Assembly: GCF_022809715.1 (NCBI RefSeq)
Contig: NZ_CP094459.1
Coordinates: 1,240,001 to 1,304,000 of the forward strand
Direction of reading: 5' to 3'
Length of the DNA: 64,000 nucleotides
Origin: Burkholderia pyrrocinia
GTDB lineage: Bacteria; Pseudomonadota; Gammaproteobacteria; Burkholderiales; Burkholderiaceae
Under the pieces are notes generated by a model. That model had not been told where the DNA came from and did not search any database. It saw nothing but the letters and a program-made list of their open reading frames with translations. The position numbers and the translations under genes are program-made. The stretch's first letter is position 1, and every line of letters starts with the position of its first letter. Shown here piece by piece: positions 1-64,000 of the stretch.

Positions 1-505
1 CGGGCTCGACGCGCTCCTCGGTCAGCGCGATCTTGCCGACGCCCGGCGTGTCCGTGAGCGGGCCGGGGCGCAGGATCACGTAGTCGACGCCGGACGCGAT
101 CACGCGCTCGTCGCCTTCGCGCTTCATCTGCGAATAGTGGCGCAGCGCGTCGGGGCTCTGCTCGGGCCAGTACGCGGACAGCGAGCTGATCACGACCAGC
201 TTCTGCACGTTGTACGCCAGCGCATACTCGGCCGCGCGGGCGACCGCGTCGCGGTCGATCTGCTCCTCTTCGGCCGCGCCTTCCGATTCGGCCGAGCCGG
301 CCGCATAGATCACGTGCGTGATGCCCTGGAATGCGTGCGAGAAATCGTCCGTCAGATCTGCCTCGACGACCTTCGCGCCCGGCAGCGCATAGCCGTGCCG
401 GCGCACCAGCGCCGTGACCTCGAACTCCGGCTGCTTGAGCAGCAGATCCGCGCAGGCCTGGCCGGTGCGGCCGGTCGCGCCAATCAGCAGTACCTTCGTC
501 GTCAT
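1..505 (-). CDS. NAD(P)H-binding (NmrA/SDR-like) protein, 3' part cut by window edge
   Basis: This is the N-terminal 168 residues of an atypical short-chain dehydrogenase; the C-terminus lies outside the window. The Rossmann glycine motif GATGRTG is at residues 9-15. Later stretches VIYAAGSAE, KLVVISSLSAYW and DYVILRPGPLTD match the NAD(P)-binding and substrate regions of NmrA/YbjT-like proteins. The ATG at 505 is preceded by a strong AAGGAG ribosome binding site seven bases upstream. It probably acts as a cytosolic reductase or redox sensor; the substrate cannot be told. It diverges from the NYN gene at 797. Confidence 0.85.
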   Translation of the reverse strand, partial: MTTKVLLIGATGRTGQACADLLLKQPEFEVTALVRRHGYALPGAKVVEADLTDDFSHAFQGITHVIYAAGSAESEGAAEEEQIDRDAVARAAEYALAYNVQKLVVISSLSAYWPEQSPDALRHYSQMKREGDERVIASGVDYVILRPGPLTDTPGVGKIALTEERVEP

Positions 506-796
506 GAAACCGCTCCTTGCTCGATGCGTCATCCTCCCAGATAGGGACGGACGACCGATAACTCAAGTGTAATGTCGAATCGCGGCGGCGGCGCACAGGT
601 AATAAGGGGCGTACCGGCGCGGGCTGTCGGCGAAGGCTTCCCGGTGCAGGCACGCGGCCCCCGCCGACACGGCGCACGTTCGGGCGGTCATTCATTCACA
701 CGGATTCGGGAATGACGCGCCGACCGGCTATCATGTGCGCGATGCATTTTTCGACGCTATGTCCTATAACGCGTCGGCCAACCGGTTGGAGTACAC

Positions 797-2254
797 ATGG
801 CATTACCCCTGGACAACGTCAGCATGGCCGTGTTCTGCGACTTCGAGAACGTCGCGCTCGGCGTGCGCGACGCGAAGTACGAGAAATTCGACATCCAGCC
901 CGTGCTGGAGCGCTTGCTGCTGAAGGGCAGCATCGTCGTGAAGAAGGCCTATTGCGACTGGGATCGCTACAAGGGCTTCAAGGCGTCGATGCACGAGGCG
1001 AGCTTCGAGCTGATCGAGATTCCGCACGTGCGCCAGTCGGGCAAGAATTCGGCCGACATCCGGCTCGTCGTGGACGCGCTCGATCTCTGCTACACGAAGT
1101 CGCACGTCGATACGTTCGTGATCATCAGCGGCGACTCGGATTTTTCGCCGCTCGTGTCGAAGCTGCGCGAGAACGCGAAGAAGGTGATCGGCGTCGGCGT
1201 GAAGAAATCGACGTCGGACCTGCTGGTCGCGAACTGCGACGAATTCATCTTCTACGACGACCTGGTGCGCGAGCAGCAGCGCACGCTCGCGAAGCGCGAA
1301 CAACAGCAGCGCGCCGGCAACGGCGGCGCGAAGCGGCCCGACGAGCCGTCGCGCAAGCACGACATGGATGCGCGCAAGGCCGAGGCGATCGCGCTGGCGG
1401 TCGAGACGTTCGACGCGCTCGCGTCGGAGCGCGACGACGTCGGCAAGATCTGGGCGTCGGTGCTCAAGAGCGCGATCAAGCGCCGCAAGCCGGATTTCAA
1501 CGAGTCGTACTACGGGTTCCGCGCGTTCGGCAACCTGCTCGACGAGGCGCAGGCGCGCGGTCTGCTCGAAGTGGGGCGCGACGACAAGTCGGGCGCGTTC
1601 GTGTCGCGGGCACGTCAGCCGGCGGCTGCGGAGCACGTTGCGGCCGGTGGTGAAGGCGCCGCTGCGCACCACGGCACGCGCGCGGCGGAGCCGGCGCGGG
1701 CCGGGCGCGAATCGCGGCGTCGCGGGCAGCGGCCGGAAGCGGCCGTGCACGAAAGCGTGCAGGTCGAAGCGCAGGCGGCGGTCGTTGCCGAAGTCGCCGA
1801 CGCAGCGGCGGTCGCGCCTGCCGTCACGGCTGATGTGGCCGAACCGCACGGCGACGCGAGCGACGGCCGCAAGCGTGCGCGCAAGAGTGCGGCGAAGAAG
1901 ACCGGCGCGAAGAAGGGCACCGCCGCGAAGAACGCCGGCCGTCACGAGGCCGGGAAGCCGGACGACACCGCGCATGGCGCGGCGCAGCACGGTGGCGACA
2001 AGCACGCGCACGACAAGCATGCCGACGACGCACATCGCGATGCGGGGCATGGCGACGACCGGCACGCCGCGGTGACGCACGCCGAGCCGGCGGCCGGCGA
2101 TTTCGGCGGCGAGGTTGCCGCGGCGCAGCCGTCGCATGACGCCGCGCCGGTCGAATCGGCTGCCGAAGCACCGGCCGCTGCCAAGCCGAAGAAGCCGGCC
2201 CGCAAGGCGGCGCCGCGCGCGCGTCGTCCGCGCAAGACGGCGGCTACCGAGTAA
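797..2254 (+). CDS. NYN-domain ribonuclease with OST-HTH/LOTUS domain and basic, His-rich tail
   Basis: The 485-residue protein has three parts. Residues about 8-160 form a NYN (PIN-like, LabA-type) nuclease domain: the acidic residues sit in FCDFENVALG (Asp15), NSADIRLVVDAL and IISGDSDFSPLV, the pattern that binds the metal in this family. Residues about 190-275 form an OST-HTH/LOTUS domain (KIWASVLKSAIKRRKPDF, YYGFRAFGNLL), an RNA-binding winged helix often paired with NYN. Residues 280-485 are low complexity: Ala/Glu-rich, then Lys/Ala blocks (KKTGAKKG, KPKKPARKAAPRARRPRK) flanking a His/Asp-rich run, like the tails of AlgP/histone H1-like proteins. A role as a structured-RNA nuclease is inferred from the family. 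The gene stands alone and ends at a hairpin shared with the convergent VOC gene. Confidence 0.88.
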   Translation: MALPLDNVSMAVFCDFENVALGVRDAKYEKFDIQPVLERLLLKGSIVVKKAYCDWDRYKGFKASMHEASFELIEIPHVRQSGKNSADIRLVVDALDLCYTKSHVDTFVIISGDSDFSPLVSKLRENAKKVIGVGVKKSTSDLLVANCDEFIFYDDLVREQQRTLAKREQQQRAGNGGAKRPDEPSRKHDMDARKAEAIALAVETFDALASERDDVGKIWASVLKSAIKRRKPDFNESYYGFRAFGNLLDEAQARGLLEVGRDDKSGAFVSRARQPAAAEHVAAGGEGAAAHHGTRAAEPARAGRESRRRGQRPEAAVHESVQVEAQAAVVAEVADAAAVAPAVTADVAEPHGDASDGRKRARKSAAKKTGAKKGTAAKNAGRHEAGKPDDTAHGAAQHGGDKHAHDKHADDAHRDAGHGDDRHAAVTHAEPAAGDFGGEVAAAQPSHDAAPVESAAEAPAAAKPKKPARKAAPRARRPRKTAATE

Positions 2255-2314
2255 ATAAACCGCAGCCGGGCCCGGATCGTCCGAAACAGGACGGCACCCG
2301 GCCCGCGCAATACC

Positions 2315-2333
2315 GGCCGGCGCAACGCCGGCC
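2315..2333. terminator. hairpin between convergent genes
   Basis: An 8-bp perfect stem (GGCCGGCG / CGCCGGCC) with a 3-nt loop lies between the stops of the convergent NYN and VOC genes. It has no U-tract on either strand, so termination efficiency is uncertain. Confidence 0.45.
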
Positions 2334-2340
2334 TGCCGAG

Positions 2341-2724
2341 CTAACCGTTCAGCACATACGGCCGCGTCATCACTTCGAGGAAATGGCCGTCCGGATCGTC
2401 GAAATAGACGCCGCGGCCGCCGTTGTGGCGGTAGATGTCGCCGGGTTGCCGCTTGGCCGGATCGGCCCAGTGCGGCAGCCCGCGCTCGCGAATGCGGGCG
2501 AACACGCGGTCGAAACCGGCTTCGTCGATCAGGAACGCGTAATGCTGCGCCGTGATCTCCCCCGTCTTTTCGTAAAAATCGAGCGATACGCCGTTGTCGA
2601 GCGCGACGACCAGCATCGCGCCGAACGGCGTCGGCGGCGGCAGTTCCAGAAGCTCGGTGAGGAAGCGGCTCGACGCGTGCTTGTCGCGGCACCAGACGAT
2701 CGTGTGGTTCAACTGGACGTTCAT
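2341..2724 (-). CDS. VOC (glyoxalase/bleomycin-resistance fold) protein
   Basis: A 127-residue protein starting MNVQLNHTIVWCRDK. His7 near the N-terminus and the C-terminal GVYFDDPDGHFLEVMT stretch are the metal-site elements of the vicinal oxygen chelate fold, present once each in two beta-alpha-beta-beta-beta units. This is the usual length for a single-subunit VOC protein. The ATG at 2724 is preferred over an in-frame ATG at 2793 because family homology starts there and the longer N-terminus is Arg/His-rich junk. Substrate unknown; the family includes glyoxalase I, extradiol dioxygenases and antibiotic-binding proteins. Confidence 0.85.
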   Translation of the reverse strand: MNVQLNHTIVWCRDKHASSRFLTELLELPPPTPFGAMLVVALDNGVSLDFYEKTGEITAQHYAFLIDEAGFDRVFARIRERGLPHWADPAKRQPGDIYRHNGGRGVYFDDPDGHFLEVMTRPYVLNG

Positions 2725-2802
2725 GGCGTGTTCCGGGGAAGGGCACCGGCGGTGGGCATGGAAACACGATAGCCGATCGCCGCCGGTGTTCAAGCGCGGA
2801 AA

Positions 2803-2825
2803 GCGGCCGCCTGACGGGCGGCCGC
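2803..2825 (-). terminator. probable terminator of the RND efflux operon
   Basis: A 9-bp stem (GCGGCCGCC / GGCGGCCGC) with a 5-nt loop sits just past the stop of the second pump gene. On the minus strand the hairpin is followed by only three U residues, so it is a weak intrinsic terminator. Confidence 0.5.
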
Positions 2826-2830
2826 TGCCA

Positions 2831-5800
2831 TCATTCCCCGGCGACCGCCGGCCCGCCCGGATTCCGGCGGTTGCGCCGCTTCTCGGCCCACACGCGCAGC
2901 CGGTCCATGTACAGATAGACGACGGGCGTCGTATAGAGCGTCAGCACTTGCGACACGACCAGGCCGCCGGCGATCGCGATCCCGAGCGGCGCGCGCAGCT
3001 CGGCGCCGTCGCCGCTGCCGAACGCGAGCGGCAGCGCGCCGAGCAGCGCCGCCATCGTCGTCATCATGATCGGACGGAAGCGCAGCAGGCACGCCTCGTG
3101 GATCGCGTCGAACGACGACTTGCGGTTGTTGCGCGTCTGGTCGATCGCGAAATCGACCATCATGATCGCGTTCTTCTTCACGATGCCGATCAGCAGGATC
3201 ACGCCGATCAGCGCGATGATGCTGAACTCGGTCTTGAACAGCAGCAGCGCGAGCAGCGCGCCGACGCCGGCCGACGGCAGCGTCGACAGGATCGTGATCG
3301 GGTGGATGTAGCTCTCGTACAGGATCCCGAGCACGATATAGACGGCCAGCAGCGCGGCGAGGATCAGGATCGGCTGGTCGTTCAGCGACTGCTGGAACGC
3401 CTGTGCGGTGCCCTGGAAGCTGCCGACGATCGTCGGCGGGACGCCGATCTGCGCCATCGTCTGGTAGATCACCTGCGTCGCCTGCGACAGCGACACGCCG
3501 GGCGGCAGGTTGAACGAGATCGTCGTCGCGACGAACAGCCCCTGGTGGTTGACCGACAGCGGCGTCGTGCTCGGCCCGAACGTCGCGATCGACGACAGCG
3601 GGATCATCGTCGACTTCGACGTCGATACCGACGCGCCCGACGACGCGCTCGACTTGCCGCTGGCCGCGATCGAGTTGAGCGCCTGGTTGCGCGCGGAATC
3701 GGACGCGATCGCCGCGGCGCTCTGCGCGGCCGTGCCGGCGCTCGACGTGCCGGCCGACGTCGCGACGTAGGTGCCGGCTGCCGCATTGGTGGTCTGCGAG
3801 CCGTTCGCGCTGCCGCCCGACGTGCTGATCCATACCTGGTTCAGCATCTCGGGGCTCTGCCAGTATTTCGGCGCGACTTCCATCACGACGTGGTACTGGT
3901 TCAGCGGGTTGTAGATCGTCGAGACCTGGCGCTGGCCGAACGCGTCGTACAGCGTGTTGTCGATCTGCGCGGGCTTGATGCCGAACCGCGCGGCCGTCGC
4001 GCGGTCGATCGTCACCATCGCTTCGAGGCCGCCTTGCTGCTGGTCGGAGTTCACGTCGGTCAGCTCGGGGCGCTTTTGCAGCGCCTCGGTCAGGATCGGC
4101 GCCCACTTGTACAGGTCGGCGCTCGAATCGCCGAGCAGCGTGAACTGGTACTGCGCGTTGCTCTGCCGGCCGCCGACGCGGATGTCCTGCGCGGCCTGCA
4201 GGAATGTGCGCGCGCCCGCGACGTCCGCCAGCGGCGGGCGCAGTTGCTGGATCACCTGGTCGGCCGACAGCTTGCGCTCGGTGCGGTCCTTCAGCGTGAC
4301 GAACATGAAGCCCGAGTTGGTCTGCGTGCCGCCGGTGAAGCCCGCGACGCTCTTCACGTTCGGATTGCTCTGCACGATCCGCATCATTTCGGAGAACTTC
4401 AGCTTCATCGCCTGGAACGACGTCGACTGGTCGGCCTGGATGCCGCCGATCATCAGCCCGGTGTCCTGCTGCGGGAAGAAGCCCTTGGGCACGACGATGT
4501 ACAGGTAGACGTTCAGCCCGATCGTGGCGAACAGGGTCATCAGGATCAGCAGCGGCCGGCGCAGCGCCCACGACAGCGAGCGCTCGTAGCCGCGCTGCAT
4601 GCGTGCGAAGCCGCGCTCGAGGAAGCGCCCGAAGCGGCCTTCGTTTCGCGGGTCGTGCGACTCGGGCAAGAGGCGCGCGCACATCATCGGCGTGACGGTG
4701 AGCGACACCGCGAGCGATACGGCGATCGCGAGCGACAGCGTCAGCGCGAACTCGCGGAACAGGCGCCCGACGATGCCGCCCATCAGCAGGATCGGCAGGA
4801 ACACGGCGACGAGCGAGATGCTCATCGACAGCACCGTGAAGCCGACCTCGCGCGCGCCGTCGAATGCGGCCTGCATCCGCGACTTGCCGTTCTCGATGTG
4901 CCGCGAGATGTTCTCGAGCACGACGATCGCGTCGTCGACGACGAAGCCGGTCGCGACGATCAGCGCCATCAGCGACAGGTTGTCGATCGAGAAGCCGAGC
5001 AGGTACATCGCGCCGAACGTGCCGATGATCGAGATCGGCACCGCGACGCTCGGGATCAGCGTCGCGCGCCAGTTGCGCAGGAACAGGAACACGACCATCA
5101 CGACGAGGCTGACCGCAATCAGCAGCGTGTGCTGGGTGTCCTTCAGCGATGCGCGGATCGTCGTCGACCGGTCGAGCACGGGCGTGACCGTGATGTCGGC
5201 CGGCAGCGACGCGGTGAGCTGCGGCAGCGCCGCGTGCACGCGGTCGATCGTCTCGATGATGTTCGCGCCGGGCGAGCGGTACAGGATCACGAGCACCGCG
5301 CGCTTGCCGTTCGCGAGGCCCAGGTTGCGCAGATCCTCGACCGAATCGACGACGTCGGACAGGTCGGACAGCCGCACGGCCGAGCCGTTGCGGTATGCGA
5401 CGACGAGGTCGCGGTATTGCGACGCGTCGGAGGCCTGGTCGTTCGTATAGAGCTGGTAGCGCTGCGGGCCGAATTCGATCGCGCCCTTCGGTGCGTTCGC
5501 GTTTGCGGACGCGAGCGCCGCGCGCACGTCCTCGAGGCCGATCCCGTAGTGGAACAGCGCCTGCGGTTCGAGTTCGACGCGCACGGCCGGGTTGGCGGAG
5601 CCGCTGACCGACACCTGGCCGATCCCGTCGATCTGCGACAGCGATTGCTGCAGCACCGTCGACGCCGCGTCGTACAGCTTCGCCGGCGACGAGGTTTCCG
5701 ACGTGAGCGACACGACCATGATCGGCGAATCGGCCGGGTTGACCTTGCGGTAGGTCGGGTTGCTCTTCAGCGCGGCGGGCAGGTCGGCGCGCGCCGCGTT

Positions 5801-6136
5801 GATCGCGGCCTGCACGTCGCGCGCGGCGCCGTCGATGTCGCGGTTCAGGCCGAACTGCAGGATGATCCGCGCGTTGCCGACCGTGCTCGTCGACGTCATC
5901 TCGGAGACGTCGGCGATCGAGCCGAGATGCCGCTCGAGCGGGCTCGTCACGCTGGTCGCGACGGTCTCGGGGCTCGCGCCGGGCAGCGACGCCTGCACCG
6001 AGATGGTCGGGAAGTCGACCTGCGGCAGCGGCGACACCGGCAGCTTGATGAACGCGAACAGGCCCGCGAGTGCGACGCCGAGCGCGAGCAGCGTGGTCGC
6101 GACAGGGCGGGTGATGAAGGGGCGCGACAGGTTCAT
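2831..6136 (-). CDS. mdtC: RND multidrug efflux pump, MdtC/MuxC-type inner-membrane subunit
   Basis: A 1101-residue proton-driven pump of the HAE1 RND family. It has an N-terminal transmembrane helix ([17 protein letters not shown]), two large periplasmic loops and two six-helix bundles. The Asp pair needed for proton relay is in [17 protein letters not shown] (about residues 395-411), and [17 protein letters not shown] marks TM10. MdtC-type proteins form heterotrimers with MdtB; the partner gene lies just upstream. The usual length is about 1025; the extra ~75 residues are a Ser/Ala/Gly/Thr-rich insertion at about 768-846 in the second periplasmic loop. The ATG at 6136 gives the canonical MNLSRPF start. 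Last gene of the operon; no outer-membrane factor follows. Confidence 0.93.
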
Positions 6137-6188
6137 GTCGGCACTCGCTGGGCCGCCGCGTATTCCGACGGATGCGTTTTCGGCAGAT

Positions 6189-6231
6189 GGGGGGGCTGCG
6201 CCCCCCCACGCGAACGAAGTGAGCGTGGGGG
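6189..6231. repeat. two overlapping, mutually exclusive hairpins between pump genes
   Basis: A 7-G run pairs with a 7-C run across CTGCG (6189-6207). The same C run also pairs, as CCCCCACGC (6203-6211), with GCGTGGGGG (6223-6231) across an 11-nt loop. Both cannot form at once. The element lies in the 104-bp gap between the two pump genes. It may tune processing or relative expression, or be a dispersed intergenic repeat. Confidence 0.6.
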
Positions 6232-6240
6232 TCGTTTCAT

Positions 6241-9200
6241 TTACGCATCCGTGCGCGTGCCGGCACCGGGGCCGTGGCGTTCGAACCAGCCGCGCACGCG
6301 GCGCGCGAGCGAGTCGAAGCCGAGGTAGATCACGGGCGTCGTGAACAGCGTCAGCACTTGCGACACGATCAGGCCGCCGGCGATCGCGATCCCGAGCGGC
6401 TGGCGCAGCTCGGAGCCCGCGCCGGAGCCGACGATCAGCGGCACCGCGCCGAGCAGCGCGGCGAGCGTCGTCATCAGGATCGGCCGGAAGCGCAGCAGGC
6501 ACGCCTGGAAGATCGCCTCGCGCGCCGGCTTGCCTTCGACGCGCTCGGCCTCGAGCGCGAAGTCGATCATCATGATCGCGTTCTTCTTCACGATGCCGAT
6601 CAGCAGCACGATGCCGATGATCCCGATGATGTCGAGGTCGTGCCCGGTGATCATCAGCGCGAGCAGCGCGCCGACGCCGGCCGACGGCAGCGTCGACAGG
6701 ATCGTGATCGGGTGGATGTAGCTTTCGTACAGCACGCCGAGCACGATGTACATCGTGATGATCGCCGCGAGGATCAGGAAGATCTGGTTCGACAGCGATG
6801 CCTGGAATGCGAGTGCCGCGCCCTGGAAGCGCGTCTGGAACGACGCAGGCAGCGCGATGTCCTTCTCGGCGGCCTCGATCGCCTTGACGGCCTCGCCGAG
6901 CGACGCGCCGGGTGCGAGGTTGAACGAGATGGTCGTCGACGGGAACTGCGACAGGTGCGCGACCAGCAGCGGCGACGGCCGCTCGTGGAACGACGCGATC
7001 GACGACAGCGGCACCTGGCCGCCGCCGGCCGACGGCAGGTAGATGTCGTTCAGCGATTGCGCGTAGTGCTGCTCCTTCGGTTCGGACTCGAGAATCACGC
7101 GGTACTGGTTCGACTGCGTGAAGATGGTCGACACGATGCGCTGGCCGAACGCGTCGTACAGCGCGTTGTCGACGGTTGCCGGCGTGATGCCGAAGCGCGC
7201 GGCGCTCGCGCGGTCGATCTCGATGTAGACGGACTGGCCGTTGCTCTGCAGGTCGGTCGCGACGTCGGCGAGCGACGGTTCCTGCTGCAGCCGCGCGACG
7301 AGCTTCGGCACCCAGGTCGCGAACTCGTCCGAGTTCGGGCTCGTCAGCATGAACTGGTACTGCGTCGGGCTGACGGTCGAGTCGATCGTCAGATCCTGCA
7401 CCGACTGCATGAACAGCGAAATGCCCGTGATGTTCGCGACGCGGTGCTGCAGGTCGCGGATGATCTGCGCCGCCGTCTCGGAGCGCTCGTCGCGCGCCTT
7501 CAGGTTGATCAGCATCCGGCCGCTGTTCAGCGTGATGTTGCTGCCGTCGACGCCGATGAACGACGTGAGGCTGACGACGTTCGGATCCTTCAGGATCTCG
7601 GTCGCGAGCGCCTGCTGGCGTTCGGCCATCGCACCGTACGAGATCGACTGCGGCGCCTGCGTGATCGCCTGGATCACGCCGGTGTCCTGCGCGGGGAAGA
7701 AGCCCTTCGGTATGTAGACGTAAAGCAGGCCGGTCAGCACGAGCGTCAGCAGCGCGACGACGAGCGTCGAGCGCTGGCGGTTCAGCACCCATTCGAGCGC
7801 GACCGCGTAGCGCGCGATCACCCAGTCGATCGTCTGGTGCACGCGCGCCTCGAAGCGGTGGCTCTCCGGCGGCGGCGAATGGCGCAGCAGCTTCGCGCAC
7901 ATCATCGGCACGAGCGTGAGCGACACGATCGCCGAGATCACGATCGTCACCGCGAGCGTGATCGCGAATTCATGGAACAGGCGCCCGACCACGTCGCCCA
8001 TGAACAGCAGCGGGATCAGCACCGCGATCAGCGACACCGTCAGCGAGATGATCGTGAAGCCGATCTGCCGCGAGCCCTTCAGCGCGGCCTCGAGCCCCGA
8101 TTCGCCTTCCTCGACGTAGCGCGCGATGTTCTCGATCATCACGATCGCGTCGTCGACGACGAAGCCGGTCGCGATGGTGAGCGCCATCAGCGACAGGTTG
8201 TTCAGCGAGAAGCCGGCCAGGTACATCACCGCGAGCGTGCCGATCAGCGACAGCGGCACCGACAGGCTCGGGATGATCGTCGCGTAGACGTTCGCGAGGA
8301 ACAGGTACATCACCAGCACGACCAGCCCGACCGCGAGCAGCAGCTCGAACTGCACGTCGCGCACGGCCGCGCGGATCATCGTCGTGCGGTCGGTGACGAT
8401 CTGCACGTCGAGCGCGGCCGGCAGCGTTTCCTGCAGCTTCGGCAACTGCGCCTTGATCGCGTCCACCGTCTGGATCACGTTCGCGCCGGGCTGGCGCTGC
8501 ACGTTCAGGATGATCGCGGGCTCCGAATTCACCCACGCGCCGAGCTTGGTGTTCTCCGAGCCGGCGACGACCGTCGCGACGTCGGTGAGCATCACCGGGC
8601 GGCCGTTCTTGTACGCGACGACGGCGCTGTTGTACTGGTCGGCGCTCGTGAGCTGGTCGTTCGCGTTGATCGTGTAGGCGCGCGTCGGGCCGTCGAAGTT
8701 GCCCTTCGGCGTGTTCACGTTCAGGTTCGAGATCGTCGTGCGCAGGTCGTCGAGGTTCATCCCGTACTGCGCGAGCGCGGTCGGGTTCGCCTGGATCCGC
8801 ACGGCCGGGCGGTTGCCGCCCGACAGGCTGACGAGGCCGACGCCCGCGATCTGCGAGATCTTCATCGCGAGCCGCGTGTCGGCCAGATCCTGCACCTGCG
8901 TGAGCGGCAGCGTCTTCGACTTGACGGCGAGCGTGATCACCGGCGCGTCGGCCGGATTGACCTTCGCGTAGATCGGCGGGGCAGGGAGGTCGGACGGCAG
9001 CAGGTTGCCGGCCGCGTTGATCGCGGCCTGCACTTCCTGCTCGGCGATGTCGAGCGGCAGGTCGAGCGAGAACTGCAGCGTGATCACCGACGCGCCGGCC
9101 GAGCTTTGCGACGACATCTGGTTCAGCGACGGCATCTGCCCGAACTGCCGTTCGAGCGGCGCGGTGACCGACGAGGTCATCACCTCCGGGCTCGCGCCCG

Positions 9201-9354
9201 GGTAGAAGGTCTGGACCTGGATCGTCGGATAGTCGACCTCGGGCAGCGCGGCGAGCGGCAGGAAGCGCAGCGCGACGAGGCCGGCCAGCATGATCGCCGC
9301 CATCAGGAGGGCGGTGCCGACCGGCCGGAGAATGAAGAGGCGGGATGGATTCAT
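6241..9354 (-). CDS. mdtB: RND multidrug efflux pump, MdtB/MuxB-type inner-membrane subunit
   Basis: A 1037-residue HAE1-type RND pump of normal family length, starting [20 protein letters not shown] with the typical first transmembrane helix. It shows the RND landmarks: [21 protein letters not shown] after TM1, the proton-relay Asp pair in [35 protein letters not shown] opening the second loop, and [21 protein letters not shown] in TM10. It should form a mixed trimer with the next gene product and dock on the adaptor encoded just upstream (15-bp gap), exporting drugs or other amphiphiles across the envelope. The start overlaps no gene and the ATG at 9354 is the only sensible one. Confidence 0.93.
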
Positions 9355-9369
9355 CGAGCGGCCCGCGCG

Positions 9370-10728
9370 TTATCGGGCCGCTGCTTGCGACGCGCCGTGC
9401 GGGTGTCCGCCGCGATGGCCGCCGGCGCCCGATGCACCCGACGCCGCGCCGGCGCCGCGCGCGCCCGACGCGCCTTTCGGCTTGTCGGCCGGGATCGAGA
9501 TCTTCGCGCCTTCGCGCAGGCGGTCGGAGCCGTCGGTCACCACGCGCTCGCCGAGCGCGATGCCGCTGACGATGCTCGTGCGTTCGCCGTCGACCGGGCC
9601 GGGCTTGACCTTGCGCACCGTCACCGTGTTGTCGGGTTTCACGACGTAGACGAACTGGCCGATCGAACCCGTCAGCACCGCGGACGTCGGCACGATCGTC
9701 GCATCGCGCATCACGTCGACGAGCAGCCGCGTGTTCACGAACTGATTCGGGAACAGCATGCCTTCCTTGTTATCGAAGTTCGCGCGCAGCTTGACCGTGC
9801 CCGTGCTCGTGTCGATCTGGTTGTCGAGCGTCGCGAGCGAGCCCGTCTCGAGCGGCACCGTGTTGTCGCGGTTGTATGCGGTGACCGACAGCTTCTGGCC
9901 CGCGTTCACCTGCTTGAGGATCTGCGGCAGGTTGTCTTCCGATGTCGTGAAGATCACGCTCATCGGCTGCAGCTGCGTGATCACGACGATGCCGGTGCTG
10001 TCGCCCGGCGTCACGTAGTTGCCGGGGTCGACCTGGCGCAGGCCGACGCGGCCCGACACGGGCGCCGTGATGCGTGCATACGTGAGGTTCAGCTTCGCGG
10101 AATCGATCGCGGCCTGGTCGGTCTTCACCGCGCCTTCGTATTGCTTGACGAGCGATTTCTGCGTATCGACGGTTTGCGAAGCGATCGAGTCCTGCGACAG
10201 CAGCGTCTGGTAGCGCTTCAGGTCGAGGCGCGCTGTCGCGAGCAGTGCCGAGTCGCGCGCGAATGTGCCTTCGGCGTTCTCGAGCGACACCTGGTACGGG
10301 CGCGGGTCGATCTGCGCGAGCACGTCGCCTTTCTTGACGATCTGGCCTTCCTGGAACGACACCGACTGCAGATAGCCCGACAACTGCGTCTTCACCGTCA
10401 CGTTCGCGAGCGGCGTCACGGTGCCGAGCGCGGACAGCACGATCGGCATCTCGCCCTGCGTCGCGGTCGCCACCTGCACCGGCTGCGGAACGTTCGCCAT
10501 CGCGGCGGGGCCGCCGCGGCCGCGATGGCCGCCGGCGCCGCTCGCGCCCTGGGCCGCGCTGCCGGCACCCGGCTGGGCCGCCGACGTGCGGTTCCACGGG
10601 TGCCACCACAGCAGGCCGCCGATGACGACGACCGCGAGCGTCCCGATCATCAGCGTGCGGCGCGGGCGCCGTGCGGCGGGAGATGCGGGATCTTTCGAAG
10701 GGGGCGTGGGATTTTGTTCGTTATCCAT
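9370..10728 (-). CDS. mdtA: RND periplasmic adaptor (membrane fusion protein), MdtA/MuxA type
   Basis: A 452-residue adaptor linking the RND pump to an outer-membrane channel. An N-terminal membrane anchor (RRTLMIGTLAVVVIGGLLWW, about residues 24-43) follows a Pro/Ser-rich leader. A Gly/Ala linker leads to the barrel-sandwich hybrid half-motif TPLANVTVKTQLSGYLQSV, a coiled-coil hairpin (residues about 155-230), then the second lipoyl half (YARITAPVSGRVGLRQVDPG) and beta-barrel domains. The C-terminus is a Gly/Ala/His-rich tail. First gene of the three-gene efflux operon; expression may be controlled by the repeats at 10911-10957 or the neighbouring IclR regulator, neither proven. Confidence 0.92.
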   Translation of the reverse strand: MDNEQNPTPPSKDPASPAARRPRRTLMIGTLAVVVIGGLLWWHPWNRTSAAQPGAGSAAQGASGAGGHRGRGGPAAMANVPQPVQVATATQGEMPIVLSALGTVTPLANVTVKTQLSGYLQSVSFQEGQIVKKGDVLAQIDPRPYQVSLENAEGTFARDSALLATARLDLKRYQTLLSQDSIASQTVDTQKSLVKQYEGAVKTDQAAIDSAKLNLTYARITAPVSGRVGLRQVDPGNYVTPGDSTGIVVITQLQPMSVIFTTSEDNLPQILKQVNAGQKLSVTAYNRDNTVPLETGSLATLDNQIDTSTGTVKLRANFDNKEGMLFPNQFVNTRLLVDVMRDATIVPTSAVLTGSIGQFVYVVKPDNTVTVRKVKPGPVDGERTSIVSGIALGERVVTDGSDRLREGAKISIPADKPKGASGARGAGAASGASGAGGHRGGHPHGASQAAAR

Positions 10729-10910
10729 CGTGTTCTGTCAGGAAGACGGCGCGGCGTGCCGGGAATCGGACTGCTCTTGGCTGCGCGTGGGCGAGCGGTG
10801 CCGGGAGGGGCAACCCGGCTCGGTCCGGTGCCCTCCCGACCCGCGCGGGAAAAGAGCTGTGCGCACCGCGAATGCGGCGCGACGATGGGCATGATCCTAC
10901 GTGCCGTCCC

Positions 10911-10957
10911 CGTTACAGTCCAGCGGTCTATCTTTCAACGGGTTACGGTCGTTACAG
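10911..10957. repeat. three GTTAC repeats upstream of the efflux operon
   Basis: CGTTACAG occurs at 10911-10918 and 10950-10957, with GGTTACGG at 10941-10948. They lie 183-230 bp upstream of the adaptor start, in the 255-bp gap to the IclR gene. A TTGAAA hexamer on the minus strand lies between the first copy and the other two. Direct repeats placed like this could be activator sites; nothing else was found in this gap. Confidence 0.4.
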
Positions 10958-10983
10958 AACGCGTCGGCACGATGACGGAACGA

Positions 10984-11808
10984 TTACACGCTGATGCGCC
11001 GGGCCGGCGCGCCGCCGATCTCGCGGGTGATTTTCGCGATGCATTCGTGCAGTGCGGGTACGACATGTTCCTGTAGCCATTCGGGCGGACACTGGTGCGA
11101 CGCACCGCCGCAATTCACCGAATAGCGCTGGCCCGACGGGCCGACGAAACCGGCCGCGACCGCATTCAGGCCCTCGCGCCATTCGCCGATCGCGATCGCG
11201 TGGCCTTCGCGCATCGCTTCGTCGAGCGCGGGATTGAGTCTTGCGGACACATGCGGCCAGTCGTCGCCCGCCGTCGTGCGCAGCGAGTCGAGCAATTGGC
11301 GCCGCTCGTCGTCCTCGAGTGCCGCGAGATACGCGCGGCCGACGGCCGTGCGCGCGATGTCCATCCGCGAGCCGATTTCGAGGCGCGTGACGAGCACGGC
11401 CGAGCGCGGCCGGATCACGTCGATCGCGACCATGTCGAGCCGGTCGCGCACCGCAAGGTGCACGGACAGCGACGTGCGTTCGGCCAGCTCGATCATGAAC
11501 GGCCGCGAACGCGCGCGGATGTCGAAGTTGCGCAGGAAGCCGTGGCTCAGCTCGAGCACCGACGCGGTGAGCACGAAGCGCTCGCTGTCGGGCAACTGGA
11601 ACAGGAAGCCGGCGCTGACCAGCGTCGCGGTGATGCGCGACACGGTCGGCTTCGGGATGCCGGTCAGTTCGGTCAGCTCGCGGTTGCTGACGGGCGCGTC
11701 GGCAGCCGCGATGCGGCGCAGCACGGCAAGGCCGCGGGCGAGCGCGGTGATCTCGTCGGGCGACGATTCACGGTCCCGGGACGCGGAAGGGGTTACAGTT
11801 GTCGACAC
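10984..11808 (-). CDS. IclR-family transcriptional regulator
   Basis: A 274-residue regulator. Residues about 20-80 are the winged helix-turn-helix (SNRELTELTGIPKPTVSRITATL). The rest is the IclR effector-binding domain: ARSRPFMIELAERTSLSVHLAV, a RMDIARTAVGRAYLAAL helix and VNCGGASHQCPPEWLQE near the end. The start codon is GTG at 11808, preceded by an AGAGAGAA stretch. The family binds small aromatic or carboxylic metabolites in its GAF-like domain. No catabolic operon adjoins it; the nearest same-strand operon is the efflux set downstream, a possible but unproven target. Confidence 0.9.
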   Translation of the reverse strand: MSTTVTPSASRDRESSPDEITALARGLAVLRRIAAADAPVSNRELTELTGIPKPTVSRITATLVSAGFLFQLPDSERFVLTASVLELSHGFLRNFDIRARSRPFMIELAERTSLSVHLAVRDRLDMVAIDVIRPRSAVLVTRLEIGSRMDIARTAVGRAYLAALEDDERRQLLDSLRTTAGDDWPHVSARLNPALDEAMREGHAIAIGEWREGLNAVAAGFVGPSGQRYSVNCGGASHQCPPEWLQEHVVPALHECIAKITREIGGAPARRISV

Positions 11809-11842
11809 GAGGGGTTCTCTCTATTTCCGAAACTCGATTTCA

Positions 11843-11872
11843 ATTTTGTTGGTATTGTAGGACGATTGTCAA
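11843..11872 (-). promoter_or_regulatory. predicted sigma-70 promoter of the IclR gene
   Basis: On the minus strand a perfect -35 TTGACA (11867-11872) is followed after 18 bp by CAAAAT (11843-11848, four of six matches to TATAAT). It lies about 35 bp upstream of the GTG start. Confidence 0.5.
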
Positions 11873-11973
11873 AAGATGCATGTTCCATGGGTGAACCGGT
11901 CATTGGATGAGATTTTGCGGGTTCACCCTTGGTTTATTAGGAAAACGCTCAAAGGAGCATTGCCGGAAAGTGC

Positions 11974-12096
11974 ATGAGCCGGTGCAAATACCGCTTGACT
12001 TGTCGGGCGGAAACGGAAAGAATGTCTCACGTTTTCGAAACATCGTTTCAGGAGTTTAACCGGCAACGGTGTTTCGCGCAGTCTCTCAGGTTCTAG
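11974..12096 (+). CDS. possible 40-residue small protein ending at a terminator
   Basis: An ATG at 11974 with GGAAAG five bases upstream opens a 40-codon frame (starts MSRCKYRLTCRAETERMSHV) whose TAG lies inside the first terminator hairpin. It overlaps by ATGA a 33-codon frame starting at 11876. The region is less GC-rich than its surroundings, so frames of this size can arise by chance. No domain is recognised. It is listed because the terminators imply a rightward transcript here that no other gene explains. Confidence 0.25.
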   Translation: MSRCKYRLTCRAETERMSHVFETSFQEFNRQRCFAQSLRF

Positions 12097-12126
12097 CACG
12101 GCCCTCGGAATGGCTAGAACTTTTTT
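12091..12126 (+). terminator. intrinsic terminator 1 (rightward)
   Basis: Stem TTCTAGC (12091-12097) / GCTAGAA (12113-12119), then C and six T. It forms the first of a tandem pair. Confidence 0.65.
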
Positions 12127-12156
12127 AGCGCCACGGTCTCCGTGGCGCTTTTTTTT
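12127..12156 (+). terminator. intrinsic terminator 2 (rightward, strong)
   Basis: A 10-bp perfect stem AGCGCCACGG / CCGTGGCGCT with a TCT loop is followed by an eight-T tract (12149-12156). On the opposite strand no T-tract follows, so it acts rightward only. Confidence 0.85.
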
Positions 12157-12277
12157 GCCCGTCCGCCCGGACGCGTCAGGCCCGTATTATCCCCCGATCG
12201 CAGAAAACGCCCGTCCGAACGTCCGGCGGAGCATGCTTGCGCGCGATGCATTCGCGGCAGGTTCGATTCGCGCGCGC

Positions 12278-12313
12278 AAAAAAAAAGCGCGATGCCCGCA
12301 CTGGGCATCGCGC
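12278..12313 (-). terminator. intrinsic terminator of the PhoX-type gene
   Basis: An 11-bp perfect stem (GCGCGATGCCC / GGGCATCGCGC, 5-nt loop) is followed on the minus strand by nine U residues (12278-12286). It lies about 130 bp past the phosphatase stop. Confidence 0.85.
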
Positions 12314-12359
12314 ACAAACCGGCGTGGAGCGCCGACGAATGAACGGTGATGAAGAAAGG

Positions 12360-12420
12360 GACGCCCGGTTAGGGGCGCCCGGCTAGGGACGCCCGGTTAG
12401 GGGCGCCCGGCCAGGGACGC
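12360..12420. repeat. 14-bp tandem repeat, 4.4 copies
   Basis: Units GACGCCCGGTTAGG and GGCGCCCGGCTAGG alternate from 12360 to 12415, with a fifth partial copy. The array lies between the PhoX-type stop and its terminator, so it would be transcribed as part of the 3' untranslated region. Confidence 0.85.
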
Positions 12421-12442
12421 AAGGCCCCCTCGAGCGAAGCGG

Positions 12443-14407
12443 TCAGGCCTTCGCGAGCTTGATGCTGGTCTGCTCGGCCGTCAGGTAGCCGACGCTGGCG
12501 CCGAAGCGGTCCTTGAAGTTCGCGCGCACGAGCGGGTCGAGCGTCGGCTTGACCTTGTCGTGCAGCGGCGTTTCCCAGTCGCCCGCGTGCTGGAAGTTGC
12601 TCATGACGTAGGTCCAGCCGTTGATCTCGTCGACCGCGTGCAGGCCCGTCGATTCGGCGCCGGCCGGGCACGACAGCACGCGCACGAGCGATTTCGTGTC
12701 GACGTTGTAGGCCCACAGGAAGTTGTTCACGTGCATGCCCGAGTCTTCGCCGATGAAGAGCGTGCGCAGCTTCTCGGAGAACTTCAGGTTGTCCGGGTTC
12801 GCGATCTTGTCCGGGTTCGCGAGGTTGCCGAGCCCGTCGGCCGCGGCGAGATCCTCGCCGACGAGCGCGGCCGGCGCGCCCATGTCGACCGGCACCCATT
12901 CGCTGTCGATCGCGCCGCCCGTCGTGTCGCGCTGGCTACCCTTCAGGTTCAGCGCATAGACGGCGCCCGCGGCGATTTTCTTGTCGACCGCGACGTCGCG
13001 CGACACCGCGTTGCCCTTGACCATCGACGTCTCGATCCGCGACATCGCCGTATAGACGATCTTGTCCTTCGCGTTCACGGTCGTGCCTTCGAGCTTCGTG
13101 AACGCCATGCTGCCGCCGAGCAGCGCCGCGTAGCGGTGCGTCTCCAGGAACGCGGCCGCCTTCTCCATCCCCGGCTTCACGCGCATCCAGTTGAACTTGC
13201 CGCCGAAGTGGATCTTCGTGTAGCTCGCATCGTTCGGGTCGGTGGTCGTCAGGTCCATGATGTCCGACGCCTTCAGCGTGTTCGCGAGCGCTTCGATCTC
13301 GCTGCTCGTCGCGTGGCCGATCCTGATCCACGTCAGCGTCGCCGTGCCCGCGCCGGCGGACGACGTCTGCGCCCACTTTGCGACGTACAGCGTGCCGGCC
13401 GACAGGTCGGCCGCCTTGTCGGCGACGAACATGAACAGGCCGCCGTTGGTTGCGTCGTCGCCCATCATCACGGTGCGCTGGTCCGGCATCACCTGGATCA
13501 GCTCGTGCGAGATGCGGCCGAGGCAGTAGTGCTTCTTCACGGTGCCCGTGCCGTCCGCGTTCACGGTGATCTCGGGCAGGTGGCCGTAGTGGTAGGGGTT
13601 CGCCTTCGTCTCGTCGCCGAACGTGTTCTTGCTGAACGCCTTGAACTGCGCGTCGGTCGCGGCCTTCGTCGCGTCCGGCTCGTACTCCTCGCTCGACAGG
13701 TGCGTGCCCCACGGCGACAGGCTCGCACCGCAGGTGATCCACAGGCCGTGCGCGTTCGACGTGTCGACGTTGTGGTACTTGACGACCTTCAGCGCGCCGG
13801 TGGCCGGATCCTGGTCGAGCGTGAGCACCGCGATCGGCGACGGCAGCTGGCCGTACTGCGATGCGCTGGCACGGTCGCGCGTCGTGTATTCGAACTGCAC
13901 GACCGCGAACACCGTGTTGCCCTTCACGCCGGGCACGTTCGCATTCTTCAGCGTGAGCAGCGAGCTGCCGTCCGGGCAGTCGGAATAGAACTGGCGCTCC
14001 TTGCCGGCTACCGAGCGATCGATGATCGGCTGGTTGTTGATGTCGTAATAGCCGCCCGCGAGCGTCGTGCCGCCCTTGCCGTCCGGCACCATGTCGCCCG
14101 TCACGAAGAACGGCCGGTACGCGAGCTTGAAGTTGCGCGACGAACCGTCCGAGAACGACACCGACAGCGTCGAGCCGACCGTCGTCGTGGCCATTGCGGC
14201 CGCGTTGTCGAGCGTGGGTGCGGCCATCGCCGAGAACGTCGCCGACGTATAGGCGGCGGCGACCGGGGCCGGCGTCGACGTCGGATTGTCGTCGCCGCCG
14301 CAACCCGTCAGCAGGGCCGGCAGCGCGAGGCCGGAAAGGGGAAGCATCGGCGCGCCGGCGAGGATCTTCAGGGCCTGACGACGGGCAGCATTGGGCAACG
14401 CGGGCAT
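12443..14407 (-). CDS. phoX: PhoX-family (DUF839) alkaline phosphatase, Tat-exported lipoprotein
   Basis: A 654-residue secreted phosphatase of the PhoX/DUF839 family, calcium/iron beta-propeller enzymes that release phosphate from organic phosphoesters. The leader has a twin-arginine motif (ARRQALKIL) and a hydrophobic core ending in LPALLTGC, a lipobox, so the enzyme is probably exported folded and tethered. Family stretches include HGLWITCGASLSPWGTHLSSEE, GRISHELIQVMPDQRTVMMGDD and GEDSGMHVNNFLWAYN. The start at 14407 is chosen over 14485 because it places the Tat motif nine residues in. I saw no clear Pho box upstream. It forms its own unit with a terminator at 12278-12313. Confidence 0.88.
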   Translation of the reverse strand: MPALPNAARRQALKILAGAPMLPLSGLALPALLTGCGGDDNPTSTPAPVAAAYTSATFSAMAAPTLDNAAAMATTTVGSTLSVSFSDGSSRNFKLAYRPFFVTGDMVPDGKGGTTLAGGYYDINNQPIIDRSVAGKERQFYSDCPDGSSLLTLKNANVPGVKGNTVFAVVQFEYTTRDRASASQYGQLPSPIAVLTLDQDPATGALKVVKYHNVDTSNAHGLWITCGASLSPWGTHLSSEEYEPDATKAATDAQFKAFSKNTFGDETKANPYHYGHLPEITVNADGTGTVKKHYCLGRISHELIQVMPDQRTVMMGDDATNGGLFMFVADKAADLSAGTLYVAKWAQTSSAGAGTATLTWIRIGHATSSEIEALANTLKASDIMDLTTTDPNDASYTKIHFGGKFNWMRVKPGMEKAAAFLETHRYAALLGGSMAFTKLEGTTVNAKDKIVYTAMSRIETSMVKGNAVSRDVAVDKKIAAGAVYALNLKGSQRDTTGGAIDSEWVPVDMGAPAALVGEDLAAADGLGNLANPDKIANPDNLKFSEKLRTLFIGEDSGMHVNNFLWAYNVDTKSLVRVLSCPAGAESTGLHAVDEINGWTYVMSNFQHAGDWETPLHDKVKPTLDPLVRANFKDRFGASVGYLTAEQTSIKLAKA

Positions 14408-14572
14408 GTGGAGTCCAGTTTCAGTTGTTGGAAGAATGGCCTTCGCGAAGCGCAAGCAGGCGATCGGCAAGCTCCGCGAAGGCAAAGTGAAAACTGGACG
14501 GAAGTGTAAGGACGCTCGATGAAAGTTTTTTGAATCGAAAACGTAATGCTGCGTCGGGCGTTCGTCAGGCGC

Positions 14573-15766
14573 TCAGTCGCGTTCGGGCGTCGCCGAGATC
14601 CGGTGGATCGACAGGTCCGCGCCGTCGAATTCGGCTTCGCGGTCGAGGCGCAGCCCGACGGTCGCCTTCAGCGCGCCGTAGACGAGCGTGCCGCCGGCGG
14701 TTGCGATCGCGATGCCGCCGAGTGTGCCGACGAGCTGCGACAGGAACGACACGCCGCCGAGACCGCCGAGCGCGGGCAGGCCGAACACGCCGGCCGCGAT
14801 GCCGCCGAGCGCGCCGCACATCCCGTGCAGCGGCCACACGCCGAGCACATCGTCGATGCGCCACTTGTTCTGCACGCAGGTGAACATCGCGACGAACAGC
14901 GCGCCGGCCGCCGCGCCCGTGACGAGCGCGCCGATCGGGTGCATCACGTCGGAGCCCGCGCACACCGCGACGAGGCCCGCGAGCGGCCCGTTGTACGTGA
15001 AGCCCGGATCGTTGCGGCCCGCCATCCACGCGGCGAGCGTGCCGCCGACCATCGCCATCAGCGAGTTCACGGCGACGAGGCCGCTGATCTTGTCGAGCGT
15101 CTGCGCGCTCATCACGTTGAAGCCGAACCAGCCGACCGCGAGCACCCATGCGCCGAGCGCGAGGAACGGGATGTTCGACGGCGGGTGCGCGGCGATCCGG
15201 CCGTCCTTCGCATAACGACCGTGGCGCGCGCCGAGCAGCAGCACGGCCGGCAGCGCGACCCAGCCGCCGAACGCATGCACGACGACCGAGCCCGCGAAAT
15301 CGTGGAACGGCGCACCGAACGCGTGCGTGAGCCAGGCCTGCACGCCGTAGCGTTCGTTCCATGCAATCCCTTCGAAGAACGGATAGATGAAGCCGACGAT
15401 GATCAGTGTCGCGACGAGCTGCGGATTGAACTTCGCGCGCTCGGCGATGCCGCCGGACACGATCGCGGGAATGGCCGCAGCGAAGGTCAGCAGGAAGAAG
15501 AAGCGCACGAGCGCGTAGCCGTTGTGCTGCGACAGCGTGCCGATGTCGTCGAAGAACTCGACGCCGTACGCGATCGTGTAACCGATGAGGAAGTACGCGA
15601 GTGTCGACACCGAGAAGTCGACCAGGATCTTCACGAGCGCGTTGACCTGGTTCTTCTTGCGGACCGTGCCGAGTTCGAGAAATGCGAAGCCCGCGTGCAT
15701 CGCGAGCACCATGACGGCGCCGATCAACAGGAACAGTGTGTCGACGCCGGATTTCAGACCATCCAT
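14573..15766 (-). CDS. amtB: AmtB-family ammonium transporter
   Basis: A 397-residue inner-membrane ammonium channel with about eleven transmembrane helices. The twin pore histidines are visible in DFAGSVVVHAFGGWVALPA (about residue 162) and VWPLHGMCGALGGIAAG (about 315); AERAKFNPQLVATLII matches the Amt signature region. It lacks the long N-terminal signal sequence of E. coli AmtB and starts directly with a helix. The ATG at 15766 has AAGGAAACC upstream. No glnK gene adjoins it, unlike the usual glnK-amtB pair. A sigma-54 promoter and NtrC-like sites lie upstream, consistent with induction by nitrogen limitation. Confidence 0.94.
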   Translation of the reverse strand: MDGLKSGVDTLFLLIGAVMVLAMHAGFAFLELGTVRKKNQVNALVKILVDFSVSTLAYFLIGYTIAYGVEFFDDIGTLSQHNGYALVRFFFLLTFAAAIPAIVSGGIAERAKFNPQLVATLIIVGFIYPFFEGIAWNERYGVQAWLTHAFGAPFHDFAGSVVVHAFGGWVALPAVLLLGARHGRYAKDGRIAAHPPSNIPFLALGAWVLAVGWFGFNVMSAQTLDKISGLVAVNSLMAMVGGTLAAWMAGRNDPGFTYNGPLAGLVAVCAGSDVMHPIGALVTGAAAGALFVAMFTCVQNKWRIDDVLGVWPLHGMCGALGGIAAGVFGLPALGGLGGVSFLSQLVGTLGGIAIATAGGTLVYGALKATVGLRLDREAEFDGADLSIHRISATPERD

Positions 15767-15801
15767 GCCGTGGTTTCCTTGCGCAAAAAACGGGCGAGGA
15801 A

Positions 15802-15818
15802 CGCAAGTATCGAGCCAA
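15802..15818 (-). promoter_or_regulatory. sigma-54 promoter of amtB
   Basis: On the minus strand TTGGCTCG-N4-TTGC matches the sigma-54 consensus YTGGCACG-N4-TTGC at all but one fixed position, with exact GG-GC spacing. The predicted start site is near 15791, leaving a leader of about 25 nt before the ATG. Confidence 0.8.
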
Positions 15819-15896
15819 CTTGGTGAACGGTTGCGTGGAATTGGTGCTCAGGCACCACGTGGCGGGGCATTTCGGTGAATCGCGCCCGGTATTGAC

Positions 15897-15909
15897 GCAC
15901 GTATGGTGC
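15897..15909. promoter_or_regulatory. NtrC-like site, proximal
   Basis: GCAC-N5-GTGC, centred about 112 bp upstream of the predicted amtB start site. A spacer of seven is the textbook form, so this copy is weaker. Confidence 0.45.
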
Positions 15910-15929
15910 GGGCCGGGGCCGCACCGTAC

Positions 15930-15944
15930 GCACGCACGTGGTGC
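15930..15944. promoter_or_regulatory. NtrC-like site, distal
   Basis: GCAC-N7-GTGC, the spacing of the classic NtrC half-site pair, centred about 146 bp upstream of the predicted start. Its distance from the proximal site is 34 bp, about three helical turns, as in the glnA enhancer. Confidence 0.55.
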
Positions 15945-16018
15945 GGCGCGTGTGGAACTGGTGCGAATGGGTGCGGCGTGGTGCGGCGGCGCATGCCGTT
16001 ACGCACCGATCTGGCGCG

Positions 16019-16354
16019 TCAGTGGCGCACGAACAGTTCTCGCGGCCGGCGCAGCCGCAGTGCGCACGCCGACCAGTACGCGGCGACGGTCGTCAGCCCG
16101 AGCGCGGCGAACGAGAGCGCCGCGAAACCCGTGAGCGACTGGCCGTCGCCGTCGGGGCCGAGGATGCCTTGCGCGACGATCAGCGCGGCTGTCCAGAAGC
16201 CGATCACGGCCTGCGTGAGCAGGCGCGCGGACGTGACGCGGCGCGAGCGCCCGGCTTCGGCCAGGCGGCGCGCCGACGGAGGGCGCAGGCACAGGAACAG
16301 GGTGGCGGCGAGCAGCGCGGCCAGGGCGATGAACCAGTCGACGAGGAAAGCCAT
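16019..16354 (-). CDS. small inner-membrane protein of unknown function
   Basis: A 111-residue protein with about three hydrophobic helices: VDWFIALAALLAATLFLCL (residues 5-23), LLTQAVIGFWTAALIVAQGIL (about 45-65) and a third after SLTGFAALSFAALGLTTVAAY. Basic loops (RRLAEAGRSRRVTSAR) lie between the first two. The family is not recognised. The ATG at 16354 is the first in frame. It runs leftward toward amtB, but the long regulatory gap separates them, so it is likely a separate unit. Confidence 0.65.
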   Translation of the reverse strand: MAFLVDWFIALAALLAATLFLCLRPPSARRLAEAGRSRRVTSARLLTQAVIGFWTAALIVAQGILGPDGDGQSLTGFAALSFAALGLTTVAAYWSACALRLRRPRELFVRH

Positions 16355-16548
16355 GACGGAAAAGGGGACACGTACGAAGCGGATTGAAGCGTGTCCACTT
16401 TAGTGGCGTCGTGCCTGCGATTGAATCAGACGAATCCGAAATTGAAAGGCATTTTTAATCACGGGTCGTCATTTGGCCTGTTCAACAGGCGGTATCATCG
16501 ACGTCGGTCCAACCACGAGGCCGTGCGACGCGCGGCCGGAGATTGCTG

Positions 16549-16977
16549 ATGAACATGAAGACATCGCGGGCGCGTCGCGTGCCCGGGTTCGCGCTGGCGG
16601 CCGTGGCTGCCGGTGCGCTGCTGTTGCTCGCGGGCTGCGAGAAGTCCGGCACGCCGGTCGCCCAACCCGATACGGCCGCGAGCGCGGCGGCCGATGCCGC
16701 GAACAGCGCGGCCAAGGCGCTCGACCAGGTCGCGAGCACCGTCAACCAGCAGCTCAACGCCGCGAAAGCCGGCATCGCGTCCGCGGCGTCGGCCGTGCCG
16801 CCGCTGTCCGCGAGCGGCCTCGCGTCCGCCGCGCAGGCGCAGATCGACGCGGCGGCTTCCGCGGTCGTCGCGCATGCGGCTTCCGAAGCCGGAGCGAAGA
16901 TGGCGGAAGCCGGCAAGAAGCTCCAGCAGTGGAGCCAGCAGAACGCGTCGGGCGCGAAGCCCGCAAGCGGAGAATGA
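16549..16977 (+). CDS. small Ala-rich lipoprotein
   Basis: A 142-residue predicted lipoprotein. The leader MNMKTSRARRV is followed by a hydrophobic core ending in LLLLAGC, a lipobox, so the mature protein starts at that Cys. The mature part is Ala/Ser/Gln-rich and helical (ANSAAKALDQVASTVNQQL; AAQAQIDAAASAVVAHAAS), suggesting an extended coiled coil as in small Lpp-like or periplasmic spacer proteins. The start at 16549 has GGAG seven bases upstream. No family is recognised; it probably sits in the envelope. Confidence 0.75.
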   Translation: MNMKTSRARRVPGFALAAVAAGALLLLAGCEKSGTPVAQPDTAASAAADAANSAAKALDQVASTVNQQLNAAKAGIASAASAVPPLSASGLASAAQAQIDAAASAVVAHAASEAGAKMAEAGKKLQQWSQQNASGAKPASGE

Positions 16978-17000
16978 CGTAGGCTTGCATGATCCGCAAA

Positions 17001-17021
17001 ATGTAATTATTATGGTTACAT
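17001..17021. promoter_or_regulatory. Rrf2 operator O1, overlapping the -10 of the Rrf2 gene
   Basis: Inverted repeat ATGTAA-N9-TTACAT. A promoter (TTGCAT at 16985-16990, 17-bp spacer, TATTAT at 17008-17013) overlaps it, so binding would block transcription. The same arrangement with the same 9-bp spacer recurs at 17615-17635. Confidence 0.7.
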
Positions 17022-17068
17022 ATTGTCGCCGGCCGCGGTACGGGCCGGCGTCGCCGAGTGGGTGAGGA

Positions 17069-17524
<456 letters not shown>

Positions 17525-17580
17525 GCGGCGGCAGGCAGAGCGCAGGAGGCCGGGCGGCGCGTGGGTGCGGCGATCGGCGC

Positions 17581-17605
17581 AACGGGGGATTCGCCCCGTT
17601 TTTTT
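17581..17605 (+). terminator. terminator of the Rrf2 gene
   Basis: Stem AACGGGG / CCCCGTT with a 6-nt loop, followed by seven T (17599-17605). It separates the regulator from the reductase gene, which then needs its own promoter. Confidence 0.75.
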
Positions 17606-17614
17606 CGGTCTTAT

Positions 17615-17635
17615 ATGTAATCAATTTAGTAACAT
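17615..17635. promoter_or_regulatory. Rrf2 operator O2 upstream of the reductase gene
   Basis: ATGTAA-N9-TAACAT, the same half-sites and 9-bp spacing as O1 with one swapped base in the right arm. It lies 18 bp before the ATG at 17653, over the likely promoter. Confidence 0.7.
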
Positions 17636-17652
17636 TTTTTCGGAGAATCGAT

Positions 17653-18294
17653 ATGACGCAACGTACCTTGAATATCGCGCTGTTCGGCGCCACCGGCATG
17701 ATCGGCTCGCGCATCGCAGCGGAAGCCGCACGGCGCGGCCATCGCGTGACCGCACTGTCGCGCAACCCCGGTGCGGCCGGCGACGGCATCACGGCGAAGG
17801 CGGCCGACCTGTTCGACGCGGCCAGCATCGCGGCCGCGCTGCCGGGCCATGACGTCGTCGCGAGCGCGTACGGCCCGAAGCAGGACGACGCGGCGAAGGT
17901 CGTCGCGGCCGCGAAGGCGCTGGTCGCCGGCACGCGTCAGGCGGGCCTGAAGCGGCTCGTGGTGGTGGGCGGCGCGGGTTCGCTCGAAGTCGCGCCCGGC
18001 AAGCAGCTCGTCGACAGCGAAGGCTTCCCGGAAGCGTACAAGGCGGTCGCGCTCGCGCACCGCGATGCGCTCGACTACCTGAAGACGGTCGGCGATCTCG
18101 ACTGGACGTTCTTCGCGCCGGCCGCGCTGATCGCACCGGGCGAGCGGACGGGCACGTTCCGCACCGGCGTCGGCAAGCTGATCGTGGACGCGCAGGGCAA
18201 CAGCAAGATCTCGGCGGAAGACTACGCGGTCGCGTTCGTCGACGCGCTCGAGCAACGCAGCTTCGTGCGCGAGATCGCGACGGTCGCGTATTGA
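17653..18294 (+). CDS. YwnB-like NAD(P)-binding oxidoreductase
   Basis: A 213-residue atypical short-chain dehydrogenase of the NmrA/YwnB type. The Rossmann motif GATGMIGSRI is at residues 12-21, and an Arg in TALSRNPG suggests NADP(H) preference. KRLVVVGGAGSLEVAPGKQLVD and DWTFFAPAALIAPGERTGTF match the flavin/quinone-reductase-like members. A GGAGA site lies six bases before the ATG at 17653. It has its own promoter region with operator O2 and its own terminator, so it forms a one-gene unit under the neighbouring Rrf2 repressor. Probable role: response to thiol- or carbonyl-reactive stress (inference). Confidence 0.88.
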   Translation: MTQRTLNIALFGATGMIGSRIAAEAARRGHRVTALSRNPGAAGDGITAKAADLFDAASIAAALPGHDVVASAYGPKQDDAAKVVAAAKALVAGTRQAGLKRLVVVGGAGSLEVAPGKQLVDSEGFPEAYKAVALAHRDALDYLKTVGDLDWTFFAPAALIAPGERTGTFRTGVGKLIVDAQGNSKISAEDYAVAFVDALEQRSFVREIATVAY

Positions 18295-18371
18295 GCGGTT
18301 TGGCGGCCGGTGCCGCGTGAGCGCCGGCCTGGCCCGGGCGCGGCACGCGAGCCGCAACGGACGGTACATGA

Positions 18372-18406
18372 GGCGATTCCACCTGGACGGGTGGAGTCGC
18401 CTTTTT
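18372..18406 (+). terminator. terminator of the YwnB-like gene
   Basis: A 12-bp stem (GGCGATTCCACC / GGTGGAGTCGCC, one wobble pair) with a 6-nt loop is followed by five T. Confidence 0.8.
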
Positions 18407-18563
18407 CGTTTGGAGGGACGCGTGCCGGCTCGATCGCCTGCGCGGCGGATTCACGCGTACCGGATTGGTATTTATACCGGTCGACGCGGAGAGGCGGTTT
18501 CCATATTGTTCCCCGTTATGCAGAATGCATAGAATAAATTTCTATCTACGAGGGACTGGAGAA

Positions 18564-19034
18564 ATGGACGCCATCGATCGCAAGCTGCTGGAGCTGTTGC
18601 AGGCGGATGCCACGCTGCCGATCGCGGAACTGGCGCAGCGCGTGAACCTGTCGCAGACGCCGTGCTGGAAGCGCGTGCAGCGGCTGAAGGAAACCGGCGC
18701 GATTCGCGCGCAGGTTGCGCTGTGCGATCCGCGCAAGCTCGGGGTCGGCACGACCGTGTTCGTCGCGATCCGCACGAACCAGCACACCGAGGAATGGGCG
18801 CAGCGTTTCACGCAGGCCGTGCGCGACATGCCGGAAGTCGTCGAGGTCTACCGGATGAGCGGCGAGACCGATTACCTGCTGCGCGTCGTCGTCGCCGGCA
18901 TCGACGATTACGACCGCGTCTACAAGCAGCTGATTCGCGCGGTGCCGCTGTTCGACGTCAGCTCGTCGTTCGCGATGGAGCAGATCAAGTATTCGACCGC
19001 GCTGCCCGTGCGCGATCATGCCGAGCCTGCCTGA
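18564..19034 (+). CDS. Lrp/AsnC-family transcriptional regulator
   Basis: A 156-residue regulator starting MDAIDRKLLELLQADATLPI. Residues 3-60 are the AsnC-type helix-turn-helix (IAELAQRVNLSQTPCWKRVQRL); residues about 65-150 form the RAM ligand-binding domain with VVEVYRMSGETDYLLRVVV. Such proteins form octamers that respond to amino acids. The ATG at 18564 has GGACTGGAGAA upstream; an earlier in-frame start at 18465 would add 33 residues unlike the family. Its target is not evident; the iron operon downstream is on the opposite strand and convergent. A bkd operon 37 kb away is a typical Lrp-family target, but no link is shown. Confidence 0.9.
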   Translation: MDAIDRKLLELLQADATLPIAELAQRVNLSQTPCWKRVQRLKETGAIRAQVALCDPRKLGVGTTVFVAIRTNQHTEEWAQRFTQAVRDMPEVVEVYRMSGETDYLLRVVVAGIDDYDRVYKQLIRAVPLFDVSSSFAMEQIKYSTALPVRDHAEPA

Positions 19035-19081
19035 CGTGCTGCAGACGCTGCGCCGTTGCCGATCGCGCCGGCGCCGCGGGT

Positions 19082-19855
19082 TCAGCGGCCGCGCGCCAGT
19101 GCGCGCGCACGTTCGTCGGCCAGCGCGTCGCGGCGCACGAAATCCGCGACGAACGGGCTGGCCGGATGGTGATGCAGCGCGTACGGCGTGTCCCATTGCG
19201 CGAGCCGGCCATCCTTCATCACGCCGATCCGGTCGGCGATCGCGAACGCTTCGGCCTGGTTGTGCGTGACCAGGATCGCGGTGTGGCCGGTGCGCTTCAG
19301 GATGTCGCGCAGTTCGAACGCGAGCCGTTCGCGCGTATCGACGTCGAGATTCGAGAACGGCTCGTCGAGCAGCAGCAGCTCCGGCGACGGCGCGAGCGCG
19401 CGCGCGAGTGCGATGCGCTGCTGCTGGCCGCCCGACAGTTCGTGCGGATAGGCGCCGCCGGATCCGGCGAGGCCGACGAGTTCGAGCAGCTCCGCGACGC
19501 GCGCACGGCGTTCGGCCTTCGGCATGCGCCGCAAGCCGAACGCGACGTTGTCGGCCGCGCTCAGGTGCGGGAACAGCGCATAGTCCTGGAACATCATGCC
19601 GACGCGCCGCCGCTCGGGCGGCACGTCGAGCGACGGCGCCGCGACGGGCGTGCCGTCCAGCACGATGCGCCCCATGCGCACGGGTTCGAAGCCGGCGATC
19701 GCGCGCAGCACGGTGGTTTTTCCGCAGCCCGACGCGCCGAGCAGGCAGCCGATGTCGCCGTGCGGCAGCGCGAGGCTCAGCCCGTCGACCACCGTGCGGC
19801 GGCCTTGCGGCGTGTCGTAGCCGAGGTGGAGGTCATCGAGTTCGAGCAGGTTCAC
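19082..19855 (-). CDS. fbpC: iron(III) ABC transporter ATP-binding protein
   Basis: A 257-residue ABC ATPase. Walker A GASGCGKTT (about residues 39-47), Q-loop MMFQDYALFP, signature LSGGQQQRIALARAL, Walker B LLLLDEPFSNLD and the switch His in LVTHNQAE are all present. It energises import of ferric iron by the permease encoded just upstream (4-bp gap). FbpC-type subunits usually reach about 350 residues with a C-terminal TOBE domain; here the protein ends shortly after the ATPase core, so that regulatory domain is missing. Last gene of the three-gene operon. Confidence 0.92.
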   Translation of the reverse strand: MNLLELDDLHLGYDTPQGRRTVVDGLSLALPHGDIGCLLGASGCGKTTVLRAIAGFEPVRMGRIVLDGTPVAAPSLDVPPERRRVGMMFQDYALFPHLSAADNVAFGLRRMPKAERRARVAELLELVGLAGSGGAYPHELSGGQQQRIALARALAPSPELLLLDEPFSNLDVDTRERLAFELRDILKRTGHTAILVTHNQAEAFAIADRIGVMKDGRLAQWDTPYALHHHPASPFVADFVRRDALADERARALARGR

Positions 19856-19859
19856 GGGT

Positions 19860-21548
19860 TCAGGCTCCGATCTTGTGGCGGGTGCGGGCGAGCAGGATCA
19901 CGGGCACGAGCCCGGCCAGCACGATCGCGAGCGCGGCGACCGCGCCTTCCTCATAGGTGCCGCGCGCGGCTTCCGCATACAGCCAGGTCGCGAGCGTGTC
20001 GAAATTCAGCGGACGCAGCAGCAGCGTCGCCGGTAGTTCCTTCATCGCGTCGACGAACACCAGCAGCGCGCTCGTCGTCAGCGCGGGCCGCAGCAGCGGC
20101 AGGTGCACGCGGCGCAGCGTGCCGCCGGCCGTCTCGCCGAGCGAGCGCGATGCCTGTTCGAGCGACGGCGGGATACGCGCAAGGCCGGCCTCGATGCTGC
20201 CGGCCGGAATCGCGAGAAAGCGCACGGTGTATGCGATGACGAGCGCGGTCGCCGAGCCCATCAGCAGCAGTCCGTCGCGGCCGAGCACCGCGCCTAACAG
20301 CCGGTCGGCCGCCGCGAACGGGATCAGCAGGCCGATCGCGAGCACGGTGCCCGGCACCGCGTAGCCGAGGCTCGCGATCCGTGCACACACGCGGGCAGGG
20401 CCCGCGCGGGCGCTGTCGCGTTGCGCGCGCGCGGCCCATGCGACGACGAGCCCGCACGCGAGCGTCGCGGCGGTCGCGGCGGTGGCGATCGTCAGCGTGT
20501 TCGCGAGCCCCGTCATCAACTGCGCGGACACGCCGCCGACGAGATGCAGCCGCTTGCCGGTCTCGACCGCGAGATATGCGGCCGGTGCACCGAAGCCCAG
20601 CAGCACGGGCAGCCAGCCGAGCACGGCGGCGCCCAACGCGGCCGCGCCCGTCAGGCGGCGCGGCGCGATCGGCCGCATGCGCCGGCCATGCGCGTAGCGC
20701 TGGCGGCGGCGTCCGTAGCGTTCGAGCACGATCATGCCGACGACGATTGCAAGCATCGCGAGCGCGATCTGCGCGGCGCCGGAGAGATCGGAACGCGTGA
20801 TCCACGTCGTGTAGACGGACACGGTCAGCGTTTGCACGCCGAGGAATTCCGATGCGCCGATGTCGTTCAGCGTTTCGAGCAGCGCGAGGCTCACGCCGAC
20901 CGCGATCGCCGGCCGCGCGAGCGGCACGACGACGCGCCAGAACGTCGCGACGCGCCCCGCGCCGAGCGTGCGCGCGGCTTCGAGCAGGCTCGCGGACTGC
21001 GTGACGAACATCGCGCGCGTGCTCAGGTACACATACGGATACAGCACGAAGCCGAGCACGAAGATCGCGCCGGGCAGCGAACGCAGGTCGGGCAGGCGGA
21101 ACTGGCGCGGGCTGTCGAAGCCGAGCAGCCAGCGGATCGCGCCCTGGACGGGGCCGATCGGGTGCAGCAGGTCGAGATACGCGAACGCGACGATGTAGGT
21201 GGGGACCGCGAGCGGCAGCAGCAGCGCCCACGTCAGCATCCGGCGGCCGGGAAAGTCGTATGCGGTAACGAGCCATGCGCAGCCCGTGCCGACGATCGAC
21301 ACGATCGCGCCGACGCCCGCGAGCAGCAGCAGCGTATTGACGAGCGCCTGCGGCAGCACGAATTCGGCGAGATGCCGCCAATGCGCGAGATCGGCGTCGA
21401 ACGCGGCGGCCACGAGCACCGCGAGCGGCGCCGCGACCGCTGCGGCGATCGCCAGCGCCGCGAGCAGCCACAGGCTGCCCGCGCGCGGCCGCAGGCGCGG
21501 CCGATACGGCTGGCGGCGCGCGCCGGCGGACGATGCGTCAGTTGTCAA
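19860..21548 (-). CDS. fbpB: iron(III) ABC transporter permease, fused two-domain type
   Basis: A 562-residue inner-membrane permease with about twelve helices arranged as two homologous halves, each with its own ABC-coupling EAA loop: SLLEAARTLGAGRVATFWRVVVPLA in the first and SLEQASRSLGETAGGTLRRVHLPLL in the second. This duplicated layout is typical of FbpB/SfuB ferric transporters. The start at 21548 overlaps the end of the binding-protein gene by 11 bp, indicating translational coupling. Confidence 0.92.
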   Translation of the reverse strand: MTTDASSAGARRQPYRPRLRPRAGSLWLLAALAIAAAVAAPLAVLVAAAFDADLAHWRHLAEFVLPQALVNTLLLLAGVGAIVSIVGTGCAWLVTAYDFPGRRMLTWALLLPLAVPTYIVAFAYLDLLHPIGPVQGAIRWLLGFDSPRQFRLPDLRSLPGAIFVLGFVLYPYVYLSTRAMFVTQSASLLEAARTLGAGRVATFWRVVVPLARPAIAVGVSLALLETLNDIGASEFLGVQTLTVSVYTTWITRSDLSGAAQIALAMLAIVVGMIVLERYGRRRQRYAHGRRMRPIAPRRLTGAAALGAAVLGWLPVLLGFGAPAAYLAVETGKRLHLVGGVSAQLMTGLANTLTIATAATAATLACGLVVAWAARAQRDSARAGPARVCARIASLGYAVPGTVLAIGLLIPFAAADRLLGAVLGRDGLLLMGSATALVIAYTVRFLAIPAGSIEAGLARIPPSLEQASRSLGETAGGTLRRVHLPLLRPALTTSALLVFVDAMKELPATLLLRPLNFDTLATWLYAEAARGTYEEGAVAALAIVLAGLVPVILLARTRHKIGA

Positions 21549-22581
21549 AGCCGACCTTGTCGACGAGCTGGCTCGCCTGCTTGCGATGCTTCGCGATGTC
21601 AGCCAGCGACAGCGGATCGACCTTCAGCGTGCCGAAGCTCGCGATCACCGGGTCGAGCTTCACGTTCGCGCGCACCGGGTATTCGTAGTTCGCCTGCGCA
21701 TACAGCGCCTGCGCTTCCGGCGACACGAGGTATTCGAGCAGCTTCACCGCGTTGGCCTTGTGCGGCGCGTGCTTCGCGACCGACGCGCCGCTGATGTTCA
21801 CGTGCGTGCCGCCGCTCTTCGCGTTCGCGAACGTCGGCCGCACGACCTTGATCGCGTCGCCCCACTTGCGTGCATCGGTGCCCGGCTCGGCGTTCTTCAT
21901 GTGACCGACGTAGTACGCGTTCGCAAGACCGACGTCGCAGATGCCGCCGAGGATGTCGCGCGCGACGTCGCGGTCGCCGCCCGTCGCCTTGCGCGCGAGG
22001 TTCGCCTTCACGCCGCGCAGCCACTTCTCGGTCGCGGCTTCGCCGTCGTGCGCGATCATCGCGGCGACGAGCGCCGTGTTGTACGGATGCTGGCCCGAGC
22101 GGATGCAGACCTTGCCCTTCCATTTCGGGTCGGCGAGATCTTCGTAGCGGAACGCATCGACCTTCAGGTCCTTTTCGACGTACAGCACGCGGTCGCGCAG
22201 CGACAGTGCATACCAGTCGCCGTTCGCGCCGCGCAGGTTCGCGGGAATTGCGTCGTCGAGCGCCTTCGAGCGCACCGGCTGCGTGAGCCCGCCGTCGACG
22301 AGATCGAGCAGGTTGCCGACGTCGACCGTCATCAGCACGTCGGCCGGCGACTGCGCGCCTTCGGCCTTCACGCGCTCGAGCAGGCCGTCCTTCACGAACA
22401 CCGTGTTGACCTTGACGCCGCTCTGTTTCGTGAACGCGTCGATGAGCGGCTGGATCAGCTTCGGCTCGCGGGTGGTGTACAGGCTCACTTCCTCGGCCGC
22501 ATGGGCCAGCGGCGCGAATGCGGCCGCGGCAAGGGCGAGGGCGCCGGCGAGCGGCAGCAGGCGGGTGCGCGGATTCGACAT
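21538..22581 (-). CDS. fbpA: iron(III) ABC transporter periplasmic binding protein
   Basis: A 347-residue class I ferric-binding protein. The signal peptide (MSNPRTRLLPLAGALALAAA...) ends at LAHA-AEE. Mature sequence VSLYTTREPKLIQPLIDAF, DVLMTVDVGNLLDLVDGGL and DRVLYVEKDLKVD matches FbpA/FutA proteins; the tyrosine pair in GLANAYYVGHM is the usual iron-ligand site. First gene of the operon. A Fur-like box lies about 105 bp upstream, consistent with repression when iron is sufficient. Confidence 0.93.
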   Translation of the reverse strand: MSNPRTRLLPLAGALALAAAAFAPLAHAAEEVSLYTTREPKLIQPLIDAFTKQSGVKVNTVFVKDGLLERVKAEGAQSPADVLMTVDVGNLLDLVDGGLTQPVRSKALDDAIPANLRGANGDWYALSLRDRVLYVEKDLKVDAFRYEDLADPKWKGKVCIRSGQHPYNTALVAAMIAHDGEAATEKWLRGVKANLARKATGGDRDVARDILGGICDVGLANAYYVGHMKNAEPGTDARKWGDAIKVVRPTFANAKSGGTHVNISGASVAKHAPHKANAVKLLEYLVSPEAQALYAQANYEYPVRANVKLDPVIASFGTLKVDPLSLADIAKHRKQASQLVDKVGFDN

Positions 22582-22684
22582 GAAGACTCCGGTGGGGCAG
22601 GTGGACGAGGGGAGCGTTCCGGGGCGCGCCTGCCGTCCGAGCGATCCGGAACATTACGAAATGAAAGACTCCGGATTCTAGATC

Positions 22685-22705
22685 GAAATGGGAATGATTA
22701 TCAAA
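22685..22705 (-). promoter_or_regulatory. Fur-like box upstream of fbpA
   Basis: On the minus strand TTGATAATCATTCCCATTTC holds the core TGATAATCATT of the Fur 19-mer, 12 of 19 matches in each of two overlapping registers. The position about 105 bp before the fbpA start suits a promoter-overlapping repressor. Confidence 0.7.
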
Positions 22706-22824
22706 TGAAAGCTTGCGGTGGGCGGTAGGGAAGGCAGGGACGGGGATCGGAAACGGGGCGTCGCGGCGGGGGCGCAAGCGCGTAGAATGCCCGCTTCGAC
22801 GAATTTGACGGAATCGCCCCGACC

Positions 22825-22986
22825 ATGAACGATCAGCGCAAGAAGAACCCTGTCCGCAACGTGAGCATCCTGATCGTCGTGGCCGTGCTGCTCGTGATCG
22901 GGACGATCCTGTACAACGCGATTTCGCAGAAGCACGCGTACGACGAGGCCCATCCGGCCGAGGCCACGAGCGCGGCATCGCATTGA
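22825..22986 (+). CDS. 53-residue single-span membrane protein
   Basis: A short gene coding a 53-residue protein starting MNDQRKKNPVRNVS. A basic cytosolic N-terminus is followed by one transmembrane helix (ILIVVAVLLVIGTILYNAI, about residues 15-33) and an acidic/Ala tail (YDEAHPAEATSAASH), predicted N-in/C-out. Codon use and third-position GC match real genes here. No family recognised; it diverges from fbpA. Confidence 0.6.
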   Translation: MNDQRKKNPVRNVSILIVVAVLLVIGTILYNAISQKHAYDEAHPAEATSAASH

Positions 22987-23134
22987 CGTGCCGGTGCGCG
23001 GCCCGGTCGGGCCGCGTACGGCGTGCATGCGAAAGGGGGCAGCCCGCGGCTTCCGGCGCGGCAGGCGCCGCGCGGAGCAGGGAAAGGAAGCGGGCGCCGA
23101 AACCGGCGCGCCGCGCGGGCAGGTCAGCCGTGCG

Positions 23135-24502
23135 TCAACGTGACGCAGGCGCTAAGTTCGGGCGGATCCGGGCGTAGAACAGGGCCGCGAGCAGTGCGAG
23201 CCACGCTGCGCCGACATACAGCGCGACGCGCGTATCCTCGAACCAGCCGAGCATCACGATCACGAAACCCATGAACGCGATCGTCAGTGCCGGCGCGACC
23301 GGCCACAACGGCACCTTGAACTTCAGCGCCGCAACTTCGGTGCTCGACAGGCGGCGGCGCATCGCAACCTGCGACAGCAGGATCATCAGCCACACCCACA
23401 CCGTTGCGAACGTCGCGATCGCCGCGACCATCAGGAACACGTCCTTCGGCATCAGGTAGTTGAGCAGCACGCCGACGAGCAGTGCACCGGCCATCACGAG
23501 CACCGTGACCCACGGCACGCCGTGCCGCGACGTCGTCGTCAGCACGCGAGGCGCCTGGCCCTGCCGCGCCATCCCGAACATCATCCGGCCCGCGCCGAAG
23601 ATATCGCTGTTGATCGCAGAGATCGCCGCGCTGATCACGACCAGGTTGAGGATCGTCGCGGCCGACTTCACGCCGAGCGCCGAGAAGATCTGCACGAACG
23701 GGCTGCCGTCGCCGCCGACGCCCGTCCACGGGCTGATCGACATCAGCACGACCATCGTCAGCACGTAGAACAGCAGGATGCGCGCGGGCACCGCGTTGAT
23801 CGCGCGCGGAATCACGCGCTCCGGGTCCTTCGCCTCGCCGGCGCTCATCCCGATCACCTCGATCCCGCCGTACGCGAAGATCACGACCGACAGCGACGCG
23901 ATCAGCCCGCCGATACCGTTCGGCAGGAAGCCGCCATGGTTCCACAGGTTCGCGAACGTCGGCACGTCGGCCGAATGGCCGAAGTGCATGCCGGTCAGCA
24001 GGATCGCGACGCCGCCGCCGATCATCGCGACGATCGCGCCGACCTTGATGATCGACAGCCAGAACTCGAGTTCGCCGAACACCTTCACGTGGCACAGGTT
24101 CAGCCCGCAGATGATCGCGACGACCGCGAGCACCCAGATCCATTGCGGGACATCCGGAAACCAGAAGCCCATGTAGATGCCGAACGCGGTGATGTCGGCG
24201 ATCGCGACGATCACCATTTCGAGCGTGTAGGTCCAGCCCGTGACGAATCCCGCGAACGGGCCGAGGTTCTCGGTCGCGTAGTGGCCGAACGAGCCGGCGA
24301 CGGGTTCGCGCACGGCCATCTCGCCGAGCGCGCGCATCACCATATAGACGGCCGCGCCGCCGAGGATGTACGCCAGGATCACGGCCGGGCCCGCGAGCTG
24401 GATCGCGGACGCCGAACCGTAGAACAGGCCCGTGCCGATCGCCGAGCCCAGCGCGAGAAAGCGGATGTGCCGCGCGCTCAGGTGGCGCTGCAAGTTTTTC
24501 AT
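23135..24502 (-). CDS. APC-family amino acid permease, ProY/HutT type
   Basis: A 455-residue, twelve-helix amino acid-proton symporter. The start [31 protein letters not shown] and later [51 protein letters not shown] and [14 protein letters not shown] are strikingly like E. coli ProY; the closely related HutT permeases carry histidine. The ATG at 24502 is preferred to 24562 because homology starts there. A perfect 20-bp HutC-type palindrome 58 bp upstream favours a histidine-linked role. Single-gene unit. Confidence 0.9.
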
Positions 24503-24559
24503 CGAGTCTCCGATATCGTTATGCGACGGACCGGGCGAGCGGGACCGGTCCGACTGCGT

Positions 24560-24579
24560 CAAGTTGTATATACAACTTG
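24560..24579. promoter_or_regulatory. HutC-type operator upstream of the ProY/HutT permease
   Basis: CAAGTTGTATATACAACTTG is a perfect 20-bp palindrome. Its 12-bp centre TTGTATATACAA equals the HutC (GntR family) binding core known in Pseudomonas, and recurs at 62849-62860 upstream of the NCS1 permease. Confidence 0.75.
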
Positions 24580-24797
24580 AATGTGAACGAATGATAACAA
24601 TTCGGGCCCGGTAACCGGAATCGGGTATTCCCTGACTGGTGAGACGAGCGGAATAGGGCGTGGGGCGGTCGCGCGACGGATGCGCGGGCCGCGTGGAGCG
24701 GGCGGATCATGCTTCGAGGGTTCGTTGAATCGGGGAACGCCGGTGGCCGGGCCGCGGCGTGCGCGGGCCGGCCACCGGCGGGAACGGTCGGGCAGGC

Positions 24798-27089
24798 TCA
24801 GGCAGGCAGGCGGATCACGCTCGCGTCCTTGCGGATCAGCAGCGACGACGCGAGCATCTGCTTGCACTGGTGCGCAAGCACCTTCAGGTCATGCGTGAGC
24901 TCGGCGCCGACCGCGTCGGATTTTTCCGCCGACACGACCATCGCGTCGAGATCGCGCGTGATCTGTTTCGACGCTTCGAGCTGATGGGCAGGCGGCGGCT
25001 CGCCGGCTTCGGCCTTCTCGAGATTGTCGAGCACGGCAGCAAGGCCGCGCTGCAGCGCGTCGTCGTGGACGAGGCTGCCGTCGGCCGAGCACGCGTTGCG
25101 GATCAGCGGCGCGGCGGCCGTGATCTGCGCGCCGAGCACGTGCGTCTGCACGAGCAGGTCGTTCAGCTCGGGCACGAAACGCTGGTGCGCCTTCGGCTCG
25201 ATCATCATCCGCTGGAACGCCTGCCCGAGGTTCGCGAACGCGATGTGCACATCCTTGCGCGCGAGGCGGTAGCGGTAGTCGTCGTCGAGGCTCGCGGCCG
25301 GCGTCTCGACCGCCGCGGCGATGACCGGCACCACGGCCGCGCCGTCGGCGGCGGGCACGGGCGGCGACGACGCACCGCGCCCGACGCGCCACACGGCCTC
25401 GAAATACTTGCGGGTCGCCGTGAGCATGTCGGCGACCTGCTTGCCCATCAGCCGGTATTCCCAGTACGGGAACAGCCGGCTCGCCGCGATCGCGATCATG
25501 CAGCCGACCACGGTGTCGATCGCGCGCTCGCCGATGATCCGCATGCTGCCCGGCGCGAGCAGGTGGAACATCAGCAGCACGTACGACGACGTGAATACGA
25601 CGCTCGCCGCGTAATTGAACAGCAGCAGGCTGTAGCTCATCACCATCGACCCGAACATGATCGCGATCAGCAGGTGCGGCTCCTTCACCGTGTAGATCAG
25701 CGCGATGCTCGCCGCGCAGCCGATCAGCGTGCCGACGATACGCTGTGCGTTGCGCTGCTTGGTCAGCGAATAGCCGGGCTTCAGGATGATGATGGTCGTC
25801 ATCACGATCCAGTACGCGTTCGTGAGCGGCAGCAGCCGGCCGAGCCAGAAGCCGACCGCCACCGCGATCGTCACGCGCAGCGCGTGGCGCAAGCTCGGCG
25901 AGCTCATGTTCAGGTTCGAGAAGATCAGCAGCGGCGACATCCGGCGGCGCTGCAGGAAGCGCGTGAGCGCCTTGTCGATCTTCAGTTCGGTTTGCTGCGG
26001 ATCGGCGTGGCCCGACAGGTTGCGGCGCATCCGTTCGATCAGGCGCGTCGCGCTCCAGATGCGCCGGAACGTCGCGAGCACGGCCGCATACGCTTCCGCG
26101 TTGGTGGCTGCGAAGTTCTTCTTGCGCATCAGCTCGATCTCGTACTCGATCGCGCGCAGTTCGGCCTTCACGCTGATCCGCGAATGCGGCGCGCGGTTCT
26201 CGAGCACCGCGAGGCCGATCTCCTCGAGATCGGCGGCCGCCTTGCGGATCAGGTCGCGGTAGAAAATGATCAGATCCGAGCCGCCGAACGTGTTGCGCAC
26301 GAGCGGGTAGTCGGTATGCGCGCCGACGAACAGCTCGTGCAGGTCGACGCTGTTGATGAACAGGTTGTACATCGTCGTGCGGCCGGGATCGAGCTTGCCG
26401 CGCCGCAGCTTCGGCAGGTTGCGCAGCACGATGTCGCGCGCGGTTTCCTGCGTTTCGACCGCGGTGATCTGCCGCGCGACGAGATTGCGGTAGCACTCGT
26501 CGAGATCGGCATCGAGATCGTAGAACTGCGCGCGCGCGAGCAGGTAGTCCGCGCATGCGAACAGGCTTTCGGCCAGCGCCTGCTGCTCGATCCGGCGCGC
26601 CTGCCAGCGCGACACGAGCGTGGCCCAGTACGTATACCAGAGGCCGCCCGCGAGAATCCAGCCGGCGTTGACGAGCGCCTGCAGCGGCGTGAATTGCTCC
26701 TCGAGCGTCATCACCATCATGAACAGCGTCGCGAAGCTGATCTGCGGCCAGCGGTTGCCGTAGACGACGATCAGCGACAGCACGAACGTGAGCGGCACGA
26801 TCGTGAGCCACAGCGCGAAGATGTTCGGTGTCGCGAGGCCGGTGGCGAGCGCGGCCAGGAAGCCGATCACGCTGCACGCGAGCATTTCGTTGTGCTTGTA
26901 CTTCAGCGGGCCCGGCATGTCGACGACGCACGCGCCGAGCGCGCCCGTCGAGATCGTGAAGCCGAGCTCGCGGTTGTGAAACACGATCAGGCACAGCACG
27001 GCCGGCAGTGAAACGCCGACCGCGATCCGCAGGCCGCCGAAAAAGTACTGGCTGTAGAGAAACTTTCTGATTTCGACCGAATAGCGCAT
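24798..27089 (-). CDS. FUSC-family (YccS/YhfK-like) membrane protein
   Basis: A 763-residue inner-membrane protein. Two similar halves each hold a bundle of about five to six helices: residues 15-160 (GGLRIAVGVSLPAVLCLIVF, EMLACSVIGFLAALATGLATP) and about 385-530 (LRVTIAVAVGFWLGRLLPLTNAYWIVMTTIIIL, RIVGTLIGCAASIALI, TSSYVLLMFHLLA). Long cytosolic helical domains follow each, with a Pro/Ala-rich linker near 560-590. The repeat RIVGTLIG motif is the fusaric-acid-resistance/FUSC signature. Members include AaeB efflux pumps and YccS; the substrate here is unknown. Diverges from recC. Confidence 0.87.
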   Translation of the reverse strand: MRYSVEIRKFLYSQYFFGGLRIAVGVSLPAVLCLIVFHNRELGFTISTGALGACVVDMPGPLKYKHNEMLACSVIGFLAALATGLATPNIFALWLTIVPLTFVLSLIVVYGNRWPQISFATLFMMVMTLEEQFTPLQALVNAGWILAGGLWYTYWATLVSRWQARRIEQQALAESLFACADYLLARAQFYDLDADLDECYRNLVARQITAVETQETARDIVLRNLPKLRRGKLDPGRTTMYNLFINSVDLHELFVGAHTDYPLVRNTFGGSDLIIFYRDLIRKAAADLEEIGLAVLENRAPHSRISVKAELRAIEYEIELMRKKNFAATNAEAYAAVLATFRRIWSATRLIERMRRNLSGHADPQQTELKIDKALTRFLQRRRMSPLLIFSNLNMSSPSLRHALRVTIAVAVGFWLGRLLPLTNAYWIVMTTIIILKPGYSLTKQRNAQRIVGTLIGCAASIALIYTVKEPHLLIAIMFGSMVMSYSLLLFNYAASVVFTSSYVLLMFHLLAPGSMRIIGERAIDTVVGCMIAIAASRLFPYWEYRLMGKQVADMLTATRKYFEAVWRVGRGASSPPVPAADGAAVVPVIAAAVETPAASLDDDYRYRLARKDVHIAFANLGQAFQRMMIEPKAHQRFVPELNDLLVQTHVLGAQITAAAPLIRNACSADGSLVHDDALQRGLAAVLDNLEKAEAGEPPPAHQLEASKQITRDLDAMVVSAEKSDAVGAELTHDLKVLAHQCKQMLASSLLIRKDASVIRLPA

Positions 27090-27272
27090 CGATGGGCTGA
27101 ATGGCAGACGAAGAGGCCCGGGGGCGGCGTATTTGACTGGCGACGAGTCTATCGTATTTCGCGGTCCGTAAAACCTGGCTTTCCGGCCGAGGCTCGCGGC
27201 GGCGGCCCATTTGCTATCCTTGGGGACCCTGTTCGCCCGGCCCGGCCGGCGCGAGGTTCCGACGCCCGCCTC

Positions 27273-30200
27273 ATGCTCCATCTTTTCTATTCGAATCGTC
27301 ACGAAACGCTGGCCGATGCGCTGCTCGAGGATCTGGCCGCGTTCCCGGCCCGCAACGGCCCGTGGGCGCCGCAGCAGGTCATCGTGCCGAGCGCGGCGCT
27401 GCGCCGCCGTCTCGAGCTCGACATCGCCGCGCGCAACGGCGTGTGCGCGAACGTCGAGTTCACGTATCTCGCGCAATGGCTGTGGGCGCAGATCGGCCGC
27501 GTGCTGACGGTGCCCGCGCGTTCGCCGTTCGCGCCCGACCGCCTCGTGTGGCGCTGCTACCGGCTGTTCGCGCAGGCGGCCGACGGCGCGCCGTGGCTCG
27601 CGTCGCCGCGGCTCGCCGCGTATCTGTCCGCTTCCGACGACGCGATGCGCTACGAGCTCGCGCATCGCGTCGCGGCCGTGCTCGATCATTACCTGACCTA
27701 TCGCCCCGAATGGCTGGCCGCGTGGCAGGCCGGCGAGTCGGTGCTCGCGGGCGACGGCGCGCCGCGCGGGATCGGCGACGCCGCACGCGACGACGAGCGC
27801 TGGCAGGCCGCGCTGTGGCGCGCGCTGCTCGCGGAACTGAGCGACAGCGGCACGCCGCCCGCGCACCGCTTCCTCGTCGAAGCGCGCCATCTCGATGCCG
27901 ACGCGGTCGCGCGCGCCGACTGGCCGGAATCGGTCAGCGTGTTCGCACTGCCGACGATGCCGCCGCTGCACGTCGCGCTGCTGCGCGAGCTGTCGCGCTG
28001 GATCGACGTGCGCGTCTACGCGCTGAACCCGTGCCGCGAATTCTGGTTCGACATCGTGACCGCCGCGCATGCCGAGGCGCTCGATGCGGCCGGCCGGCTC
28101 GACTACCAGGAAGTCGGTCATCCGCTGCTCGCCGAGTGGGGCCGGCAGACGCAGGCGCAACTGCACATGCTGCATGAGCTGACCGAAAGCGCCGCGGTGG
28201 GCGATGCGTCGCGTTTCGTCGAGAATCCCGCGCCGACGTGGCTCGCGCGCGTGCAGAACGCGATCCTCGAACTGCAGCCGGAGGCCGAAGCCGGCGATGC
28301 GCCGGCCGAACGCGGGATCGAGGTGCACGTGTGCCACAGCCTCGCGCGCCAGCTCGAGGTGCTGCACGACCGGCTGCTCGCGTGGTTCGATGCCGACGCG
28401 AGCCTGCAGCCGTCCGACGTGCTCGTCGCGGTGGCCGACCTCGCGGCGGCCGGGCCGCTGATCGATGCGGTATTCGGCACGGCCGGCGCCGGCGGCGCGT
28501 GCGTGCCTTACCGGATCACCGGCCTGCCGCCGTCGCAGGCGAACCCGGTCGCGCGCGTGCTGCTCGACTGGCTCGCGCTGCCGGAGCGGCAGGTCGGCGC
28601 GCCGGAGCTGGTCGAATGGCTGCGCGTCGATGCGGTGGCTGCGCGCTACGGCATCGATGCGGCCGCGCTCGAGACGGTGCAGACCTGGCTCGCGGCCGCC
28701 GGCGCGCGGCGCGGGCTGTCGCCGCGCGCCAGCGACGACGCGGCCGTGCCTGCGCCGCGCCATACGTTCTCCGATGCACTCGCGCGGCTCTTTCTCGGCT
28801 ATGCGATGCCCGAAGGCGCGGCGCCGGTCGGCGCGTGGCTGCCGATCGAGGCGGCCACGGGCAGCGAGGCCGAACTGCTCGGCCGGCTCGCGCGTTTCAC
28901 CGACGATCTCGACGGCTTCGCGAGGCGGCTCGCCGAGTCGCACACGCCGCGCGGCTGGAGCGAGCTGTTCGCCGACACGCTCGCGCGCTTCTTCGATTCG
29001 GGCGCCGCGTATGCGGATGCGCTTGCGGGCGTACGCGACGCGCTCGACGCGATGCTGGCCGCGATGACGGAGGGCGCGCCCGACGAAGCGCTGCCGGCGG
29101 CCGTCGTCCGCGCGGGGCTTGCCGCGGCGCTCGACGATCCGGCGCGCGGCGGGGTGCCGTGGGGCGGCGTCACGTTCTCGTCGCTGACGAGCCTGCGCGG
29201 CCTGCCGTACCGCGTCGTCTGCCTGCTCGGGATGGACGACGGCGTGCTGCCGAGCCTCTCGCGCGCGGACGAATTCGACCTGATGGCCGTGTTGCCGAAG
29301 CTCGGCGACCGACAGCGCCGCGACGACGAGCGCAACCTGTTTCTCGACCTGCTGCTCGCCGCACGCGATCGGCTGCTGATCGCGTATACGGGCCGCAGCA
29401 TTCGCGACAACGCGCCGTTGCCGCCCGCGGCACTCGTCGACGAACTGCTCGACCATCTCGCGCTCGTCACGGCCGGGCCCGACGCGGCGCCGGATGCGGT
29501 CGATGCCGCGCGGCGCGCGTTCATCGTCGAGCATCCGCTGCAACCGTTCGCGGCTGCGTATTTCCAGCCCGGCAGCGGGCTCGTTTCCTATGACGCCGAG
29601 CGCGCGACGCTCGCGTCGCTGCTGGCCGCCGACGCGTCGCGCGACGGCTCGCGAGAACCGCCGTTCTTCGCGCAGCCGCTGCCGGCCGAACCGGTCGAGC
29701 CCGTCGCGTTCAGCGAATTCGAGCGCTTCTGGCGGCATCCCGCGCGGGCGCTGCTGCGCGCACGGCTCGGCATCGTGCTCGCCGATGCGCAGGCCGAACT
29801 GCTCGACACGGAGCCGTTCGCGCTCGACTTCGCCGGCAGCGATGCGCTCGCCGAGCGCGTGCTGCCGCTCCTGATCGAATCGGATGATGGGGCCGCGCAC
29901 GATCATGCGCTGCGCATTGCGGACGCGAGCCCCGAGTTGCCGGGCGGCGCGACGGGCGCCGTGTGGCGCGACCAGGCGCTCGGCTCGATGACTCGGCTTG
30001 CGTCGAACGTGCGCCGTGCGCTGGCCGACGGCATCGAGCGGCGGCCGTTTTCGCTCGTCATCGTGCCCGCCTGGCCCGATACGGAGCAGGCGCTGTTCGG
30101 CGCCGACGACGCGATGCTGTCTGGCGACGCGGTCAGCGCACCGCTCGAACTGCACGGCACGCTGAACCGGCTGACGCCGGCCGGGCAGATCATCTACCGC

Positions 30201-30611
30201 TATGCACGGTCGAGCGCGCGCGACTACCTGTCCGCGTGGCTCGCGCATCTCGTCTACTGTGCGGTCGAACCGGGCGGCCCGCGCCGCACGCTGTGGTTCG
30301 GCAGCGGCGGTGCGTTCGAGCTGACGCCCGTCGCGGCGCCGCTCGAACGGCTCGCGCCGCTTGCCGCGCTGTTTCGCGCAGGGCGGCGCATGCCGCTGCG
30401 GTTTTTCCCGCGCAGTGCGTGGGCGAGGGTGTCCGATGGCGAAGCCAAGGCCGCGAGCGTCTGGATCAACGAGCGCGTCGTGAGCGAAGCCGACGATCCG
30501 GCCATCGCGATCGCATGGCGCGGCGCGCACGCGTCGCTCGACGAGCCGTTCGGCACGCTCGCGCGGCTCGTGTTCGAGCCGCTCGTCGAACATCTGAAGG
30601 AGGTCGCATGA
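27273..30611 (+). CDS. recC: RecBCD exonuclease V, gamma subunit
   Basis: A 1112-residue RecC, close to the usual 1120. The start MLHLFYSNRHETLADAL and QVIVPSAALRRRLELDIA...VEFTYLAQWLW are typical of the N-terminal dead helicase domain; GVTFSSLTSLRGLPYRVVCLLGMDDGVLP and RDDERNLFLDLLLAARDRLLIAYTGRS belong to the inactivated second domain. RecC lacks ATPase and nuclease residues; it holds RecB and RecD, splits the duplex and reads Chi. First gene of recC-recB-recD-arfB, with ATGA overlap to recB. Confidence 0.95.
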   Translation: MLHLFYSNRHETLADALLEDLAAFPARNGPWAPQQVIVPSAALRRRLELDIAARNGVCANVEFTYLAQWLWAQIGRVLTVPARSPFAPDRLVWRCYRLFAQAADGAPWLASPRLAAYLSASDDAMRYELAHRVAAVLDHYLTYRPEWLAAWQAGESVLAGDGAPRGIGDAARDDERWQAALWRALLAELSDSGTPPAHRFLVEARHLDADAVARADWPESVSVFALPTMPPLHVALLRELSRWIDVRVYALNPCREFWFDIVTAAHAEALDAAGRLDYQEVGHPLLAEWGRQTQAQLHMLHELTESAAVGDASRFVENPAPTWLARVQNAILELQPEAEAGDAPAERGIEVHVCHSLARQLEVLHDRLLAWFDADASLQPSDVLVAVADLAAAGPLIDAVFGTAGAGGACVPYRITGLPPSQANPVARVLLDWLALPERQVGAPELVEWLRVDAVAARYGIDAAALETVQTWLAAAGARRGLSPRASDDAAVPAPRHTFSDALARLFLGYAMPEGAAPVGAWLPIEAATGSEAELLGRLARFTDDLDGFARRLAESHTPRGWSELFADTLARFFDSGAAYADALAGVRDALDAMLAAMTEGAPDEALPAAVVRAGLAAALDDPARGGVPWGGVTFSSLTSLRGLPYRVVCLLGMDDGVLPSLSRADEFDLMAVLPKLGDRQRRDDERNLFLDLLLAARDRLLIAYTGRSIRDNAPLPPAALVDELLDHLALVTAGPDAAPDAVDAARRAFIVEHPLQPFAAAYFQPGSGLVSYDAERATLASLLAADASRDGSREPPFFAQPLPAEPVEPVAFSEFERFWRHPARALLRARLGIVLADAQAELLDTEPFALDFAGSDALAERVLPLLIESDDGAAHDHALRIADASPELPGGATGAVWRDQALGSMTRLASNVRRALADGIERRPFSLVIVPAWPDTEQALFGADDAMLSGDAVSAPLELHGTLNRLTPAGQIIYRYARSSARDYLSAWLAHLVYCAVEPGGPRRTLWFGSGGAFELTPVAAPLERLAPLAALFRAGRRMPLRFFPRSAWARVSDGEAKAASVWINERVVSEADDPAIAIAWRGAHASLDEPFGTLARLVFEPLVEHLKEVA

Positions 30612-33600
30612 GCGCCGTGTCGCAGCCGCAGCCGGCGCTCGAACTCGACGTGTTCGCGTGCGCGCTCGACGGCGTCAACCAGATCGAGGCGTCGGCCGGC
30701 ACCGGCAAGACCTGGAACATCTGCGCGCTATACGTGCGCCTGCTGCTCGAAAAGGATCTCGGCGCGGACGAAATCCTCGTCGTGACCTTCACGAAGGCGG
30801 CGACGGCCGAGCTGCACGAGCGGATTCGCGGCCGGCTCGCGCAGCTCGCGCACGCGCTCGATACGGGCGACGACGGCGGCGATCCGTTCATCGTGCGCCT
30901 GCTCGAAACCACGCTCGGCGAAGACGGCGCGCTCGATCCCGAGACAGCCGCGAAGCGGATCCGGCGCGCGCTGCGCGCGTTCGACCAGGCCGCGATCCAT
31001 ACGATTCATGCGTTCTGCCAGCGCGCGCTGCAGGAAGCGCCGTTCGCGGCCGCGATGCCGTTCGCGTTCGACATGGAGGCCGACGACGCGTCGCTGCGCT
31101 TCGAGCTCGCAGCGGACTTCTGGCGCACGCGCGTCGAACCGGCGGCCGCGCGCTGGCCGGGCTTCGCGACCTGGCTCGTCGAATCGGGCGCCGGCCCGGC
31201 CGCGCTCGATGCGCAGCTCGCGCGCCGGCTGAAGAAGCCGCTCGCCGCGCTGCGCTGGGACGGCGTGACCGAGCCGGACGAATCGGCCGAGGCCGCCGCG
31301 GCCGAATGCTTCGCCGAGGCGGCGCGGATGTGGGCGGCCGAACGCGACGCGATCGATGCGTTGCTGCGCACCGCGCAGCCCGCGCTCAACCAGCGCTCGC
31401 ACAAGCCCGACGCGGTTGCCGATGCGCTCGACGCATGGGCCGCGCATTTCGCGCAGGGCGACGCGACGGCCGCGCTGCCGAAGGCCGCACTGAAGCTCAC
31501 GCGCACCGCGCTCGTGAAAGCGACGAAAAAAGGCGGCGCGACGCCCGAACACGCGTTCTTCGACGTGGCCGACGCGCTCGAAGCGGCCGTGGCGGCAGCC
31601 GAGGCAACGCAGCGCGCGCGCTGGCTCGCGCTGATCGCCGAATGGCTCGACATGGCGCCCGGCGAGCTGGCCGAGCGCAAGCGTACGCGGCGCGTCGTGT
31701 CGTTCGACGATCTGCTCGCGAACCTGTATCACGCGCTGCATGCGCATCCGTGGCTCGCCGACACGCTGCGTGCGCGCTATCCGGCCGCGCTGATCGACGA
31801 GTTCCAGGATACCGACCCGCTGCAGTTCGCGATCTTCAACCGGATCTTCGCGCCGGGCGGGCCGCTGTTCCTCGTCGGCGATCCGAAGCAGGCGATCTAC
31901 AGCTTCCGCGCGGCCGATCTGCATACCTATCTTGCGGCGCGCGCGAGCGCGAGCGCGTGCTACACGCTCGCGGTCAACCAGCGCTCGACGCCCGCGATCG
32001 TCGATGCGTGCAACCGCTTCTTCATGGCGAATCCGCGCGCGTTCGTGCTCGACGGGCTCGACTATTACGCGGTGCGTGCCGGCACGCGTGTGCGTGCGCC
32101 GTTCGTCGACGAAACCGATCCGGGCCCGGCCGGCGATTTCCGGGTCTGGGCGTTGCCGGGCGGCGAAGGCACGCTGCTCAAGCGCGATGCGCAGGCGCAG
32201 GCCGCCCAGGCTTGCGCGGCCGAGATCGCGCGGCTGATGCGCGGTGCGCGCGAAGGGCACGTGCGGCTGGGCGACACGCCGCTGTCGCCGGGCAACATCG
32301 CGGTGCTCGTGCAGACGCACCGGCAGGGCAGCCTCGTGAAACGTGTGCTTGCCACATGGGGCATCGGCAGCGTCGAACTGGCGCAGGCATCGGTGTTCTC
32401 GACCGGCGACGCCGAGCAGCTCGAACGCGTGCTGGCGGCGATCGATGCACCGGGCGACCTGCGGCGTCTGCGTTCGGCGCTCGCGGCCGACTGGTTCGGC
32501 CTCGATGCCGGTGCGCTGTGGCGGATGGAACAGGGCGACGGCGATGCGTCGCACGAAGCGTCCGCGGCCGACAGTGCCGACGCGATGAGCTGGGTCGAAC
32601 GTTTCTCTCGATATCGGCTGCTATGGCGCGAGCGCGGTTTCGCGGTGATGTGGCGCACGTTCGCGCGCGAGCTGCGGATTGCCGAGCGGCTGATGGCCGG
32701 CGCGGACGGCGAACGCCGCGTGACCGACATCAACCACCTGGCCGAACTGACGCAGGCACGCGCGTCCGCGCAGCCGGGCATCGCACCGACGCTGCGCTGG
32801 CTCGCCGCGCAACGGCTCGACGGCGGCGGCGAGGAAGCGCAGTTGCGTCTCGAATCCGATCGCAACCTCGTGCAGATCGTGACCGTGCACAAGTCGAAGG
32901 GCCTTGAATACGCGATCGTGTTCTGTCCGTTCCTGAACGACGGCGGGCTGCGCGAGCCGCCTCCGTCCGCGCTGCCCGATGCGCGCGAGTATCACGACGA
33001 CGCGGGCGACGCGGTGCTGCATTACGGCTGCGACGACGAAGCGGCCGCGCACGCGGCGCGGCAGGCGACGCGCGAGCAGGCCGCGGAACGCGCGCGGCTG
33101 GTCTACGTGGCGCTCACGCGTGCGGTCTATCGCTGCTATGTCGTCGCCGGGCCGTACCAGTCGTCGCGCTCGACGCGCGAAGCGCGGCGCAGCGTGCTCA
33201 ACTGGCTCGTCGCGGGTGCCGGCCAGTCGTTCGACGCGTGGCTCGACGAGCCGCCCGACGAAGCGGCACTCGATGCCGCGTGGCTTGCGCTCGCGGGCGG
33301 CCCCGTGAGCGTCGCGCCGCTGCCGGTGCCCGCGCGCCGCGAGCGCCTCGCGGCCGGGCACGACGCGTCGCAGACGCTCGCGGCGCGCCATGCGACGCGC
33401 GTGCTGCGCGATGCGTGGCGGATGGCGAGCTTCAGTTCGCTGACCGCGTCGATGGCGCGCGAGGAGGCCGGCGTCGCGGCCGTGCCCGACGACGAGCTGC
33501 GGCCCGATCATGATGCGCTTGCCGCGGTGGCGCCGGACGGCGAGTTCATCTTGGCCGATCCGGTTGCGCCCGAACCGCCGGAAGACGACATCCTCGTGTT

Positions 33601-34318
33601 CCCGCGCGGCGCGGCGGCGGGCGAGTGCCTGCACCGTCTGTTCGAGCTCAGCCGTTTCACGGAGCCCGAGTCGTGGCACCAGGCCGCGCTCGGCGCGCTG
33701 CACGACCGGCCGGTCGAGGCCGAGCCCGAACTCGCGACGCGCCTGCCGGCGATGATGGCGCGGCTCGTCGACGATGTCGTGCGCACCGAGCTCGTGCCGG
33801 GCATGCGGCTCGCCGATCTCGATCCCGCGAAGCGGCTCGACGAAATGGGTTTCCTGTTTCCGGCACCGTCGCTCGACCTGACGGCGCTGCGCCGGCTGCT
33901 GGTTGCGCACGGCTACCCGGACGTTGCACTGGAGGCGGGCATGCTCGCCGGATTCATCAAGGGTTTCATCGACATGATCGTCGAACACGACGGCCGCTTC
34001 TGGATCGTCGACTGGAAGTCGAACCATCTCGGCACGACGCCGGACGCCTATGGCCCGCGCGCGCTCGACGTTGCGATGGCCGATCACGCTTATCACCTGC
34101 AGGCGCTGCTCTACACGGTCGCGCTGCATCGCTACCTGCGCGGGCGACTGCCCGATTACGACTACGACACACATATCGCGGGCTACCTGTACCTGTTCGT
34201 GCGCGGCGTGCGGCCCGGCTGGCGCAGCGGCGGCGAGCCGGCCGGCGTGCATGCGCGGCGGCCCGAACGCGCGCTCGTCGACGCACTCGACCGGATGATG
34301 GAAGGGGGCCGCGCATGA
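30608..34318 (+). CDS. recB: RecBCD exonuclease V, beta subunit (helicase-nuclease)
   Basis: A 1236-residue SF1A 3'-5' helicase with a C-terminal nuclease, the main motor and only nuclease of RecBCD. Walker A SAGTGKTW (about residue 32), [15 protein letters not shown], motif [30 protein letters not shown] and LVYVALTRA mark the helicase. The nuclease site is [25 protein letters not shown] near residue 1120, with the DxK (DWKS) residues intact. The start at 30608 overlaps the recC stop (ATGA) and has a GGAGGTC site; it gives a family-typical N-terminus. Confidence 0.95.
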
Positions 34319-36612
34319 ATGCATCCGACGACACGCTCGAATTCACCGGCGGCCTCGTCGCGCGGCTGCCCGAGCCCGCCGATTTCGGCATCGCGCTCGC
34401 GGAAGGCTTCGCGCGCCGTATCGGCGACCTCGCGCGGCGCGCCGGCGCGCCGGCCGCGGCCGCGCGCTGGGCGGCGCGCGCCGCGTTCGCGACGAGCCGC
34501 GCGACCGCGGGCGGCCACGTATGCGTCGCGCTTGGCGCGCTCGCGCAGCGCTACGAAGAGCCGCTCGACGACATCCGCGCGGCGCTCGCCGCGAGCGGCG
34601 TGGTCGCGTTCGGCACGCTCGCGCGTGGCGACGAACGGCCGCTGATCGTCGATCGGCACGACCACCTGTACCTGTCGCGCTATTTCGATTACGAACGGCG
34701 GCTGGCCGATGCGCTCGTTGCGCAGGCCGGCGTCGCGGTGCCGGACGACGGGCTGTCGCCCGAGCGGTTGCGCGACAACCTCGCGCGTTACTTCGGGCCC
34801 GCGACCGGCGAAGTCGACTGGCAGCGCGTCGCGGCGATCGTCGCGTTGACGGGCCGCGTGACGATCGTCAGCGGCGGCCCCGGCACCGGCAAGACGACGA
34901 CCGTCGTCGGCGTGCTGGCCTGTCTGCTCGATGCGCATCCGGGGCTGCGCATCGCGCTGGCCGCACCGACCGGCAAGGCCGCGCAGCGGATGCAGGAAGC
35001 GCTGCATGCACGGGCCGGGGACCTGCCGCCCGAGCTCGCGGCGCGCCTGCCCGACACGTCGTACACGCTGCATCGCCTGCTGGGCGGCGGCGGGGCGGCC
35101 GGCTTCCGGCATCATCGCGACAATCCGCTGCCGTACGACCTGATCGTCGTCGACGAGGCGTCGATGATCGACGTCGCGCTTGCCGCGCACCTGCTCGACG
35201 CGCTCGCGCCGGGTGCGCGGCTCGTGCTGCTCGGCGACAAGGATCAACTGGCCGCGGTCGAGGCGGGCGCCGTGTTCGCGGAGCTGAGCGCGCGGCCGGC
35301 GTTTACCGCCGCGGCGCGCATGCGCATCGCGCAGGCGCTCGGTATCGACGAGGCGGCGTTCGTCGCGGCATTGCCGGTGCCGGACAAAGCGGCGGCGACT
35401 GTGCCTGCTGCGAATCCGGTTTCCACTGCGGCCCAGGCCCAGGCTTCCGCTTCGGTATCCGCCGCTGCTTCACGAAAACGCGCGTCGCGTCCGCGCGCCG
35501 ATGCGCGACAGGCGTCGCTGTTCGACGACGAACCGCAGGACGACGCGGCTGCCGCGGCCGACGTCGCGCCATCTCCGTCCGCCGGTCCGGCGTTGACCGA
35601 TGCCGGCGATATCGGCGATGCGGGCAACGCCCCCGCATGGATCGAGGTCGACGAACTCGCGTGGCTCGACGCCGTCGAGCTGCCGCCGTTCGATGCAGGC
35701 GACGCGGCGCTTGCGTCGATCACGTCGACATCGCCTGGCGAAACCGCTGCATCGCCCGCCACGTCCGCACCGGCGCCGCTCGCCGACTGCGTCGTGTGGC
35801 TCGAACGCAATTACCGCTTCGGCCTCGATTCGCCCATCGGGCGGTTGTCGCTCGCGATCCGCCGCGGCGACGTGCAGGCCGCGCTCGATGCGCTGCCCGC
35901 GGACGACGCGGCTGCCGCGTCGTTCCACGACGATGCGGGCGAGTCGCTCGCGTCGTCGACGGTCGAGCGGCTCGCGCGGCGGTTCGGCGCCTACCTCGAT
36001 GCGTTGCGCGACGTGCTGGCCGCGCCGGTGCCCGATCCGCTGCCGCTGTTCGACGCGCTCAACCGGTTCCGGATCCTGTGCGCGACCCGCAGCGGCTTGC
36101 GCGGCGCGGAGCACGTCAACGCGCTCGTGGCCGCGCACGTGCGGCATGCGGCGCGCGTGCCGCTCGCGGTCGGTGCGCACTGGTTCACCGGGCGGCCGAT
36201 CATGGTGACGCGCAACGACTATGCGCTCGGGCTGTTCAACGGCGACATCGGCATCGCGCTGCCCGATGCGCACGGCGTGCTGCGCGTGTGGTTCAGGCGC
36301 GCGGACGGCACCGCGCGCGCGGTGTCGCCGGCCGCGCTGCCGCCGCACGAAACCGCGTTCGCGCTGACGGTCCACAAATCGCAGGGCTCGGAATTCGACG
36401 AGGCCGCGCTCGTGCTGCCGGCGTCGTTCGGCCGCGTGCTCACGCGCGAACTCGTCTACACGGCCGTGACACGGGCACGCACGCGCGTGCAGGTGATCGG
36501 GCCGCGGCGCGTGCTGGCGCAGGCGGTCGCGACGCGTACGCAGCGCGACTCGGGCCTCGCGGCCCGCGTCGACGAGGCACTCGCACGGCGCCGCATGGAG
36601 GCTTCGCGATGA
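34315..36612 (+). CDS. recD: RecBCD exonuclease V, alpha subunit (helicase), with long linker insertion
   Basis: A 765-residue SF1B 5'-3' helicase; E. coli RecD has 608. Walker [13 protein letters not shown] (about residues 185-196), [12 protein letters not shown], Walker [30 protein letters not shown], then [17 protein letters not shown] and [14 protein letters not shown] are present. An Ala/Ser/Pro/Asp-rich insertion of about 110 residues (about 360-480) splits motif III from the next helicase segment. It holds [16 protein letters not shown] at 399-403 resembles a sliding-clamp binding peptide. The start overlaps the recB stop (ATGA). Confidence 0.94.
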
Positions 36613-37013
36613 TGATCCGCTATACGCTCGATCCGGCCGAAGTCGAATGGACGGCCGTGCGCGCACAGGGCGCGGGCGGGCAGAACGTGAACAAGGTGTC
36701 GAGCGCGATCCACCTGCGCTTCGACATCCGCGCTTCGTCGCTGCCGCCCGTCATCAAGGAGCGGCTCCTCGCGCTGTCCGACCAGCGCATCACGCGCGAC
36801 GGCATCGTCGTGATCAAGTCGCAGGAATACCGCACGCAGGAGAAGAACCGCGAAGCCGCGCTCGCGCGGCTCGATACGCTGATCGCCGGCGTCGCGTTCA
36901 CGCCGCGCGCACGGGTCGCGACGCGGCCGACGCGCGCGTCGAAGGAGCGGCGGCTCGAGCACAAGTCGCGCCGCAGCGCGGTGAAGTCGGGCAGAGGGAA
37001 GGTGGTCGACTGA
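36609..37013 (+). CDS. arfB: Alternative ribosome-rescue factor ArfB (YaeJ)
   Basis: A 134-residue codon-independent peptidyl-tRNA hydrolase that frees ribosomes stalled at the end of broken mRNAs. The catalytic GGQ is in [19 protein letters not shown] (about residues 24-26), and the Lys/Arg-rich tail ([18 protein letters not shown]) that enters the empty mRNA channel is intact. ATG at 36609 overlaps the recD stop; a second ATG at 36612 is equally possible. Its place at the end of recBCD suggests co-expression. Confidence 0.93.
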
Positions 37014-37053
37014 CGCATGGATGGCCGGAGGGCCGCATGCTCGACGGGGCATC

Positions 37054-37069
37054 GCGGGCGAACGCCCGC
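37054..37069. terminator. hairpin between convergent arfB and EAL gene
   Basis: GCGGGCG-AA-CGCCCGC, a 7-bp stem with a minimal loop, in the 71-bp gap between two convergent genes. No U-tract, so only a weak candidate. Confidence 0.35.
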
Positions 37070-37084
37070 CGCCGCGCCGGCCGG

Positions 37085-38365
37085 CTAGCGCATCACGGTT
37101 CCCGCGCTGTCGAGCACGAAGTCGACGCAGAACACGACGAGCCGGCTCTGCGCGCGGATCGCGACGGCGGCCGTGTAGCAGTCGCGGCCTTCCGTCAGCG
37201 AGAAGTGCGGGCCCATCAGCGCGACGCGCCCGGGCGCGGCGATCGCGCGCTGGAAGTACGGGCGGCGCGACCAGTTGCTGTGGGTTTCCGGGAACAGCGG
37301 CGACAGGCGGGTGGCGCTCGCCTGGCCGTCGTCGGGGGGCGCGCCGATCGACGGCAGGAACTGCTCGCCGATCTCGTCGGTGACGAACACGCGGCGCGCG
37401 GCCGGCACCGCGAACACGCGTTGCGCGGCATCCTGCAGGTTGCCGCTCGCGGAAAACGCGGCTGCGCCCGTGAGCACGAGCCGCTCGATCGCGTCGAAGC
37501 CCGGCTGCTCGGCGATGGCCGGCGTGTGCCGGCGCGCGATGAAGCGCTTCCACGCGGCGTCGAGCATCGCGGGCGCGGCCGCGCTCGCGTGCGCGATCGA
37601 TGTGTCGGGCTGGCCGAACTGGAAGCCCTGCACGAAATCGATGTCGGCTTCCATCAGCGCCTGCAGCGCGTCGTCGCTTTCGACGCCCTCGGCAAGCACC
37701 ATCGCGCCGGCCTGGTGCAGCATCGACACGAGGTGATGCATGATGCGGCGGTCGTCGGCCGACCCGGTCGAGCGCTCGACGAGCGAGCGATCGAGCTTGA
37801 CGATGTCGGGCCGCGCGCGCCACACGCGGTCGAAATTCGAGAATCCCGTGCCGAAATCGTCGATCGCGATCAGGAAGTCGCGATGCTGGATCATGTCGAT
37901 CGTGCGGGCGAGCGCGGCTTCGTCGCGCGACGGCTGTTCGACGACTTCCAGCACGATGCGGTTCGGCGGCAACCCGAAATGCCGGCACAGCGCCTCGACG
38001 AACTCGCGCTGCACGAGGCCCGAGTCGAGCACGCGCGGCGTCACGTTCAGGAACAGCCAGCCGTCGCCGATGCCCTGCGCGACGAAATTGGCCGTGTGCA
38101 GGCAGCGCGCGAGCCGGTCGAGCAGCAGCGCATCGGCGTCGGCGCGCGTCTTGTCGAAGAGGGCGGTGGGCGAGACCAGCGCGCCGTTCGCGTCGACGAC
38201 GCGCAGCAGCGCCTCGTAGCCGACCACGCGCTTGTGCGTGATCGACAGCACGGGCTGGAATACGCTGCGCAGCGTCGTGGTGCGATAGGTGGCGAGCCAG
38301 CCGCCGGGCGTCAGCGTGAGGCGTTCGAGCAGGGAATCGAGCGACAGGTCGTGGGCGGGCTTCAT
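37085..38365 (-). CDS. EAL-domain c-di-GMP phosphodiesterase with C-terminal sensor region
   Basis: A 426-residue protein. The EAL domain (about residues 30-255) keeps the catalytic residues: E51 in GYEALLR, LFLNVTP (Asn), IVLEVVEQ (Glu), IAIDDFGTGFSNF (Asp pair), DIVKLDRSLV (Lys), VLAEGVES (Glu) and DFVQGFQFG (Gln), so active cleavage of c-di-GMP to pGpG is expected. The C-terminal 150 residues (YFQRAIAAPGRVALMGPHFS..., CYTAAVAIRAQSRLVVFCVDFVLD) look like a PAS/Cache-type sensor, as in YkuI. No membrane helix. The start at 38365 skips 21 unlikely residues. Confidence 0.9.
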   Translation of the reverse strand: MKPAHDLSLDSLLERLTLTPGGWLATYRTTTLRSVFQPVLSITHKRVVGYEALLRVVDANGALVSPTALFDKTRADADALLLDRLARCLHTANFVAQGIGDGWLFLNVTPRVLDSGLVQREFVEALCRHFGLPPNRIVLEVVEQPSRDEAALARTIDMIQHRDFLIAIDDFGTGFSNFDRVWRARPDIVKLDRSLVERSTGSADDRRIMHHLVSMLHQAGAMVLAEGVESDDALQALMEADIDFVQGFQFGQPDTSIAHASAAAPAMLDAAWKRFIARRHTPAIAEQPGFDAIERLVLTGAAAFSASGNLQDAAQRVFAVPAARRVFVTDEIGEQFLPSIGAPPDDGQASATRLSPLFPETHSNWSRRPYFQRAIAAPGRVALMGPHFSLTEGRDCYTAAVAIRAQSRLVVFCVDFVLDSAGTVMR

Positions 38366-38846
38366 GTCAACGGTGCCCGGGGGCGAGCGGCGGGGCGGCA
38401 GTGCGCTGCCACACTGAAGCAGTCGCATGCGCAGGCGGACGCGAAAGAACGTGGGGCATCGTGACCGCCTTCTGCGGATGAGTGTTCCGAGTGTAACGGG
38501 AATGCGGCGCCGCGCGTATCAGGGAAACTCCACACGCACGCGGTACGCGGCCGCGGCCATGGCGGCGCGCAGCGATGACCGGCGCCGCCCGAGTGCGCGC
38601 GGTGCATCACCGCCACGAAGCGAAGGGCGCCGCGCAAGCACATGACAATCCGGTGGCATGGTGCGATGGCATGACCCGTGCGTCGCGGCCGCATGGTGTG
38701 CGTGGCGGCGCGGGAAAACCCGCGACGGGCAGCCCCGCGCGCGGGCGGGCGCGCCGTCGGATGAATGCCGGCGCGCCGGGGGAACCGGTTGCGCTCGGCC
38801 GCCGGCAGTCACCGCACGACGGCCGGCAGCGCGCGCGCCCTGATTC
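38366..38846. other. intergenic region with no recognised gene
   Basis: About 480 bp between two leftward genes. It is very GC-rich, with several Arg-rich open frames that look like noise. I see no terminator, operator or RNA gene; it should contain the promoter of the EAL gene. Confidence 0.5.
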
Positions 38847-39773
38847 TCAGGTCGCTTCGCCGCTACGCGGCCCCAGACCGGGAATCCGCTTGATCACGCC
38901 GGTCGCGAGCGCGGTGCCGACGAGCACGATCGCGCAGCCTTCGATCATCACGGCCGACACGTGTTCGTCGAGGAACAGCGCGCCCCACAGCAGGCCGAAC
39001 ACCGGGATCACGAACGTCACGGTAATCGCGCGGGCGGGGCCGACATGCGCGATCAGGTAGAAGAAGATGAAATACGCGATGCCCGTGCATGCGATGCCGA
39101 GGCCGAGCACGGCGCCCCATGCGTGCGCGCCGACCGACGCGGCCGGCCAGGTGGCGATCGCGAACGGCAGCAGCAGGACGGTCGAGCCGATCATGCTGCC
39201 GGTCGCGTTGACGAGCGGGTCGACGCCGCCGAGCTTGCGCTTCGTGTAATTGGCCGCGATGCCGTACAGCAGCGTCGCGCCGAGCGCCGCGGCGGCGGCA
39301 AGCGCCGTCGTGCCGGCGCCCGTGTCGCCGTGCGCATTCGCGATCTGGTTCCATACGAGCGTGATCACGCCGGCAAAACCGATCACGAGGCCGAGCGCGC
39401 GCGGCAGCGACAGTTTGTCCTTCAGCCACAGGTAGGCCACGAGCGCGCCCCACAGCGGCGTCGTCGCGTTGATCACCGACGTCAGGCCGGCCGACAGCGT
39501 CAGTTCGGCGAACGCGAACAGGCAGAACGGTATGCCCGAGTTCAGCGCGCCGACGACGAACAATGGCCATGCATGACGGCGCAGCCGCGCGCCGAGATCG
39601 GCGGGTTTGAAGCGCGTCAGCGCAAAGCCGGTGAGAAACAGCGCACCGATGCCCACGCGCAGTGCCATCAGCGGCGCGACGCCGAAATCGATCACGCCGA
39701 TCCGGATGAACAGGAACGAAGCGCCCCACAGGGCAGCGAGCACGGTCAGCAGAATGGCGTTCTTGGGTGACAT
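38847..39773 (-). CDS. DMT-superfamily (EamA) transporter
   Basis: A 308-residue inner-membrane transporter with ten helices in two EamA repeats: LLTVLAALWGASFLFIRIGV and SGLTSVINATTPLWGALVAYL in the first; LAAAAALGATLLYGIAANYTK and ARAITVTFVIPVFGLLWGALFLDE in the second. Members export amino acids or other metabolites. The start MSPKNAILL at 39773 matches the family. Single-gene unit; substrate unknown. Confidence 0.9.
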   Translation of the reverse strand: MSPKNAILLTVLAALWGASFLFIRIGVIDFGVAPLMALRVGIGALFLTGFALTRFKPADLGARLRRHAWPLFVVGALNSGIPFCLFAFAELTLSAGLTSVINATTPLWGALVAYLWLKDKLSLPRALGLVIGFAGVITLVWNQIANAHGDTGAGTTALAAAAALGATLLYGIAANYTKRKLGGVDPLVNATGSMIGSTVLLLPFAIATWPAASVGAHAWGAVLGLGIACTGIAYFIFFYLIAHVGPARAITVTFVIPVFGLLWGALFLDEHVSAVMIEGCAIVLVGTALATGVIKRIPGLGPRSGEAT

Positions 39774-39868
39774 CGAGCGTGAGGGCGAGGGACGGGATGC
39801 GGTGAATCTTACACTGCGTTACCACGCCGTCGTTTCACGATTCGATGAAATGGCAAGAAACGGGAAAT

Positions 39869-39908
39869 GCCGCCGGAAGCAGCCGCGGGACTGCCGGCTG
39901 CCGGCGGC
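39869..39908 (-). terminator. terminator of the Tyr/Pro-rich lipoprotein gene
   Basis: A two-segment stem: GCCGCCGG/CCGGCGGC (8 bp) enclosing CAGCCG/CGGCTG (6 bp) with a small bulge. On the minus strand it is followed by ATTTCCC, so the U-tract is short. Confidence 0.55.
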
Positions 39909-39917
39909 GTTGCCCGA

Positions 39918-40166
39918 TCAGTGATGGCGCCAGCCGCCGCGTCCGCCGAAGCCGAAATTGAGCGACACCGCCGGTCCCCAATAGCCGCCCCACGCCGGCG
40001 CATACGCAGGCGCCGGATAGTAGTAGGCGGGGCCCGGATCGACGTACACGGGCGCCGGCTGCACCGGTGCCGCCGTGTAATAGCCGCCAGGATAATAGCC
40101 GTACGGGTAGTAGCAGCCGGCGAGCGTCGTGCAGGCGAGCGCCGCGGCGACGAGGGTCCTGTTCAT
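39918..40166 (-). CDS. small Tyr/Pro/Gly-rich lipoprotein
   Basis: An 82-residue protein. The leader MNRTLVAAALACTTLAGC ends in a lipobox, so the mature form begins at Cys18. The mature part is unusually rich in Tyr, Pro and Gly (YYPYGYYPGGYY, PAYYYPAPAYAPAWGGYW) and ends GFGGRGGWRHH. Similar short Tyr/Pro lipoproteins are widespread in Burkholderia envelopes with no known role. No partner is evident. Confidence 0.8.
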   Translation of the reverse strand: MNRTLVAAALACTTLAGCYYPYGYYPGGYYTAAPVQPAPVYVDPGPAYYYPAPAYAPAWGGYWGPAVSLNFGFGGRGGWRHH

Positions 40167-40372
40167 GATGTTTCTCCGGCGAAGCCGGCAATCGGCAGAT
40201 GCTTAAGCTTAGGCCGCGCGCCGATGACACGGTGTGCAAAACGGTAACGGATCATTTCCGGCCCGCTGCTGCCCGTGTTGCGGCGCCGCATGCGAAAACG
40301 GCGCTTCCGCACCGCGGAAACGCCGCTTGATTGAAATGTTGCGCCGCGTCTGGCAGACCGCGTCCAGCCGTT

Positions 40373-40585
40373 TTACTTGCCGATCTGGTTGCCGATGATG
40401 CCGCCAGCCGCCGCGCCGCCCAGCGTCGACAGCGCGTTGCCGCCGATCGCCGCGCCGGCGACGCCGCCGACACCCGCACCGATTGCCGTGTCGCGCTGGC
40501 GTCTCGTCATCGAATCGCAGGCCGACAGGCTTGTCACCGTCGCGACGAGGAGCGCACATACCCCAATACGCCGAATCGATTTCAT
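40373..40585 (-). CDS. small glycine-zipper lipoprotein (OsmB-like)
   Basis: A 70-residue outer-membrane lipoprotein. The leader MKSIRRIGVCALLVATVTSLSAC ends with a lipobox. The mature part is a glycine-zipper hairpin (AIGAGVGGVAGAAIGG, GGAAAGGIIGNQIGK) as in OsmB/SlyB-type proteins. Such proteins are often induced by envelope or osmotic stress. The ATG at 40585 is chosen because it opens the signal peptide; a longer frame upstream has no such features. Confidence 0.85.
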   Translation of the reverse strand: MKSIRRIGVCALLVATVTSLSACDSMTRRQRDTAIGAGVGGVAGAAIGGNALSTLGGAAAGGIIGNQIGK

Positions 40586-40768
40586 GATCGTTGTCCTGTG
40601 GTTGTGAACGGAAGGCGCGCGACCGGCGGGCGGCCACGCATGTTTCCAATCTACGCGCCGTCCCGCGCCGCTGCTGTAAGGACTTGTTAAGCCTCGCGCG
40701 GTTTCGTAATCATTTGTTTCCCCGTGCGCCGGCAGGCATGCGACATGCGCAGGCCACGCGACATGCGT

Positions 40769-40793
40769 AAAAAAGCCCGCTCGAAAGCGGGCT
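40769..40793 (-). terminator. terminator of thiC
   Basis: Stem AGCCCGCT / AGCGGGCT with a 4-nt loop (read on the minus strand as TTCG), followed on that strand by six U. It lies 52 bp past the thiC stop. Confidence 0.85.
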
Positions 40794-40844
40794 TCGTGCA
40801 TCGCGATGCATGTCAGGTGCGGATCGCCGCGTTCGCTCGTTCGC

Positions 40845-42887
<2,043 letters not shown>

Positions 42888-42910
42888 TCAGAAGGATGGC
42901 GGCGGAATCC

Positions 42911-43012
42911 GTACGCTTCCCTGCGCTGGCATTATCCAGATCAGGTTCAAAGGGTATTTCTCACCCGCAATGCCGGTTGTTTGACCGAACGCATTGCAGG
43001 ACCCCCGCGTTA
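42911..43012 (-). promoter_or_regulatory. TPP (THI element) riboswitch of thiC
   Basis: Read on the minus strand the element runs from ACGCGGGGGTCCTGC to CAGGGAAGCGT. The universally conserved core CTGAGAAATACCC-type (here GGTGAGAAATACCCTTTG) and ACCTGATCTGGATAATGCCA are intact, and ACGC/GCGT close P1. It sits about 135 nt upstream of the thiC ATG and should repress translation or elongation on binding TPP. Confidence 0.96.
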
Positions 43013-43286
43013 GCAAGGGCACACGATACACCGGCTTTGCGGCGGTTTCAACCGGGCGTACAGTGATTATCCCGGTGCAGTCGCGCTGTGGCGGGCTGCA
43101 TGGCAGGCGGGTGCGCCGCAACACGCTCGGTTGTCGTTCGGTCCGGCAGCTCGGTCGGCGGCGGATGAGCGATGCAGCATGGCGGGCTGTCCGGCCGGCA
43201 CAAAAAAATATTTTCAGATCGGCTGTCATTTCCCGTGACGTCGTCCGTCTATTCGGCTCCTCAAACCCATGTTTCGGAGAGATGTC

Positions 43287-43553
43287 ATGAAAAAAGTACT
43301 GATCGCAGCCTGTGTCGCCGGTTTCGCCATGGTCGCAACGGGTGCGTATGCGCAGAACGACGCGATGTCGAAGGAGGGTTCGTCGATGTCGAAGGACGCG
43401 ATGGGCCACGACGCGATGGCCAAGGACGGCGCGATGAAGAAGGACGCCATGAAGAAGCACGCGATGAAGAAGGACGCGATGAAGAAGGACGCGATGTCGC
43501 ACGACTCGATGAGCAAGCCGAAGTCGGACGACAAGATGGCCCCGTCGAACTGA
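43287..43553 (+). CDS. pentapeptide MXKDX-repeat periplasmic protein
   Basis: An 88-residue secreted protein. The signal peptide MKKVLIAACVAGFAMVATGAYA is cleaved before QND. The mature part is a run of Met-x-Lys-Asp-x units (DAMSKEG, DAMAKDG, DAMKKDAMKKHAMKK...), rich in Met, Lys, Asp and His. The MXKDX family occurs in Burkholderiales; the Met/His content hints at metal (copper?) binding, which is inference. The DNA carries matching 15-bp repeats at about 43431-43496. ATG at 43287 has GGAGA upstream. Probable first gene of a three-gene set. Confidence 0.88.
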   Translation: MKKVLIAACVAGFAMVATGAYAQNDAMSKEGSSMSKDAMGHDAMAKDGAMKKDAMKKHAMKKDAMKKDAMSHDSMSKPKSDDKMAPSN

Positions 43554-43721
43554 CGGAAACGGACGGAGCGCGGGCGACGCGCGTGTCGTTGCTGCGTGCC
43601 GGGACGGCCGCGGTGCCGGCCGACGCGCGGCACGCGCCACGCCGCACGTCAGCGCATGCGTTGCGTGGCCGGTCTTCGGCCCCGTCTCGCGCTCTGTCGC
43701 CTCATTCCGGGAGTTTTCATC

Positions 43722-44354
43722 ATGCAAACCGTTCCCGCCACAGGGCGCGCGGCCGCCACGCCGCCCGCGCGCCCGATCCATCCGCTGTGGGTGCGCGCGA
43801 GCCACTGGCTCAACGCGCTCGCGGCCGTGCTGATGGTGCTGTCCGGCTGGCGCATCTACGACGCGTCGCCGATCTATCCGCCGTTCACGTTTCCTCACGG
43901 CATCACGATCGGCGGCTGGCTCGGCGGCGCGCTGCAATGGCATTTCGCGGCGATGTGGCTGCTCGTCGGCAACGGGCTGTTCTACCTCGCGATGTCGCTT
44001 GCGACCGGACGCCTGGTGCGCAAGATGCTGCCCGTCACGCCGGCGTCCGTGTGGCGCGACGTACGCGCCGCGCTCGGCGGGCGGCTGTCGCACGCCGACC
44101 TGAGCGTCTACAACGCGGTACAGCGCGCGGCGTACCTGACCGCGATCGTCGATCTCGTCGTGCTGGTGCTGTCGGGGCTCGCGATCTGGAAATCCGTGCA
44201 GTTTCCGCTGCTGCGCGAGTTGTTCGGCGGTTACGACAACGCGCGCGTCGTGCATTTCTGGGCGATGTCGCTGCTCGTCGCATTTTTTGTCGTACACGTC
44301 GCAATGGCGCTGCTGGTGCCGCGCTCGCTGCTCGCGATGCTGCGCGGCCGCTGA
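43722..44354 (+). CDS. cytochrome b561-type membrane subunit
   Basis: A 210-residue inner-membrane protein with four to five helices. Heme-ligand histidines are likely in RASHWLNALAAVLMVL (residue about 28), GALQWHFAAMWLLV and VVHFWAMSLLVAFFVVHVAMALLV. Similar subunits anchor and exchange electrons with periplasmic molybdopterin oxidoreductases. The next gene, 29 bp on, encodes just such an enzyme. The ATG at 43722 has GGGAG upstream. Confidence 0.88.
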   Translation: MQTVPATGRAAATPPARPIHPLWVRASHWLNALAAVLMVLSGWRIYDASPIYPPFTFPHGITIGGWLGGALQWHFAAMWLLVGNGLFYLAMSLATGRLVRKMLPVTPASVWRDVRAALGGRLSHADLSVYNAVQRAAYLTAIVDLVVLVLSGLAIWKSVQFPLLRELFGGYDNARVVHFWAMSLLVAFFVVHVAMALLVPRSLLAMLRGR

Positions 44355-44383
44355 CCCGCGAGCCGCGGGCGAAGGAAATCATC

Positions 44384-45172
44384 ATGTCGGAATCCGAAAA
44401 CAGGCGCGGCCAGCCGCGCTGGACCCTCGACCGGAATTCGCTCGAACTCGACGTGCGCCGCGAGCTCGAGATGCCGTCGCGGCGGCTTTTCAACCGGCGC
44501 GTGCTGACGCTCGGCGGGCTGACGATGCTGACCGGCTGCACGCTGCAGGACGATGCGTCGGTCAACACGTTCCTCGAGAAAGTGTCGCGCATGAACGATC
44601 GCGTGCAGGCCTGGCTGTTCAGCGGCGACCGGCTCGCGCCGACCTACACCGAAGCCGACATCACGCGGCCGTTCCCGTTCAACGCGTACTACGGGATCGA
44701 CGACGTGCCGCACGTCGATGCGTCGACGTATCGGCTCGTGCTGTCCGGCCGCGTGACGGGCAAGCGCGTGTGGACGCTCGACGAGCTGTATGCGCTGCCG
44801 CACGCGGAGCAGATCACGCGGCATATCTGCGTGGAAGGGTGGAGTGCGATCGGCCGCTGGGGCGGCACGCCGTTCGGCGCGTTCCTCGCGCGTGCCGGCG
44901 CCGACACGCGCGCGAAATACGTCGGCTTCAAGTGCGCGGACGACTACTACGAGAGCATCGACATGCCGACCGCGCTGCATCCGCAGACGCTGCTCGCGTT
45001 CGACTACGACGGCCGCCGGCTGCCGCCGGAATTCGGTTTTCCGATGAAGCTGCGGATGCCGACCAAGCTCGGCTACAAGAACCCGAAGCACATCATGGAA
45101 ATCTTCGTGACCGATACGTTTCCGGGCGGCTACTGGGTCGATCAGGGATACAACTGGTTCGGCGGATCGTGA
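44384..45172 (+). CDS. molybdopterin-dependent oxidoreductase (sulfite oxidase/MsrP-like)
   Basis: A 262-residue oxidoreductase with the sulfite-oxidase fold that holds molybdopterin. The Mo-ligand Cys is in TRHICVEGWSAIGRWGG (about residue 148); MKLRMPTKLGYKNPKHI and GYWVDQGYNWFG close the domain. Unusually, residues 32-52 (SRRLFNRRVLTLGG...MLTGC) combine a twin-arginine-like motif with a lipobox, but 30 residues precede it. It likely works in the periplasm with the cytochrome b encoded just upstream. The substrate may be a sulfoxide or sulfite-like compound; unproven. Confidence 0.9.
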   Translation: MSESENRRGQPRWTLDRNSLELDVRRELEMPSRRLFNRRVLTLGGLTMLTGCTLQDDASVNTFLEKVSRMNDRVQAWLFSGDRLAPTYTEADITRPFPFNAYYGIDDVPHVDASTYRLVLSGRVTGKRVWTLDELYALPHAEQITRHICVEGWSAIGRWGGTPFGAFLARAGADTRAKYVGFKCADDYYESIDMPTALHPQTLLAFDYDGRRLPPEFGFPMKLRMPTKLGYKNPKHIMEIFVTDTFPGGYWVDQGYNWFGGS

Positions 45173-45227
45173 GCGGCGCATCGCTCGGAAGCGCATGCGC
45201 GTGCCGCGACGCATCGCGCGTCATGCG

Positions 45228-45509
45228 TCATGCGGATGCGCGCACCTGGAGATCGACGCGCAGGCCGACTGCCGCGGCCATGTTCACGAGCGCGTCGAGC
45301 CCGAACAGGTTGATCTTGCCGCGCAGCAGATCGGAGACGCGCGGCTGCGTGACGCCCAGCCGTTGCGCAGCCTGGGCCTGATTGAGTTCGAGCTGTGCGA
45401 TGCGCTGCTTGAGCGCGATCATCAGTTCGGAGCGCAGCTTCATGTTCTCGGCCTCGGCCGGCTGGCCCTCGATTGCGTCCCAGACGTTCGTGTAACGTTC
45501 ATTGGTCAT
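45228..45509 (-). CDS. HigA-like XRE antitoxin
   Basis: A 93-residue protein with a helix-turn-helix at about residues 40-65 (LELNQAQAAQRLGVTQPRVSDLLRGK), of the HTH_37 type found in antitoxins. NLFGLDALVNMAAAVGLRVDL follows. It overlaps the toxin gene by four bases (ATGA), the common coupling for a toxin-first pair. It should neutralise the toxin and repress the operon by binding the palindrome at 45854-45869. Confidence 0.88.
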   Translation of the reverse strand: MTNERYTNVWDAIEGQPAEAENMKLRSELMIALKQRIAQLELNQAQAAQRLGVTQPRVSDLLRGKINLFGLDALVNMAAAVGLRVDLQVRASA

Positions 45510-45859
45510 CGTTTCAACTCCATCATCAGCGTGCGATAACGCCGGGCGGCCAGGTCGATATCGGTTTTGTTCGTACGTGCCGATTGCTTCCGGAAGCAGT
45601 GAAGCACGTAGACGGCATCGGCGAAGGTCGCGACATAGACGATCCGGAACGCGCCGCTCGCATCGCGCAGGCGAATTTCCCGCACGCCGACGCCGACGGT
45701 GCGCATCGGCTTCCGGTCGTCGGGCGCCAGGCCGCGCTGCACCTGGTCGATCTGGTGGCCGGCGTCACGCCGCGCGGGCAGCGGAAAGTCGCGAAGATCG
45801 TCGAGCGCGCGGCCGACGAACACGACCGGCTTCGGCGGAAGAATGGTTGAATTATACAA
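45506..45859 (-). CDS. HigB-like RelE/ParE-fold toxin (Gp49 family)
   Basis: A protein of up to 117 residues of the phage Gp49-like (DUF891) toxin family: PPKPVVFVGRALDDLRDFPL, RTVGVGVREIRLRD, FRIVYVATFADAVYVLHCFRKQS and DIDLAARRYRTL are the family blocks. Members cut mRNA on the ribosome. The start is unusual: TTG at 45859 keeps the first beta strand, as homologs require, but TATAAT (read on the minus strand at 45851-45856) overlaps it, and a GTG at 45823 is an alternative. The true start is undecided. Toxin precedes antitoxin, as in higBA. Confidence 0.8.
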   Translation of the reverse strand: MYNSTILPPKPVVFVGRALDDLRDFPLPARRDAGHQIDQVQRGLAPDDRKPMRTVGVGVREIRLRDASGAFRIVYVATFADAVYVLHCFRKQSARTNKTDIDLAARRYRTLMMELKR

Positions 45860-45869
45860 AATTTTGTAT
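45854..45869. promoter_or_regulatory. palindromic operator of the toxin-antitoxin pair
   Basis: ATACAAAATTTTGTAT is a perfect 16-bp palindrome just at the toxin start, overlapping a minus-strand TATAAT. Autoregulation by the HTH antitoxin is inferred. Confidence 0.6.
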
Positions 45870-46181
45870 CGATGGTGCGGGTTTCGAACGGAGGCTGCGG
45901 ACGGCGCGAGGAGGGTATGCCGACCGTCACGATAAGCGTGAATCGAAGGCCGGCACGCATGATTGGCTGTTCGGCCGATGTCTGGTTCGACCGTTACGGA
46001 TTGCTACGAATTGCGTGTGGTACCGGCACCGACGCCGGCAATGTGCGCGCATCGCGCATCCGGCCCCGGATTTCAACCGCCCACCTGCCGGCCGAGAATT
46101 GTCGCGCCGAAACGTCAGTCCTTATCCTTTCAGACAGGTCTGACGATGCTTTCGAATCCTTGATGCCATAATCCCGAGCGT
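45870..46181. other. intergenic region, no recognised gene
   Basis: About 310 bp between the divergent toxin-antitoxin and EamA units. It holds a palindrome (TCAGAC-AG-GTCTGA, about 46131-46144) and little else recognisable. Short open frames on both strands look like noise. Confidence 0.4.
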
Positions 46182-46214
46182 GCGCAGCCGAAACGGTTGC
46201 GCGCGTTTTTTTTT
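46182..46214 (+). terminator. rightward terminator or attenuator upstream of the EamA gene
   Basis: Stem GCGCAGCC / GGTTGCGC (one wobble, extendable to about 11 bp) with a 5-nt loop, followed by nine T (46206-46214). No rightward gene precedes it before 45172, so it either ends an unknown transcript or attenuates the EamA mRNA whose ATG lies 161 bp on. Confidence 0.7.
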
Positions 46215-46374
46215 GCCCCTTTGCCGCCGCTTGCCGGTTCTCTTTCGTCGCCGTTCGCACTGCCATGTCGTTCCGCATGTTTGCTCTGCCTTCCCGGTCC
46301 CGCCAGGACCGTTTGCCGGCATTGCCGGCGTCTTTCAGCGGAGCACGCAACGCGACGTGCGGGCGGGCTGCACG

Positions 46375-47547
46375 ATGACCCCGCTCGATCGCCTCCTCGA
46401 TTTCTTCTCCCGCCTTTCGTTCCGGATCCGCCTGCCGCAAAGCCGCGGCGGCCGCGTCGCGCTGGCGCTCGTGTTCATCTATTTCGTCTGGGGTTCGACC
46501 TACAGCGGCCTGCATTTCGCGCTGCAGTCGTTCCCGCCGCTGCTGCTGTCGGGGTTGCGCAACCTGCTCGGCGGGATCGGCCTGTTCATCTTCGCGCTGC
46601 GGCGCAAGCCCGAATGGCCGACTCTGCTGGAGATCCGCAACTCGGCGATCGTCGGCACGATGCTCGTCGCGCTGTCGTCGGGCACGATCGCGCTCGGGAT
46701 GCGCACGGTCAGCAGCGGCTCGGCCGCGGTGATGGTGGCCACGGTGCCGCTGTTCGCGACCGTGATCGCGGCGGTGGCCGGGCGGCCGGTGACGAAGGGC
46801 GAGTGGGCGGCCGTCGCGCTCGGGATGGTCGGCATCGTCGTGCTGAATTCGGGCGGCGCGGCAGCCGCGAACTCGGCGCTCGGCACGATCTGCGTGCTGG
46901 CCGGCGCGCTGTTCTGGGCGGGCGGCGCGCATCTCGCGACGCGGCTCAAGCTGCCGTCCGACCTGTTTTTGTCCACGTCGCTGCAGATCGGCCTCGGCGG
47001 GCTGATGTCGACGCTCGTCGCCTGGCTGCTCGGCGAACGCGTCGAGCAGCTGGCCGTCGGGCCCGTGTTCGCGTTTCTGTACCTGATGGTGTTCTGCACG
47101 ATGGCCGCGTATGTCGCGTACGGCTATCTGATCCGCCACACGAGCCCGATCATCGCGAGCAGCTGCATGTACGTGAACCCGATCGTCGCGGTCGCGCTCG
47201 GTGCGCTGCTGCTTGGCGAACCGGTGACGATGGCGACCGTGGTCGCGACCGTCGCGATCCTCGGCAGCGTCGGGCTGTCGTTCGTGTTCGATCCGGCGCG
47301 CCGGCCCGCGGCACGCGCGGCGGCTGCCGGTTCGCCGGTCGCGGCGGCCGCGTCGACGGCGGACGTTGCGTCCGCACCCGATCAGATCGCGCTGCCGGAA
47401 GCGGCGCCCATCCTGGCACCTTCCGCTGTCCCGCTGGCGGTACCGACGCCGGCTGCCGTGATGGATCCGACGGTGGTCATGGATCCGGCGCAGGCGTTCG
47501 CACCGCCGGCCGCGGGCGAACCGGCGGCACCGCGCGCCGACGCGTGA
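46375..47547 (+). CDS. DMT-superfamily (EamA) transporter with Ala/Pro-rich tail
   Basis: A 390-residue inner-membrane exporter. Ten helices in two EamA repeats span residues about 25-300: LALVFIYFVWGSTYSGLHFAL, SGSAAVMVATVPLFATVIAAV, FLYLMVFCTMAAYVAYGYLI, SSCMYVNPIVAVALGALLLGEP. It resembles YedA. The last 85 residues are a low-complexity Ala/Pro tail (AAAAGSPVAAAAS, AVPLAVPTPAAVMDP) with no homologous fold. The ATG at 46375 is the first with the family N-terminus. A terminator-like hairpin in its leader may attenuate it. Confidence 0.88.
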   Translation: MTPLDRLLDFFSRLSFRIRLPQSRGGRVALALVFIYFVWGSTYSGLHFALQSFPPLLLSGLRNLLGGIGLFIFALRRKPEWPTLLEIRNSAIVGTMLVALSSGTIALGMRTVSSGSAAVMVATVPLFATVIAAVAGRPVTKGEWAAVALGMVGIVVLNSGGAAAANSALGTICVLAGALFWAGGAHLATRLKLPSDLFLSTSLQIGLGGLMSTLVAWLLGERVEQLAVGPVFAFLYLMVFCTMAAYVAYGYLIRHTSPIIASSCMYVNPIVAVALGALLLGEPVTMATVVATVAILGSVGLSFVFDPARRPAARAAAAGSPVAAAASTADVASAPDQIALPEAAPILAPSAVPLAVPTPAAVMDPTVVMDPAQAFAPPAAGEPAAPRADA

Positions 47548-47568
47548 TGCCGGCGCCGCCGGTCGTGC

Positions 47569-48768
47569 TCAGCCGCGCCGGCCGCCGCGATGGTGGGACC
47601 AGCCCGCGAGCGCGGTGAACAGCAGCCCGGCTGCACACATGCCGGTCCAGCCGAACGCGTGCCATGCGGCGACGCCGGCCGACGAGCCGAGCGCGCCGCC
47701 GATGAAATAGCACACCATGAACACCGTGTTGACGCGGCTGCGCGCCTCGGGCTTCAGCGCATAGATGCGCGACTGGTTCGAGATCTGCGCGGCCTGCACG
47801 CCGACGTCCAGCACGATCACGCCGATCACGAGCCCGACGAGGCTCGAGCCCGACAGCGCGAAGATCACGAACGACAGCGCGAGCAGCGCGATCGCGAGCG
47901 AGATGATCGTGCGCGGGCCGCGCGTGTCCGCGAAGCGGCCCGCGTAGGGCGCCGCAAGCGCGCCTGCCGCGCCGACGATCCCGAACAGGCCGGCCGCCTG
48001 CGGGCCGAGATGGAACGGCGCGCCGGCGAGCAAGAGCGTGAGCACGGGCCAGAACGCGCTGAACGCCGCGAACAGCGCGGCGCCCGTCAGCGACGCCTCG
48101 CGCAGCCCGCGCAGTTCGACCGCCAGATGCCACATCGAGCCGAGCAGCTTGCCGTACGGCAGCGTCGACGTCGGCGAGCTGCGCGGCAGCCGCAGCACGA
48201 TCACGGCGGCCAGCGCGATGAGCGCCGCAACCGACGCGCCGAACACCGCGCGCCAGCCGAAATACTCGGCGACGAAGCCGGCGGCCGTGCGCGCGAGCAG
48301 GATGCCGAGCAGCAGGCCGCTCATCACGGTGCCGACCGCGTGCCCGCGTTCGGCGGGCGGCGCGATCTCGGCCGCGAACGGCACGGCCTGTTGCGCGATG
48401 GTCGCGAGCACGCCGATCGCGAGGCTCGCGACGGCGAGCACGGCCAGCGACGGCGCGGCGGCCGCCACGATCAGCGCGACCGACAGGCCGACGATCTGCA
48501 TCAGGATCAGCCGGCGGCGATCGAAACGGTCGCCGAGCGGCGCGAGCAGGAACATCCCGGCCGCATAGCCGAGCTGGGTCGCGGTCGGCACCGCGCCGAT
48601 CCACGACGCGCCGTCGGGAAAGGCCGAGCGGAAGCTGTCGAGCAGCGGCTGGTTGTAGTAGATGTTCGCGACGGACACGCCCGCGATCGTCGCGAGCAGC
48701 AACAGCAGGCTGCGCGAGTAGTGGGGCGAGGCGGCGTCGGTCGGACGGTCGGTGGAGGCGGTGGACAT
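47569..48768 (-). CDS. MFS transporter
   Basis: A 399-residue, twelve-helix major facilitator. The loop 2-3 motif is FLLAPLGDRFDRRRLILMQI, and GTVMSGLLLGILLARTAAGFVAEYFGWR and QISNQSRIYALKPEARSRVNTVFMV match YnfM/drug-efflux-like MFS proteins of the DHA1 group. The ATG at 48768 gives the conserved N-terminus; a longer upstream frame runs into repeat-flanking noise. Convergent with the EamA gene; substrate unknown. Confidence 0.9.
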   Translation of the reverse strand: MSTASTDRPTDAASPHYSRSLLLLLATIAGVSVANIYYNQPLLDSFRSAFPDGASWIGAVPTATQLGYAAGMFLLAPLGDRFDRRRLILMQIVGLSVALIVAAAAPSLAVLAVASLAIGVLATIAQQAVPFAAEIAPPAERGHAVGTVMSGLLLGILLARTAAGFVAEYFGWRAVFGASVAALIALAAVIVLRLPRSSPTSTLPYGKLLGSMWHLAVELRGLREASLTGAALFAAFSAFWPVLTLLLAGAPFHLGPQAAGLFGIVGAAGALAAPYAGRFADTRGPRTIISLAIALLALSFVIFALSGSSLVGLVIGVIVLDVGVQAAQISNQSRIYALKPEARSRVNTVFMVCYFIGGALGSSAGVAAWHAFGWTGMCAAGLLFTALAGWSHHRGGRRG

Positions 48769-48885
48769 GGCTGCGCGGGCGAAGTTGGGCGGCGCGGCGC
48801 GCGGCGCACGCGTCGGGTGCGCAGGCGGGCCGGGCGCCAGCCGAGGCTGCCGATCATACCGGAGCACCGTGAATCCTGCCGGGCG

Positions 48886-48980
<95 letters not shown>

Positions 48981-49012
48981 CGGACGCCCGTTATCGCACG
49001 TCCTTCACGCGG

Positions 49013-49837
49013 TCAGTCGACCAGTTCCCCCGTCGGCTCATAGAACGGATAAGGCCCGGCGCCTTCGTCCACATACACGTGGTGCGACGTCATCCCCGTA
49101 TCCGGCGCATAACGATGCACCGCGAACGCCGACGGTTCGAGCCGGAACGCGGATGGCGCATCGGCCCGCAGGTCGAACGCGACCTGGTGCGCGGGCGCCG
49201 GCACGGCCGACGCGAGCGTGCCGCCGAAACGCGTAAACATCGTGCGGTGCACGTGGCCGCACAGCACGCGTTCGACGTTCGGATAAGCACGCAGCAGTGC
49301 GTCGAGTTGCGCGGCGGCGGCGGGCGCGAGGCGCAGTGCGTCCATATGGCCGATCCCCGACACGAACGGCGGGTGATGCAGCGCGACGATCACCGGGCGA
49401 TCGCGTGCGGCGTCGAGCTGCGCGGCGAGCCATTTGAGCCGTGCGTCGCACAGGTCGCCGTGGCTCGCGCCGGGCACCTGCGAATCGAGCGCGAGCACGC
49501 GCACCGCGCCGACGTCGAGTGCGTACTGTACGAATTCGCCGTCCTGCAGTTCGGCGCGATCGGCGAACGCGCGGCGCAGCCCGGCGCGGTCGTCGTGATT
49601 GCCGATCATCAGGTAGTACGGAATCTCGAGCGGCGCGAGCAGGGCGCGCAGGTTGGCGTATTCGTCGTCGTGGCCGAAGTCGGTCAGGTCGCCGGTGACG
49701 AGCACGGCGTCGGGGCGCGGCACGAGCGCGTTCAGCTTCGCGATGCAGCGCGCGAGCGCGGCCGCCGTGTCGACGCGCCGGTACGCGAGCTGGCCCGGCC
49801 GCTTGATGTGGAGATCGCTGATTTGAGCTAGCAGCAT
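49013..49837 (-). CDS. class III metallophosphodiesterase (CpdA-like)
   Basis: A 274-residue calcineurin-like phosphoesterase. The metal-binding blocks are all present: QISDLHI, LVTGDLTDFG, MIGNHDDR, VIVALHHPP and CGHVHR. That order is typical of CpdA/GlpQ-like cyclic-nucleotide and phosphodiester hydrolases. It is the last gene of the LacI-ABC operon (86-bp gap), which suggests the imported substrate may be a phosphodiester; cAMP hydrolysis remains possible. Confidence 0.9.
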   Translation of the reverse strand: MLLAQISDLHIKRPGQLAYRRVDTAAALARCIAKLNALVPRPDAVLVTGDLTDFGHDDEYANLRALLAPLEIPYYLMIGNHDDRAGLRRAFADRAELQDGEFVQYALDVGAVRVLALDSQVPGASHGDLCDARLKWLAAQLDAARDRPVIVALHHPPFVSGIGHMDALRLAPAAAAQLDALLRAYPNVERVLCGHVHRTMFTRFGGTLASAVPAPAHQVAFDLRADAPSAFRLEPSAFAVHRYAPDTGMTSHHVYVDEGAGPYPFYEPTGELVD

Positions 49838-49923
49838 CGTCGGTTCTCGGAATCGTCTGGTTATTGTGGGTGCGGCGTCATGCGCCGCGGTGGGGCGTGC
49901 ATCCGTGGTGCATTCGAAGCGCA

Positions 49924-50955
49924 TTACGCGCCGAGCGCGATCAGTCCTTCCGGTGCAATCGTAATGCCGACCGCGGTGCCGTGCGCGAGCGCGATGCGGC
50001 CCGGCACGTCGATCACGAGCGCGTCGGGCGCCGCGTGCTCGATCGTGAGCCGCGTGCGCTCGCCGAGGAACGCGCATGCACCGACCGTGCCGCGCAGCGG
50101 CGCATGCGCGGGATCGGCGAGCTGTGCATCCTCGGGGCGGAAGAACCACTCGTCGGCGGCATGCGGCGTGACGATCGCGCCGCCCGTCGTCACGAGCGCG
50201 CCATCGCGCCATTGTCCGCCAAGCCGGTTCAGCGTGCCGATGAACTGCGCAACCGTACGATTGGCCGGCCGGTAGTAGATGTCGCGCGGCGTGCCGATCT
50301 GTTCGATGCGGCCCGCGCCCATCACGACGATCCGGTCGCCGAGCTCCATCGCTTCGGCCTGGTCGTGCGTCACGTAGACCGTCGTCACGCCGAGCTCGCG
50401 CAGCAGCGCATTCATCTCGCGACGCAGCACGTCGCGCAGTTTCGCGTCGAGTGCCGTCAGCGGTTCGTCGAGCAGCAGCACGCGCGGCCGCACCGCGAGC
50501 GCGCGCGCCAGCGCGACGCGCTGGCGCTGGCCGCCCGACAGCTGATCGATCGGCTTGTCCGCGTGCGCGTCGAGCCGCATCATCGCGAGCAGTTCGTCGA
50601 CGCGTTCGCGCAGCGCGCGCGGCTCGGTCTTGCGGATCTTGAGCCCGTAGCCGACGTTGCCGCGCACCGTCAGGTTCGGAAACAGCGCGTAGTTCTGGAA
50701 CACCATGCCGACCTGCCGGCGCTCGATCGGCAGTGCGGTCACGTCGTCGTTGCCGAACGCGATCGTGCCGCCGGCGTCCGGCGTGTCGAGGCCCGCGATC
50801 AGGCGCAGCGTCGTCGTCTTGCCGCAGCCCGACGGCCCGAGCAGCACGAGCGTTTCGCCCGCGCCGATCGACAGGTCGAGCGGTTCGAGCACGCGCGTGC
50901 CGCGGAACGTCTTCGCGCAGCCGGTCAGGGTGATGGGAGTGGAATCGAGTTTCAT
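49924..50955 (-). CDS. ABC transporter ATP-binding protein (CUT1/PotA-like)
   Basis: A 343-residue ATPase. Walker A GPSGCGKTTTLRLIAGL, Q-loop VGMVFQNYALFP, signature LSGGQRQRVALARAL, Walker B VLLLDEPLTALD and YVTHDQAEAM are intact. A C-terminal TOBE/OB domain (residues about 245-343) ends TAVGITIAPEGLIAL. It lies 7 bp after the second permease gene. Start at 50955 (MKLDSTPITLTG); a longer frame adds 18 unlikely residues. Confidence 0.92.
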   Translation of the reverse strand: MKLDSTPITLTGCAKTFRGTRVLEPLDLSIGAGETLVLLGPSGCGKTTTLRLIAGLDTPDAGGTIAFGNDDVTALPIERRQVGMVFQNYALFPNLTVRGNVGYGLKIRKTEPRALRERVDELLAMMRLDAHADKPIDQLSGGQRQRVALARALAVRPRVLLLDEPLTALDAKLRDVLRREMNALLRELGVTTVYVTHDQAEAMELGDRIVVMGAGRIEQIGTPRDIYYRPANRTVAQFIGTLNRLGGQWRDGALVTTGGAIVTPHAADEWFFRPEDAQLADPAHAPLRGTVGACAFLGERTRLTIEHAAPDALVIDVPGRIALAHGTAVGITIAPEGLIALGA

Positions 50956-50962
50956 AGTTGGT

Positions 50963-51871
50963 TCAACGAGGGCGGCGCTTGAGTGCACGCGTGCCGGACG
51001 GATCGACACCGAGCCATTGCATCGCGACGAGGAGCGGCAGCGTCATCAGCAGGAACAGGATCGTGTATGCGCTGCCGACTTCGAGGCGCAGCGATGCATA
51101 GGTATCGGCGAGCCCGACGGGCAGCGTCTTGGTGTCGGGCGTATGCAGCATCCACGTGAGGTTGAATTCGCCGATCGACAGCGTGAGCACCGCGAGCGCG
51201 CCCGCGACGATGCCGGGGCGCAGGTTCGGCAGCACGATCGTGACGAAGCGCGTGACGAACGACGCACCGAGGCTGGCCGCGCCTTCCTCGAGCGTGCGCA
51301 GGTCGGCGCCGGCCGCGACGGCCGCGACCGCGCGCACCATGAACGGCAGCGTGAACACGACGTGGCCGACGACGATGAACCACAGGCTCATCCGGAACGC
51401 GGTGAAGCCGCCGTACACGACCAGCAGCGCGAGCGCCGACGCGAGGCCGGGCAGCGCGACCGGCAGCACGAGCGCTTCCTCGATCGCGCGCGAGATGCGG
51501 CTCTTGCTGCGCGCGAGCGCATAGCCGGCTGGCACGCCGACCGCGAGCACGATCGCGAGCGTCGCGAACGCGACATAGAGCGACAGCGCGACCGAGCCGT
51601 GATACTGCTGCCACACCTGTTCGAGCCAGCGCAGCGTGAGGCCGCTCGACAGTCCGCGGAAATAGTTGACGGTCAGGCCAGCGAGCACCGACATCACGAC
51701 GGGCACGATCAGGAACGCGCACAACAGCAGCGTGACGCCCCATTGCAGCGCGGCGATCGCACGCGCGCCCGTGACGCGCGGCGCGCGGCGCGCGACGCCG
51801 TTCGCCTGCGCGGGAACGGAAGCGGGAGCGGGCGCCGGAGACGGCGCGGAAGAGCCGGAAAGCGATTGCAT
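50963..51871 (-). CDS. ABC transporter permease, subunit 2
   Basis: A 302-residue binding-protein-dependent permease with about six helices. A Pro/Ala-rich 35-residue N-terminus precedes TM1 (LQWGVTLLLCAFLIVPVVMSVL). The ABC-coupling EAA loop is DLRTLEEGAASLGASFVTRFVTIVLPNL. PotC/FbpB-like. 10-bp gap to the preceding permease gene, 7 bp to the ATPase gene. Confidence 0.92.
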   Translation of the reverse strand: MQSLSGSSAPSPAPAPASVPAQANGVARRAPRVTGARAIAALQWGVTLLLCAFLIVPVVMSVLAGLTVNYFRGLSSGLTLRWLEQVWQQYHGSVALSLYVAFATLAIVLAVGVPAGYALARSKSRISRAIEEALVLPVALPGLASALALLVVYGGFTAFRMSLWFIVVGHVVFTLPFMVRAVAAVAAGADLRTLEEGAASLGASFVTRFVTIVLPNLRPGIVAGALAVLTLSIGEFNLTWMLHTPDTKTLPVGLADTYASLRLEVGSAYTILFLLMTLPLLVAMQWLGVDPSGTRALKRRPR

Positions 51872-51881
51872 GCAGGAATCC

Positions 51882-52706
51882 TCAGGCCGCGGCGGCGGCG
51901 GTGTGGCCGGTGAAGCGGCGCGCGAGCGCGAGCACGGCCCAGGTGACGATGCCGAGCACGATCGACAGGCCGGCCGCCGTCGCGATGTTCGCGTTCAGCG
52001 TGAACTCGGTATAGATCGTCATCGGCAGCACGTTCAGGTCGGTGGCCAACGTGAACGCGGTACCGAACGCACCCATCGCGGTCGCGAAGCAGATCGCGCC
52101 GGCCGCGATCAGGCCGGGCGCAAGCGCGGGCAGCACGATGTCGACGAAGATGCGCCACGGCGACGCGCCGAGCGAGCGCGCGGCTTCCTCGAGCGACGCG
52201 TCGAGCTTCGACGCGGCCGCGATCACGGTGACGATCACGCGCGGAATCGAGAAGTACAGGTAGCCGACGAACAGGCCCGCGACCGAATACGCAAACACCC
52301 ATTTGTCGCCGGTGAGCTTCGCGGACAGCATGCCGATCAGCCCCTGGCGCCCGGCGAGCATGATCACCATGAAGCCGACGACGACGCCCGGAAACGCGAG
52401 CGGGAACGTGAGCAGCGCGAGCAGCACGCGCTTGCCGGCGAATTCGCGGCGCGCGAGCAGCAGGCCGGAGATCGTCGACAGCGCGAGCGTCGCGAGCGTG
52501 ACGCCCGCGGACAGCGCGACGGTCTCGCCGAGGCTCTTCATGTAGCGTGCATTGCCGAGCAGCGCCGCATACTGCGAGAAGAACGCGCCGTCGGCGGACA
52601 CCTGCACGAGCGCCGCCATCGGCAGCAGCCAGAACGCGGCGAACATCGCGAGCGCCGGCGCGACGAGCGCGACGCGCCAGCGCAGCGGGAAAGTCAGGTC
52701 GAGCAT
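51882..52706 (-). CDS. ABC transporter permease, subunit 1
   Basis: A 274-residue permease with about six helices, starting MLDLTFPLRWRVALVAPALA. The EAA loop is SLEEAARSLGASPWRIFVDIVLPALA. Resembles PotB/ThiP-like partners. It follows the binding-protein gene by 17 bp. The upstream in-frame extension is Arg/Gly-rich and not family-like. Confidence 0.92.
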   Translation of the reverse strand: MLDLTFPLRWRVALVAPALAMFAAFWLLPMAALVQVSADGAFFSQYAALLGNARYMKSLGETVALSAGVTLATLALSTISGLLLARREFAGKRVLLALLTFPLAFPGVVVGFMVIMLAGRQGLIGMLSAKLTGDKWVFAYSVAGLFVGYLYFSIPRVIVTVIAAASKLDASLEEAARSLGASPWRIFVDIVLPALAPGLIAAGAICFATAMGAFGTAFTLATDLNVLPMTIYTEFTLNANIATAAGLSIVLGIVTWAVLALARRFTGHTAAAAA

Positions 52707-52723
52707 CGGTTGTGTCCGGCGGC

Positions 52724-53752
52724 TTACTGCATCACCTGCAGATACTGCTGGCCGAACGCCTGCTGGCCGGCCGCCATCTTGCCGAAGTCGACCGGCTTCG
52801 CACGCGCATACTCGCTCGCCGGCAGGAACTTCGACGCGACATCGGCGCCGAGCGCCTGTGCGCGCACCGGGCGCAGGTACGCGTTGGCCCACAGCTTCTG
52901 GCCTTCGTCCGACAGCACGAAGTCGAGCACCTTCCTGCCGTTCGCGTCATGCGGCGCGCCCTTCACGAGGCTCATCACGTACGGCACCGCGATCGTGCCT
53001 TCCTTCGGAATCACGAACTCGACGTTCGCGTTGTCCTTGTATTTCGCGCGATACGCGTCGAAGTCGTAATCGAGCAGGATCGGAATCTCGCCGGACAGCA
53101 CGCGCGCATACGCGGTCTGCTTCGGCACGATCGGCGCGTTCGCCTTCAGCTTGCGGAACCAGTCGAGCGCCGGCTTGAAGTTGTCGAGGCTGCCGCCGAG
53201 CGCCTGGTTGACGGCCACCGCGCCCGCGTAGCCGACGAATGCGCTGGACGGATCGAGATAACCGACCATGCCCTTGTATTCGGGTTTCAGCAGATCGGCC
53301 CACGAGCGCGGCACCGGCTTGCCGTCGAGCGCGTCCTTGTTCACGAAGAAGCCGAGCGTGCCCGAGTGGATCGCGAACCAGTAGCCTTGCGGGTCCTTCA
53401 GGTTCGCGGGAATGTCGTTCCAGTGCGCCGGCTTGTACGGCGCGATCACGCCCTTGTCCTTCGCCTGGAATGCAGACGACACGCCGAGGTAGACGACGTC
53501 GGCGACCGGGCTCTTCTGCTCGGCGATCAGCTGCGCGATCGACTGGCCCGAGTTCTTGTTGTCGAACGGCACGCGGATGCCGGTCTTCTGCTTGATCGCC
53601 GCGATCTGCGCGGCCCAGTCGGCCCATTCGGGCGGGCAGTTGTAGCAGATCGCCGTTTCGTCGGCTTGGGCGGCGGGTGCGCCGGCGAAAAGTGCGGCGC
53701 AGGCGAGCGGCGCGGCGAGTGCGCGCAGCAGCGAGGTCAGGCGAAAGGACAC
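52724..53752 (-). CDS. ABC transporter periplasmic substrate-binding protein
   Basis: A 342-residue binding protein of the iron/spermidine/phosphonate class (SBP_bac family). A GTG start at 53752, with GGAGACC just upstream, opens the signal peptide MSFRLTSLLRALAAPLACAALFAG...AQADET. The mature N-terminus carries an unusual Cys-x-x-Cys (CYNCPPEWADWAAQI). GYWFAIHSGTLGFFVNKDALDG and RVLSGEIPILLDYDFDAYR follow. The ligand cannot be fixed from sequence; the operon phosphodiesterase hints at a phosphorus compound. Confidence 0.88.
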   Translation of the reverse strand: MSFRLTSLLRALAAPLACAALFAGAPAAQADETAICYNCPPEWADWAAQIAAIKQKTGIRVPFDNKNSGQSIAQLIAEQKSPVADVVYLGVSSAFQAKDKGVIAPYKPAHWNDIPANLKDPQGYWFAIHSGTLGFFVNKDALDGKPVPRSWADLLKPEYKGMVGYLDPSSAFVGYAGAVAVNQALGGSLDNFKPALDWFRKLKANAPIVPKQTAYARVLSGEIPILLDYDFDAYRAKYKDNANVEFVIPKEGTIAVPYVMSLVKGAPHDANGRKVLDFVLSDEGQKLWANAYLRPVRAQALGADVASKFLPASEYARAKPVDFGKMAAGQQAFGQQYLQVMQ

Positions 53753-53825
53753 GGTGGGTCTCCGGGCGAGTGTGTGGCGCTGGGGTGGGGTGGTGGTCGG
53801 CGTGCGTGGTCGCACGCCGGTGCGT

Positions 53826-54851
53826 TCAGGCCTTGCGCAATTGCAGGTCGGTGGCCGGCGGCGCGACCGTCGCGCCGTCGCGCACCGCGTGCGGCAGGAT
53901 CAGCGACGTGCGTTCGATCGTTGCGCCGCCGATGCATTCGACGAGACGCTGCCATGCGTGGCGGCCGATGTCGCGGTTCGGCGTCGCGACGCTCGCGAGC
54001 GGCGGTGCGAGCAGTTCGCCGATCGCGATCCCGTCGAAGCCGAGCACCGACAGGTCGTCCGGGATCGAGAAGCCCGCGCGGCGCAGGCCGCGCATCACGA
54101 CCATCGCGAGCAGGTCGTTGCTGCAGAAGAGCGCGGTCGGGCGCGTGGCGCGCGAGGTCAGATGCGCGAGCACCGCGTCGGGCAGTTCGGGCGCGTTGAA
54201 GTCGACTTCGACCGGCGGCAGCGTGGCGACGCCGCTTTCCTCGAGCGCCTGCGCATAACCGAGATGGCGCTGGCGCGCACGATCCGATGCGGCGAGCGAA
54301 CCGGCCAGCATCAGCACGCGGCGGTGGCCGCGCGCGGTCAGCAGCCGCACGCCGTCATAGGCGGCGCGGCGGTTGTCGACCGACACCGACGGGCGGCGCT
54401 GCGTGTCGTTGTGCATCAGCACGTAATGCGGGCCGTCGCGGTCGAGCATGTCGAGCAGCGGGTGCGTGTCCGCGTCGGCGACGGTCAGGATCAGCCCTTC
54501 GACGCGCTGCTCGCGCAGCGTCTCGATTGCGTGACGCTCGCGCGCCGCGTCGTACTCGGTCGTCATCAGGATCAGCTTGAAGCCGGCCGCCGTCGCGAGT
54601 TCGTCGATGCCTTGCAGGCAATCGGCGAACACCGGGTTCGACAGCGTCGGCACGACGACGCCGACGAGCCGCGTGCGTTCGCCGCGCAGTTGCCGGCCGA
54701 GCGGGCTCGGGCGGAACTGCAGCGTGTCGATCGCGGTGCGGATCGTCTGCAGCGTGGCGGGGCTGACGGTATGCGGTGCGTTGATCGCACGCGAAACGGT
54801 GGCGATCGAGAAGCCCGCGAGGGCAGCAACGTCCTTGATGGTCGAGGTCAT
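53826..54851 (-). CDS. LacI/GalR-family repressor of the ABC operon
   Basis: A 341-residue repressor. Residues 3-50 hold the LacI helix-turn-helix and hinge (IKDVAALAGFSIATVSRAIN); residues about 60-330 form the periplasmic-binding-like core (VGVVVPTLSNPVFADCLQGI, GHRRVLMLAGS, PTALFCSNDLLAMVVMRGL, LSVLGFDGIAIGELLAPPL). First gene of the leftward six-gene operon, 73 bp before the binding-protein gene. Paired operators lie 16-51 bp upstream of its start, so it should repress itself and the transporter until an inducer appears. Confidence 0.93.
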   Translation of the reverse strand: MTSTIKDVAALAGFSIATVSRAINAPHTVSPATLQTIRTAIDTLQFRPSPLGRQLRGERTRLVGVVVPTLSNPVFADCLQGIDELATAAGFKLILMTTEYDAARERHAIETLREQRVEGLILTVADADTHPLLDMLDRDGPHYVLMHNDTQRRPSVSVDNRRAAYDGVRLLTARGHRRVLMLAGSLAASDRARQRHLGYAQALEESGVATLPPVEVDFNAPELPDAVLAHLTSRATRPTALFCSNDLLAMVVMRGLRRAGFSIPDDLSVLGFDGIAIGELLAPPLASVATPNRDIGRHAWQRLVECIGGATIERTSLILPHAVRDGATVAPPATDLQLRKA

Positions 54852-54866
54852 GAAGTAGCGCGATGT

Positions 54867-54877
54867 AAACGTTTTCG
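54867..54877. promoter_or_regulatory. LacI-type operator 1
   Basis: AAACGTTTTCG, the reverse complement of CGAAAACGTTT at 54892-54902. The AAACGTTT core is palindromic. Confidence 0.75.
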
Positions 54878-54891
54878 GCAGGGGGGATTAT

Positions 54892-54902
54892 CGAAAACGT
54901 TT
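54892..54902. promoter_or_regulatory. LacI-type operator 2
   Basis: CGAAAACGTTT, an inverted copy of operator 1 with core centres 28 bp apart (about 2.7 helical turns), just upstream of the LacI gene. Confidence 0.75.
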
Positions 54903-55190
54903 GTGACTTCGCGATGACTTGCGCGACGCTTGTTTCGCAACAGGCGCGATACAAACGTCAGACGGTTTGGGGCCGTCGGACAAGGCGGACTCGATTGTAT
55001 CGGCGGATGTTGCGGCGCGGGACGAAATCGCGGGCGGTGTCGTATCGGCGCCGATTACACTGGATGAAGGCGTGCGATGCGATGGTGCGTCGAGTGGCGA
55101 TGGAGTGCGCACGTACGACGCGTCCCAACGCATGTCGCCCGAATAAGGGAACGCATGCGCAAGCAATGGTAGAATCGCGTCCGCCCTCTT
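54903..55190. other. tRNA promoter region, otherwise no gene
   Basis: The region holds TAGAAT (55170-55175), a probable -10 element that would start transcription a few bases before the tRNA. No convincing -35 was found and no gene is evident in the rest. Confidence 0.45.
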
Positions 55191-55525
55191 GCCGGGGTGA
55201 TGAAATTGGTAAACATAGCGGACTTAAACGATTGAGTGCCCGGCCGGAAACGGTCGGTGCAGAACCCTTCAAATTCGGCGAAACCCCTGATGCGCGCATC
55301 GAGGCAACGCCGAGCCAAGCCTCGCGGCTCCCGCGAGGAAGGTGTAGAGACTAGACGGGGGGCGCCTAAGGCGCACGGGCAGCGGTCACGCCCGCGCGCG
55401 ACGGCGAAGGCATAGTCCAGCGCACGAACGGCATCGCGCTCGCGACGCCGGCTTCGAAAGAAGCAGTGTGACGAAAATCCGCCGCCTTGATTGGCTTGCC
55501 GGTTCAAGTCCGGTCCCCGGCACCA
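55191..55525 (+). tRNA. tRNA-Leu(UAA), interrupted by a group I intron
   Basis: Exon 1 (55191-55225) begins GCCGGGGTGATGAAATTGG and ends at anticodon base U34 (GCGGACTT). Exon 2 (55474-55525) begins AAAATCCGCCGCC and ends with the T arm GCCGGTTCAAGTCCGGT, acceptor CCCCGGC, discriminator A and an encoded CCA. Joined they give 87 nt with a CUUAAAA anticodon loop (anticodon UAA), matched stems and a leucine-type long variable arm. Unspliced it would not be functional. A terminator follows at 55561-55593. Confidence 0.95.
55226..55473 (+). ncRNA. self-splicing group I intron (Azoarcus-like, subgroup IC3)
   Basis: A 248-nt intron between U34 and A35. The core matches the Azoarcus tRNA-Ile ribozyme: ATTCGGCGAAAC (55273-55284), AACGCCGAGCCAAGC (55306-55320), GGTGTAGAGACTAGACGG (55341-55358) and GAAGGCATAGTCCAG (55406-55420). 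P1 pairs exon ACUU with intron GAGU (55234-55237), including the required U-G wobble at the 5' splice site. The last base is G55473 (omega-G). No homing endonuclease gene is inside. Confidence 0.95.
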
Positions 55526-55560
55526 CGATCGCTTCCACGCGATTCCATGAAGGCCCGAAA

Positions 55561-55593
55561 ACCCGCGAGAGATCGAACGCTCGCGGGTTTTTT
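55561..55593 (+). terminator. terminator of tRNA-Leu
   Basis: Stem ACCCGCGAG / CTCGCGGGT with a 10-nt loop and six T (55588-55593). Confidence 0.85.
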
Positions 55594-55838
55594 GTTTCTG
55601 CGGCGTTGCATCGGATGCGATGACCATGCAACCGACACAAGCGCGCGCGACCGCCACCTGCGACAGGCATACCATCCCGCCATCCCGCGCCTATCATGGC
55701 AAATATGCTCACCGCGATCGAGCGGGTTGGTCATCGACGGCCGGCGCGGCATTGCATAGATTTCCAAGGTTGGCGCGCTTATCCGCGCGCCAGCCCGCGC
55801 GCAGGCCGGCAACCGGCCGCGCGCGCCTATCAGCGTGA

Positions 55839-58141
<2,303 letters not shown>

Positions 58142-58142
58142 A

Positions 58143-59492
58143 ATGGGGATTCATGTCATCAAGATGCCGGATATCGGCGAAGGGATCGCCGAGGTCGAGC
58201 TGGTGGCCTGGCATGTGGAAGTCGGACAGACGATCACGGAAGACCAGCCGCTCGCCGACGTGATGACCGACAAGGCGGCGGTCGAGATTCCGTCGCCGGT
58301 GTCGGGCAAGGTGCTGGAACTTGGCGGCCGGATCGGCGAGATGATGGCGGTCGGCAGCGAGTTGATTCGGCTCGAAGTTGAAGGCGATGGCAACCTGAAG
58401 GCGGGTGCGCCGGCGCGCGAAGCGCAGGCGAATGCGGAAGCGGCGCCGGTTCAGACGGTAGCGGCGGCAAAGCCGGTGCCGGTGGCCGACGCGCCGGCGG
58501 CAGCGCCTGCGGCCGCTGCGGCGCCGGATCGTGCGGCGAACCGCGCCCCCGCGGAGCCGCGTCGTGCGGAACGTGCCGAGCATGCGGCGCAGCCGCGCGC
58601 GGCGCTCGCGCCGGGCGAACGGCCGCTCGCGTCGCCGGCCGTGCGTCAGCGCGCATGGGACATGGGCATCGAGCTGCGCTATGTGCGCGGCACGGGTGAA
58701 GCCGGGCGGATCCTGCACGCGGACCTCGATGCGTATGCGAAGACGAGCGGCGGTGCGGCGCGTGCGTCGCAAGCGCACGGCTACGAAGAACGCAACGACG
58801 AAACCGAAGTGCCGGTGATCGGCCTGCGGCGCGCGATCGCGCGCAAGATGCAGGAAGCGAAGCGCCGCATTCCGCACTTCAGCTATGTCGAGGAAATCGA
58901 CGTCACCGAGCTCGAATCGTTGCGCGCGGACCTGAACCGCCGCTACGGCGATACGCGCGGCCGGCTCACGCCGCTGCCGCTGCTGATCCGCGCGATGGTG
59001 ATCGCGCTGCGCGACTTCCCGCAGATCAACGCGCGCTTCGACGACGAAGCGGGCGTCGTCACGCGCTACGGCGCGGTGCACATGGGTGTTGCGACGCAGA
59101 CGGATGCGGGCCTCACGGTGCCCGTACTGCGTCATGCGGAAGCGCGCGACGTATGGTCGATCTCCGCCGAAATCGCGCGGCTCGCCGATGCGGTGCGCGC
59201 GAACCGCGCGCAGCGCGACGAGTTGAGCGGCTCGACGATCACGATCTCGAGCCTCGGCGCGCTCGGCGGCATCGTGTCGACACCGGTCATCAATCATCCC
59301 GAAGTCGGCATCGTCGGCGTGAACCGGATCGTCGAGCGACCGATGATTCGCGACGGCGCGGTCGTCGCGCGCAAGATGATGAACCTGTCGTCGTCGTTCG
59401 ACCATCGCGTCGTCGACGGCGCGGACGCGGCCGAGTTCATCCAGGCCGTGCGCGGGGTGCTCGAACGCCCGGCACTGCTGTTCGTGGAGTGA
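58143..59492 (+). CDS. bkdB: Branched-chain 2-oxoacid dehydrogenase E2 (lipoamide acyltransferase)
   Basis: A 449-residue core subunit. One lipoyl domain (residues 1-80) carries the lipoylated K44 in [12 protein letters not shown]. An Ala/Pro linker leads to the E3-binding domain (about 160-200, [23 protein letters not shown]). The acyltransferase domain ends with catalytic H421 and D425 in [13 protein letters not shown]. All features of an active E2 are present. Confidence 0.95.
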
Positions 59493-59497
59493 CGCCG

Positions 59498-60889
59498 ATG
59501 AAAAACGAACACACCACGCTGCTCGTGATCGGCGGCGGCCCGGGCGGCTATGTCGCCGCGATCCGCGCCGGCCAGCTCGGCATTCCGACCGTGCTGGTCG
59601 AGCGCGACCGGCTCGGCGGCACGTGCCTGAACATCGGCTGCATTCCATCGAAGGCGCTGATCCACGTGGCCGATGCGTTCGAACAGGCGTGCGGTCAGGC
59701 CGGCGAAGGGGCGCTCGGAATCCGCGTGCGCACGCCCGAGATCGACATCGCGCAAAGCGTCGCGTGGAAGGACGGCATCGTCGACCGGCTGACGCGCGGC
59801 GTCGGCGCGCTGCTCAAGAAGAACGGCGTGCGCGTGCTGCACGGCGAAGCGCGCGTGGTCGACGGCAAGACTGTCGACGTCGTCGCCGGCGGCCACACGG
59901 CGCGGATCGGTTGCGAGCACCTGTTGCTCGCGACCGGTTCCGAACCGGTCGAACTGCCGTCGATGCCGTTCGGCGGGCGCGTCGTGTCGTCCACCGAGGC
60001 GCTGTCGCCCACGACGTTGCCGAAGCGGCTGGTCATCGTCGGGGCCGGGTATATCGGGCTCGAACTCGGGATCGTCTATCGCAAGCTTGGTGTCGACGTC
60101 AGCGTCGTCGAAGCGGCGGAGCGCGTGTTGCCTGCGTACGATGCCGAGCTCGCGAGGCCGGTTGCCGATTCGCTCGCGCGGCTCGGCGTCGGGCTGTGCC
60201 TCGGCCACAAGGTGCTCGGGCTCGCGCAGGACGGCGCGGTGCGTGTGCAGGCGGCCGATGGCGCGGAACGGACGCTGCCGGCCGATCGCGTGCTGGTCGC
60301 GGTCGGCCGCCGGCCGCGCGTCGACGGCTTCGGGCTCGAAGCGCTGCCGCTCGATCGCAACGGCCGGGCGCTGTGGATCGACGACGAATGCCGGACGTCG
60401 ATGCGCAACGTGTGGGCGATCGGCGACGTCGCCGGCGAGCCGATGCTCGCGCATCGCGCGATGGCGCAGGGTGAGGTGGTCGCCGAGCTGATTGCCGGCC
60501 GGCGCCGCAAGTTCATGCCGGCATCGATCCCGGCCGTGTGCTTCACGGATCCCGAGATCGTGACGGCCGGCTGGTCGCCGGACGACGCCCGCGCGGCCGG
60601 CGTCGATTGTCTGAGCGCGTCGTTTCCGTTCGCGGCGAACGGGCGCGCGATGACGCTGCAGGCAACCGAAGGTTTCGTTCGCGTCGTCGCGCGGCGCGAC
60701 AACCACCTGATCGTCGGCTGGCAGGCCGTCGGGCGCGGCGTGTCGGAGCTGGCTGCGGCGTTCTCGCAGTCGCTGGAGATGGGCGCGCGGCTGGAAGACA
60801 TCGGCGGCACGATCCATGCGCATCCGACGCTGGGCGAAGCGCTGCAGGAAGCGGCATTGCGTGCGCTGGGGCACGCGTTGCATGTTTGA
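59498..60889 (+). CDS. lpdV: Dihydrolipoamide dehydrogenase (E3) of the branched-chain complex
   Basis: A 463-residue FAD enzyme that reoxidises dihydrolipoamide. The FAD motif [12 protein letters not shown] is at residues 10-21; the redox disulfide is C43/C48 in [13 protein letters not shown]; the NAD motif is [13 protein letters not shown]; the C-terminal [13 protein letters not shown] carries the catalytic His. It starts 5 bp after the E2 stop. Clustering identifies it as the complex-specific E3 (LpdV). Confidence 0.95.
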
Positions 60890-60910
60890 CGCGTCGTTCT
60901 GAAACGGAGG

Positions 60911-60937
60911 CGCCGGTGCGCAATGTGCGCATCGGCG
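60911..60937 (+). terminator. hairpin after the bkd operon
   Basis: A 12-bp stem (CGCCGGTGCGCA / TGCGCATCGGCG, one wobble) with a 3-nt loop, followed by only a short T-run (GGCTTTC). Confidence 0.55.
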
Positions 60938-61027
60938 GCTTTCAGGTTGTCGTGCCGTTTGCTGCGAGCTGCGCCGGTTTCTGAGCCGAAGCAAATCCGA
61001 ATCGGTCGCGCACGGCTTTGGCGACGC

Positions 61028-61050
61028 AAAAAAGCCCGCGAATGGGCTTT
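61028..61050. terminator. hairpin with A/T flanks downstream of bkd
   Basis: Stem AAAGCCC / GGGCTTT with a 6-nt loop. On the minus strand six U follow; rightward only TTTATAT follows. It may serve bkd readthrough or a leftward transcript, but no leftward gene is nearby. Confidence 0.5.
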
Positions 61051-61282
61051 ATATCGTTCGTCGCACAAATATCTGATAACCATAATCTTTAATGGTCTGA
61101 GATGCGATGGCCCGGAGCCGGCGGCGCGACGCGGCCAGTTCGAGATAGGGCATGAGTGCAGCCTGTAATTTTTAGAGATGGGGGCCGGTTGCCGGCGCCA
61201 CGTCGGCCGACCATCATGTCGGTAGCCGGAAACCGGGCCGCTCCCGGCCCGCCAACGCAGGCTCCACACGGAAGAACCGGAC
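61051..61282. other. promoter region of the TIP30-like gene, no gene seen
   Basis: AT-rich start (ATCTGATAACCATAATCTTTAATGG) followed by GC-rich sequence. No confident promoter could be assigned. Confidence 0.4.
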
Positions 61283-61912
61283 ATGAAACTGCTGCTCGTC
61301 GGCGCGACCGGACTCGTCGGGCGCCACGTCCTCGAAGTCGCGCTTGCCGATGCGCGGGTCGATCACGTGGTCGTCCTCGCGCGTAGGCCGTTGTCGCCGC
61401 ATCCGAAGATGCGCGCACTGGAGGTCGACTTCGATCATCTGCCCGACACGGCCGACTGGTGGCAGGCCGATGCGGTGATCTGCACGCTCGGCACCACGAT
61501 GCGCGCCGCCGGCTCGCAGGCGGCATTCCGGCGCGTCGATCACGACTATCCGCTCGCGGTCGCGCGGCTCGCGCACCGGCACGGCACGCCGGCCTACGTG
61601 CTGAACTCGGCGCTCGGCGCGGATCCGGCGTCGCGCATCTTCTACAACCGCGTCAAGGGCGAGGTCGAACAGGCGCTGGCCGGCGTCGGGTTCGCGTCGC
61701 TCACTTATGTGCGGCCGGGCCTGATCGGCGGCAGCCGCGACGAATTCAGGCTCGGCGAGCGGCTGCTGGTGTTCGCGTTGAACATCGCCCGACCCGTGTT
61801 GCCGGCGAAGTGGCGCGTGAATCCCGCGTCACGGATTGCGCGCGCACTGGTCGACGCCGCGATCGACGCGCGGCCGGGTGTGCAGGTCGTCGCATCGGAT
61901 CGGCTCGTCTGA
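61283..61912 (+). CDS. NAD(P)-binding protein, TIP30/YbjT-like atypical SDR
   Basis: A 209-residue atypical short-chain dehydrogenase. The Rossmann motif is GATGLVGRHV (residues 8-17). ADAVICTLGTTMRAAGSQAAFRRVDHDYPLAVA, AYVLNSALGADPASRIFYNRVKGEVEQAL and LTYVRPGLIGGSRDEFR match HTATIP2/TIP30-like members. The Tyr and Lys of YNRVKGE are in the SDR catalytic spacing. Substrate unknown. Confidence 0.88.
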   Translation: MKLLLVGATGLVGRHVLEVALADARVDHVVVLARRPLSPHPKMRALEVDFDHLPDTADWWQADAVICTLGTTMRAAGSQAAFRRVDHDYPLAVARLAHRHGTPAYVLNSALGADPASRIFYNRVKGEVEQALAGVGFASLTYVRPGLIGGSRDEFRLGERLLVFALNIARPVLPAKWRVNPASRIARALVDAAIDARPGVQVVASDRLV

Positions 61913-62059
61913 AGCGGCGCGCGCGCATGACGGGATGCGCCGGCCGAATCCCGGCGCATGGTCGATTCGTAAAACCGTTTCGTCATACAAAGCGATAGCG
62001 CGCTCGCGGCACGCGCGCTGACCTACGATGGAGACATTGCTTCCATCGTCCTTCGAACC

Positions 62060-62737
62060 GTGTGCACCCACTACCGCGCCCCCGGTGAAGACCCGGGCAT
62101 CAGCGAGCTGAAGATCGGCATCGGCGATCTGTACCGCCGCGACCCGTGGGCACCCGACGTGTATCCCGACTACGCGGCGCCGATCGCGCGCGCCGACGGC
62201 GACGGCCTCGCGGTCGTGGCGGCCGTGTTCGGCTTCTGGCCGAAATTCATGCAGCCCGAGCGGCTCGACGAGAACGGCCGGAAAAGAAAGAAGCTCGATA
62301 CGATGAACGCTCGCGCGGAAACGGTCGGTTCGTCGCGGCTCTACGGTAGTGCGTGGCGCAACGGCCAGCGCTGCCTGATTCCGGCGCGGTGGATCTGCGA
62401 GCCATGTTACGAAACCGGCCGCAACGTGTGGCAGCGGATCGGCGTCGACGGCTGGCAACCGTACTGTGTCGCCGGCATCTGGCGGCGCTACGAAACCGAC
62501 GACGGCCGCGAATGCATCGGCATGGCGATGCTCACGGTGAATGCCGACGATCATCCGGTGTTCGCGCGGATGCATCGGCCCGGCGACGAGAAGCGGGGCG
62601 TCGTGATCCTGCGGCGCGACGACTACGACGAATGGCTGCATGCGCGCGGCAGCGAAGCCGCGCGGCGCATGCTGAACCTGCTCCCCGCCGGCGACATGGC
62701 GGCCGCGCCCGATCAGGCACCGCCCGCGAGCGCCTGA
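62060..62737 (+). CDS. SRAP-domain (HMCES/YedK-like) abasic-site protein
   Basis: A 225-residue protein. A GTG start puts Cys at position 2 (MCTHY), the catalytic Cys that crosslinks to abasic sites in ssDNA once Met is removed; most members begin MCGR. KLDTMNARAETVGSS (Asn83), RCLIPARWICEP (Glu114) and DDHPVFARMHRPGDEKRG (His172) match the other active-site residues. A Lys/Arg run (GRKRKKL) precedes the Asn. It shields abasic lesions during replication. I saw no LexA box upstream. Confidence 0.9.
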   Translation: MCTHYRAPGEDPGISELKIGIGDLYRRDPWAPDVYPDYAAPIARADGDGLAVVAAVFGFWPKFMQPERLDENGRKRKKLDTMNARAETVGSSRLYGSAWRNGQRCLIPARWICEPCYETGRNVWQRIGVDGWQPYCVAGIWRRYETDDGRECIGMAMLTVNADDHPVFARMHRPGDEKRGVVILRRDDYDEWLHARGSEAARRMLNLLPAGDMAAAPDQAPPASA

Positions 62738-62848
62738 CCTTTCATTTTTCCGACGTCCGACTTGCAATCAAATCCGCCGGACGCGTCGCGATCATTCGGA
62801 CAATTTCCAAAATTTGCCGATTCCGGGTAATCACCGATATCTCGCAAG

Positions 62849-62860
62849 TTGTATATACAA
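62849..62860. promoter_or_regulatory. HutC-type operator upstream of the NCS1 permease
   Basis: TTGTATATACAA, the same 12-bp core as at 24564-24575, with CAAG and G flanks. It lies about 180 bp upstream of the permease start. The rest of this 300-bp gap shows nothing recognisable. Confidence 0.7.
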
Positions 62861-63041
62861 GATCATCCGCTGGCAATGTCGGCACACGTCGTGCCGCTTG
62901 CGCGCCAGCGTGCAAACCGTGCGTGCGTGGCGCATGCCGGCGATCCACGGCGCCCCGCACCCGAAGAGCCGAAAGGGCGGCTCGCAGATTCCTGTCTTGT
63001 TCAAACCATTTGCGATCCTGAGTATTTTGGAGATTTCCCCC

Positions 63042-64000
63042 GTGTCAACGAATTCCAGTGGAAAAGCCGGCGGCCTGATCGAGGTTCGCTCGATCGACTT
63101 CATTCCCGATGCCGAACGCCACGGCGGACTGCTGAGCCAGTTCACGCTGTGGCTGTCGGCGAACATGCAGATCACCGCCATCGTCACCGGTGCGCTCGCC
63201 GTCGTGCTCGGCGGCGACGTGTTCTGGTCGCTGGTCGCGCTGCTGCTGGGCCAGCTCGTCGGCGGCGCAGTGATGGCGCTGCACGGCGCGCAAGGGCCGC
63301 AGCTCGGGCTGCCGCAGATGATCTCGAGCCGCGTGCAGTTCGGCGTGTACGGCGCGATGATCCCGATCGTGCTCGTGTGCCTGATGTATATCGGCTTTTC
63401 CGCCAGCGGCTCGGTGCTGGCCGGGCAGGCCGTCGCGCAGCTGCTGCACGTCGACGACGCTGCAGGCATCCTGCTGTTCGCGGCCGTGATCGTCGTGCTG
63501 ACCGTGTTCGGCTATCGCGCGATCCACTTCGTCGGCCGGATCGCGAGCGTGGTCGGCATCGTCGCGTTCGTCTACATGTTCTCGCAGCTGTTCGCGAACC
63601 ACGACGTCGGCGCGCTGCTCGCGAACAGGCATTTCTCGCTCGCGAGCTTCCTGCTGTCGATGTCGCTGTCGGCGTCGTGGCAGATCGCGTTCGGCCCGTA
63701 CGTCGCCGACTATTCGCGCTACCTGCCGCGCTCGACGTCGTCGGTCGCGACGTTTCTTGCGGTCGGCCTGGGCTCGGTGATCGGCGCGCAGGCGGCGATG
63801 GTGTTCGGCGTGTTCGCGGCCGCACTGGCCGGCAGCCAGTTCGCGCACCATGAGGTCGCGTATATCGTCGGTCTCGGCTCGACGGGCGCCGTGGCCGCGC
63901 TGCTGTACTTCAGCATCGCGTTCGGCAAGGTGACGGTGACGGCGCTCAACGCGTACGGCAGCTTCATGTCGATGGCGACGATCGTCAGCGGCTTTCGCGG
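63042..64000 (+). CDS. NCS1-family nucleobase/urocanate-type permease, 3' part cut by window edge
   Basis: The first 319 residues of a twelve-helix NCS1 permease (cytosine/purine/hydantoin class). GTG at 63042 has GGAG eight bases upstream. The start MSTNSSGKAGGLIEVRSIDFIPDAERHGG leads to LSQFTLWLSANMQITAIVTGAL, GPQLGLPQMISSRVQFGVYGA and ASWQIAFGPYVADYSRYLPR, typical of the family. A HutC-type operator upstream suggests urocanate or a similar histidine-derived solute, as for CodB-like transporters in Pseudomonas hut loci; inferred. Confidence 0.88.
   Translation, partial: MSTNSSGKAGGLIEVRSIDFIPDAERHGGLLSQFTLWLSANMQITAIVTGALAVVLGGDVFWSLVALLLGQLVGGAVMALHGAQGPQLGLPQMISSRVQFGVYGAMIPIVLVCLMYIGFSASGSVLAGQAVAQLLHVDDAAGILLFAAVIVVLTVFGYRAIHFVGRIASVVGIVAFVYMFSQLFANHDVGALLANRHFSLASFLLSMSLSASWQIAFGPYVADYSRYLPRSTSSVATFLAVGLGSVIGAQAAMVFGVFAAALAGSQFAHHEVAYIVGLGSTGAVAALLYFSIAFGKVTVTALNAYGSFMSMATIVSGFR

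Follow-up and report, generated by a model that had tools for sequence, protein, structure and literature searches.

The window, that is, the whole 64-kb stretch of Burkholderia pyrrocinia DNA analyzed here, contains, at positions 55191 to 55525, a tRNA-Leu(UAA) gene whose two exons are separated between U34 and A35 by a group I intron. The parts of the gene, the signals that probably flank it, and the helices modeled for the intron are listed below, where percentages give the aligned cells in which pairing is kept and both-side change means that both partners of a pair differ.

55167-55175, forward strand: probable promoter, an extended −10 element TGGTAGAAT followed by the GC-rich stretch CGCGTCCGCCCT (conservation).
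55191-55225, forward strand: 5′ exon of tRNA-Leu(UAA), 35 nt, last base U34 (ARAGORN with introns, sequence, splice-site script).
55222-55237, forward strand: P1, exon ACUU (55222-55225) with guide GAGU (55234-55237) and U·G at the splice site; 97.7% kept.
55226-55473, forward strand: group I intron, 248 nt, terminal G (ARAGORN with introns, RF00028, alignment).
55240-55257, forward strand: P2 with a GAAA tetraloop; both-side change in 7 of 7 pairs.
55265-55270 and 55357-55362, forward strand: 5′ and 3′ strands of P3; 100% paired, both-side change in 1 of 6 pairs, the other 5 invariant.
55274-55280 and 55308-55314, forward strand: 5′ and 3′ strands of P4; 97.9% paired, both-side change in 0 pairs.
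55285-55304, forward strand: P5 hairpin; 93.1% paired, both-side change in 3 of 7 pairs.
55320-55338, forward strand: P6 hairpin, variable in length; 77.5% paired, both-side change in 8 of 8 pairs.
55349-55353 (GACUA) and 55413-55417 (UAGUC), forward strand: P7, the guanosine-binding helix; 100% paired over 54 sequences.
55363-55406, forward strand: P8 hairpin; base of P8 99.5% paired.
55421-55470, forward strand: P9, P9a, and P9b, with a GAAA tetraloop at 55456-55459; 98.9%, 89.1%, and 96.3% paired, respectively.
55474-55525, forward strand: 3′ exon of tRNA-Leu(UAA), 52 nt, first base A35, with a long variable arm and encoded CCA (ARAGORN with introns, sequence).
55557-55592, forward strand: probable intrinsic terminator, a CCCGCGAG hairpin followed by a T run (folding energy).

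To call the gene, ARAGORN was run with an anticodon-loop intron allowed on a slice that started at window base 55001. It reported tRNA-Leu(taa) of 87 bases with a score of 105.5 at slice positions 191 to 525, which is exactly 55191 to 55525, and the split after U34 proposed in a preliminary description of this DNA thus holds to the base. As that description also had it, the exons (35 plus 52 nt) join into an 87-nt tRNA that encodes its own CCA, the four conserved core words are all present in the 248-nt insert, and a splice-site script located both the terminal G and a 4-bp P1 (ACUU/GAGU) with its U·G wobble. At 248 nt the intron has no room for a gene encoding a homing endonuclease, and no open reading frame (ORF) of at least 80 amino acids lies wholly within it, which places it outside the mobile, homing-endonuclease class.

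The same gene escapes routine annotation, as the preliminary description had warned. With default settings, ARAGORN found no tRNA in the entire window, and Rfam at its gathering score returned two unrelated families and no group I intron there; the Burkholderia small RNA ncS54 and a TPP riboswitch are found at that score at 12079-12156 and 42900-43016. When thresholds were relaxed, the group I model RF00028 matched 55263-55363 with an E value of 2.3e-6, so the proposed search did give a group I match, but at 31.8 bits the match stays under the gathering cutoff of 50. Across the three contigs of the genome (7.69 Mb), RF00028 matched nowhere else. Rfam at the gathering score likewise returned nothing for four relatives.

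Upstream of the gene, most of the loci compared, from Burkholderia and the wider family, retain ATGGTAGAATCGCGTCCGCCC but have diverged in the DNA that precedes it. A sigma-70 consensus scan found no site at 55167-55175, and the promoter call therefore rests on conservation. Downstream, the region from 55550 to 55600 folds with −22.1 kcal/mol (z −3.52); a terminator scan did not list 55557-55592, where the loop is longer than the scan allows. Both elements are thus probable assignments and would make the gene a transcription unit of its own.

A P1-to-P9 model was drawn by hand on the window intron, and its pairs were scored across 54 aligned, distinct genes from the family that carry the intron. 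Standard pairs occupied 92.2% of 3929 cells (75 model pairs, 54 relatives), compared with 36.1 to 44.6% when partners were slid by 1 to 3 columns, a comparison that favors the model since the structure was drawn on one of the 54 aligned sequences. Moreover, both-side changes were observed in 43 of the 75 pairs, as against 28.8 (standard deviation, 2.2) under shuffling; 500 shuffles were run, and all fell short of 43. In 4 of the 54 sequences, two adjacent P7 pairs have changed in concert, one from C-G to G-C and the other from U-A to C-G. Because P4 shows no double change and P3 shows one, these two helices rest on conservation. The pair at the 5′ splice site is U·G in 52 of the 54 sequences and C-G in 2, both of which are tRNA-Leu(CAA) genes.

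The intron has the hallmarks of group I: a P3-P8 core, a P7 helix, a P3/P7 pseudoknot topology, an RF00028 match (under the gathering score), an exon-terminal U paired to a guide G, and a terminal G of its own. It is a small anticodon-loop intron in which P5 is one short hairpin with no P5abc extension, and by this resemblance we name it subgroup IC3. Energy-based folding of the whole 335-nt precursor gave a minimum free energy only 2.15 standard deviations below that of shuffles (z −2.15) and preferred other pairings, so that folding in the cell may need help.

To determine whether another tRNA could read UUA, all 66 RF00005 tRNA matches in the complete genome were typed. The tRNA-Leu genes among them carry the anticodons CAA (one), CAG (three), GAG (two), and UAG (one), and no intact tRNA-Leu(UAA) is among the 66; the preliminary suggestion that the split gene may be the only UAA tRNA thus agrees with the genome-wide scan, and a pattern search extends the agreement to the genus. 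The split gene is present at full length (1-335) in 65 of 65 Burkholderia species examined, with 82 to 100% identity. One of the 65 has the anticodon arm in unbroken form, GGACTTAAAATCC, and ARAGORN recognized no tRNA in that stretch; as a positive control, the same pattern matched 18 of 18 intron-free relatives from the family. We conclude that the split gene is the sole UUA reader found in this genome and that it is kept throughout the Burkholderia species sampled.

Outside Burkholderia the intron is patchy. Some match to the split gene was found in 165 of 200 sampled family genomes, and 68 of the 200 gave a single full-length match at an E value of 5.6e-38 or better, as counted from the match listing. 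The patchiness is seen in one genus (g20): of 21 listed genomes, 12 contain the intron, whereas the other 9 give only two exon pieces at intron-free E values. All 23 sampled genomes of another genus (g1) have it. A phage collection gave no match.

Some loci are irregular. In one family genome (G029, C66:5811-6263) both ends of the split gene align around a divergent middle. In one species (L390) the gene, at 414-748, is accompanied about 7 kb away by a second, partial copy of its 3′ end (7560-7644; 84% over 85 nt, including the intron end), with metabolic-looking ORFs between the copies, and the duplicated end may mark an island that entered at the tRNA-Leu(UAA) gene. Short copies of the 3′ end also lie close to the gene in a few other Burkholderia species.

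Relatives of the intron were gathered by an exact-pattern scan of genome contigs, which returned at least 118 loci, a biased sample in that the pattern combined the window intron with Azoarcus and Anabaena cores. The host tRNA was typed for 106 loci, 4 were left without a settled type, and 8 had no recognizable tRNA. Among the 106 matches listed, the hosts are tRNA-Leu(UAA) (64), tRNA-Arg(CCU) (21), CAU tRNAs (12), tRNA-Leu(CAA), tRNA-Thr(GGU), tRNA-Thr(UGU), and tRNA-Lys(CUU) (2 each), and tRNA-Lys(UUU) (1). ARAGORN labeled some intron-bearing loci as Phe, Ser, Stop, Asn, or, in part, Leu(aag/caa); these labels were rejected by the U/G splice rule, according to which most of the mislabeled loci are tRNA-Leu(UAA) and the others tRNA-Lys. 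We know of no literature report of tRNA-Lys(UUU), tRNA-Lys(CUU), or tRNA-Thr(GGU) as intron hosts, of which there are five loci here. Additional group I introns, each in an individual Burkholderia species, interrupt tRNA-Thr(UGU), tRNA-Arg(CCU), and a CAU tRNA.

Insertion sites were assigned by a script that looked for the U34 site and thus shows that this site fits, not that no other would. Among typed loci, the U34 site is used in tRNA-Leu(UAA), tRNA-Thr(UGU), and tRNA-Lys(UUU), all of which have C32-U33-U34 fitting the guide GAG. The 12 cyanobacterial tRNA-Leu(UAA) loci among the matches listed use it as well, as the preliminary description had stated. It also serves tRNA-Leu(CAA) with C34 in the group called type B below, ten tRNA-Leu(CAA) loci of which have C-G in place of the usual U·G splice-site pair because of C34. 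One of nine loci in a later set (L328) did not pass the filter. Other sites are used by the two tRNA-Lys(CUU) genes, CAU tRNAs, tRNA-Arg(CCU), tRNA-Thr(GGU), and two other tRNA-Leu(CAA) cases.

The preliminary description had placed the core closest to the betaproteobacterial tRNA-Ile ribozyme, and comparison over 109 core columns did not uphold this. Among the matches listed, identity to the window intron was highest for alphaproteobacterial tRNA-Leu(UAA) introns (35 rows; median 81.7%, maximum 85.3%) and betaproteobacterial tRNA-Thr(UGU) introns (2 rows; 83.5%), versus 76.1% for the Azoarcus tRNA-Ile intron and a median of 73.4% for six betaproteobacterial CAU introns. The 12 cyanobacterial tRNA-Leu(UAA) introns had a median of 68.8%, the lowest of any host/class group among the matches listed. 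Thus, of the two comparisons first proposed, the shared cyanobacterial site stood and Azoarcus as nearest core did not.

A tree of 125 rows gave the same picture. Before it was built, 24 near-duplicate or long rows, any row over 420 nt, and then 11 long-branch rows were dropped, and its support values are to be read as bootstraps that had not settled. The Burkholderiaceae introns that include the window's (type A) formed one clade (99/96). Its sister (98/92) was type B, two tRNA-Leu(UAA) and two tRNA-Leu(CAA) introns of the same family with an altered P7; the tRNA-Thr(UGU) introns joined next (96/88), followed by a set with alphaproteobacterial tRNA-Leu(UAA) and tRNA-Arg(CCU) introns (96/94). 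CAU introns and Azoarcus made a clade of their own (100/99), and cyanobacterial introns made a third (100/100).

These data bear on two alternative origins. A jump of an Azoarcus-type betaproteobacterial tRNA-Ile(CAU) intron into tRNA-Leu(UAA) would account for the core words in common and for the 76.1% identity to the Azoarcus core, and an AU test did not reject type A plus CAU/Azoarcus as one clade (P = 0.191; log likelihood, 25.6 lower). We nevertheless consider such a jump unlikely, as the alphaproteobacterial tRNA-Leu(UAA) and tRNA-Thr(UGU) introns are nearer in core identity among the matches listed, the CAU/Azoarcus clade falls outside the assemblage of types A and B, tRNA-Thr(UGU), and the alphaproteobacterial set, and most betaproteobacterial CAU introns among the matches listed follow U36 rather than U34. 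Azoarcus kinship is therefore unsupported by these comparisons, though not disproved. Were the intron a direct descendant of the cyanobacterial one in tRNA-Leu(UAA), the identical site in 12 listed loci would be explained, and the AU test did not reject a joint clade here either (P = 0.307), but the lowest core identity and a separate, fully supported clade make such descent improbable.

One member of the alphaproteobacterial type lies on a plasmid (NZ_CP139688.1, 5990-6290), about 0.65 kb from aac(3)-IId. A reading of this locus as a partial or odd tRNA was rejected, as the typing script reads a tRNA-Leu(UAA) with a 215-nt intron. DNA at least 90% like it occurs in 1280 of 72,556 plasmid records and in 635 of 5426 Escherichia coli genomes, and no feature is annotated there in five E. 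coli rows examined. The tree places it among loci from Enterovirga, Mesorhizobium, and Bradyrhizobiaceae, a hint that its DNA may have originated near them.

In B. pyrrocinia, UUA is very rare. TTA makes up 25 of 110,525 codons (~0.02%) in 292 predicted genes from 464 kb sampled, spread over 24 genes, a lower estimate in that the gene caller keeps ORFs with GC3 above 0.75 and so biases the count downward. No TTA is found in the 36 predicted genes at 300 to 360 kb of contig 1, the tuf-rpoBC-ribosomal stretch, in which the ten tested proteins were EF-Tu, NusG, L1, RpoB, RpoC, S12, EF-G, L4, L2, and RpoA. Given this rarity, the suggestion in the preliminary description that splicing is essential is plausible at most.

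Vallotia cooleyia, an insect symbiont, offers the opposite case in codon use. Its split tRNA-Leu(UAA) gene lies on a 66-kb plasmid (C2:13017-13368), and its tRNA-Leu(CAA) gene carries a related intron (C1:456581-456898). Among its 43 tRNA matches are intact tRNA-Leu genes for CAG, GAG, and UAG and none for either UAA or CAA. In 117 ORFs of at least 150 amino acids, picked by length alone, TTA and TTG account for 805 and 635 of 43,865 codons, and UUA occurs in all 117. Within the reach of these searches, then, Vallotia would depend on split genes to decode UUA as well as UUG, an argument that genes of this kind are functional.

BldA of Streptomyces is a rare-codon tRNA, and by analogy splicing might be a regulated step that gates expression of those few genes that contain UUA. 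The rarity and uneven placement of UUA and the single decoder found would suit such a gate; however, there is no sign of a control element, and Vallotia retains the intron just as well although every ORF counted there contains UUA, so that we hold a gate to be unlikely. That the gene is a silent relic, with UUA read otherwise or not needed, is very improbable: the scarcity of UUA and its absence from the ribosomal stretch might suggest as much, but core, promoter, and exons are conserved in 65 of 65 species, UUA persists in 24 of 292 predicted genes, and Vallotia keeps the split gene under heavy UUA use.

We are highly confident that the locus is a single-gene unit with a group I intron predicted to be self-splicing, that it supplies the sole UUA reader found, and that it is inherited vertically in Burkholderia. 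Transcription of the unit would yield a 335-nt core precursor of tRNA-Leu(UAA), which cannot decode before splicing because the intron sits inside the anticodon. The intron would fold into a small group I ribozyme of the kind found in tRNA genes, with the exon end ACUU (A31 plus C32-U33-U34) paired to the guide GAGU in P1. Splicing would take the two steps long established for group I introns: in the first, a free guanosine held in P7 would attack after U34; in the second, the freed U34 would attack after the terminal G, joining U34 to A35 and releasing an 87-nt tRNA with its own CCA. The product would be the only tRNA found in the genome able to read UUA, and the intron, with no endonuclease, would pass down vertically within the genus.

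Self-splicing bacterial tRNA introns are well known from cyanobacterial tRNA-Leu(UAA), Azoarcus tRNA-Ile, and alphaproteobacterial tRNA-Arg(CCU), according to three sources (PMC3984707, PMC4033280, PMC7717549), and the window intron is an addition to this group with a revealing range of host tRNAs. The alphaproteobacterial tRNA-Leu(UAA) introns (Caulobacter, Phenylobacterium, Methylocystis, and others) share its U34 site and guide word, but those examined have shorter P8 and P9 regions. The cyanobacterial and plastid tRNA-Leu(UAA) intron (subgroup IC3), known since 1990 according to references in PMC3984707, has the same host and site, but the cyanobacterial introns stand apart in the tree and in core identity, as described above. 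The Azoarcus tRNA-Ile(CAU) intron, also of subgroup IC3, shares the core words, two GAAA tetraloops, and small size but occupies another host at another site (after U36 in related CAU loci). Small, endonuclease-free, and scanner evading like the window intron, the tRNA-Arg(CCU) intron of Agrobacterium and Bartonella (BbgpI) differs in following U36 of another tRNA; BbgpI is reported to splice both in vivo and in vitro (PMC7717549). For Acidovorax and Burkholderia, the tRNAscan-SE 2.0 paper (PMC8450103) describes tRNA-Ile2 genes with group I introns; Burkholderia is thus already known to harbor such elements, though in another tRNA, and the passage on them does not name tRNA-Leu. The tRNA-Ile2(CAU) gene of B. 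pyrrocinia is intact. A search of the open-access literature listed no publication that describes an intron in the tRNA-Leu(UAA) gene of Burkholderia, and we do not claim that the intron is unpublished. A tRNA-Leu(UAA) intron has reportedly been described in a gammaproteobacterium.

How the family came to occupy several tRNAs can be addressed tentatively. As the guide GAG fits C32-U33-U34, the targets open to it are tRNAs with U34, and the set of hosts that have this word suggests, without proving, spread by reverse splicing into matching loops. It is possible, though we lean against it, that the U34-site introns are one family that moves between tRNA genes in this way, guided by a three-base word, with tRNA-Leu(UAA), tRNA-Thr(UGU), tRNA-Lys(UUU), and the like as targets; tRNA-Leu(CAA), whose C34 pairs with the same G, would then be an outlier that arose by anticodon change or by a rare jump.

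Because the gene escapes both the tRNA scan at standard settings and the curated model for group I introns used here, Burkholderia genomes will seem to have no UUA-reading tRNA unless scans allow introns. The close relatives across tRNA-Leu, tRNA-Thr, tRNA-Lys, and tRNA-Arg genes provide a testable rule for where new intron homes should be found, and if spread by reverse splicing is real, whole codon boxes may come to hang on ribozymes, as with the UUA and UUG readers found in Vallotia. If splicing proceeds as proposed, one leucine codon would be ribozyme dependent in every Burkholderia species examined and in a UUA-rich symbiont.
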